From: Armatimonadota bacterium
Lineage (GTDB): Bacteria; Armatimonadota; Fimbriimonadia; Fimbriimonadales; Fimbriimonadaceae
Assembly: GCA_018268355.1 (NCBI GenBank)
Contig: JAFDWR010000002.1
Coordinates: 248,001 to 312,000, forward strand
Direction of reading: 5' to 3'
Length of the DNA: 64,000 nucleotides
Position 1 is the first letter of the stretch; the number at the start of each line of letters is the position of its first letter. Shown one piece after another: positions 1-64,000 of the stretch. The translations under genes were made by a program, and so were the position numbers. The notes beneath the pieces were generated by a model. The model saw only the letters and a list, made by a program, of their open reading frames with translations. It ran no database searches and was not told the origin of the DNA.

Positions 1-248
1 GCCACGGCCATGACGAAGATGACCATCATCTGGCCCGACATCACCGCTTGGGCTTGGCCAGTCGGCGCGACATTGCTCGAGGGCATGTAGCGGGCGAAGG
101 CGAGGAACGTGAGGTTGGCCGCGTTGAGCATGAGCTCAATGCACATGAAGATCACGATGGGGTTGCGGCGGATGACGACACCCACCACGCCGATCGTGAA
201 CATGAAGAGGCCAACGAGAAGGTAGGCAACGAGGGGGACTCCGTTCAT
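1..248 (-). CDS. nuoK: NADH-quinone oxidoreductase subunit K (partial)
   Basis: Membrane subunit of respiratory complex I, part of the proton path. The visible 82 residues start [17 protein letters not shown] and contain the NuoK hallmark [11 protein letters not shown], whose glutamate is the buried membrane carboxylate of the family. Three hydrophobic segments are seen. The gene runs off the left edge, so the C-terminus is missing. The start ATG (248-246) overlaps the TGA of nuoJ as ATGA, so translation is probably coupled. It is the last visible gene of the nuo operon. Confidence 0.95.
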
Positions 249-784
249 GGGTTCAGCCTCCGCTTGGCAAGCAGAATGGACCCCACGATCCCAACCAGCA
301 GAAGGATGCTGGCGATTTCGAAGGGGTAAAGATAGTTGGAGAACAGGGTGTTCCCGACTGCTTGGGGCGAACCGAAGTTATCGGGCGCCTTTGGCGTTTG
401 AATCTTGATCATCTGGGGCACGATCTGCGAGGCGATGAGGGAGAAGAGGCCCAGACCCAGCATGATGCCCACCGGTAGCTTGATGTCGAGCTTCTCGTCC
501 TTGTCCGTTTGGATCGCGCCCAGGTTGAGGAGCATGATCACGAACAGGAAGAGGACCATGATCGCGCCGGTGTAAACGACGATCTGGACGATGCCGAGCA
601 TCTCGCAGTTCAGCGTGAAGTAAAGGAACGCGAGAACAAAGAAGTTCAGGACCAAGCAGAGCGCGGACCGAATCGCGTTTCGGAAGAAGATCACGCCCAC
701 TGCCGAGGCCATCGCGATCCCCGCCAGGAGCAAGAAGATCCCGAGTTCGGGAGTCGGCTTCACGGGAAGTTTCGACAGATCCAT
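245..784 (-). CDS. nuoJ: NADH-quinone oxidoreductase subunit J
   Basis: Five-helix membrane subunit of complex I, 179 residues, a usual length for the family. The third helix carries the conserved [20 protein letters not shown] stretch, which contains the pi-bulge tyrosine region. The start lies 3 bases after the nuoH stop and the stop overlaps the nuoK start, so the three are one transcription unit. In most bacteria nuoI sits between nuoH and nuoJ; here they are directly adjacent. Confidence 0.95.
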
Positions 785-787
785 GAT

Positions 788-2161
788 TTAGTTCACCGCC
801 TCCGCAACTCGTTCGGGGTCGACTTCGACCACTGGGGCGGGCTTGCCGCCAACCATCTTGACCGTACGAACCTCGAGATCGGCGCCCTTGTCGATCGACT
901 TCAGGAGTCGCCAGAGCGTGAAGACGACCACACCGGCCACGACCCACATGCCGATTCCTGCCGCCGAGCCGTATCGAGCGGAGATAAAGATCCAGGTCGC
1001 CACCGCCATGAAGTTGAGCGTGGCGAGGGGGAGCATCGATCGCCAACCGATCGACATGAGCTGGTCGTAGCGAAGCCTGGGGAGCGTGGCTCGGAGCCAG
1101 ATGTAGAACGTGAGTCCCGCGATGATCTTGCCGACCATCCAGATCGGCGAGAGGTAGATCGTCATCGACTTCATGAAGCCGAAGAGGCCGTTCAGGACGG
1201 GCGAGTTGTCGGCGAGGAAGCCCCAATTGATCGGAACGATGTTCCAGCCGCCGAGGAAGACGGTGGCGAACACCGCGGAGAAGATGAACATCGCCGCGTA
1301 CTCACCCATGAAGTAGACCGCGAACTTCATCGAGCTGTACTCGGTGTGGTAGCCGGCGATGAGTTCGTTTTCAGCCTCCGGAAGGTCGAACGGGGCTCGG
1401 TTCGTTTCTGCGACCATACAGACGAGGAAGATGATGCCGCTGATGAACCCGTAGGGAGTGAGGATGAACCAGTTCTGGAAGATCTGGCCGTAGCCGCCCA
1501 TGCCCCAGAGCGGCTGCTCTTGCATCGCGACCATGTCGGTCATCCGCAGGCTGCCGGTGGCGAGAACGATCGCGGCAAGCGACATGCCCATCGAAAGTTC
1601 GTAGCTGATGAGCTGGGCCGAGGATCGCAGGCCACCCATGAGCGAGTACTTGTTGTTGCCCGCATAGCCGCCGAGCACGACGCCATAGACGCCGAGCGAG
1701 CTAATCGCAAGCATGTACAGCACGCCGATGTTCACGTCGGCGACCGGAGTGAGCAGCGTGTACGGGCCAAACGGGATCGTCGCACCGAGCGCGAACGCCG
1801 GGAAAAGGGCGAGCGCGGGAGCGAGGAAGTAGATCACGCGGTCGACGCTCGCGGGGGTGACGTCTTCCTTAAAGAACAGCTTGACGCCGTCCGCAATCGG
1901 CTGAAGAAGACCGAACAGCTTGAACTTTCGGCCGCGCAGTCCCGGCGGAAGGATCTTCCAGTGGGCCGGAAGCCGGAAGTTCCCGACTCGGTTCGGACCG
2001 ATTCGGTCCTGCATCCAACTGAGAAGTCGTCGCTCGTACCAGATGATTCCAGGAACGAGGGTGAGGATCGGCAGAACGAGGAGAAGCGCCCGGATCACGG
2101 CCTGCACGATTGGCGGCCACTTGGCGAATCCCTCCATCAGCTGTTGTAACCACTGGATCAT
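788..2161 (-). CDS. nuoH: NADH-quinone oxidoreductase subunit H
   Basis: Complex I membrane subunit that forms part of the quinone-binding chamber. Family signatures seen include PNRVGNF near the N-terminus, GLLQPIADGVKLFFKED, and AETNRAPFDLPEAENELIAG followed by GYHTEYSSMKFAVYFMGEY. At 457 residues it is well over the usual 325-365. The excess is an N-terminal region with an extra hydrophobic helix, and a C-terminal extension with an additional membrane segment and a charged tail ending PAPVVEVDPERVAEAVN. It lies between nuoG and nuoJ, with 43 bases to the nuoG stop. Confidence 0.95.
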   Translation of the reverse strand: MIQWLQQLMEGFAKWPPIVQAVIRALLLVLPILTLVPGIIWYERRLLSWMQDRIGPNRVGNFRLPAHWKILPPGLRGRKFKLFGLLQPIADGVKLFFKEDVTPASVDRVIYFLAPALALFPAFALGATIPFGPYTLLTPVADVNIGVLYMLAISSLGVYGVVLGGYAGNNKYSLMGGLRSSAQLISYELSMGMSLAAIVLATGSLRMTDMVAMQEQPLWGMGGYGQIFQNWFILTPYGFISGIIFLVCMVAETNRAPFDLPEAENELIAGYHTEYSSMKFAVYFMGEYAAMFIFSAVFATVFLGGWNIVPINWGFLADNSPVLNGLFGFMKSMTIYLSPIWMVGKIIAGLTFYIWLRATLPRLRYDQLMSIGWRSMLPLATLNFMAVATWIFISARYGSAAGIGMWVVAGVVVFTLWRLLKSIDKGADLEVRTVKMVGGKPAPVVEVDPERVAEAVN

Positions 2162-2204
2162 CGTTTAGCTCCTCAATCTACCTTGCCGACCCGTTCCCTG
2201 ACCG

Positions 2205-4226
2205 TCAGACAAGCGGCAAACCCTCCGTCGGCAACTGGTTGAAAGAGTGGTTGGCAAAGGCGGCAACTTCGGCCCCGAGCGCGCGGCCGACCTCGTCGGC
2301 ATTGAACCAGGGGCGTCCCGGCTTGAGACGCAGCGAAATCTCGCTGAACGCCTTCCAGGCGGGCTTGGCCTCGCCCTTGGCGGGAAGCACGGCACCGAAC
2401 CGCTGGATGTGGCGGTCGGCGTTGGTGTAGGTTCCGTCGGCTTCGGCGGGAGCGGTCATCGGGAGGACGACGCTCGCATAGGGGAAGGCGCCGTTCTTGG
2501 TGTGGGCCTGGACGACGAGGAAGGCGACGTTCTCAAGGGCGGCCTGGACGAGGTCGTGGTCTTCGCAGACCTCGAACGGGTCCACGCCGAGGAGCCAAAG
2601 CGCGTCGAGCTTGCCATCGCGGGCGTCGGCCAGGATCTGGGCCGACCGCTTGGTTCCGGTCCCGATTCCGATTTCTGCTGCGCCTTGGTCGTTGGCGTTT
2701 AGTGCGTAGTTTCGAAGCTCGCCGAGACCCTTGAGCGCGCCGAGTGCGTCGTGGGCACCGGGTCGGTTGAGCAATTCGTGGGAGGTGATGATCGCGGTTG
2801 AGCTCGTCAGGTGGGCGGCGGCAGCGGCGATCTTCTCGGCGGGAACGCCGGTGAGCTTGGCGGCGGCTTCGACCGACTTGCCGGCCTTCGCGTCGGCAAG
2901 GGCTTGGGCGAGGGTCGCCTCGGTTCCCGGCTGGTAGTTCAGCACCAGTTCGGCGAAGCTGTCGGCGTCGGTCGCCTGGTCGTGAGCGACAATCACCTTC
3001 GCGCCGTTCTTGAACCACGCCTTTCGGACGCGGAGGAAGACAATCGGCAGCTCATCGGCGAGAGACGAACCGAAGACGAGGATCGACGGGGCGTCCTCGA
3101 TGGAAGCGATGCTCGGCTTGGCGTGAGTCGGATCAGCGATCGGAGCGACCTTGGTCCAGTTGTAGTCGAGCTCGTTCGACTTGAATCCTTCGTTGAAGAG
3201 CTTCTTCCAAGCGAAGAGGTCTTCGTTGGAGTTGGCGTTGCCACCAAGTCCCGCCGTGTTGGTCGAGCTCGTGAAGGCGCGGATACAGTCCGAATAGGCT
3301 TCGGACCAGTTCGTTTCAACAAGAGCGGTTCCTCGTCGGACAAGCGGGACGTTCAGTCGGTCGGGGCTGTTGTAAAAGTCGTGGCCGAACTTGCCGCGGT
3401 CACAAGTCCACTCTTCGTTGATCGCCTCATTGGTTCGACCGTTGATGCGGACGACCTTGTCGACTCGGTAGTCCATCCAGACGTTGCAGCCATTAGAGCA
3501 GTTGGTGCAGATCGCGGGGCGGGTCTGGAGGTCCCACGGGCGAGCGCGGAATCGGTACTTCGAGCTCGTGAGTGCGCCGACGGGGCAGATTTCGATGACG
3601 TTGCCGCTGAATTTCGATTCGAACTCCATCAGGCCAAACGTCGAAGGCTGCATGTTCGCGCCGCGGAATCGGAATGCAAGCTGGGAGTCGCCCGAGATCT
3701 CCTCGGTGAAGCGGACGCAGCGTCCGCACTGGATGCACCGCTCGAGGTCGAGGGTGACGTACTTGCTGAGCGGGTAGGCCTTGGGCAGGTGTCGCTTGAT
3801 CTCGACGTAGCGGCTCGTCGAGGGGCCATAGAAAAGCGTGTTGTTCTGGAGCGGGCATTCGCCGCCACGGTCGCAGATCGGGCAGTCGAGCGGGTGGTTG
3901 ACGAGGAGGAACTCGAGAACGCCCTTTCGGTCGCGGTGGACGGCTTCGGTGTCGGTGTAGACGACCATTCCCTCGCTCGCGGGCAGGGTACAGGCGGCCT
4001 GGGGCTTGGGCATCTTTCGGACGCTGCCATCGGGCTGCTTGAAGCCGACCTCAACGATGCACATCCGGCACATGCCCACCGGCTTCATGCGCGGGTGGTA
4101 GCAAAAGATTGGAATTTCGAAGCCCAGTCGTTTGACCGATTCGACAATCAACTCGCCCTTGGGGACGGTGAGTTCAAGGTCGTTGACGGTAATCGTGACG
4201 GTCTCAATCTGGGTCGCGGCGGCCAT
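2205..4226 (-). CDS. nuoG: NADH-quinone oxidoreductase subunit G
   Basis: Peripheral-arm iron-sulfur subunit of complex I, 673 residues. An N-terminal 2Fe-2S ferredoxin domain has C42, C53, C56 and C79. The His-Cys 4Fe-4S motif (HPLDCPICDRGGECPLQ) follows, then a ferredoxin-like pair starting CIQCGRC and CPVGAL. The CTNCSNGCN motif with a distant cysteine (EEWTCDRG) matches the extra N7 cluster found in some bacterial NuoG proteins. The rest is a molybdopterin-oxidoreductase-like domain with no sign of cofactor function. A Shine-Dalgarno-like AGAAGGA lies before the ATG. It is the first nuo gene in the window, so nuoA-F and nuoI must be elsewhere. Confidence 0.95.
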   Translation of the reverse strand: MAAATQIETVTITVNDLELTVPKGELIVESVKRLGFEIPIFCYHPRMKPVGMCRMCIVEVGFKQPDGSVRKMPKPQAACTLPASEGMVVYTDTEAVHRDRKGVLEFLLVNHPLDCPICDRGGECPLQNNTLFYGPSTSRYVEIKRHLPKAYPLSKYVTLDLERCIQCGRCVRFTEEISGDSQLAFRFRGANMQPSTFGLMEFESKFSGNVIEICPVGALTSSKYRFRARPWDLQTRPAICTNCSNGCNVWMDYRVDKVVRINGRTNEAINEEWTCDRGKFGHDFYNSPDRLNVPLVRRGTALVETNWSEAYSDCIRAFTSSTNTAGLGGNANSNEDLFAWKKLFNEGFKSNELDYNWTKVAPIADPTHAKPSIASIEDAPSILVFGSSLADELPIVFLRVRKAWFKNGAKVIVAHDQATDADSFAELVLNYQPGTEATLAQALADAKAGKSVEAAAKLTGVPAEKIAAAAAHLTSSTAIITSHELLNRPGAHDALGALKGLGELRNYALNANDQGAAEIGIGTGTKRSAQILADARDGKLDALWLLGVDPFEVCEDHDLVQAALENVAFLVVQAHTKNGAFPYASVVLPMTAPAEADGTYTNADRHIQRFGAVLPAKGEAKPAWKAFSEISLRLKPGRPWFNADEVGRALGAEVAAFANHSFNQLPTEGLPLV

Positions 4227-4466
4227 AGAATTCCTTCTGCTCTCCGTGTGTCATACGAGGTGACGCACGGAGTCGTCATGACGATTTGACGCCGCAGAGA
4301 ATACCTGCCAAGTTCCTTGAGGATTTGACCCCCCACCGCCCTCGCCCCATATTTTCACCAGGTTTGCTGAGCAATTGGCGAATCGGCAGATAGAATGAAG
4401 TGGAATTCAACACGTCGCGAGCGGCGAGGCTTCGTCGTATCGCACCCAAAACGGACTCGTTCCCTT

Positions 4467-6728
4467 ATGAATCGTTTTAGATCCTTACACTGCTTCACTC
4501 TCATCCTTGCCGCAGCGGCAGCATGGGCGCAGGGCACAAGGGCTGGCGATACGGCACGCGCGTATCGTAAGTCTGCACCCGTCGCCTCTTCTCCGCTCAA
4601 CGTCCGAACCCTTCCCAAGATCGATCCCAAGCTGAGTCCGGTCCGCAACGAGATCGAGAACATGTTTGAACCCGCTTGGATGCGGGCAGTCGGCGAGCCC
4701 TCGAGCGGACTCATCGGCGAGATGGTCCCGGGCAAGCTGATCAAGGAAGGCGCGCGATGGCCGTCGGTGAACGACACCCGATGGACTCCCGGCGACCCCA
4801 GCCTTGCCGTCGGTCCGAACCACGTCGTCGTCACCGTGAACACTCGCGTTGCGATTTACAACAAGGCGGGCGCTCAGGCTTCGAACGTCGACCTTGCCAC
4901 CTTCTTCGCTGGAATGTCGGTCGCTCCGGTCAGCGTTTTTGACCCTCGCGTCACCTACGACATTTCGACCGGTCGCTACTACCTCATCGTGCTCGACCAG
5001 TCGGGCGCCAATGCAACGTTCCCGCAGGGCATGAGCCGCATGTACCTCGCCGTGAGCCGAACCAGCGACCCGACGGGCGTTTGGGATCGCTACTGGTGGG
5101 ATGCTCGCTACCTGCCGGCAGGCGGTGGTTCGCGATGGATGGACTATCCCGCGCTAGGTTTCACCAATAACGCGATCATCCTGAACGGCAACATGTTCCA
5201 GCTCGTTTCGCCGGGCGGAACCGGCGGCGTCCAGTTCATGGTCATTCCGAAGTCGAACGTCCTCGCGGGGACGCCGGCGGCGGCAAGCTACGTCTTCTTC
5301 TCGAACGCCTTTACGGCCCAGGGCTGCGATGTCATTGACTCGTCGACCGGCTATGCGCTTTCGCGACAGAACTCGACGACCCTTCAGGTCTTCCAGCTCA
5401 ACAACCTCATCACCACGCCGACGATCAGCTCGGTCTTTGTGACGGTTCCGAGCTTTTCTTCGCCCGGAGCCGGTGCCCTGATCCCGGGTGGTGGCCGAAT
5501 CGACGCTCTTGATGGTCGAATCCTTAGCGCGCAGTATCGTGCGGGGCGCATTGTCGCCAGCCACGGCATCAACAGCGCAGACCCCTTCCAGGGTCGATGG
5601 TACGAAGTCAGCATCACGCCTTCGCCGTTCGCCGCGACGCTTCTTCAATCGGGCAACCTCACTTCCTCGGGCTTCAGCTGCATCATGCCGGCGATTCACC
5701 AGAACGCCTTCCGTGACACCGCAGCGGTGTTCACGCGATGCGCTTCGACCCAGAACCCGCAGTTCGCGGTCGCCGGACGCCTCAACACTGATCCGGCCGG
5801 CCAGATGACGGGTCCGACGATCCTCGCCAACAGCACGACCACGACCTACACGACCTCGACGGGCGCCCGTTGGGGTGACTACTTCGCCGTTGCGGTCGAC
5901 CCGGTCGACCAGTGCACCTTCTGGGGTGTCGCGATGATGACGAACGGTACGCAGTGGCGAACCGAAGTCAACTCGTGGACGGTGTCGGCTCCGCGAACCG
6001 TCGGCCTGAACGCGGTCGCTCCCGTGAATGGCGGAACGAGCACCACCGGCACTGTGACCCTCAGCGGCACGGCGCAAGTGGGTGGCACCGTTGTCAACCT
6101 CACGAGCTCGAACCCGACGATCCTGACCGTCCCCGCGACGGTGACGATCCCAGAGGGCTCGACGAGCGCGAACTACACGATCAACACGACCGCAATTGCT
6201 CCGCCCAACCAGAACGTGACGATCAGCGCCTCCGCGCTCGGTACGTCGGCGAACACGTCGGTCCAAGTGAAGTGGGTGACCGCCAACGTTGGCCCTTCGA
6301 GCTTCACCTCGAACGGCTTCTATCCGACCGGTGACCTGAACGCGCTCCAAGCGATTGACGGCGTGTTCCTCTCGGTCCAGAAGGATCCCGCTTCGGTGAT
6401 CACGAACCCGGTCACCTTTGAGTGCACGGGTACCGTCCCGACCACCACGCCTGCGGCGATGACGCTTCGGCTGAACTTCCGAAATCGTGGCGCGGGTGCC
6501 GCTCAGGCCTCGATCAGCGCTTGGAACTGGACCACGAACTCGTGGGTTCTGCTCCGACGCTTCAACGTGACGCGCACGTTCATCACGCTTGATAGCGTGA
6601 TCTCTGGTCCGACCGCGTTTGTGAACGCTTCGGGTCAGGTTCGTATGCAGGTGAGCGTCCTACCTGAAGTGCCGAGCTTCGAAGTCCGCAACGACTACGA
6701 CCTCGTGCAGTGGATCGTGACCCAGTAA
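4467..6728 (+). CDS. secreted protein with Ig-like repeat
   Basis: I do not recognise a named family for the whole 753-residue protein. Starting at the internal ATG (4467) gives a clean signal peptide, MNRFRSLHCFTLILAAAAAW, cleaved near AQG. An in-frame ATG at 4395 would add 24 basic residues in front and looks less likely. The middle is rich in aromatic, Gly and Ser residues and resembles exported beta-propeller-type proteins. Around residues 510-600 there is an Ig-like module (SSNPTILTVPATVTIPEGST) of the type common in Armatimonadota surface proteins. The C-terminus is beta-rich with no anchor. Function unknown; secreted or surface location inferred. A strong hairpin follows at 6754. Confidence 0.8.
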   Translation: MNRFRSLHCFTLILAAAAAWAQGTRAGDTARAYRKSAPVASSPLNVRTLPKIDPKLSPVRNEIENMFEPAWMRAVGEPSSGLIGEMVPGKLIKEGARWPSVNDTRWTPGDPSLAVGPNHVVVTVNTRVAIYNKAGAQASNVDLATFFAGMSVAPVSVFDPRVTYDISTGRYYLIVLDQSGANATFPQGMSRMYLAVSRTSDPTGVWDRYWWDARYLPAGGGSRWMDYPALGFTNNAIILNGNMFQLVSPGGTGGVQFMVIPKSNVLAGTPAAASYVFFSNAFTAQGCDVIDSSTGYALSRQNSTTLQVFQLNNLITTPTISSVFVTVPSFSSPGAGALIPGGGRIDALDGRILSAQYRAGRIVASHGINSADPFQGRWYEVSITPSPFAATLLQSGNLTSSGFSCIMPAIHQNAFRDTAAVFTRCASTQNPQFAVAGRLNTDPAGQMTGPTILANSTTTTYTTSTGARWGDYFAVAVDPVDQCTFWGVAMMTNGTQWRTEVNSWTVSAPRTVGLNAVAPVNGGTSTTGTVTLSGTAQVGGTVVNLTSSNPTILTVPATVTIPEGSTSANYTINTTAIAPPNQNVTISASALGTSANTSVQVKWVTANVGPSSFTSNGFYPTGDLNALQAIDGVFLSVQKDPASVITNPVTFECTGTVPTTTPAAMTLRLNFRNRGAGAAQASISAWNWTTNSWVLLRRFNVTRTFITLDSVISGPTAFVNASGQVRMQVSVLPEVPSFEVRNDYDLVQWIVTQ

Positions 6729-6753
6729 GGGTTGCGATTGGCAAAAGCAAATT

Positions 6754-6780
6754 CGGGGGAGCCTCAGCGAGGCTCCCCCG
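6754..6780. terminator. bidirectional hairpin between convergent genes
   Basis: A 12-base perfect stem (CGGGGGAGCCTC / GAGGCTCCCCCG) closes a three-base loop. It lies between the convergent genes ending at 6728 and 6803, so it could end transcripts from both sides. There is no long T tract; only short T runs follow. Confidence 0.75.
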
Positions 6781-6802
6781 AGTTCATTTTGGGTGGTGTG
6801 GG

Positions 6803-7462
6803 TTAGCTTGGCGTTTGGTCCCGCTCGGGGGCATCAGGACGTGGATCCTTGAACTCCGTTACGTCCTTCACGTGGCGGTAATGGATGAACAGCAGCCCAA
6901 TGCTGAGGATCACGACGAGAATGTCCATTGCTTGCCCAAGTTTGCTCATCCGCGGATATTCGAAGATGACGGCGACCGAAGCGCCGGAAGCAAGCAGGAG
7001 GGCGACGAACATGATCGGCTCGGCGAAGATAAACTTCCTCAGCCCAAAGGGCGCCTTGGAGTCAGCTTCCCAGTCACGAATTTCCTTGCAATCGAGGATC
7101 GCCTTGAGGTTGTCCATGTTCCACGTCTCGGGGGACACCAGTTCGGCTTCGTAGACCAGTTCAATATTCCGATCGAGCTTGGTCAGATGGTATTCGAGAG
7201 GAGCGGTGAGGAAACCCTGTCTGAGCCACAGCTGCAGGCAGCTCAACTCGAGATCAAGCGACAGCGCAAAGCAGCGGGCAACTGCTTCAGGTGAGCTCAT
7301 GTTTTCCTTCTCAGGCGGGATCAAAAGTGAAAACTCTCTTTGAAGCCTGCGAACCTCCTGGATGGCGAGCTTCTTGGTTTTTCTCAGCTTGCCGAAAACG
7401 GGTCGCCGGACCACATTTTGTGCCTCGTCCTTGGCAATCGAATGCCGGAACCAATTCAACAC
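6803..7462 (-). CDS. orphan membrane protein, paralog of upstream gene
   Basis: I do not recognise the family. About 219 residues: a soluble helical N-terminal part (roughly 1-130), then two membrane helices (FAEPIMFVALLLASGASVAVI and AMDILVVILSIGLLFI) and a short charged tail. It shares a layout and the motif WN(M/L)..L(K/R).(I/M)L with the gene just upstream, so the two are tandem paralogs. I prefer the GTG at 7462, one base after the upstream stop and preceded by GGAGG. The longer TTG-initiated reading at 7486 has no obvious ribosome site. Function unknown. Confidence 0.7.
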   Translation of the reverse strand: MLNWFRHSIAKDEAQNVVRRPVFGKLRKTKKLAIQEVRRLQREFSLLIPPEKENMSSPEAVARCFALSLDLELSCLQLWLRQGFLTAPLEYHLTKLDRNIELVYEAELVSPETWNMDNLKAILDCKEIRDWEADSKAPFGLRKFIFAEPIMFVALLLASGASVAVIFEYPRMSKLGQAMDILVVILSIGLLFIHYRHVKDVTEFKDPRPDAPERDQTPS

Positions 7463-7463
7463 G

Positions 7464-8093
7464 TTAAATGCTTTCCTCCAAGCCAACTTGCCCTGGACCT
7501 CGGTCCTTGCGGGGGAAGGTCTTTTTCCACCATTGAGAAATGATCGGGCTCATCCAGAGAAGCAGGAACATCATGGCCACCGTCTCAAGGCGAGCCATGA
7601 ACTGGTTGAAGCTAATGTGTCCCATAAGCCGCTCAAACGTGCCTAAACCTAGCAGTACTGAGCCCCAGATGATCACAAATCCCAGGTTCGGGTTGGTCCA
7701 GAGCCACCGACGAAAGGTTTTGGGACCCCTCATCATCCTCTCCCACTCCTGCAGTTGTTTGCTTTCCAGCATCTTGCGAAGCCGCACGAGGTTCCATTCT
7801 CCGCTGGCGATGATGGGAATGTGGGGGACGCGCTCAACAAGCTCATCGAGTCGGTCCAGTTGCTCGGCGAACGAGGTTCCGGAATAACTGGGCCCAATCG
7901 ACCCCTCAAGCACGAGCAAAAAAGCGCGGATGAGTCCCGCGTTCAGAGCGTCTCGTGGGGTGAGTTCGACCTGCTTTTTCACCTCTTCGGGCAGCTTCTC
8001 AGGTTCAACCGCGTAGACGCTGATCTCTTTGGCAAGCTCGCTGCACTCGCGCTTTGTCGCGAGCATCTCATACCGTGGTCCTGAAAAGTACAT
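7464..8093 (-). CDS. orphan membrane protein, tandem paralog
   Basis: Unrecognised family, 209 residues from the ATG at 8093, which follows GGGAAGGGAG. A longer in-frame reading to 8192 would run through a clear terminator hairpin of the neighbouring gene, so it is rejected. The N-terminal half is helical and charged (ELAKEISVYAVEPEKLPEEV). Two membrane helices follow near residues 130-150 and 165-185 (LGFVIIWGSVLLGLGTF; TVAMMFLLLWMSPII). It is paralogous to the next gene downstream, and the two are probably cotranscribed. Nothing shows a catalytic site. Confidence 0.7.
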   Translation of the reverse strand: MYFSGPRYEMLATKRECSELAKEISVYAVEPEKLPEEVKKQVELTPRDALNAGLIRAFLLVLEGSIGPSYSGTSFAEQLDRLDELVERVPHIPIIASGEWNLVRLRKMLESKQLQEWERMMRGPKTFRRWLWTNPNLGFVIIWGSVLLGLGTFERLMGHISFNQFMARLETVAMMFLLLWMSPIISQWWKKTFPRKDRGPGQVGLEESI

Positions 8094-8135
8094 CGCTCCC
8101 TTCCCTACCTTACAACACCTAGCCCACCCGTAACC

Positions 8136-8180
8136 AAAACAAAAACCCCAGCCCACCGGAGACAAACCGGCGGACTGAGG
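8136..8180 (-). terminator. intrinsic terminator after WD40 gene
   Basis: Read on the minus strand, a 14-base stem (CCTCAGTCCGCCGG with CCGGTGGGCTGGGG, three G-U pairs) and a 7-base loop are followed directly by TTTTTGTTTT. This is a textbook intrinsic terminator for the WD40 gene ending at 8207. It also fixes the start of the next gene below it. Confidence 0.9.
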
Positions 8181-8206
8181 TTCCGAAGGCAATCAGTAGC
8201 CGGGCG

Positions 8207-9193
8207 TTAGCCGCGGCCTTTCTTCTTCTTCGTGGTCGGCGCGGACGAAGCACCCTGCGGCGGGGTCAGCGTTCGAACCTGGAGTGCGTCGTCGATGCCG
8301 GTCGTGATGAGGTACTTGCCATCGGCGGTGAAGGTGATCGGCGAGCCGATCGCGGACTGGTCCGGGATCGTGGCGATCGGGAGGAACGTGGCCGCATCCC
8401 AGAGTCGAACCGTGCGGTCCGAGCTGCTGGAGGCGATGATCTTGCCGTTCGGGCTGTAGGCAACCTTGCGAACGTAGTCCTCGTGGCCCGAGAGCACGGC
8501 GAGGCGGGTCCAGGTCTTGGCGTTCCAAATGATGACGCGCTGGTCGCGACCGGCGGTGACGACCTTGGTGCCATCCGGGGACCACGCCATGTCGAACGCG
8601 CCGTGGGCCTCATTGGTGGCGGGGTTCACGTACTTGCCGCTTCCCTTGCTCGCGCCGTTCGTGGCAAAGGCGCGCACGCCGCCGCCCATGTCGAGCACGC
8701 CGCAGGCAATCAGCTCGGACTTCGGCGAGAAAGCGGTGCCGTAGACGTTGGCGCCCTTACCGGCAAACGTGGCGGCCTTCTTTCCAGTCGAAGTGAAGAC
8801 GTTGGCCACGTCATCGTCGCCCGTGCTCACAAACATCGAACCCGAGGCGTTCCACGAGAGCTTGTTGATCGGGCGGATGTGGTTGATGATGATCTTGGTG
8901 TTTTTGCCCGAGGCGACGTCCCAGAAGTAGATCTTGGCGCGTTCGTCGCCGCTGAGGATGACCTTGCCATCGGGCTTCCAAGCCACCGCGCGGGCGGGAA
9001 CCGCATGTCCGGCGAACTGCTTCACGGTGCCCGCAGTGGGGTCGATGATGCGAACGAGGTTATCTTCGGTCGAAGCAACGAACATCCGGCCGGTGGGGGC
9101 AGGAGCGATGGAAAGCGGTCGAATCGTGGGATAGGTCTTCGTGGTCCACGTGATGGTCAGGGACCCGAGCAGGAGAGGAGTAAGGCTCAACAT
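8207..9193 (-). CDS. exported WD40-repeat beta-propeller protein
   Basis: 328 residues from the ATG at 9193. This start gives a hydrophobic leader MLSLTPLLLGSLTITW, so export is likely. Six or seven WD40-like blades are visible, e.g. AVAWKPDGKVILSGDERAKI, then DMAWSPDGTKVVTAGRDQRV and KVAYSPNGKIIASSSSDRTV ending RLWD. The C-terminus is basic (TKKKKGRG). WD40 propellers bind partners rather than catalyse; the partner is unknown. The ORF extends upstream to 9280, but that part has no ribosome site and would destroy the leader. It is divergent from the gene at 9292 and ends at an intrinsic terminator. Confidence 0.85.
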   Translation of the reverse strand: MLSLTPLLLGSLTITWTTKTYPTIRPLSIAPAPTGRMFVASTEDNLVRIIDPTAGTVKQFAGHAVPARAVAWKPDGKVILSGDERAKIYFWDVASGKNTKIIINHIRPINKLSWNASGSMFVSTGDDDVANVFTSTGKKAATFAGKGANVYGTAFSPKSELIACGVLDMGGGVRAFATNGASKGSGKYVNPATNEAHGAFDMAWSPDGTKVVTAGRDQRVIIWNAKTWTRLAVLSGHEDYVRKVAYSPNGKIIASSSSDRTVRLWDAATFLPIATIPDQSAIGSPITFTADGKYLITTGIDDALQVRTLTPPQGASSAPTTKKKKGRG

Positions 9194-9291
9194 GGTGAAA
9201 GGTGTACATGAATAGAACGGTTGGGACGGCGAAATGTGCGTCCAGTTGCCGCGACTTTGCAAGCAATTTCGCGAGGCCATAATGGGAGACG

Positions 9292-10134
9292 ATGGTCCTT
9301 CTCGCCTCTTTACTCCTTGCCAAGAAGCCGACGACGCTCTTCACGGGCGCGCCGATCCTCCAGAAGATCGTCGCCACCGCGCGAAGGGAGAAGTGGACCG
9401 AACTGTCCTTTGGCGAGCTCGTCGCCAAGGTCGGGCTCTCCCTCCAGGGCACGCCCTACGTCGGGTTCACGCTGGAAACCGACGACAAGGTGGAAAGCTG
9501 CGTGGTGAAGCTCGATGGCCTCGATTGCGTGACGTTTTATGAGTCGAGCCTCGGCATCGCGCGGATGCTGATGCGCGGGAAGGCCTCGTCCGAAGACCTC
9601 GCGAACGAGATTCGCCAGATGCGGTATCGGGGCGGCAAGCAGACTGACTACCTGAGCCGAATTCACTACACGAGCGAGTGGTTTGACGACAACGACCGCC
9701 GCGGGATTGTCGCCAACCTGACGCCGAAGCTGCCCGGGGTAGAGCGGATCAAGGGCAAGCCGTTTGACTTCATGAGCAGCCATCCCAAGCTCTACCGGCA
9801 GCTCCGCGCGAACCCGGACTACGTGACCCGGCTCGCGGCGATGGAAAAGGCGCTGAGTGACCGCGCGCCGTTCTACCTGCCGAAGCTGCAACTCCCGGTG
9901 GTCGAATCGCTCCTCGAATCCGGTGACGTCATCGGCATCACGACCACGAAGAAGGGTCTCGACACCTCGCACACCGCCTTGCTTTATCGCGATGAGGAGG
10001 GCTGCCTGCGCATTTTGCACGCAAGCAGCACCCAGAAGAAGGTTGTCCTCGGCGATCGCCTCGTGACCTATCTGAACGGCATCGATTCGGACACCGGGAT
10101 CATCGTCGGGCGACCGCTACCTCCCAAGCGTTAG
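9292..10134 (+). CDS. DUF1460 (N-acetylmuramoyl-L-alanine amidase-like) protein
   Basis: 280 residues with a short hydrophobic leader (MVLLASLLLAKK). It contains the family's Cys in LDGLDCVTFYESSLGIARM, the RYRGGKQTDYLSRIHY block, and a His in LDTSHTALLYRD. These match the NlpC/P60-related DUF1460 family (PF07313), thought to act on cell-wall peptides. A CATAAT hexamer at 9278 with TTTGCA 16 bases upstream could be the promoter; GGGAG lies 3 bases before the ATG. The stop shares bases with the convergent SDR stop (TTAG at 10131-10134). Confidence 0.85.
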   Translation: MVLLASLLLAKKPTTLFTGAPILQKIVATARREKWTELSFGELVAKVGLSLQGTPYVGFTLETDDKVESCVVKLDGLDCVTFYESSLGIARMLMRGKASSEDLANEIRQMRYRGGKQTDYLSRIHYTSEWFDDNDRRGIVANLTPKLPGVERIKGKPFDFMSSHPKLYRQLRANPDYVTRLAAMEKALSDRAPFYLPKLQLPVVESLLESGDVIGITTTKKGLDTSHTALLYRDEEGCLRILHASSTQKKVVLGDRLVTYLNGIDSDTGIIVGRPLPPKR

Positions 10135-10955
10135 CTCGGGAAGTCGGTCGGTTTGCCGAGCGATTCGAACGCCTGGATCTCAGCGCGGACCTTGTCGAGC
10201 TGATCGTACGCGAGTTCGTAGGCCATCGCGCCAAGCGGCAGTCGGAGCGGCGGCTCGGGCATCTCGGTGACTGCGATCATCGCCTCGGCGGCCTTGACCG
10301 GATCGCCAGCCTGGCGACCGTAGGTCGCGGCAATTGCGTCCCGTCGCTTCCCTGCGGTGGCCTCGTATTCGGGCCAGCGGTCGGCGGCTAATGTTAAACT
10401 TCGACCGTGAAAATCTGTACGGAATGGGCCAGGTTCGATCGTCGTGACCTTGATTCCGAGCGGCTTCAGCTCGCCGTAGAGGCTTTCACCGAGGGCTTCG
10501 ACCGCGTGCTTCGTCGCGGCGTAAAGGCCAGACCCGGGGAATGAGATCAGACCGACGATGGAGCTGAGGTTGATGACGTGGCCCGCACCCTGCGCGCGCA
10601 TCGTGGGCAGCACCTCGCGGAGCATGGTGAGGAGGCCGAAAACGTTGACGTCAAAGACCGCTCGCGCCTCTTCGTCGGAGCACTCTTCGACCGCGCCGAG
10701 AAGGCCATAACCGGCGTTGTTGACAAGGACATCGATGCGACCAAACCGCTCCTGGGTCGCGGCGACCGCCGCCTTGATCGTCTCCGGGCGAGTGACGTCG
10801 AGCTCGGTCAGAAGGACGTTCTCGCCTTCAAGGCCGTTCAGGGTTTCGCGCCGACGGGCGGTGGCGACGACGTTCGCGCCGTTGTCACGCAGAACCTCCG
10901 CGAGCGAGCGTCCGAGACCGGTCGAACAGCCGGTGATAAGCCATGTTTTCTGCAT
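10131..10955 (-). CDS. short-chain dehydrogenase/reductase
   Basis: Classical SDR of 274 residues, NAD(P)-dependent. It has the TGCSTGLG cofactor motif (residues 8-15), NNAG, a catalytic Ser region (NLSSIVG) and the YAATK active-site pair, followed by PGPFRTDF. Substrate unknown. The start is the ATG at 10955, five bases after the hutI stop with GAGGG in front. The same frame stays open far upstream but only as a shadow of hutI and hutG. It is probably the last gene of the hut operon, although an SDR is not part of the known histidine pathway. Confidence 0.9.
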   Translation of the reverse strand: MQKTWLITGCSTGLGRSLAEVLRDNGANVVATARRRETLNGLEGENVLLTELDVTRPETIKAAVAATQERFGRIDVLVNNAGYGLLGAVEECSDEEARAVFDVNVFGLLTMLREVLPTMRAQGAGHVINLSSIVGLISFPGSGLYAATKHAVEALGESLYGELKPLGIKVTTIEPGPFRTDFHGRSLTLAADRWPEYEATAGKRRDAIAATYGRQAGDPVKAAEAMIAVTEMPEPPLRLPLGAMAYELAYDQLDKVRAEIQAFESLGKPTDFPS

Positions 10956-10960
10956 CACCC

Positions 10961-12142
10961 TCAGGTTACGTCGTCTCCGCCGACGATCACGCAGCTCGGC
11001 CGAATTTCGCCCGCCCAGTAGGCGATTTCGCGCCAATCCTTCACTGGCCAGATCGCAAGGTCGGCCCTTTGGCCGGGTGCGATTCTGCCTCGGTCGTGGA
11101 GGCCGAGCGACTTCGCCGCGTTGCGGGTGGATGCAACCAGGCACTCCTCCGCGCTCATCTTCATTTGGGTCATCGCGAGGGTGATGATGAGCGGCATCGA
11201 GACAGTCGGCGAGGAGCCGGGATTGAAGTCGGTGGCGAGGACGACCTCGAGGCCGGCCTCGATCATCGCGCGGGCGTTCGGATAGCGGCTTGCGCCGAGT
11301 AGGAGCACGCTCGCGGGGAGGAGGACGGGCTGGACGCCCGCCGCGGCGAGGGCGAGGATGCCTTCGGTCGTGGTTTGTTCGAGGTGGTCGGCGGTCACCG
11401 CGCCAAGCTCGGCGGCCAGTTGCGCGCCGCCGCTTTCGGTGATCTGGTCGACGTGGAGCCGCAGGTCGAGCCCCTCCTTTCGGGCGGCAACGGCAAGCTG
11501 GCGCGCGTCGTCGTGGGTGAAGTAGCCCGGCTCGATGAACGCATCGACGTACTTTGCGAGCCCGGCAACCGCCGGAACCCAGACCTCGCAGACCTCGCGG
11601 ACAAAGCCCTCGCGGTCCCCGTGGAATTCGGGCGGGACGGCGTGGAGGCCGAGGAAGGTCGGGATGATGCCCGCGTCTCGGTAGAGCTTGAGGAGGCGGA
11701 TCTCGTCGTTGAGGCGGAGCGCGTAGCCGGTCTTCCCTTCCACCGTGGTGGTGCCCATACGGTGGTGGCGGTTGAGCTGCCGCTGAATGTGGGCCAAGCC
11801 CGAGCCGACGTCGCCGAGCATGGCGCGGGTTGCTTCGATGGACGCCCGAATACCGCCGCCGGAGGCTGCGATCTCCTGATAGGTCTCCCCTGCGGCGCGG
11901 CGAGCAAACTCGTCCAGCCGCGAACCGCCAAAGCCGAGGTGCGTGTGGGCATCGACGAATCCCGGCAGTACGGCTCCGCCGTTCGCGTCGATGACGATGT
12001 CGCCCAGATCGGGGAGGATTCCCCCGATTCCCGTGATCTTGCCCTCTTCGATGAGGAGGTCTTCCTGGGTCACCGAGACCTCCCATCCCGACGGGGTGGG
12101 AGTCACGAGCTGACCGATATTGACGATGCAGGTCCGGGTCAT
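10961..12142 (-). CDS. hutI: imidazolonepropionase
   Basis: Third enzyme of histidine degradation: opens 4-imidazolone-5-propionate to N-formimidoyl-glutamate. 393 residues, usual length. Amidohydrolase-fold motifs are present: DAHTHLGFGGSRLDEF (metal HxH), RMGTTTVEGKTGYAL, LHVDQITESGGAQLA, ADHLEQT, and LATDFNPGSSPTVSMP. The start ATG overlaps the hutG TGA (ATGA), indicating coupling. Cytoplasmic. Confidence 0.95.
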   Translation of the reverse strand: MTRTCIVNIGQLVTPTPSGWEVSVTQEDLLIEEGKITGIGGILPDLGDIVIDANGGAVLPGFVDAHTHLGFGGSRLDEFARRAAGETYQEIAASGGGIRASIEATRAMLGDVGSGLAHIQRQLNRHHRMGTTTVEGKTGYALRLNDEIRLLKLYRDAGIIPTFLGLHAVPPEFHGDREGFVREVCEVWVPAVAGLAKYVDAFIEPGYFTHDDARQLAVAARKEGLDLRLHVDQITESGGAQLAAELGAVTADHLEQTTTEGILALAAAGVQPVLLPASVLLLGASRYPNARAMIEAGLEVVLATDFNPGSSPTVSMPLIITLAMTQMKMSAEECLVASTRNAAKSLGLHDRGRIAPGQRADLAIWPVKDWREIAYWAGEIRPSCVIVGGDDVT

Positions 12143-13053
12143 GTGCCTCGCCTGAGCAGTCCGGCGGCGAAGCTGAGAAGCAGCTGGCCGGTGACGAGGG
12201 CGGTGGCGTCATTGATGTCCTTTGTGGGGTCAACCTCGACGAAGTCGACAACCTTAACGAACGTCGAACGACCGCAGGCATAGAGGCCTTGCTGGAGTTC
12301 GCGGGGTGTGATTCCGCCGGGCCGCGCTCCGGGACAGGCGGGAGCGAAAGCGCGGTCGAGTACGTCCACGTCGCAATCGACATAGATCACCGAGCATCGA
12401 AGCGAAAGCTCAAAGAGGGCGGCGGTGAGGACGGGGACAAAGCCCATGTCCTCGACGGTGTGGAGGGTGTGGACGCGAATTCCGGCCGTTTTGGCGACTT
12501 CGGCGTAGTCGGATGAGTTCGCGAACGGCGCGATGCCAATTTGGATGATGTTTTGGCCTGGGAGACCCGATTCCAGCAGTGCCCGAATCGGATTGCCGTT
12601 GTGGAGGCCGTTTTCAAGGGTGCGAAGGTCGAAGTGGGCGTCGAGGGTGATGAGTCCGACGTCCTCAAGCGGCACGCCCAGGCCCAGGACCCCGGGACGA
12701 GTGACGCCGTTGTCGCCGCCAAGCAGCGCGATCGCGTCGTGATTGAGCATCGCACTTTGGAGGAGTTCGGCAAGGGGCGCGTCCGCCGACTCAGGGTCGT
12801 CGTAGGCGAACTTGAGGTCGCCATAGTCCTTCAGGGCAACGTCAAGCACGTCCCCCGATGGATGCCCGGTCCACGTGCCGAGCCGCTGCATGGCGGCGCG
12901 CACCGCCGCGGGAGCCTGGTCGCAGTGTCCGGGCGTGATGCTCTTGTTCATCGGCACCCCGATGAGGCCCAGGCTGCGCTGGGGATCATCGACATGGCGT
13001 CCTGTGAGCCATTCGCTCGCCCGGGGCCAATGGGGGTCGACGTGGAGGGCCAT
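12139..13053 (-). CDS. hutG: formimidoylglutamase (ureohydrolase family)
   Basis: 304-residue arginase/agmatinase-fold enzyme. Given its place between hutU and hutI, it probably hydrolyses N-formimidoyl-glutamate to glutamate and formamide. Metal-site motifs are GGDNG (often GGDHS/E in relatives), TLDAHFDLR and [18 protein letters not shown]. The Asn in place of the usual His in the first motif is also seen in some HutG proteins; I cannot rule out another ureohydrolase substrate. The ATG overlaps the hutU stop as TGATG, and the stop overlaps the hutI start. Confidence 0.88.
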
Positions 13054-14726
13054 CAGTCTCCTTGGGCTTCGCGCATCGGGACCCGAACGCCGTGGGCCTC
13101 GGCAAAGGCGATCGCCTCGTCGTATCCCGAATCCACGTGGCGAATCACGCCCATGCCGGGGTCGCTCGTGAGGACCCTTTCGAGTCGCCGCGCGGCGCGG
13201 TCGGTGCCATCGGCCACCACGACCATTCCCGCGTGTTGGGAGTAGCCGATGCCGACGCCGCCGCCATGGTGGAGCGACACCCAGCTTGCGCCCGCCGCGA
13301 CATTGACCATCGCATTGAGGAGCGGCCAGTCAGCAACCGCATCGGTGCCGTCCTTCATCGCTTCGGTCTCGCGGTTGGGCGACGCGACCGATCCACAGTC
13401 TAGGTGGTCGCGACCAATGACGATGGGGGCCTTGAGTTCGCCGGTGCGGACGAGTTCGTTGATCGCGAGCCCTGCCTTGGCCCGCGCGCCATAGCCCAGC
13501 CAGCAGATTCGGGCGGGCAGACCTTGGAACTGGATTCGGTTCGCGGCGACGGACATCCAGCGGGTGAGGGTCTGGTCTTCGGGGAACAGCTCGAGCATGA
13601 GGCGGTCGGTGCGCCGGATGTCTTCGGGGTCACCGCTGAGAGCGGCCCATCGGAACGGGCCCTTGCCTTCGCAGAAGAGGGGCCGGATGTATTCGGGGAC
13701 GAATCCTTTGATCTCGAAGGCGTCGTTGCAGCCTGCCTCTTCAGCAAAGGCGCGGATGTTGTTGCCGTAGTCAAAGGCGATTGCGCCCGCTCGTTTTAGG
13801 TCGAGCATCGCTTGGACGTGGGTCGCCATGCTGTTCTTCGAAAGGCGGATGACCTCATCGGGGTCCTCCTCGCGGAGTCGGGCAACCTCATCGAGCGACA
13901 TCCCGGCGGGAACGTAGCCATGGAGGGGATCGTGCGCACTCGTCTGGTCGGTGATGACGTCGGGAATGATGCCGCGCCGAACCATCTCGGGCAGGACTTC
14001 GGCGCAGTTGCCGACGAGGCCGACAGAGATCGCGGGCCGACCGTCGAGCATCGCGAGCGCCTCATCGAGCGAGGTGGCCATGCGGTCGATGTAGCCGGTG
14101 TCGATGCGCTTTTGAATTCGGGCGGGATCAACATCGATGCCGAGGAAACTGGCCCCGTTGAGGACGGCGGCGAGAGGCTGAGCGCCACCCATGCCTCCCA
14201 TGCCGCCACTCACCACGAGCTTGCCCTGGAGCGAGCCGCTGAAGTAGCGGTCCGCACAGGCCGCGAACGTCTCGTAGGTGCCTTGGACGATGCCTTGGGA
14301 GCCGATGTAGATCCACGAGCCGGCGGTCATTTGGCCGTACATCATCAGCCCTTGGCGCTCGAGTTCGTGGAAGTGGTCCCAGTTCGCCCACTTGCCGACG
14401 AGGTTCGAGTTCGCAATGAGCACCCTCGGAGCCTCCTCGTGGGTTCGGAAGACGCCGACCGGACGTCCGGATTGGACGAGCATCGTCTCGTCATTTTCGA
14501 GGCTGCGGAGGGTTCGGATGAGGGCGTGGAGCGACGGCCAATCGCGCGCGGCCTTGCCCGTTCCGCCGTAGACCACGAGGTCCTCGGGGCGTTCGGCCAC
14601 GTCGGGATCGAGGTTGTTCAGCAGCATCCGGAGGGCGGCTTCTTGTTCCCAGCCCTTGCAGCTGATCTCGGTGCCCGTGGGGGCGCGGAGGGGTCCCTTG
14701 GAGGGTGCGGTCGGCAGGTCGATCAT
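13053..14726 (-). CDS. hutU: urocanate hydratase
   Basis: 557 residues, the normal length for urocanase, which uses NAD+ to hydrate urocanate. Family signatures include [61 protein letters not shown] and [15 protein letters not shown]. It leads the hut operon. A TACAAT hexamer (14737-14732) sits only five bases before the ATG, with no ribosome site between, which suggests a leaderless message. This hexamer overlaps the -35 of the divergent thrS promoter. hutH, the first pathway enzyme, is not in the window. Confidence 0.95.
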
Positions 14727-14731
14727 GCCTT

Positions 14732-14737
14732 ATTGTA
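14732..14737 (-). promoter_or_regulatory. predicted hutU -10 hexamer (leaderless type)
   Basis: TACAAT read on the minus strand, five bases before the hutU ATG. It overlaps the -35 hexamer of the divergent thrS promoter, so polymerase could not occupy both sites at once. Prediction only. Confidence 0.55.
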
Positions 14738-14760
14738 GGCTCATTGAGGGTCGGTATAAT
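14733..14760 (+). promoter_or_regulatory. predicted sigma-70-type promoter of thrS
   Basis: TTGTAG and a perfect TATAAT are separated by 16 bases. TATAAT ends 42 bases before the thrS start. The leader is too short for a T-box, and no such structure is seen. Confidence 0.7.
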
Positions 14761-14802
14761 GGGGTTCTACAATTCATTCCCATTGTCAGGGAGGGAAAAA
14801 CC

Positions 14803-16605
14803 ATGGCCACTGCCTACGAACAGACCTATCTTTACCGTTTGCGGCACTCCGCCGCCCATCTCATGGCTCAGGCCGTGACCGAGCTCTACCCCGGTGCCAA
14901 GCTCAGCATCGGCCCCCCCGTTGAGAACGGCTTTTACTACGACATCGAATTCGAGACGCCGCTTCGCGAAGAGGATCTGGCGAGCATCGAGAAGCGGATG
15001 AAGGAGCTTTCTAAGCTCGACCAGCGCATCGAACGCACCGAAGTCTCGCGAGACGACGCGAAGGCGTTGATTCTCGACGAGTCGATCCCGGGCATGGGCC
15101 CCGCGGTGGCGGAGTACAAGCTCCAGCTGCTCGATGCGATCCCCGAGGGCGAGGCGATCAGTTTTTATGACCAGAAGCGCACGGACCGCGAAGGCGTCCA
15201 CCACCGATTCCTCGACCTTTGCCGTGGACCGCACGTCGACACGACCAAGGAGATCAAGCACTTCAAGCTGATGTCGATTGCGGGTGCCTATTGGCGCGGC
15301 AATGTGAAGAACAAGCAGTTGACCCGCATCTATGGCACCGCTTGGGAGTCGGCCGAAGAGCTGGAGGCCTACCTCCACATGCTGGAAGAGGCGAAGAAGC
15401 GCGACCACCGCATCCTTGGCCGCGAGCTGCAGTTGTTCATGTTCTCGAGCAAGGTGGGCACCGGTCTGCCGCTCTGGCTACCGAAGGGCGCGACCCTGCG
15501 CGACGTGATGGTCGACTTCCTTAAGAAGGAGCAGGTCAAGCGAGGCTACGACCCCGTCGTGACCCCGAACATCGCGAACATCAAGCTCTACGAGAAGTCC
15601 GGCCACGTGGTGAACTACCGCGACAAGATGTTCCCGTTCATGCAGGACGACGAGGATGAGATTTACATCCTCAAGCCGATGAACTGCCCGTTCCACATCG
15701 AGATCTATGCCTCGCAGATGCGCTCTTATCGCGACCTGCCGATCCGGTATGCCGAGTTCGGAACCGTGTATCGGTATGAGCAGAGCGGCGAGGTTGCGGG
15801 CATCCTCCGCGCACGCGGTTTCACCCAGGATGACGCTCACCTCTTTGTCACGCCGGAACAGCTTCAAGATGAGTTTGTCGGCGTGGTCGACATCATGCGG
15901 ACCGTGCTCCAGAAGCTCGGCCTGAACGACTTCCGGATGCGCGTGGGCACCAAGGACCCTTCGTCGGACAAGTACGTCGGCCACGATGACAACTGGGAAG
16001 CGGCGACCAAGGCGATCACCGATGCGTGTGACAAGCTCGGCCTCGACTATGAGGTCTCGCCTGGCGATGCGGCCTTCTATGGCCCCAAGCTCGACCTGAT
16101 CATCAAGGACGCGCTTGGTCGCGAGTGGCAGATGGGCACCGTGCAGGTGGACTACAACCTGCCCGAGCGATTCGAGCTTGAGTACATCGCCGAGGACGGC
16201 AAGCCCCACCGCCCGATCATGATCCACCGCGCGCCGTTTGGCTCGCTGGAGCGCATGATTGGCCTCCTTACTGAGCAGTATGCGGGTGCGTTCCCGCTAT
16301 GGCTGTCGCCGGTGCAGGTGGCGGTGCTCCCGATTGCGGATCGTCACGCCGAGCCCGCCCACGAGCTCGCTCACAAGCTCCGCGAGCTCATCTTCGACAC
16401 GCGGAATGTTCGCGTTTCGGTCGATGATCGGCGCGAGACGCTCGGAAAGAAGATTCGCGAGGCTCAGCTCCAGAAGGTCCCGTTCATGGTGATCTTGGGT
16501 GACAAGGACCTCGAGAACGGCACGGTTGGCGTCCGGTCGCGCGAAGACGGTGACCTCGGGGCGATGCCGGTTGAGGAGTTCATCCGCCGGTTCTTGACGG
16601 GTTAG
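14803..16605 (+). CDS. thrS: threonyl-tRNA synthetase without TGS domain
   Basis: Charges tRNA-Thr; 600 residues. The ATG at 14803 follows GGGAGGG. The upstream open frame back to 14614 is antisense to hutU and lies before the promoter, so it is excluded. The protein opens directly with the editing domain (RHSAAHL HxxxH, GFYYDIEF, HRFLDLCRGPHVD), so the usual N-terminal TGS domain of about 60 residues is missing. The catalytic core has YAEFGTVYRYEQSGEVAGIL (motif 2) and IMIHRAPFGSLERMIG (motif 3). A C-terminal anticodon-binding domain follows from about residue 500. Confidence 0.95.
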   Translation: MATAYEQTYLYRLRHSAAHLMAQAVTELYPGAKLSIGPPVENGFYYDIEFETPLREEDLASIEKRMKELSKLDQRIERTEVSRDDAKALILDESIPGMGPAVAEYKLQLLDAIPEGEAISFYDQKRTDREGVHHRFLDLCRGPHVDTTKEIKHFKLMSIAGAYWRGNVKNKQLTRIYGTAWESAEELEAYLHMLEEAKKRDHRILGRELQLFMFSSKVGTGLPLWLPKGATLRDVMVDFLKKEQVKRGYDPVVTPNIANIKLYEKSGHVVNYRDKMFPFMQDDEDEIYILKPMNCPFHIEIYASQMRSYRDLPIRYAEFGTVYRYEQSGEVAGILRARGFTQDDAHLFVTPEQLQDEFVGVVDIMRTVLQKLGLNDFRMRVGTKDPSSDKYVGHDDNWEAATKAITDACDKLGLDYEVSPGDAAFYGPKLDLIIKDALGREWQMGTVQVDYNLPERFELEYIAEDGKPHRPIMIHRAPFGSLERMIGLLTEQYAGAFPLWLSPVQVAVLPIADRHAEPAHELAHKLRELIFDTRNVRVSVDDRRETLGKKIREAQLQKVPFMVILGDKDLENGTVGVRSREDGDLGAMPVEEFIRRFLTG

Positions 16606-16620
16606 TCGCGCCGACCCTGT

Positions 16621-16634
16621 CCCCGGATTCGGGG
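16621..16634 (+). terminator. short hairpin after thrS
   Basis: CCCCG GATT CGGGG lies 16 bases after the thrS stop. The stem is short and no T tract follows, so its role as terminator is uncertain. Confidence 0.3.
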
Positions 16635-16667
16635 GGTTGCCCGGGCGTGCTTTGGGGCAGCGGGTTC

Positions 16668-16740
16668 GTCGCGCCGACCGAGGGCGGAGGGCGAGCGTAG
16701 CGAGCCCGAGGGAAGTGGCTTCGGGCTCGGTCGGCGCTAC
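16668..16740. repeat. 63-bp structured repeat, copy 1
   Basis: The core 16673-16735 is identical over 63 bases to 17673-17735, exactly 1000 bases away. The ends pair (GCCGACC with GGTCGGC, extended by flanking GC/GC), and an inner stem pairs GAGCCCGA with TCGGGCTC. It also holds a GCGAGC direct repeat. The left arm GTCGCGCCGACC occurs once more at 16605-16616. It lies between the thrS and glycosylase stops. Confidence 0.9.
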
Positions 16741-16741
16741 T

Positions 16742-17641
16742 TCAGCTCTCTTCGTCCGAGAACGACCTCGGCCAGTCGTCCTTCAGCAGCCGAGAGAGGG
16801 CCCGATCCGCAAGGATCCGGCCCTCGTTTTGGCATTCGGCGCAGTAGTTCGTCTCGTTCTCCGCATAGCGGATGCGCTGGATCGGGCGTCCGCACACGGG
16901 GCACGGCTGCCCGAACTTCCCGTGGGCGGCGAAGTCGGGCCGGAAGGCGGTGACGTCGCCCGGGCCGGGGAACTTGTCGCCGCCCTTGAACTCGTCGAGG
17001 AGCTTGGCCGCCCAGAGGTTGAGGGTGTCCCTCGTCGCGAGGCGCAGCCGTTCCACCTCGTCCGCCGAGAGGCTCTTGGTCAGCTTGAGCGGCGAGAGCC
17101 GCGCGGCATGGAGGATCTCGTCGGAGTAGGCGTTGCCGATCCCCGAGAAGCGCTTGGGGTTTGTGAGGGCGCGCTTGATGGTCCGATTCTCAGCGAGGAG
17201 AGCCTCAGAGAACGCCTCGGGCGAGGCCGAGAGTGGATCGAGGCCACCGGGATCCTGTCCCGCGGCGTCGGAGCGGCTCGCGAACAGCCACACCCCTGCC
17301 CTCTTCTTCGAGCTCACCTCGGTGAGCACGAGGATCCCGTCATCTAACCGCCAGCTGGCATGGGTGATCTTCATTTGCACCTTGGCGGTGGGGGCGAGCC
17401 AGCGAAATCGCCCCGCGATCATCAGGTGGACCACGATGCAGGCTCCACCCTCGAGTTCAAACGCGATCCGCTTGCCGAGTCGAAAGACGTCGCGAATCGG
17501 CTTGCCAAGGAGATCGGCGGGCTTTGGCGCGACCGTGCGGAGCGCGAACGGATTGTAGAACTTGAACTCGCTGAAGGCCCGATCGGTCACCCGCTTGCGA
17601 AGAGCGGCGAGGTAGAGCTCGATGTCGGGGAGCTCGGGCAT
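16742..17641 (-). CDS. Fpg/Nei-family DNA glycosylase
   Basis: Base-excision repair glycosylase/AP lyase, 299 residues. The N-terminus MPELPDIE supplies the catalytic Pro2 and Glu3. The helix-two-turn-helix region reads FSGIGNAYSDEILHAARLSP. A C-terminal zinc finger has CPVCG and CAECQ. In classic Fpg and Nei the second half of the finger carries a DNA-contacting Arg shortly before the second Cys pair. Here that stretch is ENETNYCAECQ with no Arg, followed by an unusual tail of about 30 residues. The family is clear; whether it is a standard MutM is not. The gene is bracketed by the two 63-bp repeats. Confidence 0.85.
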   Translation of the reverse strand: MPELPDIELYLAALRKRVTDRAFSEFKFYNPFALRTVAPKPADLLGKPIRDVFRLGKRIAFELEGGACIVVHLMIAGRFRWLAPTAKVQMKITHASWRLDDGILVLTEVSSKKRAGVWLFASRSDAAGQDPGGLDPLSASPEAFSEALLAENRTIKRALTNPKRFSGIGNAYSDEILHAARLSPLKLTKSLSADEVERLRLATRDTLNLWAAKLLDEFKGGDKFPGPGDVTAFRPDFAAHGKFGQPCPVCGRPIQRIRYAENETNYCAECQNEGRILADRALSRLLKDDWPRSFSDEES

Positions 17642-17667
17642 GGCAGGGTTAGATTACAACGGATCGC

Positions 17668-17740
17668 GTCGAGCCGACCGAGGGCGGAGGGCGAGCGTAG
17701 CGAGCCCGAGGGAAGTGGCTTCGGGCTCGGTCGGCTCGGG
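17668..17740. repeat. 63-bp structured repeat, copy 2
   Basis: The core 17673-17735 is identical to copy 1. The bases just outside the core differ, but the first flanking pair is still complementary (A-T at 17672:17736 against C-G in copy 1). It lies in the 142-base space between the divergent glycosylase and deacetylase starts. Confidence 0.9.
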
Positions 17741-17783
17741 AACTCAAATTCCGAATTTTCTGGTTGACTAAAGAAGCTCACCT

Positions 17784-18527
17784 ATGTTGATTGCTGCGCT
17801 CGCCTTCCAAATCCTCCATCTTGGCCCGCCCGCCGTCGACCCTCAAAACCGCGAGGCGATTGTCAAGAAGCTCGGCCTCAAGCGCCCCCGCCCCGTCCTC
17901 ACCGCCGAAGAGCTGAAGGCGCATCCTAAGGTCCTCATTGAAGGGCCGCGCGACAAAAAGACCCTCGCCCTCACCTTTGACGACGGCCCCCACGGCGACA
18001 AGACGCTCACCCTGATGAAGCTGCTCCTCCAGCTCAAGGTCCCTGCCTCATTCTTTGTCGTCGGAAAGATGCTGGACTCGAACAAGGACGTGGTCAAGCA
18101 GCTCGTCCGCAACGGATTCACGATCGAAAACCACACCTGGGACCACCCGTGTCTCGTCGCCCTTGATGGTCCCCACATCGACCTCGAATTCAAAAAGACC
18201 TCGCAGCGCATCTACGAGCTCACCGGTCGGCGACCCGTTTTTTGTCGCCCGAGCGGGGGGCAATTTGACGTCAAGACCCTTGAGGAAGCGACCGCCGACA
18301 ACCTGATCACCGCGCTTTGGACCGATGATCCCGGCGACTACGCGCTGAAGGATGCCGACGTGCTCTTTGACCGACTGGTGCGGCAGGCGCACCCCGGCGG
18401 GGTCGTCTTGCTCCACGACGGTGTGCCGCTCACCTGGAAGGTGCTGCCGAAGTTCGTGAAGGCAATGCGGGCGAAGGGTTATCGCTTTGTCCCGCTGAGC
18501 GACTACCGCACCCGGAAGCGCGTCTAA
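17784..18527 (+). CDS. polysaccharide deacetylase (NodB homology)
   Basis: 247 residues with a hydrophobic leader (MLIAALAFQILHLG), probably exported. It removes acetyl groups from amino-sugar polymers such as peptidoglycan or chitin-like chains. NodB motifs in order: LTFDDGPHGD (catalytic base and metal Asp), NHTWDHP (HxxxH metal site), CRPSGGQFD, LWTDDPGDY, and VLLHDG. All key residues are present. The start follows copy 2 of the repeat by about 45 bases. The next gene starts 14 bases after the stop, so the two may be cotranscribed. Confidence 0.92.
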   Translation: MLIAALAFQILHLGPPAVDPQNREAIVKKLGLKRPRPVLTAEELKAHPKVLIEGPRDKKTLALTFDDGPHGDKTLTLMKLLLQLKVPASFFVVGKMLDSNKDVVKQLVRNGFTIENHTWDHPCLVALDGPHIDLEFKKTSQRIYELTGRRPVFCRPSGGQFDVKTLEEATADNLITALWTDDPGDYALKDADVLFDRLVRQAHPGGVVLLHDGVPLTWKVLPKFVKAMRAKGYRFVPLSDYRTRKRV

Positions 18528-18541
18528 AGCGGCGGGGTACG

Positions 18542-20491
18542 ATGCCCCAAACGATGGTCGGGGCGCTCCTCACACTTCTGCTTTGTCTCGCCTGCGCGGG
18601 GCTAGTTCCCGTCGCCTTGCCCGGCCTCCTTTCTGGCCTCAACCGAGCGGCCCAAGTCGGCCTGAGCGGGCTGATCGGCCTCGGGTTTGTGGGCCTCATC
18701 ACCTTGCCCATCGGCCTCATCCCCGGCGGACTCCAGTGGGGCCAATTTGTTATCTTTTTGGTGGCGATACTTGGACTTTTCGGCCTGACCAAGCTGTTCA
18801 AGAAGTCGGAAGAGCCCGCCGAGAAGTTCCCGCTTTGGCTCGGCGCGGTCTGGGGGCTGATCGTCGTCATCGCCCTCGTCGGAGCGCTCGCCCCCGCCGA
18901 TACCGTCGAGTGGGACTCGCTGGCCTACCACCTCGCGGTGCCCAAGATTTGGCTCCAGGCGGGGCAGATTAAGTTCATCTCGTTCATCCACCACAGCAAC
19001 TTCCCCTTCGTTGTCGACAACCTCTACATCTGGGGTCTTAAGTGGGGCGGCGAGGTCGGCGCGAAGCTCTTCAGCATCGGATTCCTCGCCTATGGCCTGC
19101 TCGCAGTTTATGGCATCGCAGAAGGGCTCTATGGCAAGCTCGCGGGCGCCTGGGCGAGCCTTGCTTTTGCGGGGACGCCGCTTGTGCTCTGGATGGCGGG
19201 GACCGCTTATGTTGACCTTGCGAATGGCCTCTTCACCGGCCTCGGCATCGTTTGCGCCGCGAAGGCGATCGAGCTCGCCGACCGGACCTGGCTCCTAAGG
19301 GCGGGGGTCCTGCTCGGGTTCGCGGTAGGGTCGAAGTACACCGGTCTCCAGACCGTTTTTATCGTCGGGCTGACCGCCCTGATCCTCATGCGGCCGCTTT
19401 CGGCCGGATTCCGCACCGGGGCGACGATCGCCGGCATCGCCCTGCTGATCGGCGGCGGATGGTACATCAAGAACGTCGCTTGGACCGGCAACCCGGTCTA
19501 TCCGTTCTTCTATTCCAAGCTGGGCGGCAAGAACTGGGACGACTTTAGCGAAAAGATCTATCGCGAGGAGCAGCAGACCTTTGGCGCGGGGCGCGACGCG
19601 AACGGCCCCGAGGAAGTCTTCTATTCCAACCGGCCGCTCGACCCCACCCGGCTCGGCGGCAGCGTCCTCGGCCTTGCTTACCAGCCCGGGCGATACATCA
19701 ACCCCAACCCGACGGGCGGGAACGGCTTTACCATCGGCGCGTTTGGCTTTGTCGGCCTCGCCGCCCTCCTCGGCTGGCTCTTTGCCGCGCGGCGGACCAA
19801 GTTTGAGAACGGCGTGATCCTGGCGGTCGGCATCAGCCTGCTGCTTTGGTTTGCGCTCAGCCAGCAGGTGCGCTATGTCCTCGGCCTCAATGTCGCGCTG
19901 AGCATCCTTGCCGCGGGGCTCGCACGATGGTCGTCGTGGGCTTCGGGCGTGCAGTGTGCCGCCTCGATCTGGCTCCTTTCGGGTTGGTCGCTCGGCGGTC
20001 CCGCGCGGTTCACCCAGCAGCTGCAAGTCGCGCTCGGAAAGACGGACCGCGCCGACTACCGACGGGCGAATGTCAGCTTTGCCAAGTCGGCGGAGTGGCT
20101 CAATTCCGAGTCGTCGGTGAAGAAGGTCGCCCTTTACGACGAGGTCTTTGGCTACCTGCTCGACAAGGACTACTTCTGGGCGAACCCGGGCCACACCACC
20201 GAACTGGGCTATGAGGGCATGAAGACCGGCGAGGAGCTGGTCGCCGCGCTCAAGAAGCAGGGGGTTACCCACGTTTACATCAACCTCGGAACCACCTTTG
20301 GCATGGACGGCGCGATGATTGGGCGGTGGCTTTCGGCGACCCAGGACCAGCCCTATTCTGCCGAGGAAGAGGCGACCATGGCCCAGGACCCGCGCACGAA
20401 CTACAAGCGGCTGCTCGCCGATGCGATTCGAGAGGGGCGGATGGTGCAGGTGTTCTCTGACCGGGCGCGGATCACCTACGAGATCAAATAG
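18542..20491 (+). CDS. GT-C-type membrane glycosyltransferase-like protein
   Basis: 649 residues with about 11-13 membrane helices and a C-terminal soluble part of roughly 130 residues. A loop after the third helix reads DTVEWDSLAYHLAVPKIWL, resembling the acidic first loop of lipid-dependent GT-C enzymes (PMT/ArnT class). A second landmark is GSKYTGLQTVFIVGL. Such enzymes move a sugar from a polyprenyl carrier to a target outside the membrane. The donor and acceptor cannot be told. Neighbouring a deacetylase, a role in envelope polysaccharide is plausible (inference). Confidence 0.75.
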   Translation: MPQTMVGALLTLLLCLACAGLVPVALPGLLSGLNRAAQVGLSGLIGLGFVGLITLPIGLIPGGLQWGQFVIFLVAILGLFGLTKLFKKSEEPAEKFPLWLGAVWGLIVVIALVGALAPADTVEWDSLAYHLAVPKIWLQAGQIKFISFIHHSNFPFVVDNLYIWGLKWGGEVGAKLFSIGFLAYGLLAVYGIAEGLYGKLAGAWASLAFAGTPLVLWMAGTAYVDLANGLFTGLGIVCAAKAIELADRTWLLRAGVLLGFAVGSKYTGLQTVFIVGLTALILMRPLSAGFRTGATIAGIALLIGGGWYIKNVAWTGNPVYPFFYSKLGGKNWDDFSEKIYREEQQTFGAGRDANGPEEVFYSNRPLDPTRLGGSVLGLAYQPGRYINPNPTGGNGFTIGAFGFVGLAALLGWLFAARRTKFENGVILAVGISLLLWFALSQQVRYVLGLNVALSILAAGLARWSSWASGVQCAASIWLLSGWSLGGPARFTQQLQVALGKTDRADYRRANVSFAKSAEWLNSESSVKKVALYDEVFGYLLDKDYFWANPGHTTELGYEGMKTGEELVAALKKQGVTHVYINLGTTFGMDGAMIGRWLSATQDQPYSAEEEATMAQDPRTNYKRLLADAIREGRMVQVFSDRARITYEIK

Positions 20492-20545
20492 TCAAGTTTT
20501 ATTTGCGGGCGCAACATTTGCACCTTTTGCGACGTCAGAAGGGGC

Positions 20546-20962
20546 ATGAAGCTCAGCCACGTCCACCTCAAGGTGCGCGACCGCGACGTCTCGGTACCGT
20601 TCTATCTCCAGCTTTTTGACCTTGAGGTCACCGAGCAGGTCGGCGGGTTCGCGTTCCTCGGCGACGGCAAGACCCACCACGTTGTCGCGCTCCAGGAGCT
20701 CGGCGAGGGAGCCCCTGCACCTGCGCCGTTTGGAGTCGGGCTCTACCATGTGGCCTTTGAGGTGGAAACCGAGGAGGAGCTTCGCGGGTTTTTGGCTCGC
20801 GCCGAAGGGCTTGGATTGGACCCTGTGCTTGTGGACCACGGGATCTCGTGGGCGGCCTACTTCCCCGACCCGGATGGCAACGGTCTGGAGGTGTTTTTGG
20901 ACCGCCGTGCGGTGGTGGGCTCGACGTGGGTGGGTCGGACGCGGCGGCTGGTGCTGAGTTGA
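20546..20962 (+). CDS. VOC (glyoxalase/dioxygenase) family protein
   Basis: 138 residues with two beta-alpha-beta-beta-beta modules. It begins MKLSHVHLKVRDRDVSVPFY, where His6 is the likely first metal ligand. The second module has GLYHVAFEVETEEEL and ends in FPDPDGNGLEVFLD with the usual Glu ligand. The family includes glyoxalase I and ring-cleaving dioxygenases; the substrate is not readable. AAGGGG precedes the ATG. It is convergent with the next gene, 10 bases between stops. Confidence 0.85.
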   Translation: MKLSHVHLKVRDRDVSVPFYLQLFDLEVTEQVGGFAFLGDGKTHHVVALQELGEGAPAPAPFGVGLYHVAFEVETEEELRGFLARAEGLGLDPVLVDHGISWAAYFPDPDGNGLEVFLDRRAVVGSTWVGRTRRLVLS

Positions 20963-20972
20963 GCTTGGGGAG

Positions 20973-21938
20973 TCAGGGGGAGGCTTGGCTACGTCTGGCA
21001 CGCAGTCGCCTCATATAGAGAAATGTGAAGAGTGATCCGACAGCAATGAAACCTAAGATGATGCCGATACGGGTCCAAGTCGCTCCTCTCTGTTTAGCGG
21101 CCAAGAATCGGGGATCTACTTCGAACTTCCCGTTCTTGTAAACGTAGACCGCTTCCGTGTCTGTATCCTTGACGAGAGCTCCCTGCTGCCATTCAGGCAG
21201 TTTCGTATACTTGGCTGGATTGCCGAGAACTCTTATAAGCGTGTAGGTAAAAGTTTGAACCAATACGCCGTTATCGAATCTCGTTTCCTTGAGCACCTTT
21301 GGAAATTTGAAGTCGCCAACCTTTTGCCATTCTGTGATCTCCCAGATTGTCTTGTGGCCTTCAAACAACGAACTACCCTTCGATATACAGAGTCTCTCAT
21401 TCTCCGTATCTAACGTGACTTCCATCTCCATTCCCCGATGCTTGTAGAGTTCGGTCGGCCCGGACCTTACCAACTCCATCTTGGCAAAGCGGTCTGCCCA
21501 GGTTTCGCCAATGCGAATCTCAAAGTGTCGACTAGCGGGGTTAATGAAACCGCTTGGCTTTGCCCCGAAGTTGCCTTGAGTGGCACTGGAAGTGGAAACG
21601 TAGTTCTTGTCGCCCAGTTTCGACAGGAAGGTCATGGCCAAAGAGTTTTCTTCGTCCACCGCCGTCGCACTGCTGATCTCTTGGATGTAGCTCGTGGTCG
21701 AGCTGAATCCGCAAAGCAAGAACCTCGTCGAGTTTCTATCACCCCACGACCTGAAGCTCTCGTTATCTTTGTTCGGCTTGGAGTTGGGGACCTCCAGCTT
21801 TTCCTCGTAAACGGCCGCAAATACGGGAAGGGAGGCCCTGGATTTGTTCAGCCGCTCAACCGTACTCTGACCAAAGCCCAACGATGCGCAGAGTAGTGCA
21901 ACGGTGAGGCCTGTTGTTCTCAAGCCGATGAGTAGCAT
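20973..21938 (-). CDS. orphan exported protein with C-terminal anchor
   Basis: No family recognised. 321 residues from the ATG at 21938, giving a signal peptide MLLIGLRTTGLTVALLCASL cut near GFGQ. The body looks like a beta-rich periplasmic domain, with blocks such as EVTLDTENERLCISKG and FPKVLKETRFDNG. A C-terminal membrane helix (GIILGFIAVGSLFTFLYM) ends in a basic tail MRRLRARRSQ. G+C is visibly lower than the neighbours. A TATAGT (21951-21946) preceded by TG lies seven bases before the ATG, so the message may be leaderless. Confidence 0.7.
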   Translation of the reverse strand: MLLIGLRTTGLTVALLCASLGFGQSTVERLNKSRASLPVFAAVYEEKLEVPNSKPNKDNESFRSWGDRNSTRFLLCGFSSTTSYIQEISSATAVDEENSLAMTFLSKLGDKNYVSTSSATQGNFGAKPSGFINPASRHFEIRIGETWADRFAKMELVRSGPTELYKHRGMEMEVTLDTENERLCISKGSSLFEGHKTIWEITEWQKVGDFKFPKVLKETRFDNGVLVQTFTYTLIRVLGNPAKYTKLPEWQQGALVKDTDTEAVYVYKNGKFEVDPRFLAAKQRGATWTRIGIILGFIAVGSLFTFLYMRRLRARRSQASP

Positions 21939-21945
21939 AGTCACC

Positions 21946-21951
21946 ACTATA
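21946..21951 (-). promoter_or_regulatory. extended -10 TG-A-TATAGT
   Basis: Read on the minus strand. The TG of the extended -10 is part of the TGA stop of the upstream kinase gene (21952-21954). Seven bases separate the hexamer from the next ATG. Confidence 0.5.
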
Positions 21952-22614
21952 TCACGGGGCGGTAAGAGGGTGGATCGCCTCCGCGTACCGATGCCACGGG
22001 TGGTCCGCATCGAGCCCATCCAGCAGGTCATCGAGGCCCGCGATGGCGAGCGCGAGCACCCGTCGGCGCGACCATCCGAGGTCGTCCTCCATCCTCTGGA
22101 GGCGGTGGAGCGTCAGGGACTGAATCTCGGAAACCGACCCGAATTGCCGAAAGGGGTTGCGCAGCCAGGCGGGGCCATCCATCTCTGGCTCGCCGAAGCC
22201 GCCCTTCGGGTCGATCGGCCGCCACGCCCGGGCGTCCCCGTCCCAAAGGATGTTCTCGTGGTGGAGGTCGCCGTGGAGAAAGGTCCCCGATTCGGCGGGG
22301 AGGGCATGGATGCGCCGGACGATTCTGCTGAAGACCTCGAACCGTTCGTCCTCGGTGAGGTCGGAATCGCAGAGCGGGGTGCCGGGCACGATGCGCTCCA
22401 TGAGAAGGCTCCCCGACATGGGGTCGAACTCAAAAACCGCGGGTCCGCCCACTTCCTGGAGCGCGAGGGCGGCGGCGAGGCCAGTGGTCTGTTCCTCGCC
22501 GCGAAAAGGCACTTTTAGGATGCGGTCGCCGAGGGCGAACACACGGCTACAGTGTCCGCCCGGAAGTTCGACGACGTCTTCCCGAGCGATTCCGAAGGGG
22601 AGATCAGCGGGCAC
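21952..22614 (-). CDS. aminoglycoside phosphotransferase APH(6)-like kinase
   Basis: 220 residues with the kinase core of the APH(6)/hydroxyurea phosphotransferase family (PF04655). It shows LHGDLHHENILWDG (catalytic Asp and metal Asn) and IDPKGGFGEPEMDGPAWLRNP (metal Asp with the GEPE-D-A motif typical of streptomycin kinases). The N-terminal lobe is short, about 90 residues, against nearly 300 residues for full APH(6) proteins. It may phosphorylate a small molecule; resistance cannot be inferred. The start overlaps the upstream protease gene by 11 bases. Confidence 0.85.
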   Translation of the reverse strand: MPADLPFGIAREDVVELPGGHCSRVFALGDRILKVPFRGEEQTTGLAAALALQEVGGPAVFEFDPMSGSLLMERIVPGTPLCDSDLTEDERFEVFSRIVRRIHALPAESGTFLHGDLHHENILWDGDARAWRPIDPKGGFGEPEMDGPAWLRNPFRQFGSVSEIQSLTLHRLQRMEDDLGWSRRRVLALAIAGLDDLLDGLDADHPWHRYAEAIHPLTAP

Positions 22615-23437
22615 GGCGGCGGCGCAACATCGCCAGCGCGCCGAGGCCGAGCGCGATCATCGAAGTGGGCTCGGGGACGGGGATGCCGGTTTGGGCATAG
22701 ATCTGGCTCGCGATGGTCGGCGTGATCGTTGCGTACCAGTTTTGGTTGCCATAGGTTTCGAACTGGCCACCGCTGAGCACGCCCCAGATTCGGCCGAGGG
22801 GGTCGAGCAGCATGCTGCCGCTGTCGCCGGGCGCGCCGAAGCCTTCGATGGGCCGCACGTTGGGGCTGGTGGGCGAATCGAAAACGTCGATGAGCATGAG
22901 CTGGGATTCGCCCGCGAAGACAAAGCTCGGGTTGGTCGAATTCAGCTTGGTTTGCATTCCGCGCCGCTTGTTGTCATAGGCCCAGCTGGTCGCCGACCCT
23001 TGGGCGCCGTGGCCGCCATAGCCCGCCGAATCGAGGTTTGTCCCGACCGTATAGACGCCGGTGGTGTTCAGCGTTGGGGTGAAGACGTTTCGGTTCCAGC
23101 CGTTGATCTTGAAGATCGAGACGTCGACGCCGGTGAAGCCGATCGCCTGGGAAATGGCATAGCTTCCGCCGTCTTCAAAGGTGAAGGTGCCGGTTTCGCC
23201 AGTGGTGATGACGTGCTTGGCGGAGATTCCCCACGCCTGGCCGCCGGTGCCAATGCCGAGGAAAGTTCCGGTGCCATAGCTTCCGCCGACGTTCACCATG
23301 CCGACGCCTTGGAATCGGGCGTCGTTGCCGAAGGCGAGCACGGTGGCCTCGGAGATGTCGTTTCGCCAGACAACAGCCTGGGACGATGCGGCGAGAGCCA
23401 TCAGGGTAGCGACGGCGAATGGGATCTTCGTCTTCAT
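22604..23437 (-). CDS. PEP-CTERM trypsin-like serine protease
   Basis: 277 residues from the ATG at 23437, preceded by GGAGAGGAAAC. The signal peptide is MKTKIPFAVATLMALAASSQ. A chymotrypsin-like triad is readable: His in GISAKHVITTG, Asp in GVDVSIFKI, Ser in FGAPGDSGSMLLD. The C-terminus VPEPTSMIALGLGALAML with RRRRAR is a PEP-CTERM sorting signal, handled by exosortase. It is probably an extracellular surface-linked protease; the substrate is unknown. An in-frame start at 23461 would spoil the signal peptide. Confidence 0.85.
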   Translation of the reverse strand: MKTKIPFAVATLMALAASSQAVVWRNDISEATVLAFGNDARFQGVGMVNVGGSYGTGTFLGIGTGGQAWGISAKHVITTGETGTFTFEDGGSYAISQAIGFTGVDVSIFKINGWNRNVFTPTLNTTGVYTVGTNLDSAGYGGHGAQGSATSWAYDNKRRGMQTKLNSTNPSFVFAGESQLMLIDVFDSPTSPNVRPIEGFGAPGDSGSMLLDPLGRIWGVLSGGQFETYGNQNWYATITPTIASQIYAQTGIPVPEPTSMIALGLGALAMLRRRRAR

Positions 23438-23603
23438 GTTTCCTCTCCAACCATGAGGCACGACCCTATGCGTGGGCCGGTGACCTTGATGATTTGGACG
23501 GGGTTTTGGGCGGAATAGTTCGGGGAGAGTGGGGGAGAAGCTCTGAATTTGGGCTTCGCCTTGAGCCAGAGCGTAAACTAAGACAAGGCTGATGGAGGTT
23601 CCA

Positions 23604-24101
23604 GTGTCAACGAGAAAAAGATTGCCAAAGAGCCTAATTGACTTAACTCAACTTCGCGAAGTCAACTTAGCCGGCCGAGGAGGCCATGAAAGAGGAATTT
23701 CTATTCTCCTTCCGCGCTGGCGTCGAGTGAATGCTCCACTTCATGATTTTGAGACCACCGTTCAGGGCAAAACGCTCCGACTAGAGGTCAAGAGCCAATC
23801 AAACATCCAATGGTTCGATATTCGAAAGTTTCATGCACTTAGTAGACAAGAACGTCTAACGAGAATTATGTTCCTGATTCATTCGGATGAGGTTATCGAT
23901 CGCATTGAAGTTACTACGCTTGGCGAGCTTCTTGACTGGATGCTATTGAATCGTCAATCTGATGGATGGACCGAAGAGGTTATACGTCTTGGAGCGGAGT
24001 TAAGACACAAGTACCCTTCAATGCAATTCAAAGCTCGAGCAAATATCTTGAGCATTATCACTGAGGCACCCGAACTTTTCGATACCATCTTCAGCAAGTG
24101 A
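23604..24101 (+). CDS. possible PD-(D/E)XK-like nuclease, orphan
   Basis: 165 residues. The GTG at 23604 has GGAGG five bases upstream, so I prefer it to the ATG at 23592 that contains this site. The pattern H-D-F-E, then KTLRLEVKSQS, resembles a PD-(D/E)XK nuclease core (acidic strand followed by E-x-K), preceded by a helix with VNLAGRGGHERG. This is a motif-level guess. Base composition is much richer in A+T than the surroundings (the 60 bases from 23821 contain 22 G or C), suggesting recent transfer. No methylase or partner gene is adjacent. Confidence 0.6.
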   Translation: MSTRKRLPKSLIDLTQLREVNLAGRGGHERGISILLPRWRRVNAPLHDFETTVQGKTLRLEVKSQSNIQWFDIRKFHALSRQERLTRIMFLIHSDEVIDRIEVTTLGELLDWMLLNRQSDGWTEEVIRLGAELRHKYPSMQFKARANILSIITEAPELFDTIFSK

Positions 24102-24285
24102 AGACTATTCTGAATAATAGCCTTTGGGATGTTAACGCCACACTACATCAATTCGCTAAGTTTTCTCAGTAATCAGCTGCCCAACACTACCCAGATTTCA
24201 AGGTCTGACTTAGCCTGTAGCGGGGCCAAGCAGGATGCCGTTCCTGAATCACAGTCAGGTGATTGATCTTCCCGAACCGTAAGGC

Positions 24286-24654
24286 CTATTTGAAGGTAAC
24301 CCCTTCCCCATCGCCATTATCGTACCGGCGATAGACGCTGAGGAGACGCCGAGAGCTGAATTGGTACGTCTCTCTTCCGAGCACTCCTTTTCGAACGACT
24401 TCGGTGGTCACAACGGCATAATCTGGGTAGCTACCCACCCCCATGATCTTGAATTCAGTGGGACAGCCCCATTGGATAGCGATGGAGCTGGGAGTTTTTG
24501 TCGATCCGCAGCGGTCGTCCGCGCTCATCTTCAGCACAGTGGCACGGGCGTTCGCGCCGGTATTCAGAGCCGTGACGATAAACAGAGCGACCACCGCCCC
24601 GATGAACAGGGCGATGCCAAGAGTCCAGATGGCGGCTTTACGGAGTTTCGTCAT
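24286..24654 (-). CDS. small exported/membrane-anchored orphan protein
   Basis: 122 residues. One N-terminal membrane helix (AIWTLGIALFIGAVVALFIV) is followed by a soluble part with two cysteines (DDRCGS and WGCPTEFK) that could form a disulfide outside the cell. No family recognised. The ATG overlaps the TGA of a short upstream frame as ATGA, which hints at a coupled partner. Confidence 0.6.
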   Translation of the reverse strand: MTKLRKAAIWTLGIALFIGAVVALFIVTALNTGANARATVLKMSADDRCGSTKTPSSIAIQWGCPTEFKIMGVGSYPDYAVVTTEVVRKGVLGRETYQFSSRRLLSVYRRYDNGDGEGVTFK

Positions 24655-24762
24655 GGGGTTTTGGGTCGACTCTCATTTGGCCTGAAGTTGGCAAAGAAGA
24701 GGACTGCCCCGCCGATGAGGCCGACGACGAGTGCGCTGAATTTCCACCCGTTCTTTCATCAT
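24651..24762 (-). pseudogene. small one-helix protein gene, apparently frameshifted
   Basis: The frame ending in the TGA that overlaps the next ATG encodes KNGWKFSALVVGLIGGAVLF followed by FANFRPNESRPKTP, a clear membrane helix with a short tail. That frame has no start codon. Immediately upstream, in another frame, ATG ATG AAA GAA (24762-24751) gives a proper start. A single-base shift inside the AAAGAAC stretch would join them into a protein of about 38 residues. It is either a real mutation or a sequence error. Confidence 0.4.
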
Positions 24763-24844
24763 CGCCTGAATCCGCTTCGGTTTTCGCTTTCAACCTTGAC
24801 CACCGCCGTCCGGTTCCCCGCTCCTGAGTGCAATCAGGGTTCAA

Positions 24845-26437
24845 TCACTTCCCCCGGGCGACCTGGCCGATCACGATCGGCACATAGCCGACCTCCAGCC
24901 CCTTCGGCGGGGAGAGGAGAAGGCCGGGGTCGAGGGAGACGAGCTTGCCGGTGGTGGGCGGCGCCATATAGCTGCGGTCGGTCGGCCACTGGGCATGGAG
25001 CCGCTCGACGAGTGCCTGGAGCGCCTGCTTCTTGGCCGGGCTCCAGCGATACTGCTGGAAGGCGGGCTGGTCGACGAACCGGTACCATGCAAACGTCACG
25101 ATGGAGCCATCGGCGAGCACCTTGTTGAAGGGGCCCGCCTTGGGCCCAGGGGTGGTCCAAGCTCCCGATTTGGGCGACGTATAGGCCGGGCCGGGCGTGG
25201 CAAGCCGGAATTGGGCGGAGGCTAGCCGGGTTTCGGCGGGGACCGCCGAGGCGGCAATCGGCACCCGCTCGTTGCCCGAGAGCTTGAAATACTGCGGAAA
25301 GTCGCCCGACGCCGCCTCGCCCGCACCCTTCCATTGCAGGCCCCAAACGTTGCCCTTAAAGATCTTGGTGTCGAACGTGTTTTCCACCCCTTCGATCGGC
25401 TTTCCGGCCTGATCAAAGCGAGTAGTCTGCGTGCTTAGTTTCGGGCAGAAGGCGTGCGAAAGGTCGAAAACGCCATCACAGGCCGGTCCGCCCGATTTCC
25501 ATGCCTTAAAGGGTTCGAAGAGGGCGGCCTTTGAATAGTAGGTCACGTCTTGGACAAGGACCGCCTCGCCCCGCGCGTTCACCGGGAATTTCAACCGCGG
25601 GAGCTTGGAATAGGTGGTTCCGCTTGCGTCCTGGCTGTCGATTCGGGGGACGGTGTTGATCTCCATCGCCCCGCCGCCCATGATCCCCGCGCGCGCATCG
25701 AGCCCGCGACCATAGAGGAATGGGTCGTTGAACAGCTTGCCGATCTTGCTCCAGGTTTCGGGGATGTAAAAGGCGATTGGCCCTTTGAAATTGGCCGCGC
25801 TGAGGAAGCAGGTCCAGCTTTGGTCGCCGGTGGGCGGGTCGCCGGTGGTGGCGTCGGTGAAGGGGAGCGCCATCCAGGTGTAGCCGAGGAATTCGCCGTT
25901 CGGTCGACCCTTGAACGGGAGTCCGTCGGGCGGAATGAGGAGGCGGTTGCTGAGCTGGGCGATGCCGAGGCGGTTATCGGGAAGGGCCTTGTCGCCATAA
26001 AAGAACGACCAGCCGGGCGACCCGATCTCATAGTCGTAGCATTGCGGCGTGCCGTTCATGCTGAACTTCGGCGGCCCATAGCGGAAGTTGTTGCCCGCCC
26101 AATAGCCGAGTCCGCCCTCGATGGTCTGGAAGACCGAGCTCCAGGTGGGTCCGCGCTCCTTCCACTGGCGCGCGAGGGTTCCGACGGGGGCAAGGGGCTT
26201 GTCTTTGTTGTCCGAGTTGTCGGGGAGGATCCAGCACGAGGGCAGCCCAATCTGGAAATCGGCAAGGGGTTGGTCGGTGAGCGACCAGACCGCGGCATAG
26301 AACCCCATCCCCGCGGTGTAGCCGCCGCTGGGCGGAAGTGGCTCGTGGCCGAACCCGATGTAGCCGTGCAGCCCCTCGCTGCGGATGACCGGTCCCTGGG
26401 TTTGGGTGAGGAGGGCGAGGGCAGCGATGAGGCTCAT
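24845..26437 (-). CDS. large secreted orphan protein
   Basis: 530 residues with a short hydrophobic leader (MSLIAALALLTQTQG). The protein is rich in Trp, Tyr, Pro and Gly (e.g. GYWAGNNFRYGPPKFSMNGT), without membrane helices or obvious catalytic motifs. It may be a beta-rich extracellular protein. I do not recognise a family. Codon use and G+C match the host core, so it is probably long resident. The gap to the next gene on either side is short (78 bases upstream). Confidence 0.75.
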   Translation of the reverse strand: MSLIAALALLTQTQGPVIRSEGLHGYIGFGHEPLPPSGGYTAGMGFYAAVWSLTDQPLADFQIGLPSCWILPDNSDNKDKPLAPVGTLARQWKERGPTWSSVFQTIEGGLGYWAGNNFRYGPPKFSMNGTPQCYDYEIGSPGWSFFYGDKALPDNRLGIAQLSNRLLIPPDGLPFKGRPNGEFLGYTWMALPFTDATTGDPPTGDQSWTCFLSAANFKGPIAFYIPETWSKIGKLFNDPFLYGRGLDARAGIMGGGAMEINTVPRIDSQDASGTTYSKLPRLKFPVNARGEAVLVQDVTYYSKAALFEPFKAWKSGGPACDGVFDLSHAFCPKLSTQTTRFDQAGKPIEGVENTFDTKIFKGNVWGLQWKGAGEAASGDFPQYFKLSGNERVPIAASAVPAETRLASAQFRLATPGPAYTSPKSGAWTTPGPKAGPFNKVLADGSIVTFAWYRFVDQPAFQQYRWSPAKKQALQALVERLHAQWPTDRSYMAPPTTGKLVSLDPGLLLSPPKGLEVGYVPIVIGQVARGK

Positions 26438-26515
26438 GGTGCCTCTAGGGTAGTGGGTGGGCGGGGTTCTTGGCTAGGGCGGGGTGCCCACCTCGACCTA
26501 ACGACGCTCGTCCCC

Positions 26516-26917
26516 TCAACCTTTGTTCAAAACTCTGGTCACCGCCCAGCAGATCGCGCTGGCAATCCCGACCGGGAACCAGTATTTGGAGAAGTTGATG
26601 GCCACGATGAAGAAGTCCGTCGGGTCCAGGCGACCGAACAAGGCAAGCATGATGCCTGAGATCCAGAACCCGACGGTCGAGGCCAGGAAACCAATCGCGA
26701 TGGAGGAAAAGACGGCCGTCATTGCCTTGAGGGCCGGGCGACGACTCTCTGACCACCAGTAGTAGGCAAAAGGCAGGTTGAGCAGCGAAAAGAAGACCGG
26801 CCAGAAGTCGAAGTTCATCTGGGCGTCTTTCGGACCGACCGATGTGGTGACGACTGCCACCATAAAAACTGCCAAGTTGGCAAAACAAGCGATCACGACG
26901 GCAGTCTTGGGGCGCAT
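26516..26917 (-). CDS. orphan four-helix membrane protein
   Basis: 133 residues from the ATG at 26917; a TTG at 26944 could add nine. Four membrane helices are seen (VVIACFANLAVFMVAVV; FWPVFFSLLNLPFAYYWW; FSSIAIGFLASTVGFWISGI; WFPVGIASAICWAVT). No motif is recognised. It is on the same strand as the small-membrane-protein cassette upstream, about 125 bases away. Confidence 0.65.
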   Translation of the reverse strand: MRPKTAVVIACFANLAVFMVAVVTTSVGPKDAQMNFDFWPVFFSLLNLPFAYYWWSESRRPALKAMTAVFSSIAIGFLASTVGFWISGIMLALFGRLDPTDFFIVAINFSKYWFPVGIASAICWAVTRVLNKG

Positions 26918-27041
26918 AGAATTGAGAGAAAGAGGCAGGGTCAACGACGAAGACTCCTTGGTCCGGTCAACAGGATGAGCGCTACATGTGTTCGCTTAGC
27001 TCGCGTGAATGCACTCTCGGTTATGGCGTGTGTTCAACTAG

Positions 27042-27461
27042 CTAGGGGAACAAGGAGTTCCGCTCAACATGCTTGAGCAGGACATATCCCATCCCCGAAT
27101 GGGCAAGCGCGATGAGGAGAATGATAACCATTTCGTCCCATCGTTGATAGAGTAGTGACGCGAGGAGTACCAGCGCGTTAACCACACCGAATATCAAAAC
27201 TGGACTGAGAAGAACGACAAAGTAGCCAAGCGTGCCGGAATCTCTCGGCCGAAAGAAGCAGGCGTAAATGGCGATGGAGATCGAACTCAACGCGCTTGCG
27301 GCGCACCGGAAAGCAATGGTTGCGCTGGATGCCTTGATCCATGGCTCTTGCTGCAGCCCCGCCACTTTCAGGAACTGAAATCGGTACGCAAGATAGACGA
27401 TCACCGGCATCGCCATCATGCAGGCGACGGCGAGAATCTTCGCCCTCAGGGTGTAGTTCAG
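27042..27461 (-). CDS. orphan membrane protein, likely CTG start, paralog of next upstream
   Basis: Four-helix membrane protein. The first ATG (27419) would cut into helix one. Reading back 14 codons to CTG (27461-27459) gives LNYTLRAKILAVACMMAMPV and a length of 139 residues. This matches the 138-residue paralog just upstream from end to end (ILKEAGIQQDWIPAS against FLKVAGLQQEPWIKAS). The CTG overlaps the upstream TGA as CTGA. Function unknown. It is the last of five coupled genes. Confidence 0.7.
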   Translation of the reverse strand: MNYTLRAKILAVACMMAMPVIVYLAYRFQFLKVAGLQQEPWIKASSATIAFRCAASALSSISIAIYACFFRPRDSGTLGYFVVLLSPVLIFGVVNALVLLASLLYQRWDEMVIILLIALAHSGMGYVLLKHVERNSLFP

Positions 27462-27874
27462 CGTATCACCCCCTTGTCCTTTGTCCTGTCAACCTCGCCG
27501 TACCACAACCCGATCGCCAGGTGGACCAACCAGAGGGCAAAGGTGGGCAGCAAGACGCCGGGGCCGCGAAAAAGGGCAGGCAGCATCAAGAGCGCATTCG
27601 GGAGGAGCCAGGCCAGGAAGGTGTTGACGCCAATCAGCCATCGGCTGGGGCCAGGGCGCTCCGCGTCCCTCTCCGCCCTCGCGGTGAGGAGGATGATGGC
27701 GATGCACGCTGCGCTTGAGAAGATTTGGGCGGTGGTATAGCTGCGCGAGGCCGGGATCCAGTCCTGCTGGATTCCGGCCTCCTTAAGAATTCCCCCTGCG
27801 CAGAGGAGGTAGACGGCGACCGGTAGCGCGAGTAGCGGAGCGAGGAAGAACTTGCGGTAACTCGTCAAGGTCAC
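27458..27874 (-). CDS. orphan membrane protein, GTG start
   Basis: 138 residues, about four membrane helices. The GTG (27874) overlaps the TGA of the upstream gene as GTGA, with GGAGG just before it. The longer ATG frame to 27979 has no support. It is a tandem paralog of the following gene. The conserved loop after helix one, AGIQQDWIPASRSYTTAQIF, is the best family signature. No function is known to me. Confidence 0.7.
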   Translation of the reverse strand: MTLTSYRKFFLAPLLALPVAVYLLCAGGILKEAGIQQDWIPASRSYTTAQIFSSAACIAIILLTARAERDAERPGPSRWLIGVNTFLAWLLPNALLMLPALFRGPGVLLPTFALWLVHLAIGLWYGEVDRTKDKGVIR

Positions 27875-28098
27875 CCTCCGCTTTGCACGTCGCTGGGACG
27901 GCCCGCGACAATCATGCAGACCACCAGCGGGAGTAGGCACACCTGGGCCAGCGGACCCATGTTGGTCATGCAGACGCAAAGGGCAATATTGCCGATACTA
28001 AGCGCGCTGAGCATCCAATTTCGCCGGAGAAAGCAGAAGTAGACCGCCCAGCCCGCCGAAACGAGCACAAAGATCGAAACGAGGACCATTGCTGCCAT
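27871..28098 (-). CDS. small two-helix membrane protein
   Basis: 75 residues. Two or three hydrophobic segments (MAAMVLVSIFVLVSAGWAVY; NMGPLAQVCLLPLVVCMIVA) with a basic loop FLRRNW. GGAGAAAT precedes the ATG, nine bases after the upstream stop. Its stop overlaps the next gene's GTG. Unrecognised. Confidence 0.65.
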   Translation of the reverse strand: MAAMVLVSIFVLVSAGWAVYFCFLRRNWMLSALSIGNIALCVCMTNMGPLAQVCLLPLVVCMIVAGRPSDVQSGG

Positions 28099-28107
28099 TG
28101 ATTTCTC

Positions 28108-28473
28108 CTATTTGAGCCCGATGGTGCGGCGGCCATCGTCCCAGACGCGCCGAGCGAGCCCCCAGCCATAGCGCCGCACCGGCTTGCCGTCCTCGATGGT
28201 TTCGACATAGCACCGGTCGGTGAGCGTGTCGCCCTTGTAGCGAACCCCGTATTCGAACATCTGCTGTCGGAAGGCGGAAATCCCGTAGGAGGTGACGACC
28301 TGGGTCGTGCCTTTCAGGGTCGCGCCGTTGCCCGGGTGACTCTCGAAGGTCGGGGGTCCGAAGGCGAAGGCGAGCATGGCGACGACGAGGGCGCCGGATA
28401 GCCCGAGGAGGACCTTTCGGAAGAGGGATTCCTTCGTGTTGGTTCGACCCTGGTCCATGGCTCTGGTCCTCAT
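28108..28473 (-). CDS. small membrane-anchored orphan protein
   Basis: 121 residues. One membrane helix (VLLGLSGALVVAMLAFAFG, about residues 21-39) with a short basic cytoplasmic tail and an outer domain of about 80 residues containing a single Cys. The ATG overlaps the upstream TAA (TAATG). The outer domain is polar (YGVRYKGDTLTDRCYVETIE). No family recognised. Confidence 0.65.
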   Translation of the reverse strand: MRTRAMDQGRTNTKESLFRKVLLGLSGALVVAMLAFAFGPPTFESHPGNGATLKGTTQVVTSYGISAFRQQMFEYGVRYKGDTLTDRCYVETIEDGKPVRRYGWGLARRVWDDGRRTIGLK

Positions 28474-29000
28474 TATTCGCCAAGAAACTCAAGAATCCTA
28501 GCCCAACTTCCTTTTCGAGGTGGGAGTTCGGCTTCGCCACTCCAAAACAGGAAAACATGTTTCCAGAACCAGGTCGAGATCTCACGCTCATTCTCTGCCC
28601 TATGTATGCGCACATACGATCGAATGGCCCTCACCTGGGCGGCGGTGCAAGTCTCCAGGAAGACGAAGGTGCGCCGGCAATAGGATAGGTCCCTTGAGCC
28701 TAGTCCGATCAAATCGGGATCCTCGCCGAGGAGCTCGCTCTCCGGCTCGCACAGCATCATCCCCGGCAGGTAGTACCGGCGGGCGGCGGGGGTCAGGAAG
28801 ACCACGCCCATGCTCCTCGGGGTGGTGCCGTCTAGTTCGCTCCAGTGTCGCCCGCCGACGTGCTCGATGATCCAATCGCCGTCGTCCCGAGCGCTCGGGA
28901 CGACGCGGTTGTCGAGGGTCCGCATCGTCTCGTGCGCAAAGGCTTCGAGGATTCGCTGCCTGACCCAGGCGGCACGTTCGGGGGTGACCAGTAGATACAT
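28473..29000 (-). CDS. orphan cytoplasmic protein, possibly DUF6714-like
   Basis: 175 residues, no signal or membrane helix. The central VVFLTPAARRYYLPGMML block resembles the FLSPxAxRYYLPxxL pattern I associate with DUF6714; I cannot confirm this without a search. It is followed by a helix with CTAAQVRAIRSYVRI. The protein at 47681 has the same order of blocks (IEAKHYYAPGILL, then STEQLKALVIAQ), so the window holds two members. It starts five bases after the preceding stop and overlaps the next gene by one base. Confidence 0.65.
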   Translation of the reverse strand: MYLLVTPERAAWVRQRILEAFAHETMRTLDNRVVPSARDDGDWIIEHVGGRHWSELDGTTPRSMGVVFLTPAARRYYLPGMMLCEPESELLGEDPDLIGLGSRDLSYCRRTFVFLETCTAAQVRAIRSYVRIHRAENEREISTWFWKHVFLFWSGEAELPPRKGSWARILEFLGE

Positions 29001-29005
29001 TTAGA

Positions 29006-29899
29006 CTATTGAACAGCTTGTCTGAACGCGTAACAGGAATACGCCATATACCTGCACGGCATAGTCTTCAGAAGTTTTCCGGTCGCAGCATCGATGATCA
29101 AGCAGTTCCTTCCGTTTCCGAGAAAAATCAGTTTCCCGTCATCCTCTATCATCATTTGCGAGACCGAATCCGTCAACGCAGAATAGTCGACTTTTCGCTC
29201 AAAGATTCCCTTGCGAAAGATGAAGATTGAGGGCTCTTGCAAATGTCGAAAGAACATGAGCGAGAAGTTCTTTGACAGAGCACCGAGATAGCCGTTGTGG
29301 AGGCACCCGAAAACACCTTGTACATCAAATTCCTGCTGCCAGCCGACACCGAGCGGATTCGCATCTGCGCTCAGAAGACTCGAGTAGGCTGCGTTTGCGG
29401 CCTGCCGGAAGCGGGTGAAAGGTGATGCCCATGACGATTCATTATCATATGCAGCGAAGCTCAACTTCCCATCGCGAGACCTAAACCTAACCGCAACGCT
29501 ATCCGCAATCCTATGCTTATCCGCAAAGTAAACGACAAAGTCCCGATTGCTGATCCAAACTAAACCTGCTGGAACCTTGCCTGATGTGCTCGCCTTCGTC
29601 ATCTCAGAGAGATTCACGGTTTCTGAAGTCGATAGTTCGAAGAGGAGGAGTTTGCCGTTGTTCGTGCTGAATAGTGCGCGAACGTTCCCGGGGCTGGAAT
29701 TGACCTCATTGAGATCGCCTGGCAAACCTTTGAACTTGAACTGTCTTTGGGTCACCAGGGCACCTTTGATCCAGTCGACGGATGTGACTGTGAAGTTTCC
29801 CCGCCTGGCATCCTCCGTGATCAGCATCACGTTACCATGGGCAGAGCGCGGGGCCAAAACTACGCCCAGCAGAATCGTGGTTATTACCGTCTTTCGCAT
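29006..29899 (-). CDS. exported orphan protein, possible beta-propeller
   Basis: About 297 residues. The ATG at 29899 has GAGGAG at the right distance and gives the signal peptide MRKTVITTILLGVVLAPRSA. The mature protein has short repeated strands with D-G-K turns (RSRDGKLSFAAYD; IEDDGKLIFLGNG; TNNGKLLLFEL), suggestive of a propeller. G+C is lower than the adjacent vWA genes. It lies 62 bases after the large vWA gene and 5 before the next gene, and may be the distal part of that operon. No catalytic motif. Confidence 0.7.
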   Translation of the reverse strand: MRKTVITTILLGVVLAPRSAHGNVMLITEDARRGNFTVTSVDWIKGALVTQRQFKFKGLPGDLNEVNSSPGNVRALFSTNNGKLLLFELSTSETVNLSEMTKASTSGKVPAGLVWISNRDFVVYFADKHRIADSVAVRFRSRDGKLSFAAYDNESSWASPFTRFRQAANAAYSSLLSADANPLGVGWQQEFDVQGVFGCLHNGYLGALSKNFSLMFFRHLQEPSIFIFRKGIFERKVDYSALTDSVSQMMIEDDGKLIFLGNGRNCLIIDAATGKLLKTMPCRYMAYSCYAFRQAVQ

Positions 29900-29961
29900 C
29901 TTCATCTCCTCGAACCCTTGTAACGAACAAATCAGTTTGGACGTGAAGCGGACTACCCCCA

Positions 29962-32718
29962 TCACTCCTTACCCTCCCGGCGCTTGCGCTTCAGCTCCAG
30001 CAGCCGCTCGGCGGTTGTCTCGTCCGAGGGCGGCGGGGGGACCTCCACCACCGGCTTCTCCGGTCGGGCGGTCAACGAGACCTCCGGCAGCCGCACCCGC
30101 GGGGCATCGACCTGGCCACGCTTCTTGGCCTCTTGCAACCGAGAAATCGGCACTGGAGCCGCCTCGGCGCGCACCCGCGGACGCCGAGTCCGACGACGAA
30201 GCACGAGCCGGCGGACTGCCACATCGATCGGCCAAAGGATCGCCGCCAGAAGGAGGCACTGGAACCAGACCTCCAGCGATGTCACCACCGGCTTACCACC
30301 CGGCCGAAACAATTCGGCCTCGTTCTTCAGAACCCGACCGCCGCTCACCTTGGCGACCTGGTTCAGGAGTCCGAGGTTGGCGGCAACCGACTGATATTCG
30401 GCGGGATACGCCCGGGAAACGCTCTCCACCTGCACGAGCGCGCCGGTCGGTGAATCTTCGACCACGCTCACAATCGTCGTCCCGATCCCAACGTTCTTAA
30501 ACTTGGCGCGGTACTTGCCTGGGGCGACGGGCTCCAGCGGGAGGACCTTCCCTTCCCCGCTCGGCAGGGTGACGCGCACGGAGCTCGGAACCTGGTCGCC
30601 GACGGTGCCGACATCGACGACAACGTCGCCGCCTTGTTGTTCAAGGTTCACCTCATAGCGCGACTGCATCGCCCGGCGCGAAAGGCTTCGGACTGTTTGC
30701 GACCAAAAGACGTCGAAACCTTCCCACCCCGTCCACTTGGCGGCCCATCTCGATTGGGCGTCGGAGGTGAAGGCCATGCTCGTGCCGAGTCCATATTGCC
30801 AGCGCGCCAAAAGCGGGTCGTCCTTGTGGGTGCGCAGGATGGTCGTGGCGAGGGGACGGCTGTCGGTCAGGCAGTAGGCGAGCAGGGGCGGGAGGGCGTC
30901 GAGTCCGCGAACCGCGTCGTCGGTGGCGGTGAGCTTAGGATAAAACGCACCTTCCTCAATGGCGGACCGGGAGATGATGGCGGCGTCTTGCGAGAAGATA
31001 GCGGGAAGCTGCTTCGACTTGAGGGCAAGGTAGTAGCGTCCGCCGCCGATCGCGGCGAGGCGTTGCAGGTCCCGGCAGTATTCGCCCTGACCAAAGGCGA
31101 CAACCGAGGTGGTGATGCCGTCTTTTCGCATCTGGGCGACCCGGCTCATCGAATCTCGCCAGTCGGTGCTGTCCGCGCCGTCGGCAAGCAGGATGAGGTG
31201 GCGAATCTTGCTCGGCTCCTTGGCCAGCTCGGCTTGGGCGGATTCAACGCTGGGCCCGATGTAGATTCCGCCGCCGGTGACGGCGAGGCGACGGATGTTC
31301 TCAATCGCCTTGGTCTTGTCCATCAGGCCGAAGGGTTGGACATATTCGATGCCGTCAGATGACCCTGCCACGGCGAGGCGATCGGTGGGGCCGAGCAGGA
31401 GGGCGGTGGATTCGGCGGCCTTCTTCGCGAGCTCCAGCTTGGGCAGACCGTCTTCGATCATGCCCATGCTGCCCGAGCAGTCGACCATGATGAGGATGGA
31501 GGTCGAGGGGAGGTCTTTTCGCTGGCGAATGTTGAGGTCAACCGGAAGGGCCTCGGCAATCGGAGTGTTGTAGTAGCCGCCGGGGAGGAAGCTGTTTTCG
31601 CCGCCAACCATGATGAATCCGGTACCGGAATCGCGGATTGCGCCTTGGATCATGCGCATCTGAGGCTCGGTGATGAGCGCGGCATTGACGTCGTTGAAGA
31701 TGATCGCGTCGAAGAGGGCGAGCTCCATTGGCCGGATCGGCATCGTCATCGGCGTGAACCGCGAGACGTTCAGCCCTCGGGCTTGGAGTGCGCCAAAGAG
31801 GGGCGTGGCCGCCGGGGTCGCTTCGACGAGCATGACCCGGCTGGGGCCCTTCGCGCTAAGGACGGCCAACCCAGAGTTGTTGCGCTGATCGGTGTCGCCT
31901 TCCGCGGTCATCGAGACGTGGTATCGCCCCAGGCCTTCTCTTTCGACCGGCTCTTCAAAGACGATGACGTTTTCGCCCGGGTTGAGCTGGACGCGCTTCT
32001 TCGTGCGGATCAGGCCGTCACGGTCGAGCGAAAGCTCCGCGCTCATCGGCTTGTTGGCGACGACGCGGGTACGGATGAGGGCCTTTGCACCCACTCGCGC
32101 ATCGCTCGGCGTCTGCAGATCAGCAACGTAGGCTTCGGGTCGAGCGGTCTCGGTGCCGAGGGGCACGATGTCGATGGTGACGCCCTCTGTCGCGGCGATT
32201 TCGGCGGCCTGGAGGAGGTCGCCTTCGGTCTCGTTGCCGTCCGAAAGCAGGACGATCCGTCGGTTTCGGTCGCTGGGGAGCGAGGCAATGCCGAGCCGAA
32301 GCGCAGCGGCAAGGTTCGACCCGCTGGGGTCCACCTTGCTCTGGATTGCCCCGACCGGCCTTGCCCGCGCTGCGGAGTTCTCCATGAGCGGCTGCTGGCC
32401 AAAAGCGACCACGGACCCGAGGTCGTCGTCGCCGAGCTGTTGCATCGCCTGGTTGATGAATTCCTGCGCTCTGGTGCGGTCCGCGCCGGGGATCGAGTCG
32501 GAGGCATCGAGGACAAAGGCCACCGCAAGCCCCTGGTTGCGGAGTCGCATTTCAGGCCCCGCGAGGGCGACCACGAGAGCGATGAGAATCAGGCTGCGGA
32601 TGGCGAGCGCGAGGATCCGCTGGACCTTGCTCATCCCGCGGGCCCGGCGCAACACCCACCACGTCCACCCGAGAAGCGGGACAAGGAGGAGGAGCCAGCC
32701 GGGGGATGTCAACGCCAT
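29962..32718 (-). CDS. double-vWA membrane protein with GATase-like domain
   Basis: 918 residues from the ATG at 32718, which overlaps the upstream TGA (TGATG) behind GGAAGAG. Order: two N-terminal helices; a first vWA domain (AVAFVLDASDSIPG at about residue 75); a beta-sandwich; a GATase-1-like domain (FDAIIFNDVNAA, MVGGENSFLPGGYY); a second vWA (ILIMVDCSGSMGM with an intact DxSxS metal site); and a C-terminal membrane helix with a long basic tail. Such proteins accompany MoxR ATPases and are thought to take part in metal-dependent protein assembly at the membrane. The specific client is unknown. Confidence 0.85.
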   Translation of the reverse strand: MALTSPGWLLLLVPLLGWTWWVLRRARGMSKVQRILALAIRSLILIALVVALAGPEMRLRNQGLAVAFVLDASDSIPGADRTRAQEFINQAMQQLGDDDLGSVVAFGQQPLMENSAARARPVGAIQSKVDPSGSNLAAALRLGIASLPSDRNRRIVLLSDGNETEGDLLQAAEIAATEGVTIDIVPLGTETARPEAYVADLQTPSDARVGAKALIRTRVVANKPMSAELSLDRDGLIRTKKRVQLNPGENVIVFEEPVEREGLGRYHVSMTAEGDTDQRNNSGLAVLSAKGPSRVMLVEATPAATPLFGALQARGLNVSRFTPMTMPIRPMELALFDAIIFNDVNAALITEPQMRMIQGAIRDSGTGFIMVGGENSFLPGGYYNTPIAEALPVDLNIRQRKDLPSTSILIMVDCSGSMGMIEDGLPKLELAKKAAESTALLLGPTDRLAVAGSSDGIEYVQPFGLMDKTKAIENIRRLAVTGGGIYIGPSVESAQAELAKEPSKIRHLILLADGADSTDWRDSMSRVAQMRKDGITTSVVAFGQGEYCRDLQRLAAIGGGRYYLALKSKQLPAIFSQDAAIISRSAIEEGAFYPKLTATDDAVRGLDALPPLLAYCLTDSRPLATTILRTHKDDPLLARWQYGLGTSMAFTSDAQSRWAAKWTGWEGFDVFWSQTVRSLSRRAMQSRYEVNLEQQGGDVVVDVGTVGDQVPSSVRVTLPSGEGKVLPLEPVAPGKYRAKFKNVGIGTTIVSVVEDSPTGALVQVESVSRAYPAEYQSVAANLGLLNQVAKVSGGRVLKNEAELFRPGGKPVVTSLEVWFQCLLLAAILWPIDVAVRRLVLRRRTRRPRVRAEAAPVPISRLQEAKKRGQVDAPRVRLPEVSLTARPEKPVVEVPPPPSDETTAERLLELKRKRREGKE

Positions 32719-34547
32719 CAGCTCTTCCTCGCGTAAACCCACCATTCAAAGCAGAACACGGCGAGCGCCAGCAGGGCAATCCATCGCCAAAGGTCGCCCC
32801 ATTGCGGCGCGTTGAACGCGACAACGGAACTCGCGGGCGCCTGGCCGAGGACGGGCACCCGAGGCAAGAGATTTGACTCGCTGGAGTTGATGAGCGACAT
32901 GCCCACTCGCGCGTTTCGGTTGCCGTCGCGAAGTCGGTACCAGCCCACACGGTCAAGGTTGGAAAGTCGCAGCGTGCCCGTCTCGGAGGTCACCTGGGCC
33001 TGGTCGCCGTCGGGGGTAAAGAGGGTGCCGCGGCTCCAACCCGGCATGACCCAACTCATCCCAGGCTTGAGAATCCCGAGTTCTTCGCCCGACTTACTGC
33101 CCGTCGCGCTCGCCCAACTGACGATGTTCGAGAGCAGGATGGGAAAGGTCGGCTGGAGCGGAAGATCGGAGTCGAGCAGGCTGAACGGGACCACGAGTCG
33201 GCGAGAAGGGCCGGGCGCGGCTTCCGCGAGGAGCGGCCCGTCCGCACTGCTGACCCAAGCGACCGCGCCTGGTTGCAGGTTGAGGCGGGTCATCGACTCG
33301 ATGTAGAGGTCATTCCAACCCGTTCCCTCGGTGAGCGGCCCCTTCTTGGTGCTCGACCAAGGGCTGTTCTTCGTCGTTCCGCTTGGCTCGATGCCGCCTC
33401 CCGCCATCGGCTTCCCGAACGTCACCGCGAACTTCGCTCGGACGGGCCGCTCGGCGACCCCATCAAAGACGACGAGGTCGTAGTTAGAGGGGCCTTCGCC
33501 GGATTCCGACTCGGGGAGTGAGGCAGTGCGGTCAAGCTTGACGCGGGGATCGAGAGCAAGGGCGCGCTCAAGGAAGACGTTGCCCGCCGAGACGAGGAGG
33601 ATCCTCACCGCGCGCCGGTCGGGGCCGAGGGCGAGCGCGACGTTGTCCGTCTTGAGGGCGTCGTCAACATCCAGCTTGCCCTCGAGCCGCGAGACCTCAC
33701 GCCGGAGCGGTAGAGTCGTCGTCCAGGGCTTTCCGGGGTTTAGGACAACATTCAGCTTGGTGAGCGGTTCACCGTCTGCCTCGATGTTGAGGGCAAACTC
33801 CCTCTTCTCCGAGAAGGTGCCGTCCACCGAAATGAGCAGCGCGTCGCCACGCGCCGACGATCCCGCCGCGAAGGCGCGGAAAAAAGCATTGCCTGCCCCT
33901 CTGCCGATAGGGGTGAACGCGGTGGGGATGCCGCCCGGCTTGAAGTCGGCGATGTCGGAGAAGACGCCGTCGCTGAGCAAGATGATCTTCGCTCCGGGTT
34001 GGTTCTTACCGATGGCGGCGGCGAGTTGCATCGCCTCGGAAAGGTCAACTTCGGCGTCGGTGCTCTTGAGCGTCCGGCTTGCCCTTGCGAGGGCCGATTC
34101 GTCGGCAGTAAGTCCGCTTACGATTCGAGTGGTTGTCCCTGATTCGATGATGGCGATTCGCGAGGTGCGCGATTTCGTGGCGATAGACTGGTTGAGCTGG
34201 TTCACCGCCGCATCAAAGCGGCTGGGCTTGACGTCGGTCGCGTTCATGCTCGCGGAGCCATCGACGACGAAGATTGTCGACTCGGTGATGACCGCCGACT
34301 GGGCGACCTGGGGCCGCGCCAGCATGAGGATCGCGAGAAACGCCAGCAGGAGCTGGAGCGCGAGAAGGAGGCTCCATTGCAGCCGCTGAAATGGCGCGTC
34401 GGCGCGCACCGAATCGCGATTCTCGGGCCAGAGAAAGGCCGCCGTGGTCTTCACCGTTTGGTGGCGGATGCGCAGGAAGTACAGGAACAGGATCCCGCCC
34501 CAGAGCGGGATCAGCCCCAACCATGCCAGCGGGTTGGCAAAGGTCAT
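32718..34547 (-). CDS. BatA-like vWA membrane protein
   Basis: 609 residues starting MTFANPLAWLGLIPLW. The N-terminal BatA-type two-helix region (LAWLGLIPLWGGILFLYFLR; LLLALQLLLAFLAILMLARP) is followed by a vWA domain with the metal-site motif VVDGSASMNATD and LLSDGVFSD. The middle is beta-rich, and the C-terminus ends in a membrane helix IALLALAVFCFEWWVY. The start overlaps the DUF58 stop (ATGA). In Bacteroides-type bat operons similar proteins act with MoxR and DUF58 partners in envelope stress; the role here is inferred. Confidence 0.85.
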   Translation of the reverse strand: MTFANPLAWLGLIPLWGGILFLYFLRIRHQTVKTTAAFLWPENRDSVRADAPFQRLQWSLLLALQLLLAFLAILMLARPQVAQSAVITESTIFVVDGSASMNATDVKPSRFDAAVNQLNQSIATKSRTSRIAIIESGTTTRIVSGLTADESALARASRTLKSTDAEVDLSEAMQLAAAIGKNQPGAKIILLSDGVFSDIADFKPGGIPTAFTPIGRGAGNAFFRAFAAGSSARGDALLISVDGTFSEKREFALNIEADGEPLTKLNVVLNPGKPWTTTLPLRREVSRLEGKLDVDDALKTDNVALALGPDRRAVRILLVSAGNVFLERALALDPRVKLDRTASLPESESGEGPSNYDLVVFDGVAERPVRAKFAVTFGKPMAGGGIEPSGTTKNSPWSSTKKGPLTEGTGWNDLYIESMTRLNLQPGAVAWVSSADGPLLAEAAPGPSRRLVVPFSLLDSDLPLQPTFPILLSNIVSWASATGSKSGEELGILKPGMSWVMPGWSRGTLFTPDGDQAQVTSETGTLRLSNLDRVGWYRLRDGNRNARVGMSLINSSESNLLPRVPVLGQAPASSVVAFNAPQWGDLWRWIALLALAVFCFEWWVYARKS

Positions 34548-35419
34548 CCGATCCACCTCTGGGGTCGCCAAACGTCGCGGATGAGCGACTCGATCGTCGC
34601 TCCTGCCTTCACCAACATCGCCTTGCCGCCCGACCGAGTTGCGGCGGCAGAAAGAGTGTTGATATGCGCACTTAGATTTGACCGATATCCCTCGCGAACC
34701 TCGTCGGTGATCGTGGTTGTGCGCATGTGGCCAAGGTCCACGTCAACGAGCTCGAGATCACCGGTCAGGCCGGGGTCGAGTTCGTCTTCAGACAAAACCT
34801 GGACCCACCAAAGCTCCTGTTGTCGCCGAACGAAGGCGCGAAGACTGGATTCGGCGTCGGGTTCGAGCCCGTCCGAGATCAGAATCGTGATTCCTGGGCC
34901 TTTGAGCTGATTGACCACCGCCTCACAGCCTTTGCGAAGGGAATGGGCCTCGCTTGGTTCGGGAATCTCGTCCAGCCAGTGCGCCAACCGCCCCGTTGCG
35001 GTGTAGCCTCGGAGGCTACGAACCGTTCCGCCCCTCCCGATGGCGAACGATTGGAGCGCATCGCCGCCTTGGAGGGCGACAAAGCCAAGGGCACCGGCGA
35101 TGGCGCGTGCGGTTTCCCATTTCGCGGGGTCGTGGCTTGTCATGCTCGCGCTCGCGTCGAGCACCAAGGTGACCTTCAGCTCTTGTTCGTCTTGGTAGGT
35201 GCGCACGACGCGCTGTCCGAGTCGAGCGAGGACGTTCCAATCAAAGTGTCGAAGGTCGTCGCCGTCGGCGTACTCGCGGAAGTCACGGAACTCGTGACTC
35301 ATGCCCTGGGATTGGCTCAGGCGCTCACCATGGGTGCCCACTCCCCTTCGGCGCGGCAAGAGCCGGTAGCGCGATAGCACTTGCTGCTCTTGGGCCGAAA
35401 GACCAGGGAGGACGGCCAT
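34544..35419 (-). CDS. DUF58 domain protein
   Basis: 291 residues, cytoplasmic. The DUF58 hallmark is complete: REYADGDDLRHFDWNVLARL, then VRTYQDEQE, then the vWA-like VTLVLDASASM. It typically partners a MoxR ATPase encoded just upstream, as here (10 bases between them). Probably an adaptor in the MoxR-vWA system. Its stop overlaps the next start by four bases. Confidence 0.92.
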   Translation of the reverse strand: MAVLPGLSAQEQQVLSRYRLLPRRRGVGTHGERLSQSQGMSHEFRDFREYADGDDLRHFDWNVLARLGQRVVRTYQDEQELKVTLVLDASASMTSHDPAKWETARAIAGALGFVALQGGDALQSFAIGRGGTVRSLRGYTATGRLAHWLDEIPEPSEAHSLRKGCEAVVNQLKGPGITILISDGLEPDAESSLRAFVRRQQELWWVQVLSEDELDPGLTGDLELVDVDLGHMRTTTITDEVREGYRSNLSAHINTLSAAATRSGGKAMLVKAGATIESLIRDVWRPQRWIG

Positions 35420-35429
35420 GGCGGTGCGT

Positions 35430-36422
<993 letters not shown>

Positions 36423-36434
36423 GGTCGTTTTCGG

Positions 36435-38294
36435 TCACTGGATGGACTTGAAATACTCCCGCACGCGGTCTTGGTACCGCTTCGGAATCTGTTGTCGTTC
36501 AATCGCTCGGTCCGCCTTTTGGCGATACTTGGGAAGGACCTGGTTGTAGGGCACGCTCGACCTCGCGCCGAGCAGGGTCGGAGCCTTGATCTCGATGTAC
36601 TGCGAGGGTCCGCCGTCCTTGCGAGCCTTGCCCTTGATCATCGTGGTTTGGGTGCCGCCCTTGGGAGGTTCGTTCTTGCCGGAGGTGTTGTTCTTCTTGG
36701 TGTCGACGAGCATGCGGTCGTCGCCGCCAGGGCCGCTTGGTCCCCAGTTGCCCATCCCCATCGACTGCATCATGCCCATCAGGCCTGGCATGCCGGGGAG
36801 GCCGAGCAGGCCCATGCCGCCTTGGCCCATTTCGAGGTCGCCGTTCTCGAGCGCTTGGCGCAATTCCTCCAGGATCTCCTTCGCCTTCTCGTCGTCTTTC
36901 AGTGCCTCTTGGAGTTCTTTCACCTTCTCTAGCAGCCGCTCGATGTCTTCTTTCGTCATCGGCTCGGGCGGATCCCCCTCGCCGTTTTGGGCCTTCTGCT
37001 CCTTCATCGCGCGCTCGGCGAACTCCTGCATGAGCTGCTGCATCTTCTTGAAGTTCTCGTCCTTGGAGAGCTCCTCCATTGCTTTCTGGAGGTCTTGGAG
37101 AGCCTGCGCGGCATTTTTCAGCTCTTCCATTTGCTTCTTGAGTGCTTCCATCTGGGCCTTTGTCATCTCCATCTGCTTCTGGAGGTCGGCCTTCTGCTGA
37201 TCGCTCAGATTGGGGTTTTGCATCTGCTTCTGGAGCGAGTCGAGCTTTTGCTCCAGGCCCTTCATCTCCTTTTCGAGCTCTTTCGACTCGTTGCGCAGGT
37301 CGTTGAGCTGGTCGAACTTCTCCGCTTCCTTTTGGAGTGCAGCCATCTTGGATTCCAGGGCCTTGCGCTCCTCCTTGGAGAGGTTCTTGTTCTGGAGGCT
37401 GTCTTGGGTTTTCGCGATCTCGCGCTTGAGTTGGTCCATCCGGTTTTGCTCTTTGGCCTGGGTGCCGGGGTCGGGCCTGAGGGCGTCCTGCCCCGCCGGT
37501 CGCTGGTCGGCCATCTCCTGTCGTTTGGCATCGAGGAGCCGTTCACCGGCTGACTTCATCTGCTCCACGCGCTGTTCGAGCGAGTCCACGCGCGACTTTT
37601 CGAGGTCACTCAGCTGTTGCGCGAGTTGGAGGACTTTCGCCTCGGCCTCCTTGGGGTCAAGGCGCTGCTTTTCAAGCTGGCGCTGGAGCTTCTCGAGGTC
37701 TTCCGCCACACGCTTGGCCTGATCGACCGACTCGGGAGAGCTGAACTTGCGCGCCAGGGTTTCCTTCTTGATCTCCTCGATTTTCGCTGCCCCGGGCGCC
37801 ATTTGGGCGCGCGCGGTTCGATCCTTGTTCGAGAGCCACGGCTGGTAGGTGACGACGAGGGTGGTGAGCACAAACACCGCGCCTGCGACGACGGCATGCG
37901 TCTTGGTCGAGGTCCAGCGCAGGGGGAATGCCATCTTGGGGGTCTGGCCCGCAAGCGCGGAGGCGGCGGATTGCTCGATCAGGGGTCCAAACTCAGTTTC
38001 ATCGAGGGGCAAGGTGCGGGCGGTCGTGATCCGGTCTTGGAGTCCCATCCGGCGGTCCATGCTGAGCGCGACATCGGCCTCGCTCGCCCGCCGCAAGAAG
38101 CCCACCACAAGACCGGCGATGAGGCCGACGCCAATCGCGGCATAGCCCCACGCGGCGGAGAATCCGGGGGCGAAGAACCACTCGTAGAGCACCAGACCAC
38201 ACGCGACCCAGAGGCCAATCGCAAGGCCGATCAGCGTGAAGCGGAGCAGGACGAGCGCGTTGACGCGCGACTGATAGCGTCGAATCTCAACCAC
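36435..38294 (-). CDS. long coiled-coil membrane protein of the MoxR operon
   Basis: About 619 residues. Three membrane helices lie in the first 170 residues (LIGLAIGLWVACGLVLYEW; YAAIGVGLIAGLVVGFL; AVVAGAVFVLTTLVVTY). A coiled coil of nearly 300 residues, rich in K, E, Q, L and M, follows. A Gly/Met-rich linker (MGQGGMGLLGLPGMPGLMGM) precedes the C-terminal motif YRQKADRAIERQQIP with RVREYF, which is shared with DUF4175-like proteins of such operons. I prefer the GTG at 38294, preceded by AGAGG, over the ATG at 38318, which has no ribosome site. It is perhaps a periplasmic or cytoplasmic scaffold for the vWA proteins (inference). Confidence 0.8.
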   Translation of the reverse strand: MVEIRRYQSRVNALVLLRFTLIGLAIGLWVACGLVLYEWFFAPGFSAAWGYAAIGVGLIAGLVVGFLRRASEADVALSMDRRMGLQDRITTARTLPLDETEFGPLIEQSAASALAGQTPKMAFPLRWTSTKTHAVVAGAVFVLTTLVVTYQPWLSNKDRTARAQMAPGAAKIEEIKKETLARKFSSPESVDQAKRVAEDLEKLQRQLEKQRLDPKEAEAKVLQLAQQLSDLEKSRVDSLEQRVEQMKSAGERLLDAKRQEMADQRPAGQDALRPDPGTQAKEQNRMDQLKREIAKTQDSLQNKNLSKEERKALESKMAALQKEAEKFDQLNDLRNESKELEKEMKGLEQKLDSLQKQMQNPNLSDQQKADLQKQMEMTKAQMEALKKQMEELKNAAQALQDLQKAMEELSKDENFKKMQQLMQEFAERAMKEQKAQNGEGDPPEPMTKEDIERLLEKVKELQEALKDDEKAKEILEELRQALENGDLEMGQGGMGLLGLPGMPGLMGMMQSMGMGNWGPSGPGGDDRMLVDTKKNNTSGKNEPPKGGTQTTMIKGKARKDGGPSQYIEIKAPTLLGARSSVPYNQVLPKYRQKADRAIERQQIPKRYQDRVREYFKSIQ

Positions 38295-39804
38295 GGCGCG
38301 ACCTCTTCTCTGCAGCATAGAACAGCGTGGCAGTCGCCACCGAAAGCAGGATCAAATGAACCGGCAAGAAGTTGAACGAATCCTGGGTGTAGCCCAACCA
38401 GGGCCGAATCAGGGCAAGGTCGTAGACCGAGAACGAACCCTCTTGGACGAGTCGGAGCGCGGTGCCGTCACCTGCGAAACCGACCGATAGGGCAACCATG
38501 AACAAGAGGGTGAGGACGAGGAAGCCCTTTGCCTTCTCGGTGGTCTTTGTGAGGTGCGAATAGCACCGCAGCAAGGCGACAAAAAAGCCCGTGATCAGGC
38601 AGCTGTGAAAGATGAACGTTAGGCCGATCCCATTCCGTGCATGGCTCGCCAGAGCGAGGAATGGCACCCACCATGCCGCGCAAAGCAGAAGCCCGTAGGC
38701 CAAGGCATTGGTTGAATAGGGCCAAAGGATCTTCTTGAACGTGAACGCAGTGCGGTCGGGCGGTTGATTCATCCGGTCGCTGCCGAACGGCGCGGTGTAG
38801 AGCGTGGTGATCAGCACGGGGGCGAAAATCCGCGACGCCAATTGGCTGTATTGGTACATGTCGCCAAAGCTCGATGTCGGCGGCACGATTGCAGCCGCGA
38901 TGATCAATCCGAGAACGAAGACATAGACCAATCCGTGGACGCGCAGCGTTCTTGCCGCCTTGCCAATAGGAAACTCAAGTCCCGTTGTTGCGGCGACGAT
39001 CGCGAAGCGAATCGCAAGGAGCACAACGACCAGCGCGGGGATCCAAGCCTGAGTCGTGAATCCGTACACTTGGACCGGCTGGGTTGGGCTCACGGCGCCG
39101 AGGCCCGGAGTGAGAAGCCCGAGGCACGAAACAAACGGGAACGCCGTGGGGACGACGGAAGGGGCGGAAATCGATGACACGACTCGGAGGCTCTGCGAAA
39201 GCGTGAGCAACGTGACTGACCACACGAACGCAACGACGAGGGTCATCGCGAGCGGCGCGATGAAGTTCTTGGCGTACGACGCGAAAGCCACGCCGACCGC
39301 CGTGAAGAACGTTGAACTCGCGAGGATCAGGGCGCAATGAAGCAGCACGTCCAGGGTGGTCGCGCCACCCGCCACGACCAGCGCGGCCATCGCAGGAAGC
39401 GACATCGCGATGAGGATTGCGCTATATCGAACTCCCGAAATCACCTTTCCGAGCACATAGCGACGCGCGCTAAATGGGGCACTGAAAACCAGGTCCATCG
39501 CCTTTCGTTGGCGCTCGGAGACGACGGAGAAGGCCGCGCTCATCGCAGAAACGAGGCTCACGAGACCAAAGATCAGCCCGGTCAACGAGAAATAGGCGGT
39601 GACGAGTTCGCGCTGGGCGGAGGCGATGGACCCCGGGTAACTCTGGATGTTGCCAATCGAGAGCTGCGCCATCAAGCTGACGAACAGGGCATAGAGAACC
39701 AGCAGGATGACGATCCGGCCATTGCGGAAGTGGACGCGCAGATCGCGGGTTGCGACGGGATTGTCGAAGTACCCACCCACCGATTCCTTGAGCCACGTTG
39801 CCAT
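38287..39804 (-). CDS. ABC-2 transporter permease
   Basis: 505 residues with about 12 membrane helices. The N-terminus GYFDNPVATRDLRVHFRNGR is typical of ABC-2 permeases, with the characteristic ELVTAYFSLTGLIFGLVSLV and ERQRKAMDLVFSAPFSARRY coupling segment. It starts two bases after the ATPase stop and overlaps the coiled-coil gene start by eight bases. Substrate unknown. Confidence 0.85.
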   Translation of the reverse strand: MATWLKESVGGYFDNPVATRDLRVHFRNGRIVILLVLYALFVSLMAQLSIGNIQSYPGSIASAQRELVTAYFSLTGLIFGLVSLVSAMSAAFSVVSERQRKAMDLVFSAPFSARRYVLGKVISGVRYSAILIAMSLPAMAALVVAGGATTLDVLLHCALILASSTFFTAVGVAFASYAKNFIAPLAMTLVVAFVWSVTLLTLSQSLRVVSSISAPSVVPTAFPFVSCLGLLTPGLGAVSPTQPVQVYGFTTQAWIPALVVVLLAIRFAIVAATTGLEFPIGKAARTLRVHGLVYVFVLGLIIAAAIVPPTSSFGDMYQYSQLASRIFAPVLITTLYTAPFGSDRMNQPPDRTAFTFKKILWPYSTNALAYGLLLCAAWWVPFLALASHARNGIGLTFIFHSCLITGFFVALLRCYSHLTKTTEKAKGFLVLTLLFMVALSVGFAGDGTALRLVQEGSFSVYDLALIRPWLGYTQDSFNFLPVHLILLSVATATLFYAAEKRSRRG

Positions 39805-39806
39805 CG

Positions 39807-40736
39807 CTAGTTCACTGCGCCCGTTGTCACTTGGAAGAAGACATCTTCAAGGTCTATGCGTCGGTCGGCAAACGTTCGGATTGGCAAGTTCGCCTCGACG
39901 AGGCTCTTGAGCAGCTGCGCCTGGGCCGCGTCGTCGCCTTCAAGGCTGCATTCGATGTTGCCGTCCTTGTTCAGCCGTGCTTCCGTGAGGTTTGGCTGGC
40001 TGGTCAGCCAAGCGAGGGTCCCTTCGGGCGAACCCAGCGTGGAGATGACCAGATGCTTGGTGGTGCCCGACGACCGCGTGAGGTCGGAGGTCGGTCCGAA
40101 CGAAAGAAGCTGGCCGCGCTCGACGATGCCGACCTTGTTACAGAAGCCTTCGAGCTCGGGCAGGATGTGGGAGCTGACAATGACGATCTTGCCCATACGG
40201 CCGAGCTCGAGGATCAGCTCCTTTAGCTCAGATCGGGCGCGGGGGTCGAGGCCCGAGGCGGGCTCGTCGAGAAGGAGCAGCTTCGGATCGTGGACGAGGC
40301 AGCGCGCAAGGCAGAGGCGCTGCTGCATGCCGCGAGAGAGCGATTGGACAAAGGCGTCGCGCTTTGATGAGAGGTCGGTGAGCTCAAGGACGTTGTCGAT
40401 CACCTTTCGCCGCTCGCGCGGAGGAACCTCGTAGATCGTCGCGAAGAAGTCGAGGTATTCCCACACCTTGACGTCGTCGTAGAGGCCGAAGAAGTCGGGC
40501 ATATAGCCGAGCATCCGGCGGATCGCCATGGGGTCTTTGGTGACGTCCACGCCAAAGAGGCTCGCCGTTCCGGACGAGGGCTCGAGCAGGGTGGCGATCA
40601 TGCGAATCGTGGTCGTCTTCCCTGCGCCGTTGCTTCCGATGAAGGCAAAGACGTCGCCCGGTTCGAGCTCAAACGAGATCCCTTGGACCGCTTGGAAACC
40701 GTTGTAATCTTTCTTCAGGTTGTCGACAACGAGCAT
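39807..40736 (-). CDS. ABC transporter ATP-binding protein
   Basis: 309 residues. Walker A GSNGAGKTT, signature LSRGMQQRL, Walker B LLLLDEPASGLDP, switch His in IVSSHILPELE. It belongs to the CcmA/NatA-like group that powers ABC-2 exporters. A C-terminal accessory domain of about 90 residues follows the nucleotide-binding domain. It is flanked on both sides by permeases at two-base spacing. Confidence 0.95.
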   Translation of the reverse strand: MLVVDNLKKDYNGFQAVQGISFELEPGDVFAFIGSNGAGKTTTIRMIATLLEPSSGTASLFGVDVTKDPMAIRRMLGYMPDFFGLYDDVKVWEYLDFFATIYEVPPRERRKVIDNVLELTDLSSKRDAFVQSLSRGMQQRLCLARCLVHDPKLLLLDEPASGLDPRARSELKELILELGRMGKIVIVSSHILPELEGFCNKVGIVERGQLLSFGPTSDLTRSSGTTKHLVISTLGSPEGTLAWLTSQPNLTEARLNKDGNIECSLEGDDAAQAQLLKSLVEANLPIRTFADRRIDLEDVFFQVTTGAVN

Positions 40737-40738
40737 GG

Positions 40739-41620
40739 CTATTTGGCTTCCTTCTTCGTGATGAACTTGACGTTGCGGTCGGCGAAATCGAGGGTGGTGG
40801 CCGCCCAGCCCGCAAGGAGGACGGCAGCGAGGACGGACAAAACCATGAAGAGTTCGCCGCCGATGAAGATGGGCGAGTATTCGGGGCTCCGGTAGCTTTG
40901 GAGTTCCATCAATTGCCCCACAACTCCGATTTGAATACTGAGCCGTCCCAGCCCAGGTCCGGGGCCAGCGACGATGCTGGCCATCAGCGGAACAATTACA
41001 TTGATGAGGATGAGAATGACGTAGGTCGACATCAGCGCCGAGAACGGCCGCTTCATCCGGCTGGAGAAGAAGATCGTCAGCGCGGCGACGGCCAGCGTGT
41101 TGGAAAAGAGGATGCCGAGCCCCAAGAACGGTGATGGCGATTCGTAGGGCGGTAAAGAGGAGTAGGAGTAAGAGCTGTAATACGAAACACGCTGGTTGTC
41201 TTGGCTAAGGACGCAGAGAAGAACGACAACCGCATTGATGATGATCCACGGCAGAAGGACGCGAAGGCCGATCAGCAGCTTGCCGACGAGAACCTGGTGG
41301 GTGGTCACCGGGGCAACCCGCAGCAGGTCCCAGCTTCCGCGCTCGCGTTCGCCCGCCACAGCGCTATAGAAGACCGCCGGGACGAGGAATTGCTGGACCA
41401 CGGCGGCTAGCATGAGGAGCACCACCCAGCTTTGTCGAGCCATCCCCGCCGCATTGATTAGCGGAATCGAGAGGATGATGATGGGGGCGCACGCGAGCCA
41501 GACCAAGAGCGAGCTCGACTTGGTTCCCGTCATCGACCGCTTCACCCGCGTTGAGCCGCCCGCACCCGCCGCGAGGATCGGGTTTCCGCGGAACAGCTTC
41601 GACCACTTTGAACCTACCAA
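40739..41620 (-). CDS. ABC-2 transporter permease, TTG start
   Basis: 293 residues, about six membrane helices. The frame is open to 41929, but that part is a shadow of the upstream gene. The TTG at 41620 has a strong AGGAGGT five bases upstream and overlaps the upstream TAG (TTGGTAG). The conserved coupling helix reads YSAVAGERERGSWDLLRVAP. It probably forms a heterodimer with the other permease of the operon. Confidence 0.85.
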   Translation of the reverse strand: MVGSKWSKLFRGNPILAAGAGGSTRVKRSMTGTKSSSLLVWLACAPIIILSIPLINAAGMARQSWVVLLMLAAVVQQFLVPAVFYSAVAGERERGSWDLLRVAPVTTHQVLVGKLLIGLRVLLPWIIINAVVVLLCVLSQDNQRVSYYSSYSYSSLPPYESPSPFLGLGILFSNTLAVAALTIFFSSRMKRPFSALMSTYVILILINVIVPLMASIVAGPGPGLGRLSIQIGVVGQLMELQSYRSPEYSPIFIGGELFMVLSVLAAVLLAGWAATTLDFADRNVKFITKKEAK

Positions 41621-43407
41621 AGCCGACCTCCTAGCTGAAAATGGAACCGCACGTTGGTGACCCTTTTGCCGATTTGGGGTCCAAAGTTGTAGCCATCGAG
41701 GGTGCAAAGCACGCGGGGGATGCCCGTCCCGCCGTTCATTAGTCGAATGGAAATCGACTGGCCCCTTGCGAGCTTCCCGCTCGTCTGAGCCGTGGATTCT
41801 TCCGAATCGCCGGAGACTGGGTACTCGATGGACACGGATTGGAAATCGTAGGGCGAAGTGTTTGTTATGACGTACTCCTCGGACGCGGCCCCTTTCTTCA
41901 CCTTGATCCAGGTTCCTGCGCCAGGACATTCGGCTCGGTAGCGGATGGCCCTCGTCGTGAGGTTTTGGGTTGGGACCGGGCCCAATTGGACCTTTCCGTT
42001 GTCAACGAGGCTCACTCCAGCTGCGCCACCGTAACCCATGCTATCCGGATACCCATCGAAGGAATCTTCGTAGGAACCGCCCCAAACTTGGTCGACGGGC
42101 GGCAGTCCGATGTCGTACTGACCCGCGCGGGGGAAGAACATCATCGACCGGCCGAGGAGAACACCGTCGGCAAGGCCTTCTTGGGCAAAGACATTAGCAT
42201 CGGAGATGACCTGGATCGACGTCTCTGATTTTCCGACCTGGTTGCGAAGGATGTACAGCGTGATGCCGAAGCCAATCACGGGGATGAGGACCCAGGAGAG
42301 CTGGTCGCGCTTCATCTTTCGCGGGATGATGATGGCGAGCGGCACAAGGAGGGCGGCGAAAATCCAGACCGGTATCATCGCCCGCTGGAATCCTCCGCGG
42401 GCCATGTTGAGGGTGGTCCCGAAGTAGGGACTTTGCTCTTCGTAGGGGTTTGCGTAAGAGGATGTGCCTCCGTAGCGACCTGGACTCGTCACTTGGTCGG
42501 ACTGAGCTATCTGGGTGAGGATGACCGCCTTCATCAGCGTGGCCAGCGAGATGCTTGCCCCCGAGATTCCGGGCTCGAACGGGTTCATTCGGTAGAGGAT
42601 AACCCTGCCATTGCCCACCGTGCGGTAGTCGGCATAGCCATTCAGCAGCGGGCTGATCCCTTTGGGCCGGCTGACCGAGGTGGCGGAAAAGGTGACCGGC
42701 GGCACGCTTTGGAGCAGTTTGTCCTTGACGTTCGACGTCCCGGAGACACTTCCGCCGATGAACGCCTTCCACCGCGGGTCGCGGAGCACGGCGGCCGAGC
42801 TTCCCCCGATGAAGATGAGCGTTCCGCCCTGGAGCGTGTGCGCCTGGATGGCGCGAACCTGGGCGTCGTTCAGCCGCTCGGCCCCTTGGTCCAGCACGAT
42901 GCCCGCATAGCCATCGAAAGCTTTGGTCCGATCGGGTGCGAGCTCGGGCTTGGTTCCTGCGAAGACCGAGTTGCTCTCCGTCATCGGCTTGGATGGGTTT
43001 TGGCGAATGAAGGCAAAAGCCTCGTCGGAGATGACCGCTAGCCTTCGATCCCTTTCCCGCTCATATTGGCGGCCGGTCGGTGGTTCGGTGAACACCTGAT
43101 TGCCGATCCGCACCTTGATGTCATCCCTATAGCCGTACTGGTTGGTCGGCACCACGATCGACTTGTTGGCTCCGGTCGGGAGGTCGAACGGATAGCGGGT
43201 GTAGAGGCCTTCTTCGATGTAGACCTCACCCTGCTTCCCTTCTCCGGTGTTCGTGATCGTGACCCTGACCGGCGATGCTGAATCACCCTCGAAGACGGGT
43301 GTGAAGGTCACATTGATCGGCCCGGCGAGGCAGGTTCCCGCGACGATTGTCGCGATGAGAAGTGAAATGCCGCCCCTTTTGATCGTTCTCCCCCTTTCCC
43401 CTGTCAC
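41614..43407 (-). CDS. membrane-anchored GATase-like exported protein, leads the operon
   Basis: 597 residues from a GTG. Signal region: a basic N-terminus, then GISLLIATIVAGTCLAG. A beta-sandwich N-terminal domain is followed by a GATase-1-like fold (DGYAGIVLDQGAERLNDAQV; LQGGTLIFIGGSSAAVL), one long hydrophobic segment (IPVWIFAALLVPLAIIIP; WVLIPVIGFGITLYIL) and another beta domain. The layout resembles the accessory proteins of ABC-2/gliding-type exporters, but I cannot name a family. It begins the 14-gene minus-strand run. A TATGCT hexamer nine bases upstream may be its -10. Confidence 0.7.
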   Translation of the reverse strand: MTGERGRTIKRGGISLLIATIVAGTCLAGPINVTFTPVFEGDSASPVRVTITNTGEGKQGEVYIEEGLYTRYPFDLPTGANKSIVVPTNQYGYRDDIKVRIGNQVFTEPPTGRQYERERDRRLAVISDEAFAFIRQNPSKPMTESNSVFAGTKPELAPDRTKAFDGYAGIVLDQGAERLNDAQVRAIQAHTLQGGTLIFIGGSSAAVLRDPRWKAFIGGSVSGTSNVKDKLLQSVPPVTFSATSVSRPKGISPLLNGYADYRTVGNGRVILYRMNPFEPGISGASISLATLMKAVILTQIAQSDQVTSPGRYGGTSSYANPYEEQSPYFGTTLNMARGGFQRAMIPVWIFAALLVPLAIIIPRKMKRDQLSWVLIPVIGFGITLYILRNQVGKSETSIQVISDANVFAQEGLADGVLLGRSMMFFPRAGQYDIGLPPVDQVWGGSYEDSFDGYPDSMGYGGAAGVSLVDNGKVQLGPVPTQNLTTRAIRYRAECPGAGTWIKVKKGAASEEYVITNTSPYDFQSVSIEYPVSGDSEESTAQTSGKLARGQSISIRLMNGGTGIPRVLCTLDGYNFGPQIGKRVTNVRFHFQLGGRLW

Positions 43408-43580
43408 CTTGGTAACAGCATATCAAATCCGGTTTGTTCCGCGGGGATGGATTTTGCGGTGAGGATTTTGTGGTCGGGGTCGCCTGATCCAATGCACGCC
43501 TCGTCACTTGCCGAGTTGTCGCTCGAAAGATGCAGATGACCCAAGAACCCGCCATCAAACCCGAACCATGCAAGGCACGG

Positions 43581-45032
43581 TCAACCCTTGGGCCGTAAGG
43601 GCGGCGTGTCCACTCCGGGAAGGGGGAACTTTGCATTTGGAACATGCATCTTTTTGAACAGCTTCAAGCCCTGGGCAACAATCTCGGGATGGTCGGCGGC
43701 CACGTTCTTGGACTCCTGCGGATCTTGCGCAAGGTCGTAGAGTTCAACCCGGGAAGGATCCTTCGACAGGGTCGGGCGGATGACCTTCCAATGGTCCATC
43801 CGGACCGCTTGCATTCCCCCAGCTTCCGGATACTCGAAGTACAAGGTTCGCTGAGCCGAGGGTGCACCAAGCAGAGCATTCTTAAAGCTGATGCCTTCAG
43901 TTCTTGGTGCTTTGACACTCAGAATGTCGGCCACCGTCGCAAAGACGTCCCAACAGATCGCGGTCTGGCTCGAGGCGGTCCCGGGAGCAATCACACCGGG
44001 CCACCAGGCCACGGCGGGCACTCGAACTCCCCCTTCGTACAGGCTCATCTTCCCGGCCCGAAGCTCGCCGTTCGACTTAAAGAACTTTCGATCAGTTCCT
44101 CCGACGGCGTCCACCGCGCCGTTGTCGCTGGTTACAAAGATGATGCTCGAGGAGCGCCCAGAATCGGCGAGGGCTTTTCTGATCTCTCCAACGGAGTAGT
44201 CGAAGTAGGCAACCATGGCCGCATAGGTCGCCCTTGGACGAGGATTCGGAAGGTATCCGCTCCCTCCGAGATAGGGGGCCGTATCCCACTCCCGGGGAAA
44301 CTTATTGATCCAATCAAGCGGGGCCTGCAAAGCGACATGGGGCAAGGGCGAGGCGAAGTAGAGAAAGAGCGGCTTGTTTGCCGGCTGGGACCGAATCCAC
44401 TTCGTCGCCTCGTTCAACATCTTCTCCGGCGCATAGTCCGCCCCTTGGTATCGGCGCCAATAGTCTGCCTCGCTGGCAAGCGGCGCATCGATCTTCTGAT
44501 GGGCTGAGAAGACGGGATTTGAAAGGAGGTCGGGCTGGCGTCCCCGCCATAGGTAGGCGGGATAGAGGTTGTGGGCCCTGCGCTGACAAAGGTAGCCGTA
44601 GAAGAAGTCGAATCCGTGGTCCTCGGGATGCTCATCCTTGCGGGGGCTGCCAATTCCCCACTTGCCAACCAAAGCGGTGGAATAGCCCTGTGACCTCAAG
44701 AATTCGGGAAGGGTCCTCTCCGTGATGGGGAAGGCCGCTTGGCCCTCGGGGTCGTTGGGGCCAAATCCGCCGTTTTCCTTATTGCCGCGAATCGTCGCGA
44801 CGCCCTGGTGCCGGCCCGTCATCAGGCTATAGCGCGTTGGCGCACAAACTGGACTCGCACTGTAGTACTGGGTGAGCCTCATCCCCTCGCTGGCGAGGCG
44901 ATCAATGTTCGGCGTTGGAATCTTCGTCTGACCAAAACACCCGATGTCGCCATAGCCAAGATCGTCGGCCATGATGTAGACGATGTTCGGTTTGCTCGGT
45001 GCGAGCAGCAAGGTGAGAGCGCAGGCCAGCAT
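43581..45032 (-). CDS. arylsulfatase-family sulfatase
   Basis: 483 residues with a short N-terminal hydrophobic leader. The metal-binding DD motif is in NIVYIMADDLGYGDIGCFG. The formylglycine site is C63-A-P-T-R67, which needs a maturase or FGE. Further motifs: GKWGIG, HVALQAP and TSDNGAV. It is closest in style to GalNAc-6-sulfate/choline sulfatases of the type I family, probably exported and acting on sulfated polysaccharides. It is divergent from the peptidase gene. Confidence 0.92.
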   Translation of the reverse strand: MLACALTLLLAPSKPNIVYIMADDLGYGDIGCFGQTKIPTPNIDRLASEGMRLTQYYSASPVCAPTRYSLMTGRHQGVATIRGNKENGGFGPNDPEGQAAFPITERTLPEFLRSQGYSTALVGKWGIGSPRKDEHPEDHGFDFFYGYLCQRRAHNLYPAYLWRGRQPDLLSNPVFSAHQKIDAPLASEADYWRRYQGADYAPEKMLNEATKWIRSQPANKPLFLYFASPLPHVALQAPLDWINKFPREWDTAPYLGGSGYLPNPRPRATYAAMVAYFDYSVGEIRKALADSGRSSSIIFVTSDNGAVDAVGGTDRKFFKSNGELRAGKMSLYEGGVRVPAVAWWPGVIAPGTASSQTAICWDVFATVADILSVKAPRTEGISFKNALLGAPSAQRTLYFEYPEAGGMQAVRMDHWKVIRPTLSKDPSRVELYDLAQDPQESKNVAADHPEIVAQGLKLFKKMHVPNAKFPLPGVDTPPLRPKG

Positions 45033-45038
45033 CGCCGG

Positions 45039-45079
45039 AGGCTACCCGAGGGCCGGAAGCTAACCCGGAAAGGTAGCCT
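45039..45079. promoter_or_regulatory. inverted repeat between divergent genes
   Basis: AGGCTACC (45039-45046) and GGTAGCCT (45072-45079) are perfect complements 25 bases apart. Both TAGCCT hexamers point outward, six bases from the sulfatase ATG and ten from the peptidase ATG. It could be an operator or paired -10 sites. Confidence 0.45.
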
Positions 45080-45089
45080 GGCGAAACGA

Positions 45090-46208
45090 ATGGATACCCG
45101 CACCTGCCTCTTCGTCCTCGCTTGCAGCTTGACGGTCGGCGCTCAAGCCGCGGTGAAGGACAAGGTCGCCATCCTTGTTCATGAAAAGGCGTTCGAAGCC
45201 TTGCGCGGGGAGATTCGGGAGTACAAGTCTGACGTTGAAAAGCGGTTTCCCGTCAGCCTAAGCGTGGTCAAGGGCAGCTGGACAAAGCCGGATCAGGTTC
45301 GGCTGCTGATCAAGTCGCTGCACCGCAAGAGCGGCATTACCGGAGTCGTCTTGGTCGGAGCGATTCCCATGCACCGCTTCCACATGCACGACTTTGACAA
45401 CCCCAACCCGCTTTACTACGAAGACTTCGACCTCCAGTTCAGAGACCAGAACCAAGATGGGATTCCAGAATCCTACGTCGGCACACCGAAGTTGAAGGTC
45501 TGGGTCGCCAACCTCAGGGGAGTCGAAGGCGAAAGCGATGAGGGCATTCCCGTTCTCCGCAAGTTCTTCCGGAAGACCCACGCTTACTACTCTGGAAAAC
45601 AGCCGGTGGAGGATCGTGCTCTGGCGGTCACGGACTCCGATTGGCCCGAGGGCGCCAACATCTTCTCCAGGAACGTTGGACAGAAGCTGTTTGGAGAGGG
45701 CGGCGTGGATGTCCTCAATTGCAAAGGGGCGACGCCGACGACGATCTACGGTGCATTTGCTAAGCACACTTACTCAATGTTCTACGTCCAGCTGCACTCG
45801 ACCCCGACGGTGCAAGACACTTGTGAGGGCTCGTTGTTCTCCCGAGACATCGAGAAGATCAAAACTGGAGCGCTCTTTACGGTCAACCATGGCTGCTCCA
45901 ACGCGAACTGGATGAAGAACCAAAGTGCCGAGAAGGGGCGCAATACGGGGATGAGCTGGGTTTTCGGTGAGGGAGTGGGGCAAGCGCTCGTGGGAAATGT
46001 ACGGACCGGAATGGTGTACGGTCAGGACGCGCTCTATGAGCGCATCCTGGCTGGAGACTACTTGGGGAAGGCCTACTTCGCCCTCAAGTCGGCGGCCGAA
46101 GACGAGATGAATCGGGAGTACACGAAGGGCGACACCGTGGCCGGAGTCCTTTTTATTGGTAACCCGTTCTTGGTGATCAATCCAAAATTCCGTTCGCCTG
46201 GCCGCTGA
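45090..46208 (+). CDS. C25-like (clan CD) cysteine peptidase candidate
   Basis: 372 residues from the ATG at 45090; the in-frame open sequence before it is antisense to the sulfatase. The signal peptide is MDTRTCLFVLACSLTVGAQA. The arrangement of H236 (YVQLHSTP), a stretch FSRDIEKIKTGALF, and C269 (NHGCSNANW) resembles the gingipain-type C25 catalytic pair. The His-Cys spacing of 33 equals that of RgpB as I recall it. A PESYVGTP segment (DQNQDGIPESYVGTPKLKV) is typical of C25 N-terminal parts. No C-terminal anchor. Secreted protease inferred. Confidence 0.7.
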   Translation: MDTRTCLFVLACSLTVGAQAAVKDKVAILVHEKAFEALRGEIREYKSDVEKRFPVSLSVVKGSWTKPDQVRLLIKSLHRKSGITGVVLVGAIPMHRFHMHDFDNPNPLYYEDFDLQFRDQNQDGIPESYVGTPKLKVWVANLRGVEGESDEGIPVLRKFFRKTHAYYSGKQPVEDRALAVTDSDWPEGANIFSRNVGQKLFGEGGVDVLNCKGATPTTIYGAFAKHTYSMFYVQLHSTPTVQDTCEGSLFSRDIEKIKTGALFTVNHGCSNANWMKNQSAEKGRNTGMSWVFGEGVGQALVGNVRTGMVYGQDALYERILAGDYLGKAYFALKSAAEDEMNREYTKGDTVAGVLFIGNPFLVINPKFRSPGR

Positions 46209-46284
46209 GCGGTCACGGGGCGACTGCGATGAAGCACGTTTTGAACTTCACGCGACCACGGGTAGCGACGGGGTACTTGGGCAT

Positions 46285-46803
46285 CTACGCTTGTTCCTGT
46301 TCAATCTTGTCACGGAGGGCCTTCTTTAAATGATCCAGAAAGTGCAATCGGCCAGGCTCATGGAGCGCATAGCTTAAGTTCTCTGACAGTCGAATACCAT
46401 GTTTGATCTTCTTAACCGACAATAGTGATGCGTATCGCACGATCTGTACTTCCACTTCAGAAACACGCTGCTGGGCGTAGAGTGCAGCAGCCAGCCCGAC
46501 CAGAAAGTGGATGTATGAGAGGTCATCGAGAACTGCCGCAGCCAAGAGATCGTCAAGCACCCGTTGACACGTATCCTCAATTAAGCGCCAGTCCTGAAGT
46601 TGGAATGCCAGTGCGACTTTGACGTTTGCGATTTGGTGGGACCAATACTGAAACTCACTCAACACGGGTTCGGACTTCAGTGCGCTTTCGTATTCCAGGC
46701 ACACAAGCATGGCACCCTTTAGCCATTCCTGTGTGGGAGTTTCTGTAATGCTTAGAAACTCCAGAATCTTCATCAACTCTTTATCTAGCTGATCATAGTC
46801 CAT
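46285..46803 (-). CDS. orphan helical protein, tandem paralog B
   Basis: 172 residues, soluble and almost wholly helical, with a TPR-like feel. It shares with its upstream neighbour the blocks PT(Q/E)EWL.(G/A)A, DDL.YIHFL..L..ALYA and VKK(I/L)KHG(I/V)(R/Q)L, so the two are clear duplicates. No function recognised. G+C is lower than the host average. It could be an immunity-type protein, but there is no toxin nearby to support this. Confidence 0.7.
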   Translation of the reverse strand: MDYDQLDKELMKILEFLSITETPTQEWLKGAMLVCLEYESALKSEPVLSEFQYWSHQIANVKVALAFQLQDWRLIEDTCQRVLDDLLAAAVLDDLSYIHFLVGLAAALYAQQRVSEVEVQIVRYASLLSVKKIKHGIRLSENLSYALHEPGRLHFLDHLKKALRDKIEQEQA

Positions 46804-46948
46804 CTGCTATTCCCAATCCCAAGACGCACAATCCGAGGCAATCGAAGCGAACACTCCGCTCCTTTTGGATCCTTGCAACCACGGAACAAACTTGTTACCC
46901 CCTTTGAGGGTCCAAGAGAGCGCGGGGAGCGGCGAGGGTCCTAAGCAC

Positions 46949-47467
46949 CTACGCGTCACCCTGCTCCATCTTCTCACGGAGAGCCTTCGCCAAAAGGTCC
47001 ATGACATAGTCTCGGTCCTTGTCATCCAACATGTGCGTCAGATGGCCCGCCAGCTGTACACCGTGTTTCAGCTTCTTGACGGAGAACGTCGAAGCATAAC
47101 AAGACACTTGCTCCTTCACTTCATCGGTACGGTCCATTGCAAAGAGCGCAACAAACAGCTCGATCAAAAAATGAATGTAAATGAGGTCATCGGGGTCCGG
47201 TGAATGGCGGATGACCTCAAGTTCTCGTTTAGCTGTCGCTTCTAGGGTCTCCCAATCCTTTAGCATTCGCGCCAGACATGCCTTTAGTCCGGCGAGTCTG
47301 GAAGGAACTCGCAATCGTCCAGATTCCGGGCTCAACAGCTCTGCCCTTTGTTCAAAGTCTTCGCACCTTTTCAAGGCTGCAACAAGCCATTCTTCTGTCG
47401 GAACTTTGTTCACCTGAAGATAGCTGAAAGCCGACGAAAGAAACGCTTCAGGGTCCAATTGATCCAC
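46949..47467 (-). CDS. orphan helical protein, tandem paralog A
   Basis: 172 residues, the same length as its downstream paralog. It starts with GTG at 47467 behind GGAGGAG. Landmarks are KVPTEEWLVAALKRCEDFEQ, DDLIYIHFLIELFVALFA and FSVKKLKHGVQLAGHL. Soluble, helical, unrecognised. Confidence 0.7.
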   Translation of the reverse strand: MDQLDPEAFLSSAFSYLQVNKVPTEEWLVAALKRCEDFEQRAELLSPESGRLRVPSRLAGLKACLARMLKDWETLEATAKRELEVIRHSPDPDDLIYIHFLIELFVALFAMDRTDEVKEQVSCYASTFSVKKLKHGVQLAGHLTHMLDDKDRDYVMDLLAKALREKMEQGDA

Positions 47468-47680
47468 TTACTCCTCCTTCGTCCGGAATGCCAAATGGTA
47501 GCGCAGCCAAGCTGTGAAGCCAAAATTCCTTCATCGCGGCAAACCCCATGACAACCTTTTTCACATGATAGATGCTCACCTGGACGTCTCGGCCAAGTGT
47601 TATCACCCTCGATTCATCTCAATCTACGGCAATTTGAATGCAATTCTCGAAGACGTAGGTGTTCATGGTGACTGAAAAAT

Positions 47681-48148
47681 TCAAGACTGTTGATTTCCCC
47701 CAAATTGCACCAGAATTCTTTCGTAGAATGAACCATGCATTCCGTGGTCGTATCGGCGCTGAATGGAGTCTTGAGCGATGACAAGAGCCTTAAGCTGTTC
47801 GGTGGAGTATGCAAAAAGGCCAGAATCGCTATCCCGAATACTGAATTCAAAGGTATCCAACATGGCGCCAACATAGTCTAACGTCTGTGCCGTGACCGAT
47901 CCTTCGAGCACTGACAGGAGAATGCCGGGAGCGTAATAGTGCTTGGCCTCAATGGATACCGAGCCCCATGCGTCTGAGGTCCAGAGCTCGGCAATGCCCT
48001 CCAATGGAACCTCATCCCAACTGTACTTTGTCAGGTGGCGTCGAATTGTGGGCTCGTGTTCGCTATCCCGGTACCGAAAAACCTTAGCAGGCTTTTTTGA
48101 GCGACCAAACTGTTCTCGTAGGGCGGCTTGGGCTGCACCAAATGTCAT
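47681..48148 (-). CDS. orphan protein related to the one at 28473
   Basis: 155 residues, soluble. A YYAPG block (IEAKHYYAPGILLSVL) and a STEQLKALVIAQ helix correspond in order to those of the protein at 28473-29000. DUF6714-like is my tentative label. GAGGTAAGACGCAA precedes the ATG. It lies in the low-G+C orphan island. Confidence 0.65.
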   Translation of the reverse strand: MTFGAAQAALREQFGRSKKPAKVFRYRDSEHEPTIRRHLTKYSWDEVPLEGIAELWTSDAWGSVSIEAKHYYAPGILLSVLEGSVTAQTLDYVGAMLDTFEFSIRDSDSGLFAYSTEQLKALVIAQDSIQRRYDHGMHGSFYERILVQFGGNQQS

Positions 48149-48284
48149 TTGCGTCTTACCTCGTTAGACAAATTCCAGGATTCCATCGGGATTTCAAACA
48201 CAGAACGTTCATCAATCATTTGCCCTTCTCTACCATCTTGATCCATGTGCGCTCTGTCGCTTCTGGCACTGCGCGAACCATCAG

Positions 48285-48950
48285 CTATTCGCACCCCTCT
48301 TCGTTGATGAGTCTTCGTAAGCGGGTCAGGCGTTCGATTCTCTCGGCTTCGAAGGGGATCTTCCCTTCGTCGACGTGGGCGAAGTGGAGGTCGATGCTCG
48401 CTAGAAGGATCCTCCGAATACGCTCGATTCTGCGAGCTACTCTAAGTTCATCCTCCGGCCTAAGCGTCATGCCTTCGGCCAATCCGAATGAAAAATAGTT
48501 AGTTCGAGTTGGACCCGGGCAGAAAAGCAGCTTCACGTCCGGGACAAGGCGGTAAATGAACTCGATCCATTCCGCATCTTGATCAAAGTCTCCCTGAATG
48601 TCCGACATCTCATACGTGTAGTTCGGAGGAATCTTGTCACGCCCACCCCAAAGGTGTTCAACCAGCGGCACCCAATCTCTGACCGGAGCCAGTTCAATGA
48701 TCATTGTACAAAGATAGGCGGGGAGGGCCATCCTGGCAAAGGATGGCCGCATGCAAAAGAATGCATCGATTTGATATGTGGTGCCCGGCATCACGAGATA
48801 TCGCCAATCTCCACCAATGGCATCCTCGATCAGACAACGCTCTTCCACACCCCACGCCGTCGAGCGCCCCTTGACCTCGGGAGGTTCGTGGATGTTGCAG
48901 CCTTGAAACTCTTCAATGAGTTCAGAGAGTAGCTGGAGTGAGGTGTTCAT
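48285..48950 (-). CDS. orphan cytoplasmic protein
   Basis: 221 residues, no membrane helix. An FFCMRPSFARMALPAYLCTM block faintly recalls the YYLPG block of the neighbouring family. The C-terminal third is a helical charged region (ARRIERIRRILLASIDLHFA). No family recognised. It is the fourth small gene of the island. Confidence 0.6.
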   Translation of the reverse strand: MNTSLQLLSELIEEFQGCNIHEPPEVKGRSTAWGVEERCLIEDAIGGDWRYLVMPGTTYQIDAFFCMRPSFARMALPAYLCTMIIELAPVRDWVPLVEHLWGGRDKIPPNYTYEMSDIQGDFDQDAEWIEFIYRLVPDVKLLFCPGPTRTNYFSFGLAEGMTLRPEDELRVARRIERIRRILLASIDLHFAHVDEGKIPFEAERIERLTRLRRLINEEGCE

Positions 48951-49067
48951 GGAGTCGCTCGATGGAAACAGGGGTCGGTTGCCGCCGTCGACCGCCGGCC
49001 AACCTAACTATAGTCCGTTTTGGAGCCGCTCACAAGCGGGAGTCATGGCGAGCGTTGTGCCCTCGGT

Positions 49068-49088
49068 GACTACCACCGGGTGGTAGTC
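49068..49088. terminator. hairpin downstream of tRNA-Ala
   Basis: A nine-base perfect stem GACTACCAC/GTGGTAGTC with a CGG loop, 21 bases past the 3' end of the tRNA on the minus strand. It lacks a T tract. Confidence 0.4.
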
Positions 49089-49109
49089 AAACGCTGAAAT
49101 GGAAGGTGT

Positions 49110-49185
49110 TGGTGGAGATAATGAGATTCGAACTCACGACCTCTGCAGTGCGATTGCAGCGCTCTCCCAGCTGAGCTATATCCCC
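49110..49185 (-). tRNA. tRNA-Ala (anticodon CGC)
   Basis: A complete cloverleaf: acceptor GGGGATA with TATCTCC, D-arm AGCTCAGCTGGGAGAGC, anticodon stem CTGCA/TGCAG with loop ATCGCAC (CGC, reads GCG), and T-arm with TTCGAAT. The CCA end is encoded. Its first ten bases overlap the end of mqnA, whose TAG stop is tRNA bases 8-10. Confidence 0.97.
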
Positions 49186-49994
49186 ACGGAGCGGACTTCA
49201 TTAAACCCCGAGGCACCGGCGGACTGCAACTCCTCGCCGCGACGAAGCTCGGGCAGGGTCCCGCCGAGGCGGCGGGCGAACTCGCGATACCCGCGCAAAA
49301 CGTCGTCGCTCAGCCGGTAGACCATCGTCTTCGAATAGTAATTCTCCAGCGCGGGGATGCTCCAGCCGTGCTCGCGGGCCACGCGCTGGATGAGGGCATC
49401 ATCAATCGGGCGTTCACCCGCCGCCGCCAGCCGCGAAACCAGCCGCGGCGAAAGGTCTTGGCGGCCGATCCACCCCGCCCAAAGGAAAGGCAGACCGGTC
49501 CAATCGGTCCAGGCCGCGCCGAGGTCAATCACGTAGCCCTCGGGCAGCGAGGCGGCCATCCCGAGGTCGCCGATGAGGACGGCGGCATCGTGGTCCAGGA
49601 GCATGTCGTCGAGGCTGGGCGGCATCGGTTCGGCCTCGGGAACGCAGCCATAGACCTCGCGCAGCCACATCTGGGCGAGCGCATTGCTGGTCATCGAACT
49701 CTGGTCGAGCGCGAGCCGCTTAATCTCGCTCGGCAGCACCTTGCTGAACAGCCGAACGCTCTCCACCGGGCCATCGGAAGCGATGCAAGTGGCCTCGGCG
49801 AGCACCACGTCGGGCCGATTCAGGGCATAAAGGCTGCTGACGAGGATCGCGTCGACCTCGCCGCTCTCCAGCAAGGCGGGCAGCCGACTGGGAACGTCCA
49901 AGACAACTTCAACGCTGGGGTCGTCTCGAAAGGCCTCGACCAAGGGCACGGCGTTGGCATAACTCACGCATCCGATGCGAAATTCTGGCGTCAT
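49176..49994 (-). CDS. mqnA: chorismate dehydratase, futalosine menaquinone pathway
   Basis: 272 residues. MqnA converts chorismate to 3-enolpyruvyl-benzoate, the first step of the futalosine route. Family landmarks: RIGCVSYANAVPLV at the N-terminus, SRLPALLESGEVDAILVSS, VRLFSK, LDQSSMTSNALAQ, AVLIGDLGM, and DLGAAWTDWTGLPFLWAGW. GGAGG lies 11 bases before the ATG. The TAG stop is inside the downstream tRNA-Ala. It fits the complex I genes in the window, which pass electrons to menaquinone. The gene is divergent from rbsB. Confidence 0.92.
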   Translation of the reverse strand: MTPEFRIGCVSYANAVPLVEAFRDDPSVEVVLDVPSRLPALLESGEVDAILVSSLYALNRPDVVLAEATCIASDGPVESVRLFSKVLPSEIKRLALDQSSMTSNALAQMWLREVYGCVPEAEPMPPSLDDMLLDHDAAVLIGDLGMAASLPEGYVIDLGAAWTDWTGLPFLWAGWIGRQDLSPRLVSRLAAAGERPIDDALIQRVAREHGWSIPALENYYSKTMVYRLSDDVLRGYREFARRLGGTLPELRRGEELQSAGASGFNEVRSVGI

Positions 49995-50068
49995 GGCGAC
50001 TTCTTTCCTCCTTACTACGAACCCGGAACAGCAGATTGCCCGAAGCGTGATACGATTATTTCGCGCTC

Positions 50069-51064
50069 ATGAAATGGTCTGCTCTTCTCGCCTCGTCTTT
50101 GCTCATGCTTTCGCTCGTCGCCTGCTCGGGTGACAAAGGTGCCGAAACCACGCCCACCGGCGGTGCCAAGCCCGCCGCAAGCGGAAAGAAGCTGAAGCTC
50201 GGCTTTGTCACCAACAACGCCTCGGACTACTGGACCATCGCCCGCAAGGGTGTGGAAAAGGCCCAGTCGGAACTCCCGAACGTGGAAGTCGAGTTCCTGA
50301 TGCCCGACGATGGAACCGCCGCCAAGCAGCGTTCGATTGTCGATAACCTCACCGCCAAGGGCATCGACGGCATGGCGATCAGCCCGGTCGACCCCGCCAA
50401 CCAAACCGACATGATCAACGCGGCGTGTAAGTCGATGCTCGTCTTCACCCAAGATAGCGACGCCCCCACCTCCGACCGCGCTTGCTATATCGGCACCGAC
50501 AACGTCGCCGCCGGTCGCCAGGCGGGCGAAGAGCTGAAGAAGGCCCTTCCCGAAGGCGGAAAGGTTTACGTCTTTGTCGGCAAGGCCGACGCCCAAAACG
50601 CGATGGAGCGAATCAACGGCCTGAAGGAGGCGGTGAAGGATTCGAAGATCCAGATTGTCGACGTCCGCACCGACGACACTGACCGCGCCCGGGCAAAGAG
50701 CAACGTTGCCGACGTCCTCGTGAAGGATCCTTCGGTTGCGGGTCTCGTGGGAATCTGGAGCTATAACGGTCCCGCGATCCTCGGCGCCGTCCGCGATGCG
50801 AAGATGGCGGGCAAGGTGAAGATTGTCTGCTTTGACGAAGAAGACGACACCCTCGCGGGAATCAAGGCGGGCGAGATCGAAGCGACGATCGTTCAGCAGC
50901 CGTTCGAGTTCGGCTACCAGGCGATCATCAAGATGAACAAGTATCTGAACGGCGACAAGTCGGTGGTCCCCGCGAACAAGCTCAACATCGTCCCGACGGT
51001 TGCTCTCCGAAAGGAAGGCGTGGACGAGTTCAAGAAGAAGCTCGACGCGCTCCGCGGACGATAA
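50069..51064 (+). CDS. sugar ABC transporter substrate-binding lipoprotein
   Basis: 331 residues. Lipobox SLVAC with Cys19 as the lipid attachment site. Type I periplasmic binding fold of the ribose (RbsB) family: KLGFVTNNASDYWTIARKGV, ISPVDPANQTD, GTDNVAAGRQAGEELKKALP, and VGIWSYNGPAILGAV. The ligand is probably a pentose or hexose. It lies three bases before the ATPase gene. It is divergent from mqnA, with a spacer of 74 bases. Confidence 0.9.
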   Translation: MKWSALLASSLLMLSLVACSGDKGAETTPTGGAKPAASGKKLKLGFVTNNASDYWTIARKGVEKAQSELPNVEVEFLMPDDGTAAKQRSIVDNLTAKGIDGMAISPVDPANQTDMINAACKSMLVFTQDSDAPTSDRACYIGTDNVAAGRQAGEELKKALPEGGKVYVFVGKADAQNAMERINGLKEAVKDSKIQIVDVRTDDTDRARAKSNVADVLVKDPSVAGLVGIWSYNGPAILGAVRDAKMAGKVKIVCFDEEDDTLAGIKAGEIEATIVQQPFEFGYQAIIKMNKYLNGDKSVVPANKLNIVPTVALRKEGVDEFKKKLDALRGR

Positions 51065-51067
51065 TCG

Positions 51068-52540
51068 GTGCTCCGCGCTCACGGGATCAGCAAGCGCTAT
51101 GGTGGCGTGATCGCCCTCGCCGAAGTGAACTTCGAGGTTCGCTTCTGCGAAGTCGTGGGCCTGATCGGCGAGAACGGGGCGGGCAAATCGACCCTGATCA
51201 AGGTGCTCGGTGGCCTGGTTGCGCCGGATTCGGGTCGGATCGAGTTTGAAGGTGGTGCCGTGAGTCTGCGCTCGCCTCAGGAGTCGATCTCGCTGGGCAT
51301 CGGAATCATCCACCAGGAGCTTTCGAACCTCCCCAACCTCGACATCGCGTCGAACATCTTTCTGGGCCGCGAGAAGACAAAGGGCAAGTGGTGGCTCGAT
51401 GATCGCGCCTCGCGGGCGGAGGCAGCGAAGATCCTCGCCCGGGTTGGCCTTGATGCCGACCCCGCCAAGCCGCTCGGCGCGCTCACCCTCGGCGAGCAAC
51501 AGATGGTGGAGATCGCGAAGGCGCTCTCGCTGGAGGCCAAGGTCTTGATCATGGACGAGCCGACCTCGAGCCTGAGCGCGAAGGAGGCAGAAACGCTGAT
51601 CGGCCTGGTGCGGCGGCTCCGCGAGGACGGGGTCGGCGTGGTCTACGTCTCCCACCGGCTGGACGAAGTCGTTGCCCTCGCCGACCGCGTCACCGCCTTG
51701 CGCGATGGTCGGAACGCGGGCGAACTCGCGAAGCAGGAGATTTCCCAGCCCGCGATGATCCGACTGATGGTGGGTCGCGACCTGGAGCCGGCTTCCGCGC
51801 GGCAAGCCAGCTTCGGCGAGGTGCAACTGCGAGCGGATCGTGTCGTGACGAATCGATTTCCGAATGAGGCGACCAGCCTAGAGGTCCGTGCGGGCGAAAT
51901 CGTTGGCATTGCGGGCCTTGTGGGTTCGGGCCGAACCGAGCTTGTCAATGCGATCTATGGCGTTGAGCCGCGATTGGCGGGCGAAGTCACCCTCGGGGGC
52001 CGTCCACTTGAGGCCAACAACCCACGGGCGTCGATCGAGGCGGGCCTTGTCCTCGTTCCCGAAGACCGCCGGACCCAGGCTCTGATCCTCGCCTCCTCGG
52101 TGGGCGACAACCTCGTCTTGCCGCGGTGGGAGGACTTTGCCCGCAACGGCCTCGTTCAGAGCGCTGCGGTTCGCGAGGAGACTCAATCGCTATGCGCGAC
52201 CTATGGGGTGAAGGCGGCCTCGGTTGATGTGCCGGTGGGAACGCTGAGCGGCGGAAACCAGCAGAAAGTCGTCCTTGCGAAGTGGCTGTCGATGAAGCCG
52301 AAGTGCTTGATTGTCGACGAACCCACTCGGGGCATCGATGTTGGCGCGCGAGAAGAGATTTATGAGGCGATGCGCGAGCTCGCCGCGCAGGGCGTTGCAA
52401 TCCTGATGGTGAGCAGCGACCTCCAAGAGGTTTTGGCGCTGAGCGACCGCGTGATCGTGATGCGCGAGGGTCGAATGGCGGGAAGTTTGGACCGGGCATT
52501 GGCCACGGAAGAGTCTGTGATGGAGTTGGCAGTTGGTTAA
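51068..52540 (+). CDS. sugar ABC transporter ATP-binding protein (RbsA-like)
   Basis: 490 residues, two fused nucleotide-binding domains. The first has GENGAGKST, LTLGEQQMVEIAKAL and LIMDEPTSSL. The second has a degenerate Walker A GLVGSGRTE (normal for RbsA), LSGGNQQKVVLAKWL and LIVDEPTRGIDVG. GTG start. Energises uptake through the permease encoded next, with which it overlaps by eight bases. Confidence 0.95.
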   Translation: MLRAHGISKRYGGVIALAEVNFEVRFCEVVGLIGENGAGKSTLIKVLGGLVAPDSGRIEFEGGAVSLRSPQESISLGIGIIHQELSNLPNLDIASNIFLGREKTKGKWWLDDRASRAEAAKILARVGLDADPAKPLGALTLGEQQMVEIAKALSLEAKVLIMDEPTSSLSAKEAETLIGLVRRLREDGVGVVYVSHRLDEVVALADRVTALRDGRNAGELAKQEISQPAMIRLMVGRDLEPASARQASFGEVQLRADRVVTNRFPNEATSLEVRAGEIVGIAGLVGSGRTELVNAIYGVEPRLAGEVTLGGRPLEANNPRASIEAGLVLVPEDRRTQALILASSVGDNLVLPRWEDFARNGLVQSAAVREETQSLCATYGVKAASVDVPVGTLSGGNQQKVVLAKWLSMKPKCLIVDEPTRGIDVGAREEIYEAMRELAAQGVAILMVSSDLQEVLALSDRVIVMREGRMAGSLDRALATEESVMELAVG

Positions 52541-53486
52541 GTCGTTGAATCGGGAGCGAGGGCTCTTGATCTTGCTCGTCGTGCTGGCGGCGGTGGTTTG
52601 GATGTTGAACCGCCAGTTCCTTAGCCCCCAGAACCTGACCAACATCTCGCGTTTGGTCGGGATCTACGGCATTTTCAGCATCGGCGCCGCACTCGTAATC
52701 ATCACATCGGGGATCGACCTTTCGGTCGGGTCGATGTTCTCGTTGCTTGGCGTTTTGCTGTCGATCATGCTCGTCGGGCGCGGCTGGAGCCCTTGGATTG
52801 CTCTCCCCGCCACCCTCGCCTTCAGCGCGATGCTCGGCAGCATCCACGGCTTTCTCATCACGAAGGTGCGGCTCCAACCGTTTGTCACCACCCTTTGCGG
52901 ACTGCTGATCTATCGCGGCCTTGCCCAGTACATCGCGAAGGACGAGACCAAGGGCTTTGGCCTCGGCACCGGCTTTGAGAGCGTGAAGGCCTTCTTCAAG
53001 AGCTCGCCGCTCGGGGTGCCGATCGAGTTTTGGATCATGCTCGTGGTGGCCGCGCTGGCCTGGGTTCTCCTGCACCGGTCGGTGTATGGTCGCCACCTTT
53101 TGGCGGTCGGGAAGAACGAGGAGGCGGCCCGGTTTTCTGGGATCCGGACCCAGCGCGTGATCGTGATTGCCTATGTGATCGCGGCGTGCCTCACCGGCAT
53201 CTCGGCGACGCTAATGGCGTTCTATACGAACTCGATTTCGCCATCTTCCCACGGCGCGTCGTACGAGCTGTATGGGATCGCGGCCGCGGTTTTGGGCGGT
53301 TGCTCGCTGCGGGGCGGTGAGGGGTCGATTTTTGGGGTCCTCCTGGGGACGCTGTTGCTCCAGATGCTGCAGAACTTGGTGAACATCCTCGGCATCCCGA
53401 GCAGCCTGAACTTCGCGGTCGTCGGCGCGGTGATCTTGATCGGGGTGATCGCGGATCGCCTGCTGTCGGGCCGCCGTTCGGGGTAG
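52533..53486 (+). CDS. sugar ABC transporter permease (RbsC-like)
   Basis: 317 residues, about eight to ten helices. Contains the family segment ITSGIDLSVGSMFSLLGV and the coupling loop GRHLLAVGKNEEAARFSGI. TTG start inside the ATPase gene. Together with the two preceding genes it forms an rbsBAC-order importer. Confidence 0.92.
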   Translation: MVKSLNRERGLLILLVVLAAVVWMLNRQFLSPQNLTNISRLVGIYGIFSIGAALVIITSGIDLSVGSMFSLLGVLLSIMLVGRGWSPWIALPATLAFSAMLGSIHGFLITKVRLQPFVTTLCGLLIYRGLAQYIAKDETKGFGLGTGFESVKAFFKSSPLGVPIEFWIMLVVAALAWVLLHRSVYGRHLLAVGKNEEAARFSGIRTQRVIVIAYVIAACLTGISATLMAFYTNSISPSSHGASYELYGIAAAVLGGCSLRGGEGSIFGVLLGTLLLQMLQNLVNILGIPSSLNFAVVGAVILIGVIADRLLSGRRSG

Positions 53487-53533
53487 ATACCCTCCTTCGC
53501 AACCTTCAGCAATCTCTAACCGTCTCAACCAAA

Positions 53534-55093
53534 ATGATCACGGTCGGACTCCTACTAACCAATGCCTGGCTAAGCCAGCGCTCGTTCCTTGCCAACCCTT
53601 TGACGAGCGATTTTCTCATTGCAAATTCGACAGAACTTGGCAGCACCTATGAGAACTCAGCGGGATCGGCCAGAGCAGACCGGAACGGCGAGAACTTGAT
53701 CTTCATTGCGGCCGGAAAGGCACAGTGCATGGTCAAACTCCGAGCAACGATTGACGGTGTGAAGGACGGCGGTCGTGGTGTTGTTTCGCCCCTGCCAAAG
53801 ATGAATGGGCTCTACCCCGTTACGGACAACAATGTCGTTCGAACGGAGGGCGCGATGCTAGCGCAGTGGGACGGCGCAACGGAGGAGAACTACACTCCGG
53901 CACCGGGTTGGTGGCAAACCCACAGGATGACCTGGTTTGCCAACAAGATCGGCATGAAACTGCGTGGCTGCGCTGTGTTCGTCAAGTACGACATTTCGAA
54001 GGACACCTGGGCGCGGTCGAAGCCGCTCGACCTGCTCTCAATCAGCAATGGTGAGTTCGCGAAGCCACGGCCTTACAACAGTTCGCTCAATAAGGCTGAC
54101 ATCCCGGGCGACTTGACCCGGAACAACCTTAAGGGTTGGAAGAGCCAGGGAAAGTACTCCGATGGAGCGCTGGAGTGGTTCCCCGCCGGCATCGATCGAA
54201 CCGAGATCTATGCTTGCCCCTTCACCGGCAACATCTACTTGGCCGGGCGGATCATCTCCGGACCATATAGCCAAACCGACAATCAGGAAAACACGATGCT
54301 GCTCATGGCATCGAGTGACCAGGGCCTTACGTGGCAATGGCTCACGACCCTTGATGCCTGGAGTCCGGCCGTGATGACTTCGACGCCTGATGGTCGGCTG
54401 TGGATTGAGCAGGTGATCGGCAACAGCGACGGCGTCTCGAGTCGAAATGTGCTCACGTACACCGAGCCGCTCGGCCGATTCAAGATGCCCAAGACCTTCA
54501 AGAAGGCTGAACCCTCGTACGCGAACCAAAAGGGTTCGGGCCCCGAGATGGTCGATATGGAGCTGAAGGTGAGCTGTCCCTCGATTTGCCGGTTGCTCGA
54601 CGATCCCAAGGGATCGTCCGTCCTCATCGCCTATCAGGTTCGAAACGACTATGGGAATCAGGAATACCGTGTCGTGAAGGCTACGATCACCCCGGGCGGC
54701 AAATATGTCCAGGAACCTGCCTTTGAGATTCGCGCCACCCGCGAAGACACCCACTCCGTGATGTACGGCACCTTCATTCAGCCCGAGCTCGTCGGCGAGC
54801 CGGATTCGCGCTACACCGACACGAGCCTGTTCTATTGGTACGACGCTCGGCGGGATGCGAACGTGAAGGATGGCGGATTCTCGGTTCGCTACCGCGTCTT
54901 CCGTAAGGGCAAGGGAGCGGAGACCGGTTACCTCAGCCAAAAGCGCAACAATCCGCGCTTCTGGAAGACGGCGCATAACCCGGGCGACTACATGAAGGGC
55001 GCATCATTCGTCGCCGATGGCAAGCGAGTGGCATTCATCCCGCAGTGGTCCGAGGCGGACGGGATTCACGGCCAGTTCTTGTCGACCAAGTGA
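53534..55093 (+). CDS. exported protein with Asp-box
   Basis: 519 residues with a weak hydrophobic N-terminus (MITVGLLLTNAWLSQRS). One Asp-box (SSDQGLTWQW) typical of sialidase-like or photosynthesis-stability-type propellers. No full sialidase active-site set is visible (I see no RIP motif). Many aromatic and polar residues, suggesting a beta-propeller. Function unknown. No ribosome site before the ATG. Confidence 0.7.
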   Translation: MITVGLLLTNAWLSQRSFLANPLTSDFLIANSTELGSTYENSAGSARADRNGENLIFIAAGKAQCMVKLRATIDGVKDGGRGVVSPLPKMNGLYPVTDNNVVRTEGAMLAQWDGATEENYTPAPGWWQTHRMTWFANKIGMKLRGCAVFVKYDISKDTWARSKPLDLLSISNGEFAKPRPYNSSLNKADIPGDLTRNNLKGWKSQGKYSDGALEWFPAGIDRTEIYACPFTGNIYLAGRIISGPYSQTDNQENTMLLMASSDQGLTWQWLTTLDAWSPAVMTSTPDGRLWIEQVIGNSDGVSSRNVLTYTEPLGRFKMPKTFKKAEPSYANQKGSGPEMVDMELKVSCPSICRLLDDPKGSSVLIAYQVRNDYGNQEYRVVKATITPGGKYVQEPAFEIRATREDTHSVMYGTFIQPELVGEPDSRYTDTSLFYWYDARRDANVKDGGFSVRYRVFRKGKGAETGYLSQKRNNPRFWKTAHNPGDYMKGASFVADGKRVAFIPQWSEADGIHGQFLSTK

Positions 55094-55115
55094 GCTCGGT
55101 GCGGCCAGGCGTAAC

Positions 55116-55781
55116 CTAATCGGTGCGCTTGGCCGCACGTTCGTCGAACCACTGCGGGGCTCCTTGAAGGCTTGCACTAGGCTTGTTCAGGGCCTTAATG
55201 ACGGGTCCGTATCTCGCTTCCGAGACCGTCTCATCGACCCAGGAAAAGGCCTCGAGCTTGGGGTGGGACTTGAGTCGCTCGAGGTCGTCGGGCGACACCT
55301 TGGAGCCGTTGAGCAGCAGCAACTCGCGCAGGTTGGGGGCATCGAGAATCCCGGCGAACGAGTCCAGGCCGCCGAGGCGACCCATTTCCACCCGTTCGAG
55401 CTTGGTGCAGTGCTTGAAAGACGGCAGCTCTTTCACCTTCGGGAGCCCATAGAGCTCCAGGTAGGCGAGGTTTGGGAGCTCGGCGGCGAGGGAAAGGTCG
55501 AGCATTCCTCTGACGTGCATCACCTGCAGGTATTCGATCTTGTGCGCCCCGCGCATCCGCTCCAAGTCCACGCCGGTTCCGCCGCGAAGGTCGAGCCAGT
55601 CGAGATGGGGGAGCTTGGCCAGGAAACCCAGCGGCGTGGTGACGTTCCAAAGGGTGAGCTGCCGCACGGGGGCGAGCCATTCCAGGTCGCTCTCGTCGAT
55701 GAAGGCGTGGTCGATCCAGATCTGCGTCGGAGTCTCGGCTTTGGCGACTTCGCGGGCGGGGTTGCGTTTGTAGGAGGCCAT
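55116..55781 (-). CDS. leucine-rich-repeat-like protein
   Basis: 221 residues, cytoplasmic. Irregular leucine-rich repeats of about 22 residues (LPHLDWLDLRGGTGV; LPNLAYLELYGLPKVKELP; APNLRELLLLNGSKVSP). Such folds bind proteins; the partner is unknown. It lies 10 bases after the lipoprotein gene's stop and is probably cotranscribed. Confidence 0.7.
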   Translation of the reverse strand: MASYKRNPAREVAKAETPTQIWIDHAFIDESDLEWLAPVRQLTLWNVTTPLGFLAKLPHLDWLDLRGGTGVDLERMRGAHKIEYLQVMHVRGMLDLSLAAELPNLAYLELYGLPKVKELPSFKHCTKLERVEMGRLGGLDSFAGILDAPNLRELLLLNGSKVSPDDLERLKSHPKLEAFSWVDETVSEARYGPVIKALNKPSASLQGAPQWFDERAAKRTD

Positions 55782-55791
55782 GACAGATAGG

Positions 55792-56433
55792 TCAGAACCC
55801 CTTTCGGTCGGGTGGGAAGGGCAGTTGATTGGCCGGAGCGTTACTGGTGGGAGCCGGGCTTGAACTCGCCCCCAGGTCTAGGTTGAGGCCATCAAATTCG
55901 TCGGGGAGCTTCACCGGATAGGTGTTCGTAGCCGTGCCGAGCTTATCCTGTCGCTCAAATTGCACTTGGACCGTTTTGCCCTCAAGCCTCATGGATTGAA
56001 ACAGATAGTTGCTCGGTCGGCTCTGCAACTTCATGTACTTGAGCTCAGCATTTCCAAAGTCACGGTTGTAGATCATCATCACGAACTGTCCGCTCTCTTT
56101 GTCGATATCCTTGACTCCAAAGGTAAACGCGTGACCGGCGAACGGAAGGGGAAAGGATCCATCCATCCAAGCTTCCAAGCTTTCACCGCTCTCCCCACTG
56201 GCAAGCACGAACGGGAAGCTTCGAGGAACGAAGAGCTTCGGGCCAACCTTAACGGCCGTTATTCGTGGATCACCAAAGTCCGTGATCCATTCCGAGGAAG
56301 CGTTGTTCGCCACTTCCGACCACTTCTTGTCCGAGACCTGCTCGGTCGCGTCCCTGCTGTCGCAGCCAGCAGCATAGCCCAAGCAGAGCAGGGTAAGGAG
56401 TACGGCACCACCGAGGAAGGTCGGCTTGGTCAT
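55792..56433 (-). CDS. orphan lipoprotein, tandem paralog
   Basis: 213 residues from the ATG at 56433. Signal peptide with lipobox YAAGC (Cys24). Paralog of the upstream gene: both share AVLLTLLC, SEWI(T/S)DFGDPR and the VKLPDEFDGLNLD/VNLPEEMQVLKAD block. No known family. A Pro/Ala-rich C-terminus follows. Confidence 0.75.
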   Translation of the reverse strand: MTKPTFLGGAVLLTLLCLGYAAGCDSRDATEQVSDKKWSEVANNASSEWITDFGDPRITAVKVGPKLFVPRSFPFVLASGESGESLEAWMDGSFPLPFAGHAFTFGVKDIDKESGQFVMMIYNRDFGNAELKYMKLQSRPSNYLFQSMRLEGKTVQVQFERQDKLGTATNTYPVKLPDEFDGLNLDLGASSSPAPTSNAPANQLPFPPDRKGF

Positions 56434-56536
56434 AGAACCAGAATAACCGAACTCAGGCGAAAGGGTGCGTTGGTCCTTTGAGGACCTCAAAGCTGAATGT
56501 CGAAGTGAGGCTTCTCAGAACCTAGTGATCGCACCT

Positions 56537-57148
56537 CTAGTCCCCAAAAGGCCAGGCAATGGAGCGGAGTTTGCTGGTAGGCGAAGGTCCCATGATCAGC
56601 GGGGATTTGATCGGGTCAAAGTCTGCTTTCAAGACCTGCATTTCTTCGGGGAGGTTCACGGGAAGAACTATCATCTCTCTTCCTTTGGATCCTAGGTCGC
56701 GGTAGGAGCATAACTGGAGAGTCTTTCCATAAAGCGTGATGGAGGTGAGCTCGAGCCCACTGAAACGGTGTTGTAAACATGCGTGCCGCAAGTACGCTCT
56801 TCCAAGAACTCGCTCGTAAATCAGGATTGCGAATTCCTCCGTGCCAGGATCGGTTTCCTTGGTGCAAAAGAAGTAGGAGCGCCCCTCGAAGCTCATCGTG
56901 GTCACAAAGTCCATCGTGGTGTAAATGTCCTGAGCTCGACTTGCGTCTTTGTCAAAAACCAAGATCTCGCGGGCTAGGGTCAGCCTCGGCCCGATTTGGA
57001 CACTGTTGAACCGGGGATCGCCAAAGTCAGAAATCCATTCACTGGTTCCGGGATACCGAGTGTGTGAGCCCCGCCCGCAGCCAGCTGCCGCACCCATGCA
57101 GAGCAGGGTGAGAAGTACGGCGGAACCAGCGACGGGCAACTTGGCCAT
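56537..57148 (-). CDS. orphan lipoprotein, tandem paralog
   Basis: 203 residues. Lipobox AAAGC (Cys24) after a clean signal peptide. The mature part is beta-rich, with IGPRLTLAREILVFDKD and TSITLYGKTLQLCSYR. It is the upstream member of the pair. G+C is somewhat low. Confidence 0.75.
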   Translation of the reverse strand: MAKLPVAGSAVLLTLLCMGAAAGCGRGSHTRYPGTSEWISDFGDPRFNSVQIGPRLTLAREILVFDKDASRAQDIYTTMDFVTTMSFEGRSYFFCTKETDPGTEEFAILIYERVLGRAYLRHACLQHRFSGLELTSITLYGKTLQLCSYRDLGSKGREMIVLPVNLPEEMQVLKADFDPIKSPLIMGPSPTSKLRSIAWPFGD

Positions 57149-57291
57149 AGCACTAGAATAACTCAGGTCGGGAAAGGAGAGCCTTGGTCCCCTTGCGAAA
57201 ACTCAACTCCTCGGCCCCCGGGGTGATAGAGTAGAGGCGGAAGACGGCATTGAACAGAGAATTGAAGAAGAAGCTGCTGAGGAAGCGGAAG

Positions 57292-57837
57292 ATGAACAGG
57301 ACACACTTCCAGCGGACCATGGATTTCTTCTTTCACGAAGGGATCCGTGAATACTGTAATCGAGAGCCCGTCAACCCGAGGGAGAGGGCGATAACGGCGG
57401 CCCTTGGCGCGACCTTGGTCCGGCTCGTGATTGAGGAGCAGAACTACGCCGATCCAACCGAGGCCACCGCTTTTCATTCAGGATGTATCTACTTGTGCGC
57501 GGGTCGATGTGAGGGCCAAGTTGAGTTCATTTGGAGTCAGGTTCGCCCGGAAGGCAACATGCCCGCGCGTGAAAGGGTCCAACTCGCACAGACCTTGGTT
57601 TTCAACGCCGAAGAGTCTCTTGCCGCGCTCAAGTTCATCATGCCCGTCGAAGTTCCAAGCGATCTCGCCGAGGCGAGGGACCGCGACATCATCAATGCCT
57701 TAACCCCCGGGAGCGGATTCCCCATCAGTGACGACGATCGACATGAGCTGGTCGAGCACTTGAACAAGGTGGGCTACACCCCAACGCCACAGGTTGAGGA
57801 AGCGCTGAAAATCGCCCTTTCCGCTTGGAACGGATGA
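57292..57837 (+). CDS. orphan soluble protein
   Basis: 181 residues from the ATG at 57292, which follows GAGGAAGCGGAAG; a TTG at 57250 could add 14 basic residues. Helical, with a pair of cysteines in SGCIYLCAGRCEG. No family recognised. It is convergent with purF (nine bases between stops). Confidence 0.55.
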   Translation: MNRTHFQRTMDFFFHEGIREYCNREPVNPRERAITAALGATLVRLVIEEQNYADPTEATAFHSGCIYLCAGRCEGQVEFIWSQVRPEGNMPARERVQLAQTLVFNAEESLAALKFIMPVEVPSDLAEARDRDIINALTPGSGFPISDDDRHELVEHLNKVGYTPTPQVEEALKIALSAWNG

Positions 57838-57846
57838 GGAGCGCGC

Positions 57847-59268
57847 CTACGAGACCGCCATCTGGCCGACGTCCGTCGAGCCCGTCTTCGCCGACTCGGG
57901 GACGCTGATCGGGTACTCGCCATTAAAGCAAGCAAGGCAGAACCCCGCGTCCGCCGCGCCGACCGAAGCGACCGCACCCGGGATCGAGAGGAACCCAAGC
58001 GAGGTCGCGCCGACGTGCGCGCTCAGCTCCTCAATCGAGAGGTGGGCCGAGATCAGCTCGCCCTTGCTCGCCATGTCGATGCCATAGAAGCAGGGGTGCT
58101 TGATCGGGGGAGCGGTGATCCGGACGTGGACTTCGCGCGCGCCCGATTCAAAGAGCAGCTTGACGATCTGGCGGGTGGTGGTGCCGCGGACAATCGAGTC
58201 GTCGACGAGGACCACGCGCTTCCCTTCCAGGTGTTCGCGCAAGGGGGTGAGCTTCATCCGCACGCCCATCTCGCGCATGCGGGGGTCGGGGGCGATGAAG
58301 GTGCGGTGGATGTAGCGGCTCTTCATCATCCCTTCGCGATAAGGGATGCCGCTCTCCTTGCTATAGCCGAGCGCAGCGGGGACACCGCTGTCGGGAACGG
58401 GGATGACAACGTCAGCCTCGACCGGATGCTCGCGCGAAAGGGCCGCGCCCATGCGCTCGCGGACCGAATAAAGCAGTTCGCCGTGCATGTGGCTATCGGG
58501 GCGCGCAAAGTAGATGAACTCGAACATGCACATGTGCGAGGTGCCTTGCGCACCACAAGCGATCCGGAGGCCCTTGTCGTCGACAATCGCCATCTCGCCC
58601 GCCGCAAGCTCTTGGAGGGTGGTCGCGCCGATGGGGCCGAAAGCACAGGTCTCGCTCGCCATGACGTACCCGTTGCCGACCTTGCCCACGACGAGGGGTC
58701 GAATCCCGGCGGGGTCGCGAAAGCCGATGAGCAGGTTCGGCATGAGGACGGTGCAGGAATAGGCACCCTTGACTCGGCGCATGACCTCGGCGACTGCGTG
58801 TTCGGGGCCCTTGCCGATGTTGCGGACGAGGATGCGGGCAAGGACTTCGCTGTCGGACGTGGAGTCAAAGACTTCGCCTTCGGCTTCGAGTTCGGCGCGG
58901 AGCTCGTCGGCATTGATGAGGTTGCCGTTATGGGCGACGGCGATCTCGCCGACCAGGCTCTGACAAAAGATCGGTTGCGCGTTGCGGAGGACGCTCGCGC
59001 CGGTGGTGGAATAGCGCGTGTGGCCAATCGCCATCTCGCCCGGGAGCTCGGTGAGGGTGGATTCGTTGAAGACCTGGCTGACCAGGCCCATGTCCTTGTG
59101 CATTCGGACCACGGTGCCATCCGAAACCGCGATGCCGGCGGATTCTTGACCGCGGTGTTGGAGGGCAAAAAGGCCAAAGAAAGCGGTTCTCGCGGCCTCG
59201 ACTCCCGGAGTGTGAAGTCCGATGACGCCGCATTCTTCCTTCGGACTCTCGCCCTTCAACCAATCCAT
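57847..59268 (-). CDS. purF: amidophosphoribosyltransferase, 4Fe-4S type
   Basis: First step of purine synthesis: PRPP plus glutamine to phosphoribosylamine. 473 residues from the ATG at 59268, where a 12-residue propeptide precedes the catalytic Cys13 (MDWLKGESPKEECGVIG). The glutaminase half has GHTRYSTTGAS and AHNGNL. The PRPP site is VVLVDDSIVRGTTTRQIV. Cysteines in SHMCMFEF, HPCFYG and FCLACFNGEYP match the Bacillus-type iron-sulfur enzyme. A TATTCT hexamer sits five bases upstream of the ATG. Longer frames upstream overlap the divergent gene and are excluded. Confidence 0.95.
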   Translation of the reverse strand: MDWLKGESPKEECGVIGLHTPGVEAARTAFFGLFALQHRGQESAGIAVSDGTVVRMHKDMGLVSQVFNESTLTELPGEMAIGHTRYSTTGASVLRNAQPIFCQSLVGEIAVAHNGNLINADELRAELEAEGEVFDSTSDSEVLARILVRNIGKGPEHAVAEVMRRVKGAYSCTVLMPNLLIGFRDPAGIRPLVVGKVGNGYVMASETCAFGPIGATTLQELAAGEMAIVDDKGLRIACGAQGTSHMCMFEFIYFARPDSHMHGELLYSVRERMGAALSREHPVEADVVIPVPDSGVPAALGYSKESGIPYREGMMKSRYIHRTFIAPDPRMREMGVRMKLTPLREHLEGKRVVLVDDSIVRGTTTRQIVKLLFESGAREVHVRITAPPIKHPCFYGIDMASKGELISAHLSIEELSAHVGATSLGFLSIPGAVASVGAADAGFCLACFNGEYPISVPESAKTGSTDVGQMAVS

Positions 59269-59273
59269 AGCAC

Positions 59274-59279
59274 AGAATA
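59274..59279 (-). promoter_or_regulatory. predicted purF -10 (leaderless type)
   Basis: TATTCT on the minus strand, five bases before the purF ATG. The whole space to the divergent gene is 17 bases, so both genes must start transcription in or next to it, or from within each other. Confidence 0.45.
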
Positions 59280-59285
59280 CCGCTG

Positions 59286-60383
59286 ATGACGCGACATCTC
59301 GCCGTAGTTCCAGACTTGTTCTCGGAATCCAGTTTTCCCTTGTGGTCGGAGGCCAAAGTGCCCCATCTGGATGCGATGGCAAGTCGAGGCGAGGTGTTCC
59401 GACTTTCGGCAATCGATCCGGCAGGGAGTCTCGAAGCGGGACTGCTCGGATTGCCGCCCGGTGAGGGCGAAATGGCACTGGGTCCGCTCGTCGCGCTCGC
59501 GATGGAGCTCGACTTTCCGCCGCGTTCCACGCCGTTTGCGGTTGCCGCGCTAACGCTGGCGGAAGGGCTCTTGGGGTCGCCGACGGGGCGGCTAGGGCCC
59601 GAGATGCTCGCCGAAGTGGGCCGGGTGATGGAACGGCTGAGCAGCAAGAGCCTTTGGCCGTTTTGGAAGGGCGAAGATGGCTGCCTGGTTTGGACGTCGT
59701 GGGGCGACTCGCTCGACTTCCCGCCCGAAAAGGCGGTCGGCCAGCCGTACCGTGACGTTTGGCCGCAGGGCGACCCCGACCGTCCGCTCCAACAGTTCAT
59801 CGAGGACTCGCATGAGCTTTTGAGATCGAGCGAGGTCGTCAAGCGGCTGATGGAGGCGGAGCGGCCCTATGCCGACGTTCTCTGGCCGCATGGCGGGGGT
59901 CGGATGCGGTCGGTGCCGAGCCTCGCGCTGGCGCGGGGGGAAGTCCTGACCGTGGCAGGCGGCGACGTGAAGCTCGAGGGGCTGACCCGGCGGGTGGGCT
60001 ACCGATTTTTGGGTCGGTCGGTCGAGGGGCGGGAGATGCAAACGCCTTTTGCGGATCGGGGGAAGGCGACGATTGGGGTTTATCCCGAGTTTTCGCGGCT
60101 GATCGTGCACGGATTGCTCGACGAGGCGGCCTGGTGGCTGCGCGAGTTTGACGCCCGGGTGGTCGGCGCGTTTGAGCCCGAGACCCGGCCGTCGCGGTTT
60201 GTGCTCGTCTGTCCTTCTGCGACGTCAATGGGGCTCACGTTGCGGTGGGATTCTGAGCAAATCGACCCCACCCAGCGGCCGTTGCGACCCGACGTTTTGG
60301 AAGAGACGAAGGTCCCCGTGCGGCCCTTCGCGGGAGTCTGCGCGGACGCCCTCCTGCCGCTGGTGGAAGAGGAAATTGCGTAA
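59286..60383 (+). CDS. degenerate phosphoglycerate-mutase-like (ApgM/alkaline-phosphatase superfamily) protein
   Basis: 365 residues. The N-terminus HLAVVPDLFSESSFPLWSEA and VPHLDAMASRGEVFRL follows the opening of cofactor-independent phosphoglycerate mutases of the archaeal type, as does SLEAGLLGLPPGEGEMALG. LWPHGGGRMRSVPSL corresponds to the LW(G)xG block of ApgM. Several metal-ligand motifs expected in ApgM are not apparent (no DGxGD opening). It may be inactive as a mutase or have a new role. Assignment is by pattern only. Starts only 17 bases from purF. Confidence 0.5.
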   Translation: MTRHLAVVPDLFSESSFPLWSEAKVPHLDAMASRGEVFRLSAIDPAGSLEAGLLGLPPGEGEMALGPLVALAMELDFPPRSTPFAVAALTLAEGLLGSPTGRLGPEMLAEVGRVMERLSSKSLWPFWKGEDGCLVWTSWGDSLDFPPEKAVGQPYRDVWPQGDPDRPLQQFIEDSHELLRSSEVVKRLMEAERPYADVLWPHGGGRMRSVPSLALARGEVLTVAGGDVKLEGLTRRVGYRFLGRSVEGREMQTPFADRGKATIGVYPEFSRLIVHGLLDEAAWWLREFDARVVGAFEPETRPSRFVLVCPSATSMGLTLRWDSEQIDPTQRPLRPDVLEETKVPVRPFAGVCADALLPLVEEEIA

Positions 60384-60430
60384 CGGTTGAACCCCTGGGG
60401 CGGTCTGAAGCACGAATCAAGGGGGTTTAC

Positions 60431-62719
60431 ATGATTCTTATTGCATCGACGCTTTTCCTTGCCCAAGCGGGCAAACCCATCATCAACCCGGGCGAACTCC
60501 GGGTCACCGATACGACCAGCAAGACGCCGGTGGTTTGCGCGCTGAAGCGCACCGACGTGAACGCGACGATCTCGGGCTCCGGCGCCGAGGTGGTCCTCGT
60601 CCAGACCTTTGTCAATCCGCTCGACCGGCCGATTGAGGCGGTTTACACGTTCCCGATGCCGGGCGATGCCGCCGTCCACCGCATGCGGATCCAAGTCGGC
60701 GACCGCATCACCGAGGGCCTCGTTCGCAAGCGCGAAGAAGCCCGCCAGCTTTATAACGCGGCCATCCAAAGCGGCCAGACCGCCGCCCTCCTCGACCAGG
60801 AGCGGCCAAACATCTTCACCCAGACCGTCGGCAACATCGCGCCGAAGGCGACGGTGAAGGTTGAGATCCGCTACGTGCAGAGCGTGAAGTACGACCGCGG
60901 CGAGTTTGAATTCCGATTCCCGATGACGGTGGGTCCGCGATTCCTCGGCAATGCGCCCGATCCGGGCAAGATTGACCCGCCGCGGATGCGAACCGGCGCG
61001 AACATCAGCGTGAACGTGCGGCTCAATGCCGGTGCGCCGATCCTCGGGATGGAGTCGCCCGTCCACCAGGTCAAGATTCAGCAAGCCGACGGCGGTTGGC
61101 GAACGGTGAGCCTTGCCAGTCAAGACGAGATTCCGAACCGCGACTTCGTGCTGCGCTACAAGGTGGGCGACGGTTCGATCCAGCCGACCTTCAACACCCA
61201 CGTCGACGCGACCCGTGGCGGCTATTTCCGAGTCAGCCTTGTCCCGCCGACCCAGCCGAAGTTGACCCAGATTTCGGCGCGTGAGTTTGTCTTCGTGATC
61301 GATCAAAGCGGCAGCCAAGGGGGCGCGCCGATCGAAAAATCGAAGGCACTCACGCTGAAGATGCTGAAGACCCTTCGGCCCGGCGACAGCTTCAACGTGA
61401 TGGGATTCGCGAACGAGTCGGTGCTGCTTTGGAAGGCGCCGCGGCCCGCCACGGCGGAGAACATCGCCGAGGCAGAAAAGTGGATCGCGCCGATCCAGGC
61501 GAACGGCGGAACCCAGCTCTTCCAAGCGGTGAAGACCGCCTATGAGCAGCCGCACGACCCGGCGAAGTTGAAGATCATCGTCTTCAACACCGACGGCTTT
61601 GTCGGCGACGAACCGAACATCATTGCGCTCGTCCGCAAGAAGTCGGCAGAGGCTCGGCTCTTTACGTTCGGCATCGGCGGCGGATGCAACGACGCGCTGA
61701 TTCACTCGATGAGCCTTGAGGGCCGGGGCGACGACGTGATCGTCAACCTCAACGCGAACCTCGATGAGCAGGTGAGCAAGTTTGCCGACCGGATGACGAC
61801 GCCGGTGCTCACCGACATCAACGTGAAGGTCGACGGCGTCACCGCCACCGAACTCACGCCGAGCGCGATTCCTGATGTGTTTTCGGGCCAGCCGATCACG
61901 GTGACGGGTCGCTATTCGGGTTCGGGCCCGGGCAAGGTGACGATCAGTGGCCGCGTCAACGGTCAGCCTTGGAGCCGCGAGCTCGACGTGAACTTCCCCT
62001 CCCAGGCCGAGCAGCCGTCGGTGATGGCGCTTTGGGCCCGCGAGCGGGTGGAAAACCTGATGGTGAAACGCTATGAGCGCGACCTCGAGCAGCAGGACAA
62101 TAAGGCGGTTATCGCAGACATCACCGACCTTGGCCTCGACTACGGAATCGTGACCGAGTACACCTCGTTCGTGGCGATCGACACCCGCGTGGTGAAGCTG
62201 AACGGCAAGACGATCACGGTGCGGGTTCCGGTTGAGATGACGGACGGCGTGACGTTCGGCGAAGAAAAGCTGCAGCGAGGAGGCCAGCCCAAGAGTAAGG
62301 TGCGTACAACCACAGCAAACAGGGCCACAACGACTGCTGGATTTGGTGGTGGCATGGGAGGAGGCTCAATGGGCGGCATGGTAGCCCCCGGAAAGCCGAT
62401 GCCGGCAACGATGCAAGATGCGGGCCCAAACAGCGGACTACGAGCTCCCATCGGCCCCGCATCCGAGTCGTCGAAGGAAGCCAGCATCATCGACGCCAAG
62501 CTCGGCAAGGCGTTCGCCAAAGCGAAGGGTCCGGTGGATGTCGAGATTCGGCTCGTGGCGATCGACAGCAAGCTGAAGGCAAAGCTCGAGGCGCTCGGAC
62601 TGAAGATCGCCCTCTTCGACAAGACGCTGATGATGGTCATTGGCACCGTCGACGCGAGCAAGCTGCGAGCAATTGCCGCGCTGAACGGCGTCGAAAAGAT
62701 CATCCCCTTCAAGGGCTGA
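60431..62719 (+). CDS. secreted VIT and vWA domain protein
   Basis: 762 residues. Signal peptide MILIASTLFLAQA. A VIT domain (about residues 30-150) contains VVLVQTFVNPLDRPIEAVYT and FPMPGDAAVHRM. A vWA domain (about residues 285-455) has the metal motif VIDQSGSQGG and IVFNTDGFVGDEPN. A Gly/Met/Ala-rich linker at about 640-670 (GFGGGMGGGSMGGMVAPGKP) separates a C-terminal helical domain. The inter-alpha-trypsin-like pairing suggests an extracellular adhesion or assembly role. AAGGGGG precedes the ATG. Confidence 0.88.
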   Translation: MILIASTLFLAQAGKPIINPGELRVTDTTSKTPVVCALKRTDVNATISGSGAEVVLVQTFVNPLDRPIEAVYTFPMPGDAAVHRMRIQVGDRITEGLVRKREEARQLYNAAIQSGQTAALLDQERPNIFTQTVGNIAPKATVKVEIRYVQSVKYDRGEFEFRFPMTVGPRFLGNAPDPGKIDPPRMRTGANISVNVRLNAGAPILGMESPVHQVKIQQADGGWRTVSLASQDEIPNRDFVLRYKVGDGSIQPTFNTHVDATRGGYFRVSLVPPTQPKLTQISAREFVFVIDQSGSQGGAPIEKSKALTLKMLKTLRPGDSFNVMGFANESVLLWKAPRPATAENIAEAEKWIAPIQANGGTQLFQAVKTAYEQPHDPAKLKIIVFNTDGFVGDEPNIIALVRKKSAEARLFTFGIGGGCNDALIHSMSLEGRGDDVIVNLNANLDEQVSKFADRMTTPVLTDINVKVDGVTATELTPSAIPDVFSGQPITVTGRYSGSGPGKVTISGRVNGQPWSRELDVNFPSQAEQPSVMALWARERVENLMVKRYERDLEQQDNKAVIADITDLGLDYGIVTEYTSFVAIDTRVVKLNGKTITVRVPVEMTDGVTFGEEKLQRGGQPKSKVRTTTANRATTTAGFGGGMGGGSMGGMVAPGKPMPATMQDAGPNSGLRAPIGPASESSKEASIIDAKLGKAFAKAKGPVDVEIRLVAIDSKLKAKLEALGLKIALFDKTLMMVIGTVDASKLRAIAALNGVEKIIPFKG

Positions 62720-62730
62720 TCTGAACCTTA

Positions 62731-62762
62731 TGCCCCGAACGGAAGCCTTTCCGTTCGGGGCA
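62731..62762. terminator. 14-bp hairpin after VIT/vWA gene
   Basis: TGCCCCGAACGGAA and TTCCGTTCGGGGCA form a perfect 14-base stem around GCCT. It is only 11 bases after the stop and ends 10 bases before the next start. No T tract. Confidence 0.7.
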
Positions 62763-62766
62763 TAAT
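62761..62766 (+). promoter_or_regulatory. predicted -10 of the dppD-like gene (leaderless type)
   Basis: CATAAT six bases before the ATG at 62773. It shares its first two bases with the terminator hairpin. No Shine-Dalgarno lies between. Confidence 0.4.
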
Positions 62767-62772
62767 TCGCGT

Positions 62773-63762
62773 ATGGCCACCCTCGAAGTCCGCGATCTCC
62801 ACCTGAGCATTGGTGGCGTGCCGATTTTGCGTGGGGTGAGCTTTGACCTTGAGCCGGGCCAAACGCTGGGCATTGTCGGTGAATCCGGCTGCGGTAAGTC
62901 GATGACCGCGTTTAGCGTCATGGGGATGCTGCCGAACAAGGGCAAGATCACGCAAGGGTCCATCAAGCTCGAAGGGCGCGAGCTGGTCGGCCTTTCCGAC
63001 AAGCAATATAGTCAAGTGCGTGGCCGAGAAGTTGCACTTATCATGCAAGACCCGTTCACGTCGCTCAACCCGATGATGCGGGTGGGTGCCCAAATTGTTG
63101 AGTCGCTGAAGCTTCATCGCGGACTTTCGGGCCAGGAGGCATGGAAAGAGGCGGTGAAGCTGCTCGACCATGTCGGGATCCCGGCTCCGGAGAGCTCGGC
63201 GCGGAAGTTCCCCCACCAGATGTCGGGCGGTCAGAGGCAGCGCGTGGTCATCGCGATGGCGTTTAGCTCGCGGCCCAAGGTGCTCATCGCCGACGAGCCT
63301 ACAACCGCGCTCGACGTGACCCTCCAAGCCCAAATCCTGCGGCTGCTGAAGCAACTCCAGGAAGAGCACGGCTGCGCGGTGATGATGATCTCGCACGACA
63401 TCGGCGCGATCGCCGCCGTGAGCCACCGCGTCGCGGTTTTTTATGCGGGGCGGATTGTGGAAGTGGGTCCCGCCGAAAAGGTGCTGCGCCACGGTGCGAT
63501 GCCCTACACCCGCGCGCTCCTCAACGCGCTTCCCCGCCCCGGGCGGACCGACCTCGAGACGATTTCGGGGCAACCGCCGATGCTGGGCAACCTGCCGAAG
63601 GGCTGCAGCTTTGGCCCCCGATGTCCGTTTAAGACCGAGGCCTGCGACGTCGAGCCCGAGCTGAAGCTCGTCGGACCCGACCGGCTGGCCGCCTGCTGGC
63701 ATGGCGAGAAGGTCGCCGCGCTCGAAGAAGGCGCGCTGATTCGCTCGGCGACGCTCAGCTAG
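62773..63762 (+). CDS. oligopeptide/dipeptide ABC transporter ATP-binding protein
   Basis: 329 residues. Walker A GESGCGKSM, signature MSGGQRQRVVIAMAF, Walker B VLIADEPTTALDV, and switch His MMISHDIGA. The C-terminal Cys-containing segment GCSFGPRCPFKTEACDVEPE identifies the DppD/OppD branch. No permease or binding protein is next to it in the window. The stop overlaps the convergent neighbour's stop (CTAG). Confidence 0.95.
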   Translation: MATLEVRDLHLSIGGVPILRGVSFDLEPGQTLGIVGESGCGKSMTAFSVMGMLPNKGKITQGSIKLEGRELVGLSDKQYSQVRGREVALIMQDPFTSLNPMMRVGAQIVESLKLHRGLSGQEAWKEAVKLLDHVGIPAPESSARKFPHQMSGGQRQRVVIAMAFSSRPKVLIADEPTTALDVTLQAQILRLLKQLQEEHGCAVMMISHDIGAIAAVSHRVAVFYAGRIVEVGPAEKVLRHGAMPYTRALLNALPRPGRTDLETISGQPPMLGNLPKGCSFGPRCPFKTEACDVEPELKLVGPDRLAACWHGEKVAALEEGALIRSATLS

Positions 63763-64000
63763 TTCGCTTCGCCGAGTCCAAACCGCTGGTGGGCGACCAA
63801 GACTGCCCGGCGAATCTCGGATTCAGGGATCAGCACGCTCACCGATAGCTCGGAGTCCGAGGTCTGTAGGACGGGGATCTTTTCGTCGGCGAGGACCTGG
63901 AGTAAGTTGGCAAACAAGCCCGGCGAGCCAATCGCGGGGCGGCCGATGAGCGACATCATCGTGCAGCCTTCGGTGAGTTCGGCCTTGATTCGGGTGGGAG
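63759..64000 (-). CDS. aspartate kinase C-terminal ACT domain (partial)
   Basis: The visible 79 residues run to the right edge and continue beyond it. MMSLIGRPAIGSPGLFANLL then LADEKIPVLQTSDSELSVSV and AVLVAHQRFGL match the second ACT unit of aspartate kinases (commits aspartate to lysine, threonine and methionine). The upstream part, AELTEGCTM, is in frame with no start. Another ACT-domain protein is possible. Confidence 0.7.
   Translation of the reverse strand, partial: PTRIKAELTEGCTMMSLIGRPAIGSPGLFANLLQVLADEKIPVLQTSDSELSVSVLIPESEIRRAVLVAHQRFGLGEAN

Follow-up and report, generated by a model that had tools for sequence, protein, structure and literature searches.

A dispersed hairpin element with freely varying, paired stems and a conserved internal loop in a family of Armatimonadota

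Two identical 63-bp cores (16673-16735 and 17673-17735) lie exactly 1000 bp apart on either side of a DNA glycosylase gene in the window, the 64,000-nucleotide stretch of an Armatimonadota genome analysed here (assembly GCA_018268355.1, contig JAFDWR010000002.1, positions 248,001 to 312,000). Are they members of a REP/MITE-like family, an RNA element, or the borders of a gene cassette, as an initial annotation had variously suggested? Our data show that they are one pair of copies of a dispersed hairpin element, H, that is specific to a bacterial family (Table 1). The identity and spacing of the cores were described correctly, and the match between the two copies extends to 69 bp at 99%; in shuffled sequence the central 25-mer of the core had no chance copies. 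The outer arms pair as claimed, and just outside the core the pair 16672-16736 is C-G in copy 1 whereas 17672-17736 is A-T in copy 2, a compensatory difference. Folding energies of the single window sequences are only modestly better than those of shuffles (z -1.7 to -2.6), and the case for structure therefore rests on the relatives. Both window copies happen to carry CGTC just outside the stem.

Table 1. Features at the two H copies. Positions are those of the window, except for the covariance model matches, which are given on C2.
Feature	Position	Strand	Description
Extra left arm	16605..16616	+	GTCGCGCCGACC; with 16668-16679 flanks R as a direct repeat
Repeat R	16617..16660	-	CTGCCCC(AAAGCACGC...)GGGGACAG; short stem, ~29-nt loop
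H copy 1	16671..16737	+	Outer stem 16671-16681/16727-16737; GCGCCGACCGA pairs with TCGGTCGGCGC
H copy 1, conserved segment	16682-16689	+	GGGCGGAG
H copy 1, inner stem-loop	16690-16706	+	
H copy 1, conserved segment	16707-16719	+	CGAGGGAAGTGGC; then TTCGGGC, 16720-16726
H copy 1, model matches	C2:264668-264740; C2:264671-264738		First model; phylum-wide search
Formamidopyrimidine-DNA glycosylase (Fpg/MutM)	16742..17641	-	Pfam PF01149, PF06831, PF06827
H copy 2	17670..17738	+	Outer stem 17670-17681/17727-17738; CGAGCCGACCGA pairs with TCGGTCGGCTCG; same core, without R unit
H copy 2, model matches	C2:265668-265740; C2:265671-265738		First model; phylum-wide search

Divergent relatives of the core were already visible elsewhere in this genome by direct search, and covariance models place about 50-75 copies of H in its 2.7 Mb. 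The first model, built from 34 copies, gave 78 matches here at E<=1 and matched relatives too, and the second, built mostly from relatives' copies, gave 50 at E<=1e-4. The pair that had been seen in the window is thus accompanied by further copies in the genome and, as described below, by further compensated pairs. In thirteen members of the family, most of whose genomes are probably metagenome assemblies, the second model, with E-values that are rough, finds 41, 37, 36, 12, 9, 6, 6, 5, 5, 4, 3, 2 and 1 copies. When 291 genomes of the phylum were searched under strict filters, with few candidates taken from each and weak copies therefore liable to be missed, H was found in 14, all of the same family and from six genera, and in none outside that family. 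Three genomes of one genus range from 41 to 1 copies (G071, 41; G069, 37; G070, 1), a spread in which loss and gain are not separated. Among the family genomes searched, the one that contains the window is the sole representative of its genus; elsewhere, the nearest matches to its proteins include Armatimonadota, Fimbriimonadaceae among them, at 51-55%. No Rfam family matches H, the exact loop pattern was not found in IMG/VR, and the literature that we searched gave no account of repeats like these from Fimbriimonas or Armatimonadota; H is real and, as far as we have searched, unreported in the literature and Rfam. Its distribution over the contigs of this genome is uneven: contig C4 holds 42 of the 78 matches, where 18 would be expected, and C3, where 10 would be expected, has none.

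H is about 69 nt long and consists of an outer stem of about 11 bp, an asymmetric conserved internal loop, GGGGC[G/A]GAG ... CGAGGGNNNGGCNT[C/T]GGGC, and an inner stem. Read along the G-rich strand, the order is outer stem, GGGGC(G/A)GAG, an inner stem of variable length with its loop, CGAGGG NNN GGC, then N T (C/T) GGGC and the outer stem again. Both stems vary freely in sequence yet stay paired, while the loop hardly changes: a set of 50 elements from relatives includes 44 distinct 5'-arm 8-mers and 46 distinct inner segments. In an alignment of 105 elements from relatives, which was fitted to the model and so leans towards structure, 91% of cells are paired, double-sided changes occupy 653 cells compared to 190 in shuffled and at most 203 in slid controls, and covariation reaches 0.709, the slid controls not exceeding 0.144. 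Without such fitting, the MAFFT alignment A3 gave 201 double-sided changes, where shuffled controls gave 68.5 and slid ones no more than 94. Selection for structure, which had been proposed from the single compensatory difference in the window, is therefore supported by many further compensated pairs. The conserved internal loop contains one covarying pair of its own (GC in 74 of the 105 elements, AU in 27, GU in 3 and unpaired in 1), which suggests that the loop itself is folded. Within this genome the same arms are found with different inner stems behind them, and arms and inner stems seem to have been swapped between copies as whole pairs.

Wherever one strand of a stem forms a G-T pair, the complementary strand has an A-C mismatch. 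When 95 non-redundant elements were scored symmetrically, the stems held 27 G-T against 8 A-C oppositions (p=0.002), and an earlier, smaller set had given 16 against 6 (p=0.05). This excess identifies the G-rich strand, which is the + strand in the window, as the strand whose fold is maintained, an asymmetry that fits RNA and folded single-stranded DNA alike.

Two species of one genus (G077 and G078) share three H copies at matching sites. One of these differs by wobbles and by a compensatory change, T-A to C-G, in its outer stem, another is intact but for one base lost in an arm, and the third has identical arms. The compensatory change indicates that the structure is maintained by descent, and the matching sites show that each locus has arms of its own that are stable across this distance, whereas the stems of copies elsewhere in the genome are quite different. 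At a fourth site the arms are kept in G078 and 41 inner nucleotides are missing. The idea that arms are pre-existing host hairpins was rejected, G078 having kept the GGCTTCRGGCC of the element's 3' loop at this site, which we read as a deletion in that genome. No event of mobility was seen directly among the genomes compared. Between G069 and G070 the flanks were too diverged and no clean empty site was recovered; upstream of the gene to the right of locus L212, G070 has neither H nor an arm, the orthology of the other flank being unsure.

H is almost always intergenic and occurs in both orientations. Copy 1 fills the gap between the convergent thrS and fpg genes; on the other side of fpg, copy 2 separates that gene from a divergently oriented polysaccharide deacetylase gene. 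The suggestion that the bracketed gene is a cassette has to be abandoned, as copies adjoin unrelated genes, most of them bracket nothing, and the gene in the window is an ordinary Fpg/MutM glycosylase that we do not consider part of the element; orthologous H copies in relatives that flank other genes also rule out a cassette around fpg. Using gene calls from a simple home-made codon-usage caller, which reproduces the genes of the window, 54 copies of this genome could be classified by context as sense (15), antisense (14), divergent (16) and convergent (9). The lack of an orientation bias means that terminators or mRNA leaders do not fit. A host element acting in mRNA, whether terminator, attenuator or stabilising hairpin, would agree with GC-rich hairpins between genes and with the convergent position of copy 1, but the divergent class, to which copy 2 belongs, and the near equality of sense and antisense copies already disfavour it, and we hold it to be the least probable of the explanations. 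One copy lies in frame within an 849-aa ORF, between the N-terminal and C-terminal domains of an M16 peptidase, and looks like an insertion. Five of 57 relatives' copies (L202, L204, L218, L219 and L226) have a tRNA or tmRNA gene no more than about 100 bp away, which at a glance is commoner than expected. At L200 (G079) and L206 (G084), H stands just upstream of a same-looking gene (ispG by eye) in opposite orientations.

In this genome a second repeat, R, often accompanies H. Its 16-mer GCGTGCTWTGGGGCAG has 57 sites in the genome at <=1 mismatch, compared to none for the reversed control, and elsewhere in the family exact copies of R occur only in G071 (two). In 32 of 55 copies the right flank of R (CGGGC plus the H 3' arm) is repeated <=110 nt upstream, compared to 13% when flanks are swapped between loci, and the arrays accordingly consist of H followed by one or more units of R plus a 3'-arm copy. 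At copy 1 in the window R lies upstream of H and reads on the other strand, with a copy of the 5' arm on either side, which accounts for the left arm that had been noted as recurring alone; that arm begins with the final base of the thrS stop codon. R would either insert at H arms or be duplicated with them; we infer insertion with duplication of the H arm, tandem duplication being the alternative. At L026 (G000, the genome of the window, C1:284800-289200) four H copies with R units are spaced about 1 kb apart beside two small paralogous membrane-protein-like ORFs, and the arms are alike in three of the four.

A TnpA-REP-like transposase and target-site duplications had been named as things to look for, and neither was found. 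Y1_Tnp (PF01797) has no match in this genome, which is 97.7% complete, and is absent from 10 of the 13 relatives that bear H by the first model, as well as from the other genomes in which H is most abundant (G054, G069 and G071), though it is present in 52 of 85 family genomes. Reverse transcriptase (PF00078) is absent in G000, G054, G069, G071 and G077-G079. Searches for these two enzyme families yielded no transposase candidate. Adjacent direct repeats of >=3 nt around H stand at 2.0%, compared to 2.5% in shuffles. Across 103 elements, GTAG occurs at the ends of 2 and CGTC at the ends of 9, with the same numbers (2 and 9) in background windows 40 nt away. Conserved terminal inverted repeats, as in a MITE of a DDE transposon, were not seen in the 50 relatives' elements, given the arm diversity described above. 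Of the REP/MITE-like proposal, then, the dispersed family stands, without the transposase or the duplications; the RNA element is still a candidate, one strand being the folding strand. At L193 (G077 C1:447815-448247) a Y1 gene begins about 20-35 bp downstream of H, the only such case seen; this gene was considered as a mobiliser and is treated as a coincidence.

By behaviour H is like a REP/MITE, and by its pattern of conservation it is like a structured RNA. We give about an even chance to H being a non-autonomous, REP/MITE-like selfish hairpin that is recognised by its fold and loop. Such an element would be read while single-stranded, by the fold and some ~30 conserved loop nucleotides, which would leave the stem sequence unconstrained beyond pairing, and a putative mobilising enzyme would read the folded structure. 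We prefer this to an RNA gene family because of the neutrality of orientation, the patchy copy number, the copy inside a gene and the independent assortment of arms and inner stems. Vertical inheritance at the orthologous sites of G077 and G078, the lack of target-site duplications, the failure to see movement or recover a clean empty site and the lack of a transposase candidate speak against it, and a structured RNA, too, would be expected to show a conserved internal loop and a fold specific to one strand. RNA stems are expected to hold more G-U than the roughly 2.5% seen in the internal stem pairs of H, where wobbles are few. This shortfall, the lack of orientation bias, the in-frame copy in a coding gene, the presence of at least 50 copies in a 2.7-Mb genome, the patchy distribution and the lack of an Rfam match make it possible but unlikely that H is, as the main rival reading has it, a structured RNA proper, that is, a dispersed small RNA, a protein-binding RNA or a ribozyme, in which the loop would be the active or binding part and the stems scaffolds. 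In favour of that possibility are the covarying pair in the loop, the strand-specific excess of wobbles, a possible tandem G-A/A-G step beside the inner stem, read from the sequence as GGAG-stem-CGAGG, and the combination of variable stems with a conserved loop, which is the pattern of structured RNA and the reverse of that in known repetitive hairpins (PMC2800124).

Two further explanations address how the palindromes could move or persist. IS200/IS605-type movement leaves no target-site duplication. H could be a REP/REPIN (PMC3116915) moved by a RAYT, a Y1 tyrosine transposase, since lost or acting from elsewhere: it is an intergenic, strand-specific hairpin that lacks such duplications, as in this type of movement, and one Y1 gene of G077 starts just downstream of H. 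However, the genomes richest in H have no Y1_Tnp, neither GTAG nor CGTC is enriched at its ends, and REP stems are conserved where those of H are not, which makes this explanation improbable. H could instead be inert, its palindromes kept perfect by a DNA process such as template switching between arms and not by selection; the few mismatches and wobbles in the stems and the seeming exchange of arms and inner stems as whole pairs would be in keeping with this. Such a process has no strand, yet G-T exceeds A-C, and it would leave the conserved internal loop and its covarying pair unexplained, so that we regard it as slightly less probable still than the RAYT explanation.

The selfish hairpin that we prefer has partial counterparts among known systems. 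Like REP/REPIN elements (GTAG, RAYT), H is a short intergenic hairpin with many copies that are sometimes clustered, and no target-site duplication was found here; unlike them, it has hypervariable stems, a conserved asymmetric loop, no enrichment of GTAG and no Y1 in the H-richest genomes. Integron attC sites are recognised as a folded single strand, their structure being kept while much of the sequence varies. H shares this retention of structure, but in the alignments its arms show no conserved GTT/AAC-type box, and it has no cassettes. CGTC-tagged REPs are described as being without a dedicated transposase, with families listed from five phyla and Armatimonadota unmentioned (PMC3733652); they resemble H in being palindromic, in having no transposase found and in lying in some cases inside genes, but CGTC at the ends of H equals background and the published families come from other phyla. 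The palindromic elements of Rickettsia, for which a review gives a length of ~150 bp and which often carry an ORF (PMC10969869), can sit in frame in coding genes as one H does, whereas H is shorter and almost always intergenic. The repetitive hairpin elements of sponge mitochondria, dispersed, at times doubled or arrayed and scattered among lineages like H, have conserved stems and variable loops (PMC2800124), the opposite of H.

Well-known bacterial hairpin repeats such as REPs are recognised by conserved stems and, where understood, depend on Y1; H reverses this pattern and thrives in genomes without Y1, so that either a mobilising system that reads structure or an RNA carried by the repeat awaits discovery. 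We put forward only tentatively that H represents a new class of dispersed element recognised as a folded single strand, in which the loop would carry all specificity and the stems would be free, and which would be either mobile with a structure-reading enzyme or a new structured RNA spreading as a repeat. The conserved loop and the covariance model make both readings testable, and the genus with 41, 37 and 1 copies offers sister species for this. A sub-family of H with a constant length of ~100 nt occurs in G069 (L398-L406, with L410 similar) and G071 (L407-L409). In G069 its members have near-identical arms and inner stem, and an apical loop of ~28 nt that is nearly unrelated between copies. 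These loops had no match in their own flanks, and such a variable loop would fit a copy-specific guide or a captured sequence.

What the first reader, a model, noticed from the sequence alone, without database searches (positions are those of the whole stretch)
27419..27461. Probable CTG start codon overlapping a TGA stop
The annotated-style ATG at 27419 would remove half of the first helix. Extending to CTG (27461) gives 139 residues, matching the 138-residue paralog end to end, and forms CTGA with the upstream stop, the same geometry as the GTGA just upstream.
Basis: partly seen in the sequence, partly recalled or inferred. Interest (0 to 1): 0.55.

Follow-up and report, generated by a model that had tools for sequence, protein, structure and literature searches.

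The report
Rare CTG start in coupled gene
A small bacterial membrane-protein gene very probably begins at the rare start codon CTG, 14 codons before the ATG that gene-finding software would pick, so its annotated protein would lack about half of its first membrane helix; the arrangement is uncommon but of a known kind.

Summary
The sequence facts are exact: CTG at 27461-27459 (minus strand), 14 codons before ATG 27419, overlapping TGA 27460-27458 of the gene upstream. A near-perfect Shine-Dalgarno, AAGGGGGTGAT (27475-27465), lies at good spacing. Its pairing energy, -18.2, is the strongest of 102 NTGA overlaps in 28.7% of the genome, and none of 706 canonical starts reaches it; ATG 27419 scores -1.8. 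Codon usage marks the 14 codons as coding: 0.46% of out-of-frame and 0.37% of intergenic windows do as well. Only the CTG form has the paralog's four hydrophobic segments. The same scan ranks infC, apparently starting at ATA, first and kdpD third as genes without a nearby canonical start. Weaknesses: no ortholog was found, the 14 residues show no residue-level similarity to the paralog, and 3.7% of synonymous resamples give an equally strong SD. The "same geometry as GTGA" remark is probably wrong: TTG 27868 suits that gene better. A new member of a known kind.

The parts
27042..27461 (-). Target gene read from CTG: 139 aa, small protein with four predicted hydrophobic segments, orphan
   Evidence: translation; hydropathy; low-confidence AF2 model H4-27, H46-69, H77-104, H108-135; codon score +34.7 bits with best 5' end at 27461
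27459..27461 (-). Proposed CTG start codon, overlapping the upstream stop (CTGA)
   Evidence: sequence; SD and codon evidence
27458..27460 (-). TGA stop of the upstream paralog
27465..27475 (-). Extended Shine-Dalgarno AAGGGGGTGAT; three bases (ACG) between it and CTG, seven between its GGGGG core and CTG; also codes the C-terminus of the upstream protein
   Evidence: duplex energy -18.2 with the standard 16S tail; the same motif by pattern search
27420..27461 (-). The 14 codons omitted by an ATG annotation
   Evidence: codon log-odds +8.05 bits; 0.46% of 2627 out-of-frame and 39 of 10612 intergenic windows reach it
27417..27419 (-). First canonical start (ATG) in the frame; no SD (-1.8)
27448..27472 (-). 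Possible small hairpin with part of the SD in the stem and CTG in the loop (-7.7 kcal/mol); the 101-nt region is not unusually structured (z -0.97)
27458..27874 (-). Upstream paralog, 138 aa from GTG 27874 or 136 aa from TTG 27868
27866..27868 (-). TTG, the more likely start of the upstream paralog (SD GGAGGGTGA, 27879-27871)
   Evidence: energy -10.0 against -3.1 for GTG 27874

Best explanation
The gene at 27461-27042 (minus strand) starts at CTG 27461. A 30S or post-termination ribosome is held at the junction by the extended Shine-Dalgarno AAGGGGGTGAT inside the last codons of the upstream paralog, and it initiates with fMet at CTG, whose last two bases are the first two of the upstream TGA. 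The second paralog is thus made by translational coupling, at a level set by a weak codon offset by a very strong SD. The 139-residue product keeps the full first transmembrane helix. Shown by computation: frame, overlap, SD strength, coding signal of the 14 codons, loss of a hydrophobic segment in the ATG form. Inferred: fMet at CTG, coupling, low or regulated yield, membrane location, and any pairing of the two paralogs.
For: SD energy -18.2 at CTG against -1.8 at ATG 27419. Among 102 NTGA overlaps (56 ATG, 24 GTG, 13 TTG, 9 CTG) in 773,767 sampled bases this is the strongest SD, the next being -14.0. Of the nine CTGA cases only this one has no canonical start within three codons downstream or anywhere upstream in frame. 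None of 706 genes with a canonical start near the best coding 5' end reaches -18.2 (minimum -17.5), and this gene end is the only one of 730 at or below -18. The 14 codons score +8.05 bits (79th percentile of in-gene windows; 0.46% of out-of-frame, 0.37% of intergenic windows), and the best coding 5' end is exactly 27461. Four hydrophobic segments in the CTG form and in the paralog, three in the ATG form. Method control: the same unbiased scan of 730 genes ranks infC first, apparently starting at ATA with SD -11.5, and a kdpD-like gene third; the target is fourth of 11.
Against: No ortholog, so no conservation test. The 14 residues show no residue similarity to the paralog. Given the peptide VDRTKDKGVIR, 730 of 20000 synonymous resamples give an SD as strong, so the SD could partly be a by-product of the lysine/glycine codons. 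SD use in this genome is weak overall: 177 well-defined starts have medians of -4.4 to -5.05 by start codon, against -3.9 at random internal positions. CTG is not enriched behind strong SDs in this genome (1.03-fold). The genome lacks a detectable 16S gene, so the standard anti-SD was assumed. CTG is a poor start in E. coli by the report of PMC11983097 (citing Hecht et al.).
Confidence: 0.77

Rival explanations
1. The gene starts at the annotated-style ATG 27419 (or ATG 27416), 38 nt after the upstream stop, and the protein has three full transmembrane segments.
For: It is the first canonical start in the frame; the paralog alignment loses almost nothing (score 82 against 84); many genes here start without a strong SD.
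Against: No SD (-1.8); the upstream 14 codons look coding; only the CTG form has the paralog's first hydrophobic segment; a 38-nt gap largely or wholly abolished coupling in tested E. coli pairs (PMC10666635, passages read).
Confidence: 0.11
2. The codon in the living population is ATG, GTG or TTG, and CTG is a consensus error or one variant of the assembled genome; the start position is still 27461.
For: The genome is in 7 contigs with no detectable 16S gene, which fits an assembly from a metagenome (inference); CTGA is one base from the common ATGA, GTGA and TTGA overlaps.
Against: Both frames are intact here; the assembly is rated 97.7% complete, 0.26% contaminated. No reads could be examined.
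Confidence: 0.05
3. Another non-canonical codon near the SD is used, such as ACG 27464 or CTG 27449.
For: ACG 27464 has -12.5; CTG 27449 is in frame.
Against: ACG stands closer to the SD than usual; CTG 27449 scores -5.1; CTG 27461 has the better spacing and is where the coding signal starts.
Confidence: 0.04
4. The SD-like run drives -1 frameshifting from the upstream paralog (P-site GGG slipping on GGGGG), giving a fused eight-segment protein rather than a separate one.
For: The downstream frame is -1 to the upstream one, with a G5 run just before the stop; internal SD sequences can stimulate -1 shifts (recalled).
Against: No X-XXY-YYZ slippery heptamer (by eye); no unusually stable structure (z -0.97); the NTGA-with-SD layout is the ordinary one for coupled initiation.
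Confidence: 0.03

Closest known systems
rep of IncFIB plasmid replicons (CTG start; PMC11983097, passages read)
   Same: CTG start with a good ribosome-binding site; widely mis-annotated at a canonical codon (there GTG) exactly 14 codons downstream
   Different: Proved by N-terminal analysis and by CTG to CTC mutation; not described in the passages read as overlapping an upstream stop; a replication protein, not a membrane paralog
Non-canonical starts with extended Shine-Dalgarno in Staphylococcus aureus: infC AUA, cvfC1 AUU, ccpN AUA (PMC13009471, passages read)
   Same: A weak start codon offset by a very strong extended SD
   Different: AUU/AUA rather than CTG; conserved across species; shown by ribosome profiling and reporters
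Streptomyces sigR GTC start repressed by IF3 (PMC5472188, title and start of abstract seen in the search listing)
   Same: Non-canonical start as a possible regulatory point
   Different: Different codon; regulation demonstrated there, only conjectured here
ATGA/GTGA/TTGA (-4 nt) termination-reinitiation gene pairs (PMC10666635, passages read)
   Same: Same overlap geometry and likely coupling
   Different: First base C instead of A, G or T

Membership tests
Non-canonical (CTG) bacterial start codon | No canonical start within reach at the coding 5' end | tested here: met
   No ATG/GTG/TTG between in-frame TGA 27491 and ATG 27419; best coding 5' end at 27461
Non-canonical (CTG) bacterial start codon | Strong SD at proper spacing | tested here: met
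   -18.2, strongest of 102 NTGA overlaps, anti-SD assumed
Non-canonical (CTG) bacterial start codon | Conserved N-terminal extension in orthologs | tested here: inconclusive
   No ortholog: 1 of 85 family, 2 of 113 order and 2 of 113 class genomes matched P0003 (the own genome, plus a 32-residue hit at E 0.007); 1 of 291 phylum genomes with A1, the own one
Non-canonical (CTG) bacterial start codon | N-terminal peptide, initiation footprint or start-codon mutant | not testable with these tools
   Needs the organism or a reporter
Translationally coupled -4 nt overlap pair | NTGA overlap of stop and start | tested here: met
   CTGA 27461-27458
Translationally coupled -4 nt overlap pair | Downstream translation depends on upstream translation | not testable with these tools
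   Needs a two-reporter assay

The most novel reading that the evidence does not exclude
The CTG is a deliberate control point: a weak codon balanced by an unusually strong SD makes the second of two small membrane paralogs dependent on upstream translation and sensitive to initiation factor 3, in a lineage where infC (apparently ATA) and kdpD also lack canonical starts, so that a set of genes responds together to IF3 level.
Probability: 0.12. Interest if true: 0.5.

Novelty: new member of a known kind. Interest (0 to 1): 0.3.

Why it matters
CTG starts are rarely annotated; PMC11983097 quotes 20 of nearly 85,000 genes (0.024%), citing Hecht et al. (passage read). Gene finders restricted to ATG/GTG/TTG must truncate such proteins; here about half of a membrane helix would be lost. 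The case suggests that SD strength plus codon usage upstream of the first canonical start can flag such genes without orthologs: the same scan put infC first and kdpD third.

Tried and rejected
Orthologs: P0003 in own genus, family, order and class, the two-row profile A1 in family and phylum, plus genome contigs, viral contigs and plasmids gave nothing beyond the two tandem copies, apart from weak fragments. The genus held only this genome. The order and class searches each covered 113 genomes with the same result. Exact-DNA scan of viral contigs: none.

First gene set rejected: greedy longest ORFs put an antisense ORF over the target, so the target was missing from the first NTGA survey (5 CTGA cases, 14 ATGA, 10 GTGA, 7 TTGA). 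The antisense ORFs score -4.0 and -35.2 bits against +34.7 for the target. A codon-scored gene set replaced it; both counts are given.

General enrichment of CTG behind strong SDs: none (9 of 852 CTG codons in the strong band, 1.03-fold), so the genome does not seem to use CTG starts widely.

Structure: two-sequence AF2 model of low confidence (mean pLDDT 61.8); Foldseek in PDB found nothing at E <= 0.001. No Pfam family for either paralog. The 142-aa gene 26516-26944 and the 75-aa gene 27871-28098 are not detectable relatives. The automatic DNA alignment of the two start regions did not line up TTG 27868 with CTG 27461, so a common origin of the two start sites is not claimed.

Full report
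What is there. On the minus strand the frame of the target is open from 27488 to the stop at 27044-27042. Its first ATG/GTG/TTG is ATG 27419; CTG 27461 lies 14 codons before it and overlaps TGA 27460-27458 of the upstream gene as CTGA. The upstream gene encodes a 138-residue protein from GTG 27874 or 136 residues from TTG 27868. The two proteins are paralogs (BLASTP E 8e-7, 30% over 92 columns; 0 of 2000 shuffles reach the score). Neither has a Pfam family.

Orthologs. None was found. P0003 matched only its own genome in 85 family genomes at E <= 0.001. At E <= 0.01 it matched 2 of 113 order and 2 of 113 class genomes, the second being a 32-residue fragment at E 0.007. The two-row profile matched 1 of 291 phylum genomes at E <= 0.01, its own. 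In the family search at E <= 0.1 it matched 7 of 85 genomes, the six others only by weak fragments at E 0.013 or worse. Scans of genome contigs, viral contigs and plasmids found none.

Ribosome-binding site. Upstream of CTG 27461 stands AAGGGGGTGAT-ACG. Pairing to the standard 16S tail is -18.2 when at least 3 nt of spacer is left, against -1.8 at ATG 27419 and -1.5 at ATG 27416. With shorter assumed tails the value ranges from -16.7 to -6.9. The genome yielded no 16S gene, so the anti-SD is assumed. To set a scale, 773,767 of 2,695,080 bases were read and 730 genes called by codon score. Of 102 gene pairs with an NTGA overlap, 56 have ATG, 24 GTG, 13 TTG, 9 CTG. The target has the strongest SD of all 102 (next -14.0). 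Of the nine CTGA cases the target alone has no canonical start within three codons downstream or anywhere upstream in frame; the other eight look accidental. None of 706 genes with a canonical start near the coding 5' end reaches -18.2 (minimum -17.5); of 730 gene 3' ends the target's is the only one at or below -18. Against this, 730 of 20000 synonymous resamples of the last 11 upstream codons reach -18.2, so the encoded peptide alone gives such an SD 3.7% of the time. SD use is weak overall, and CTG is not enriched behind strong SDs.

Coding signal. Codon log-odds were trained on long genes with the target region left out. The 14 codons score +8.05 bits, above about 79% of 1905 in-gene windows. 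0.46% of 2627 out-of-frame windows and 39 of 10612 intergenic windows (0.37%) do as well. The best-scoring 5' end of the gene falls exactly at 27461. The 9 open codons before CTG score -0.7. The log-odds include amino-acid preference and are not a pure synonymous test.

Protein. Kyte-Doolittle windows give four hydrophobic segments for the CTG form (first peak 2.08) and for the paralog. The ATG form has three, its N-terminal maximum falling to 1.24, below the 1.3 cut-off used. A low-confidence AF2 model places the first helix at residues 4-27, so an ATG start at residue 15 removes about half of it. The 14 residues do not resemble the paralog residue by residue.

Controls. The scan for coding signal before the first canonical start flagged 11 of 730 genes. 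The first is infC: Pfam IF3_N at C1 279557-279745, apparently starting at ATA 279811 behind GAGGTGA, -11.5. infC of S. aureus also starts at AUA (PMC13009471, passages read). The third is a kdpD-like gene whose Pfam KdpD domain begins before the first canonical start (E 3.1e-96). The target is fourth. The other eight were not checked by homology.

The upstream start. GTG 27874 is preceded directly by GGAGG with no spacer (-3.1); TTG 27868, with GGAGGGTGA just before it, scores -10.0.

Mechanism. The ribosome ending the upstream paralog stops with its 16S tail near a nearly perfect SD and with CTG overlapping the stop; it, or a fresh 30S, starts on CTG with fMet (inferred). A small hairpin (27472-27448, -7.7 kcal/mol) could hide the SD until the upstream ribosome opens it, but the region as a whole is not unusually structured (z -0.97). 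The closest documented case is rep of IncFIB plasmids: a CTG start with a good RBS, generally mis-annotated at a GTG 14 codons downstream (PMC11983097, passages read). Weak codons with extended SDs are described in S. aureus (PMC13009471, passages read), and coupling across such overlaps in PMC10666635 (passages read).

Verdict. CTG initiation is likely (0.77), ordinary in kind, rare in instance. What remains open is whether C is fixed in the species, whether initiation can be seen directly, and whether the weak codon serves regulation.

Noticed in passing
own genome C1, minus strand, 279811 (loci L050, L026): infC appears to start at ATA behind GAGGTGA (SD -11.5), 55 codons before its first canonical start: a gene known for non-canonical starts, recovered by the scan.
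   Followed up: yes
own genome C1, minus strand, about 9403-9217 (locus L013): A kdpD-like gene whose sensor domain starts 57 nt upstream of the first ATG/GTG/TTG of its frame, just after a tRNA-like stretch (recalled look, not tested); a non-canonical start or a broken 5' end.
   Followed up: partly
window 27868-27866, minus strand: TTG two codons into the upstream paralog is a better start than GTG 27874.
   Followed up: partly
window 29962-36422, minus strand: MoxR-type AAA ATPase, DUF58, BatA/VWA and VWA/GATase1-like genes in a row, upstream of a run of short genes without a Pfam family above cut-off (29965 down to 26516) that includes the two paralogs.
   Followed up: no
window 27493-27461, minus strand: The last 11 codons of the upstream paralog hold three codons rare in this genome (AGG 4.3%, ACA 3.2%, ATA 1.1% of the codons for their amino acids).
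   Followed up: no
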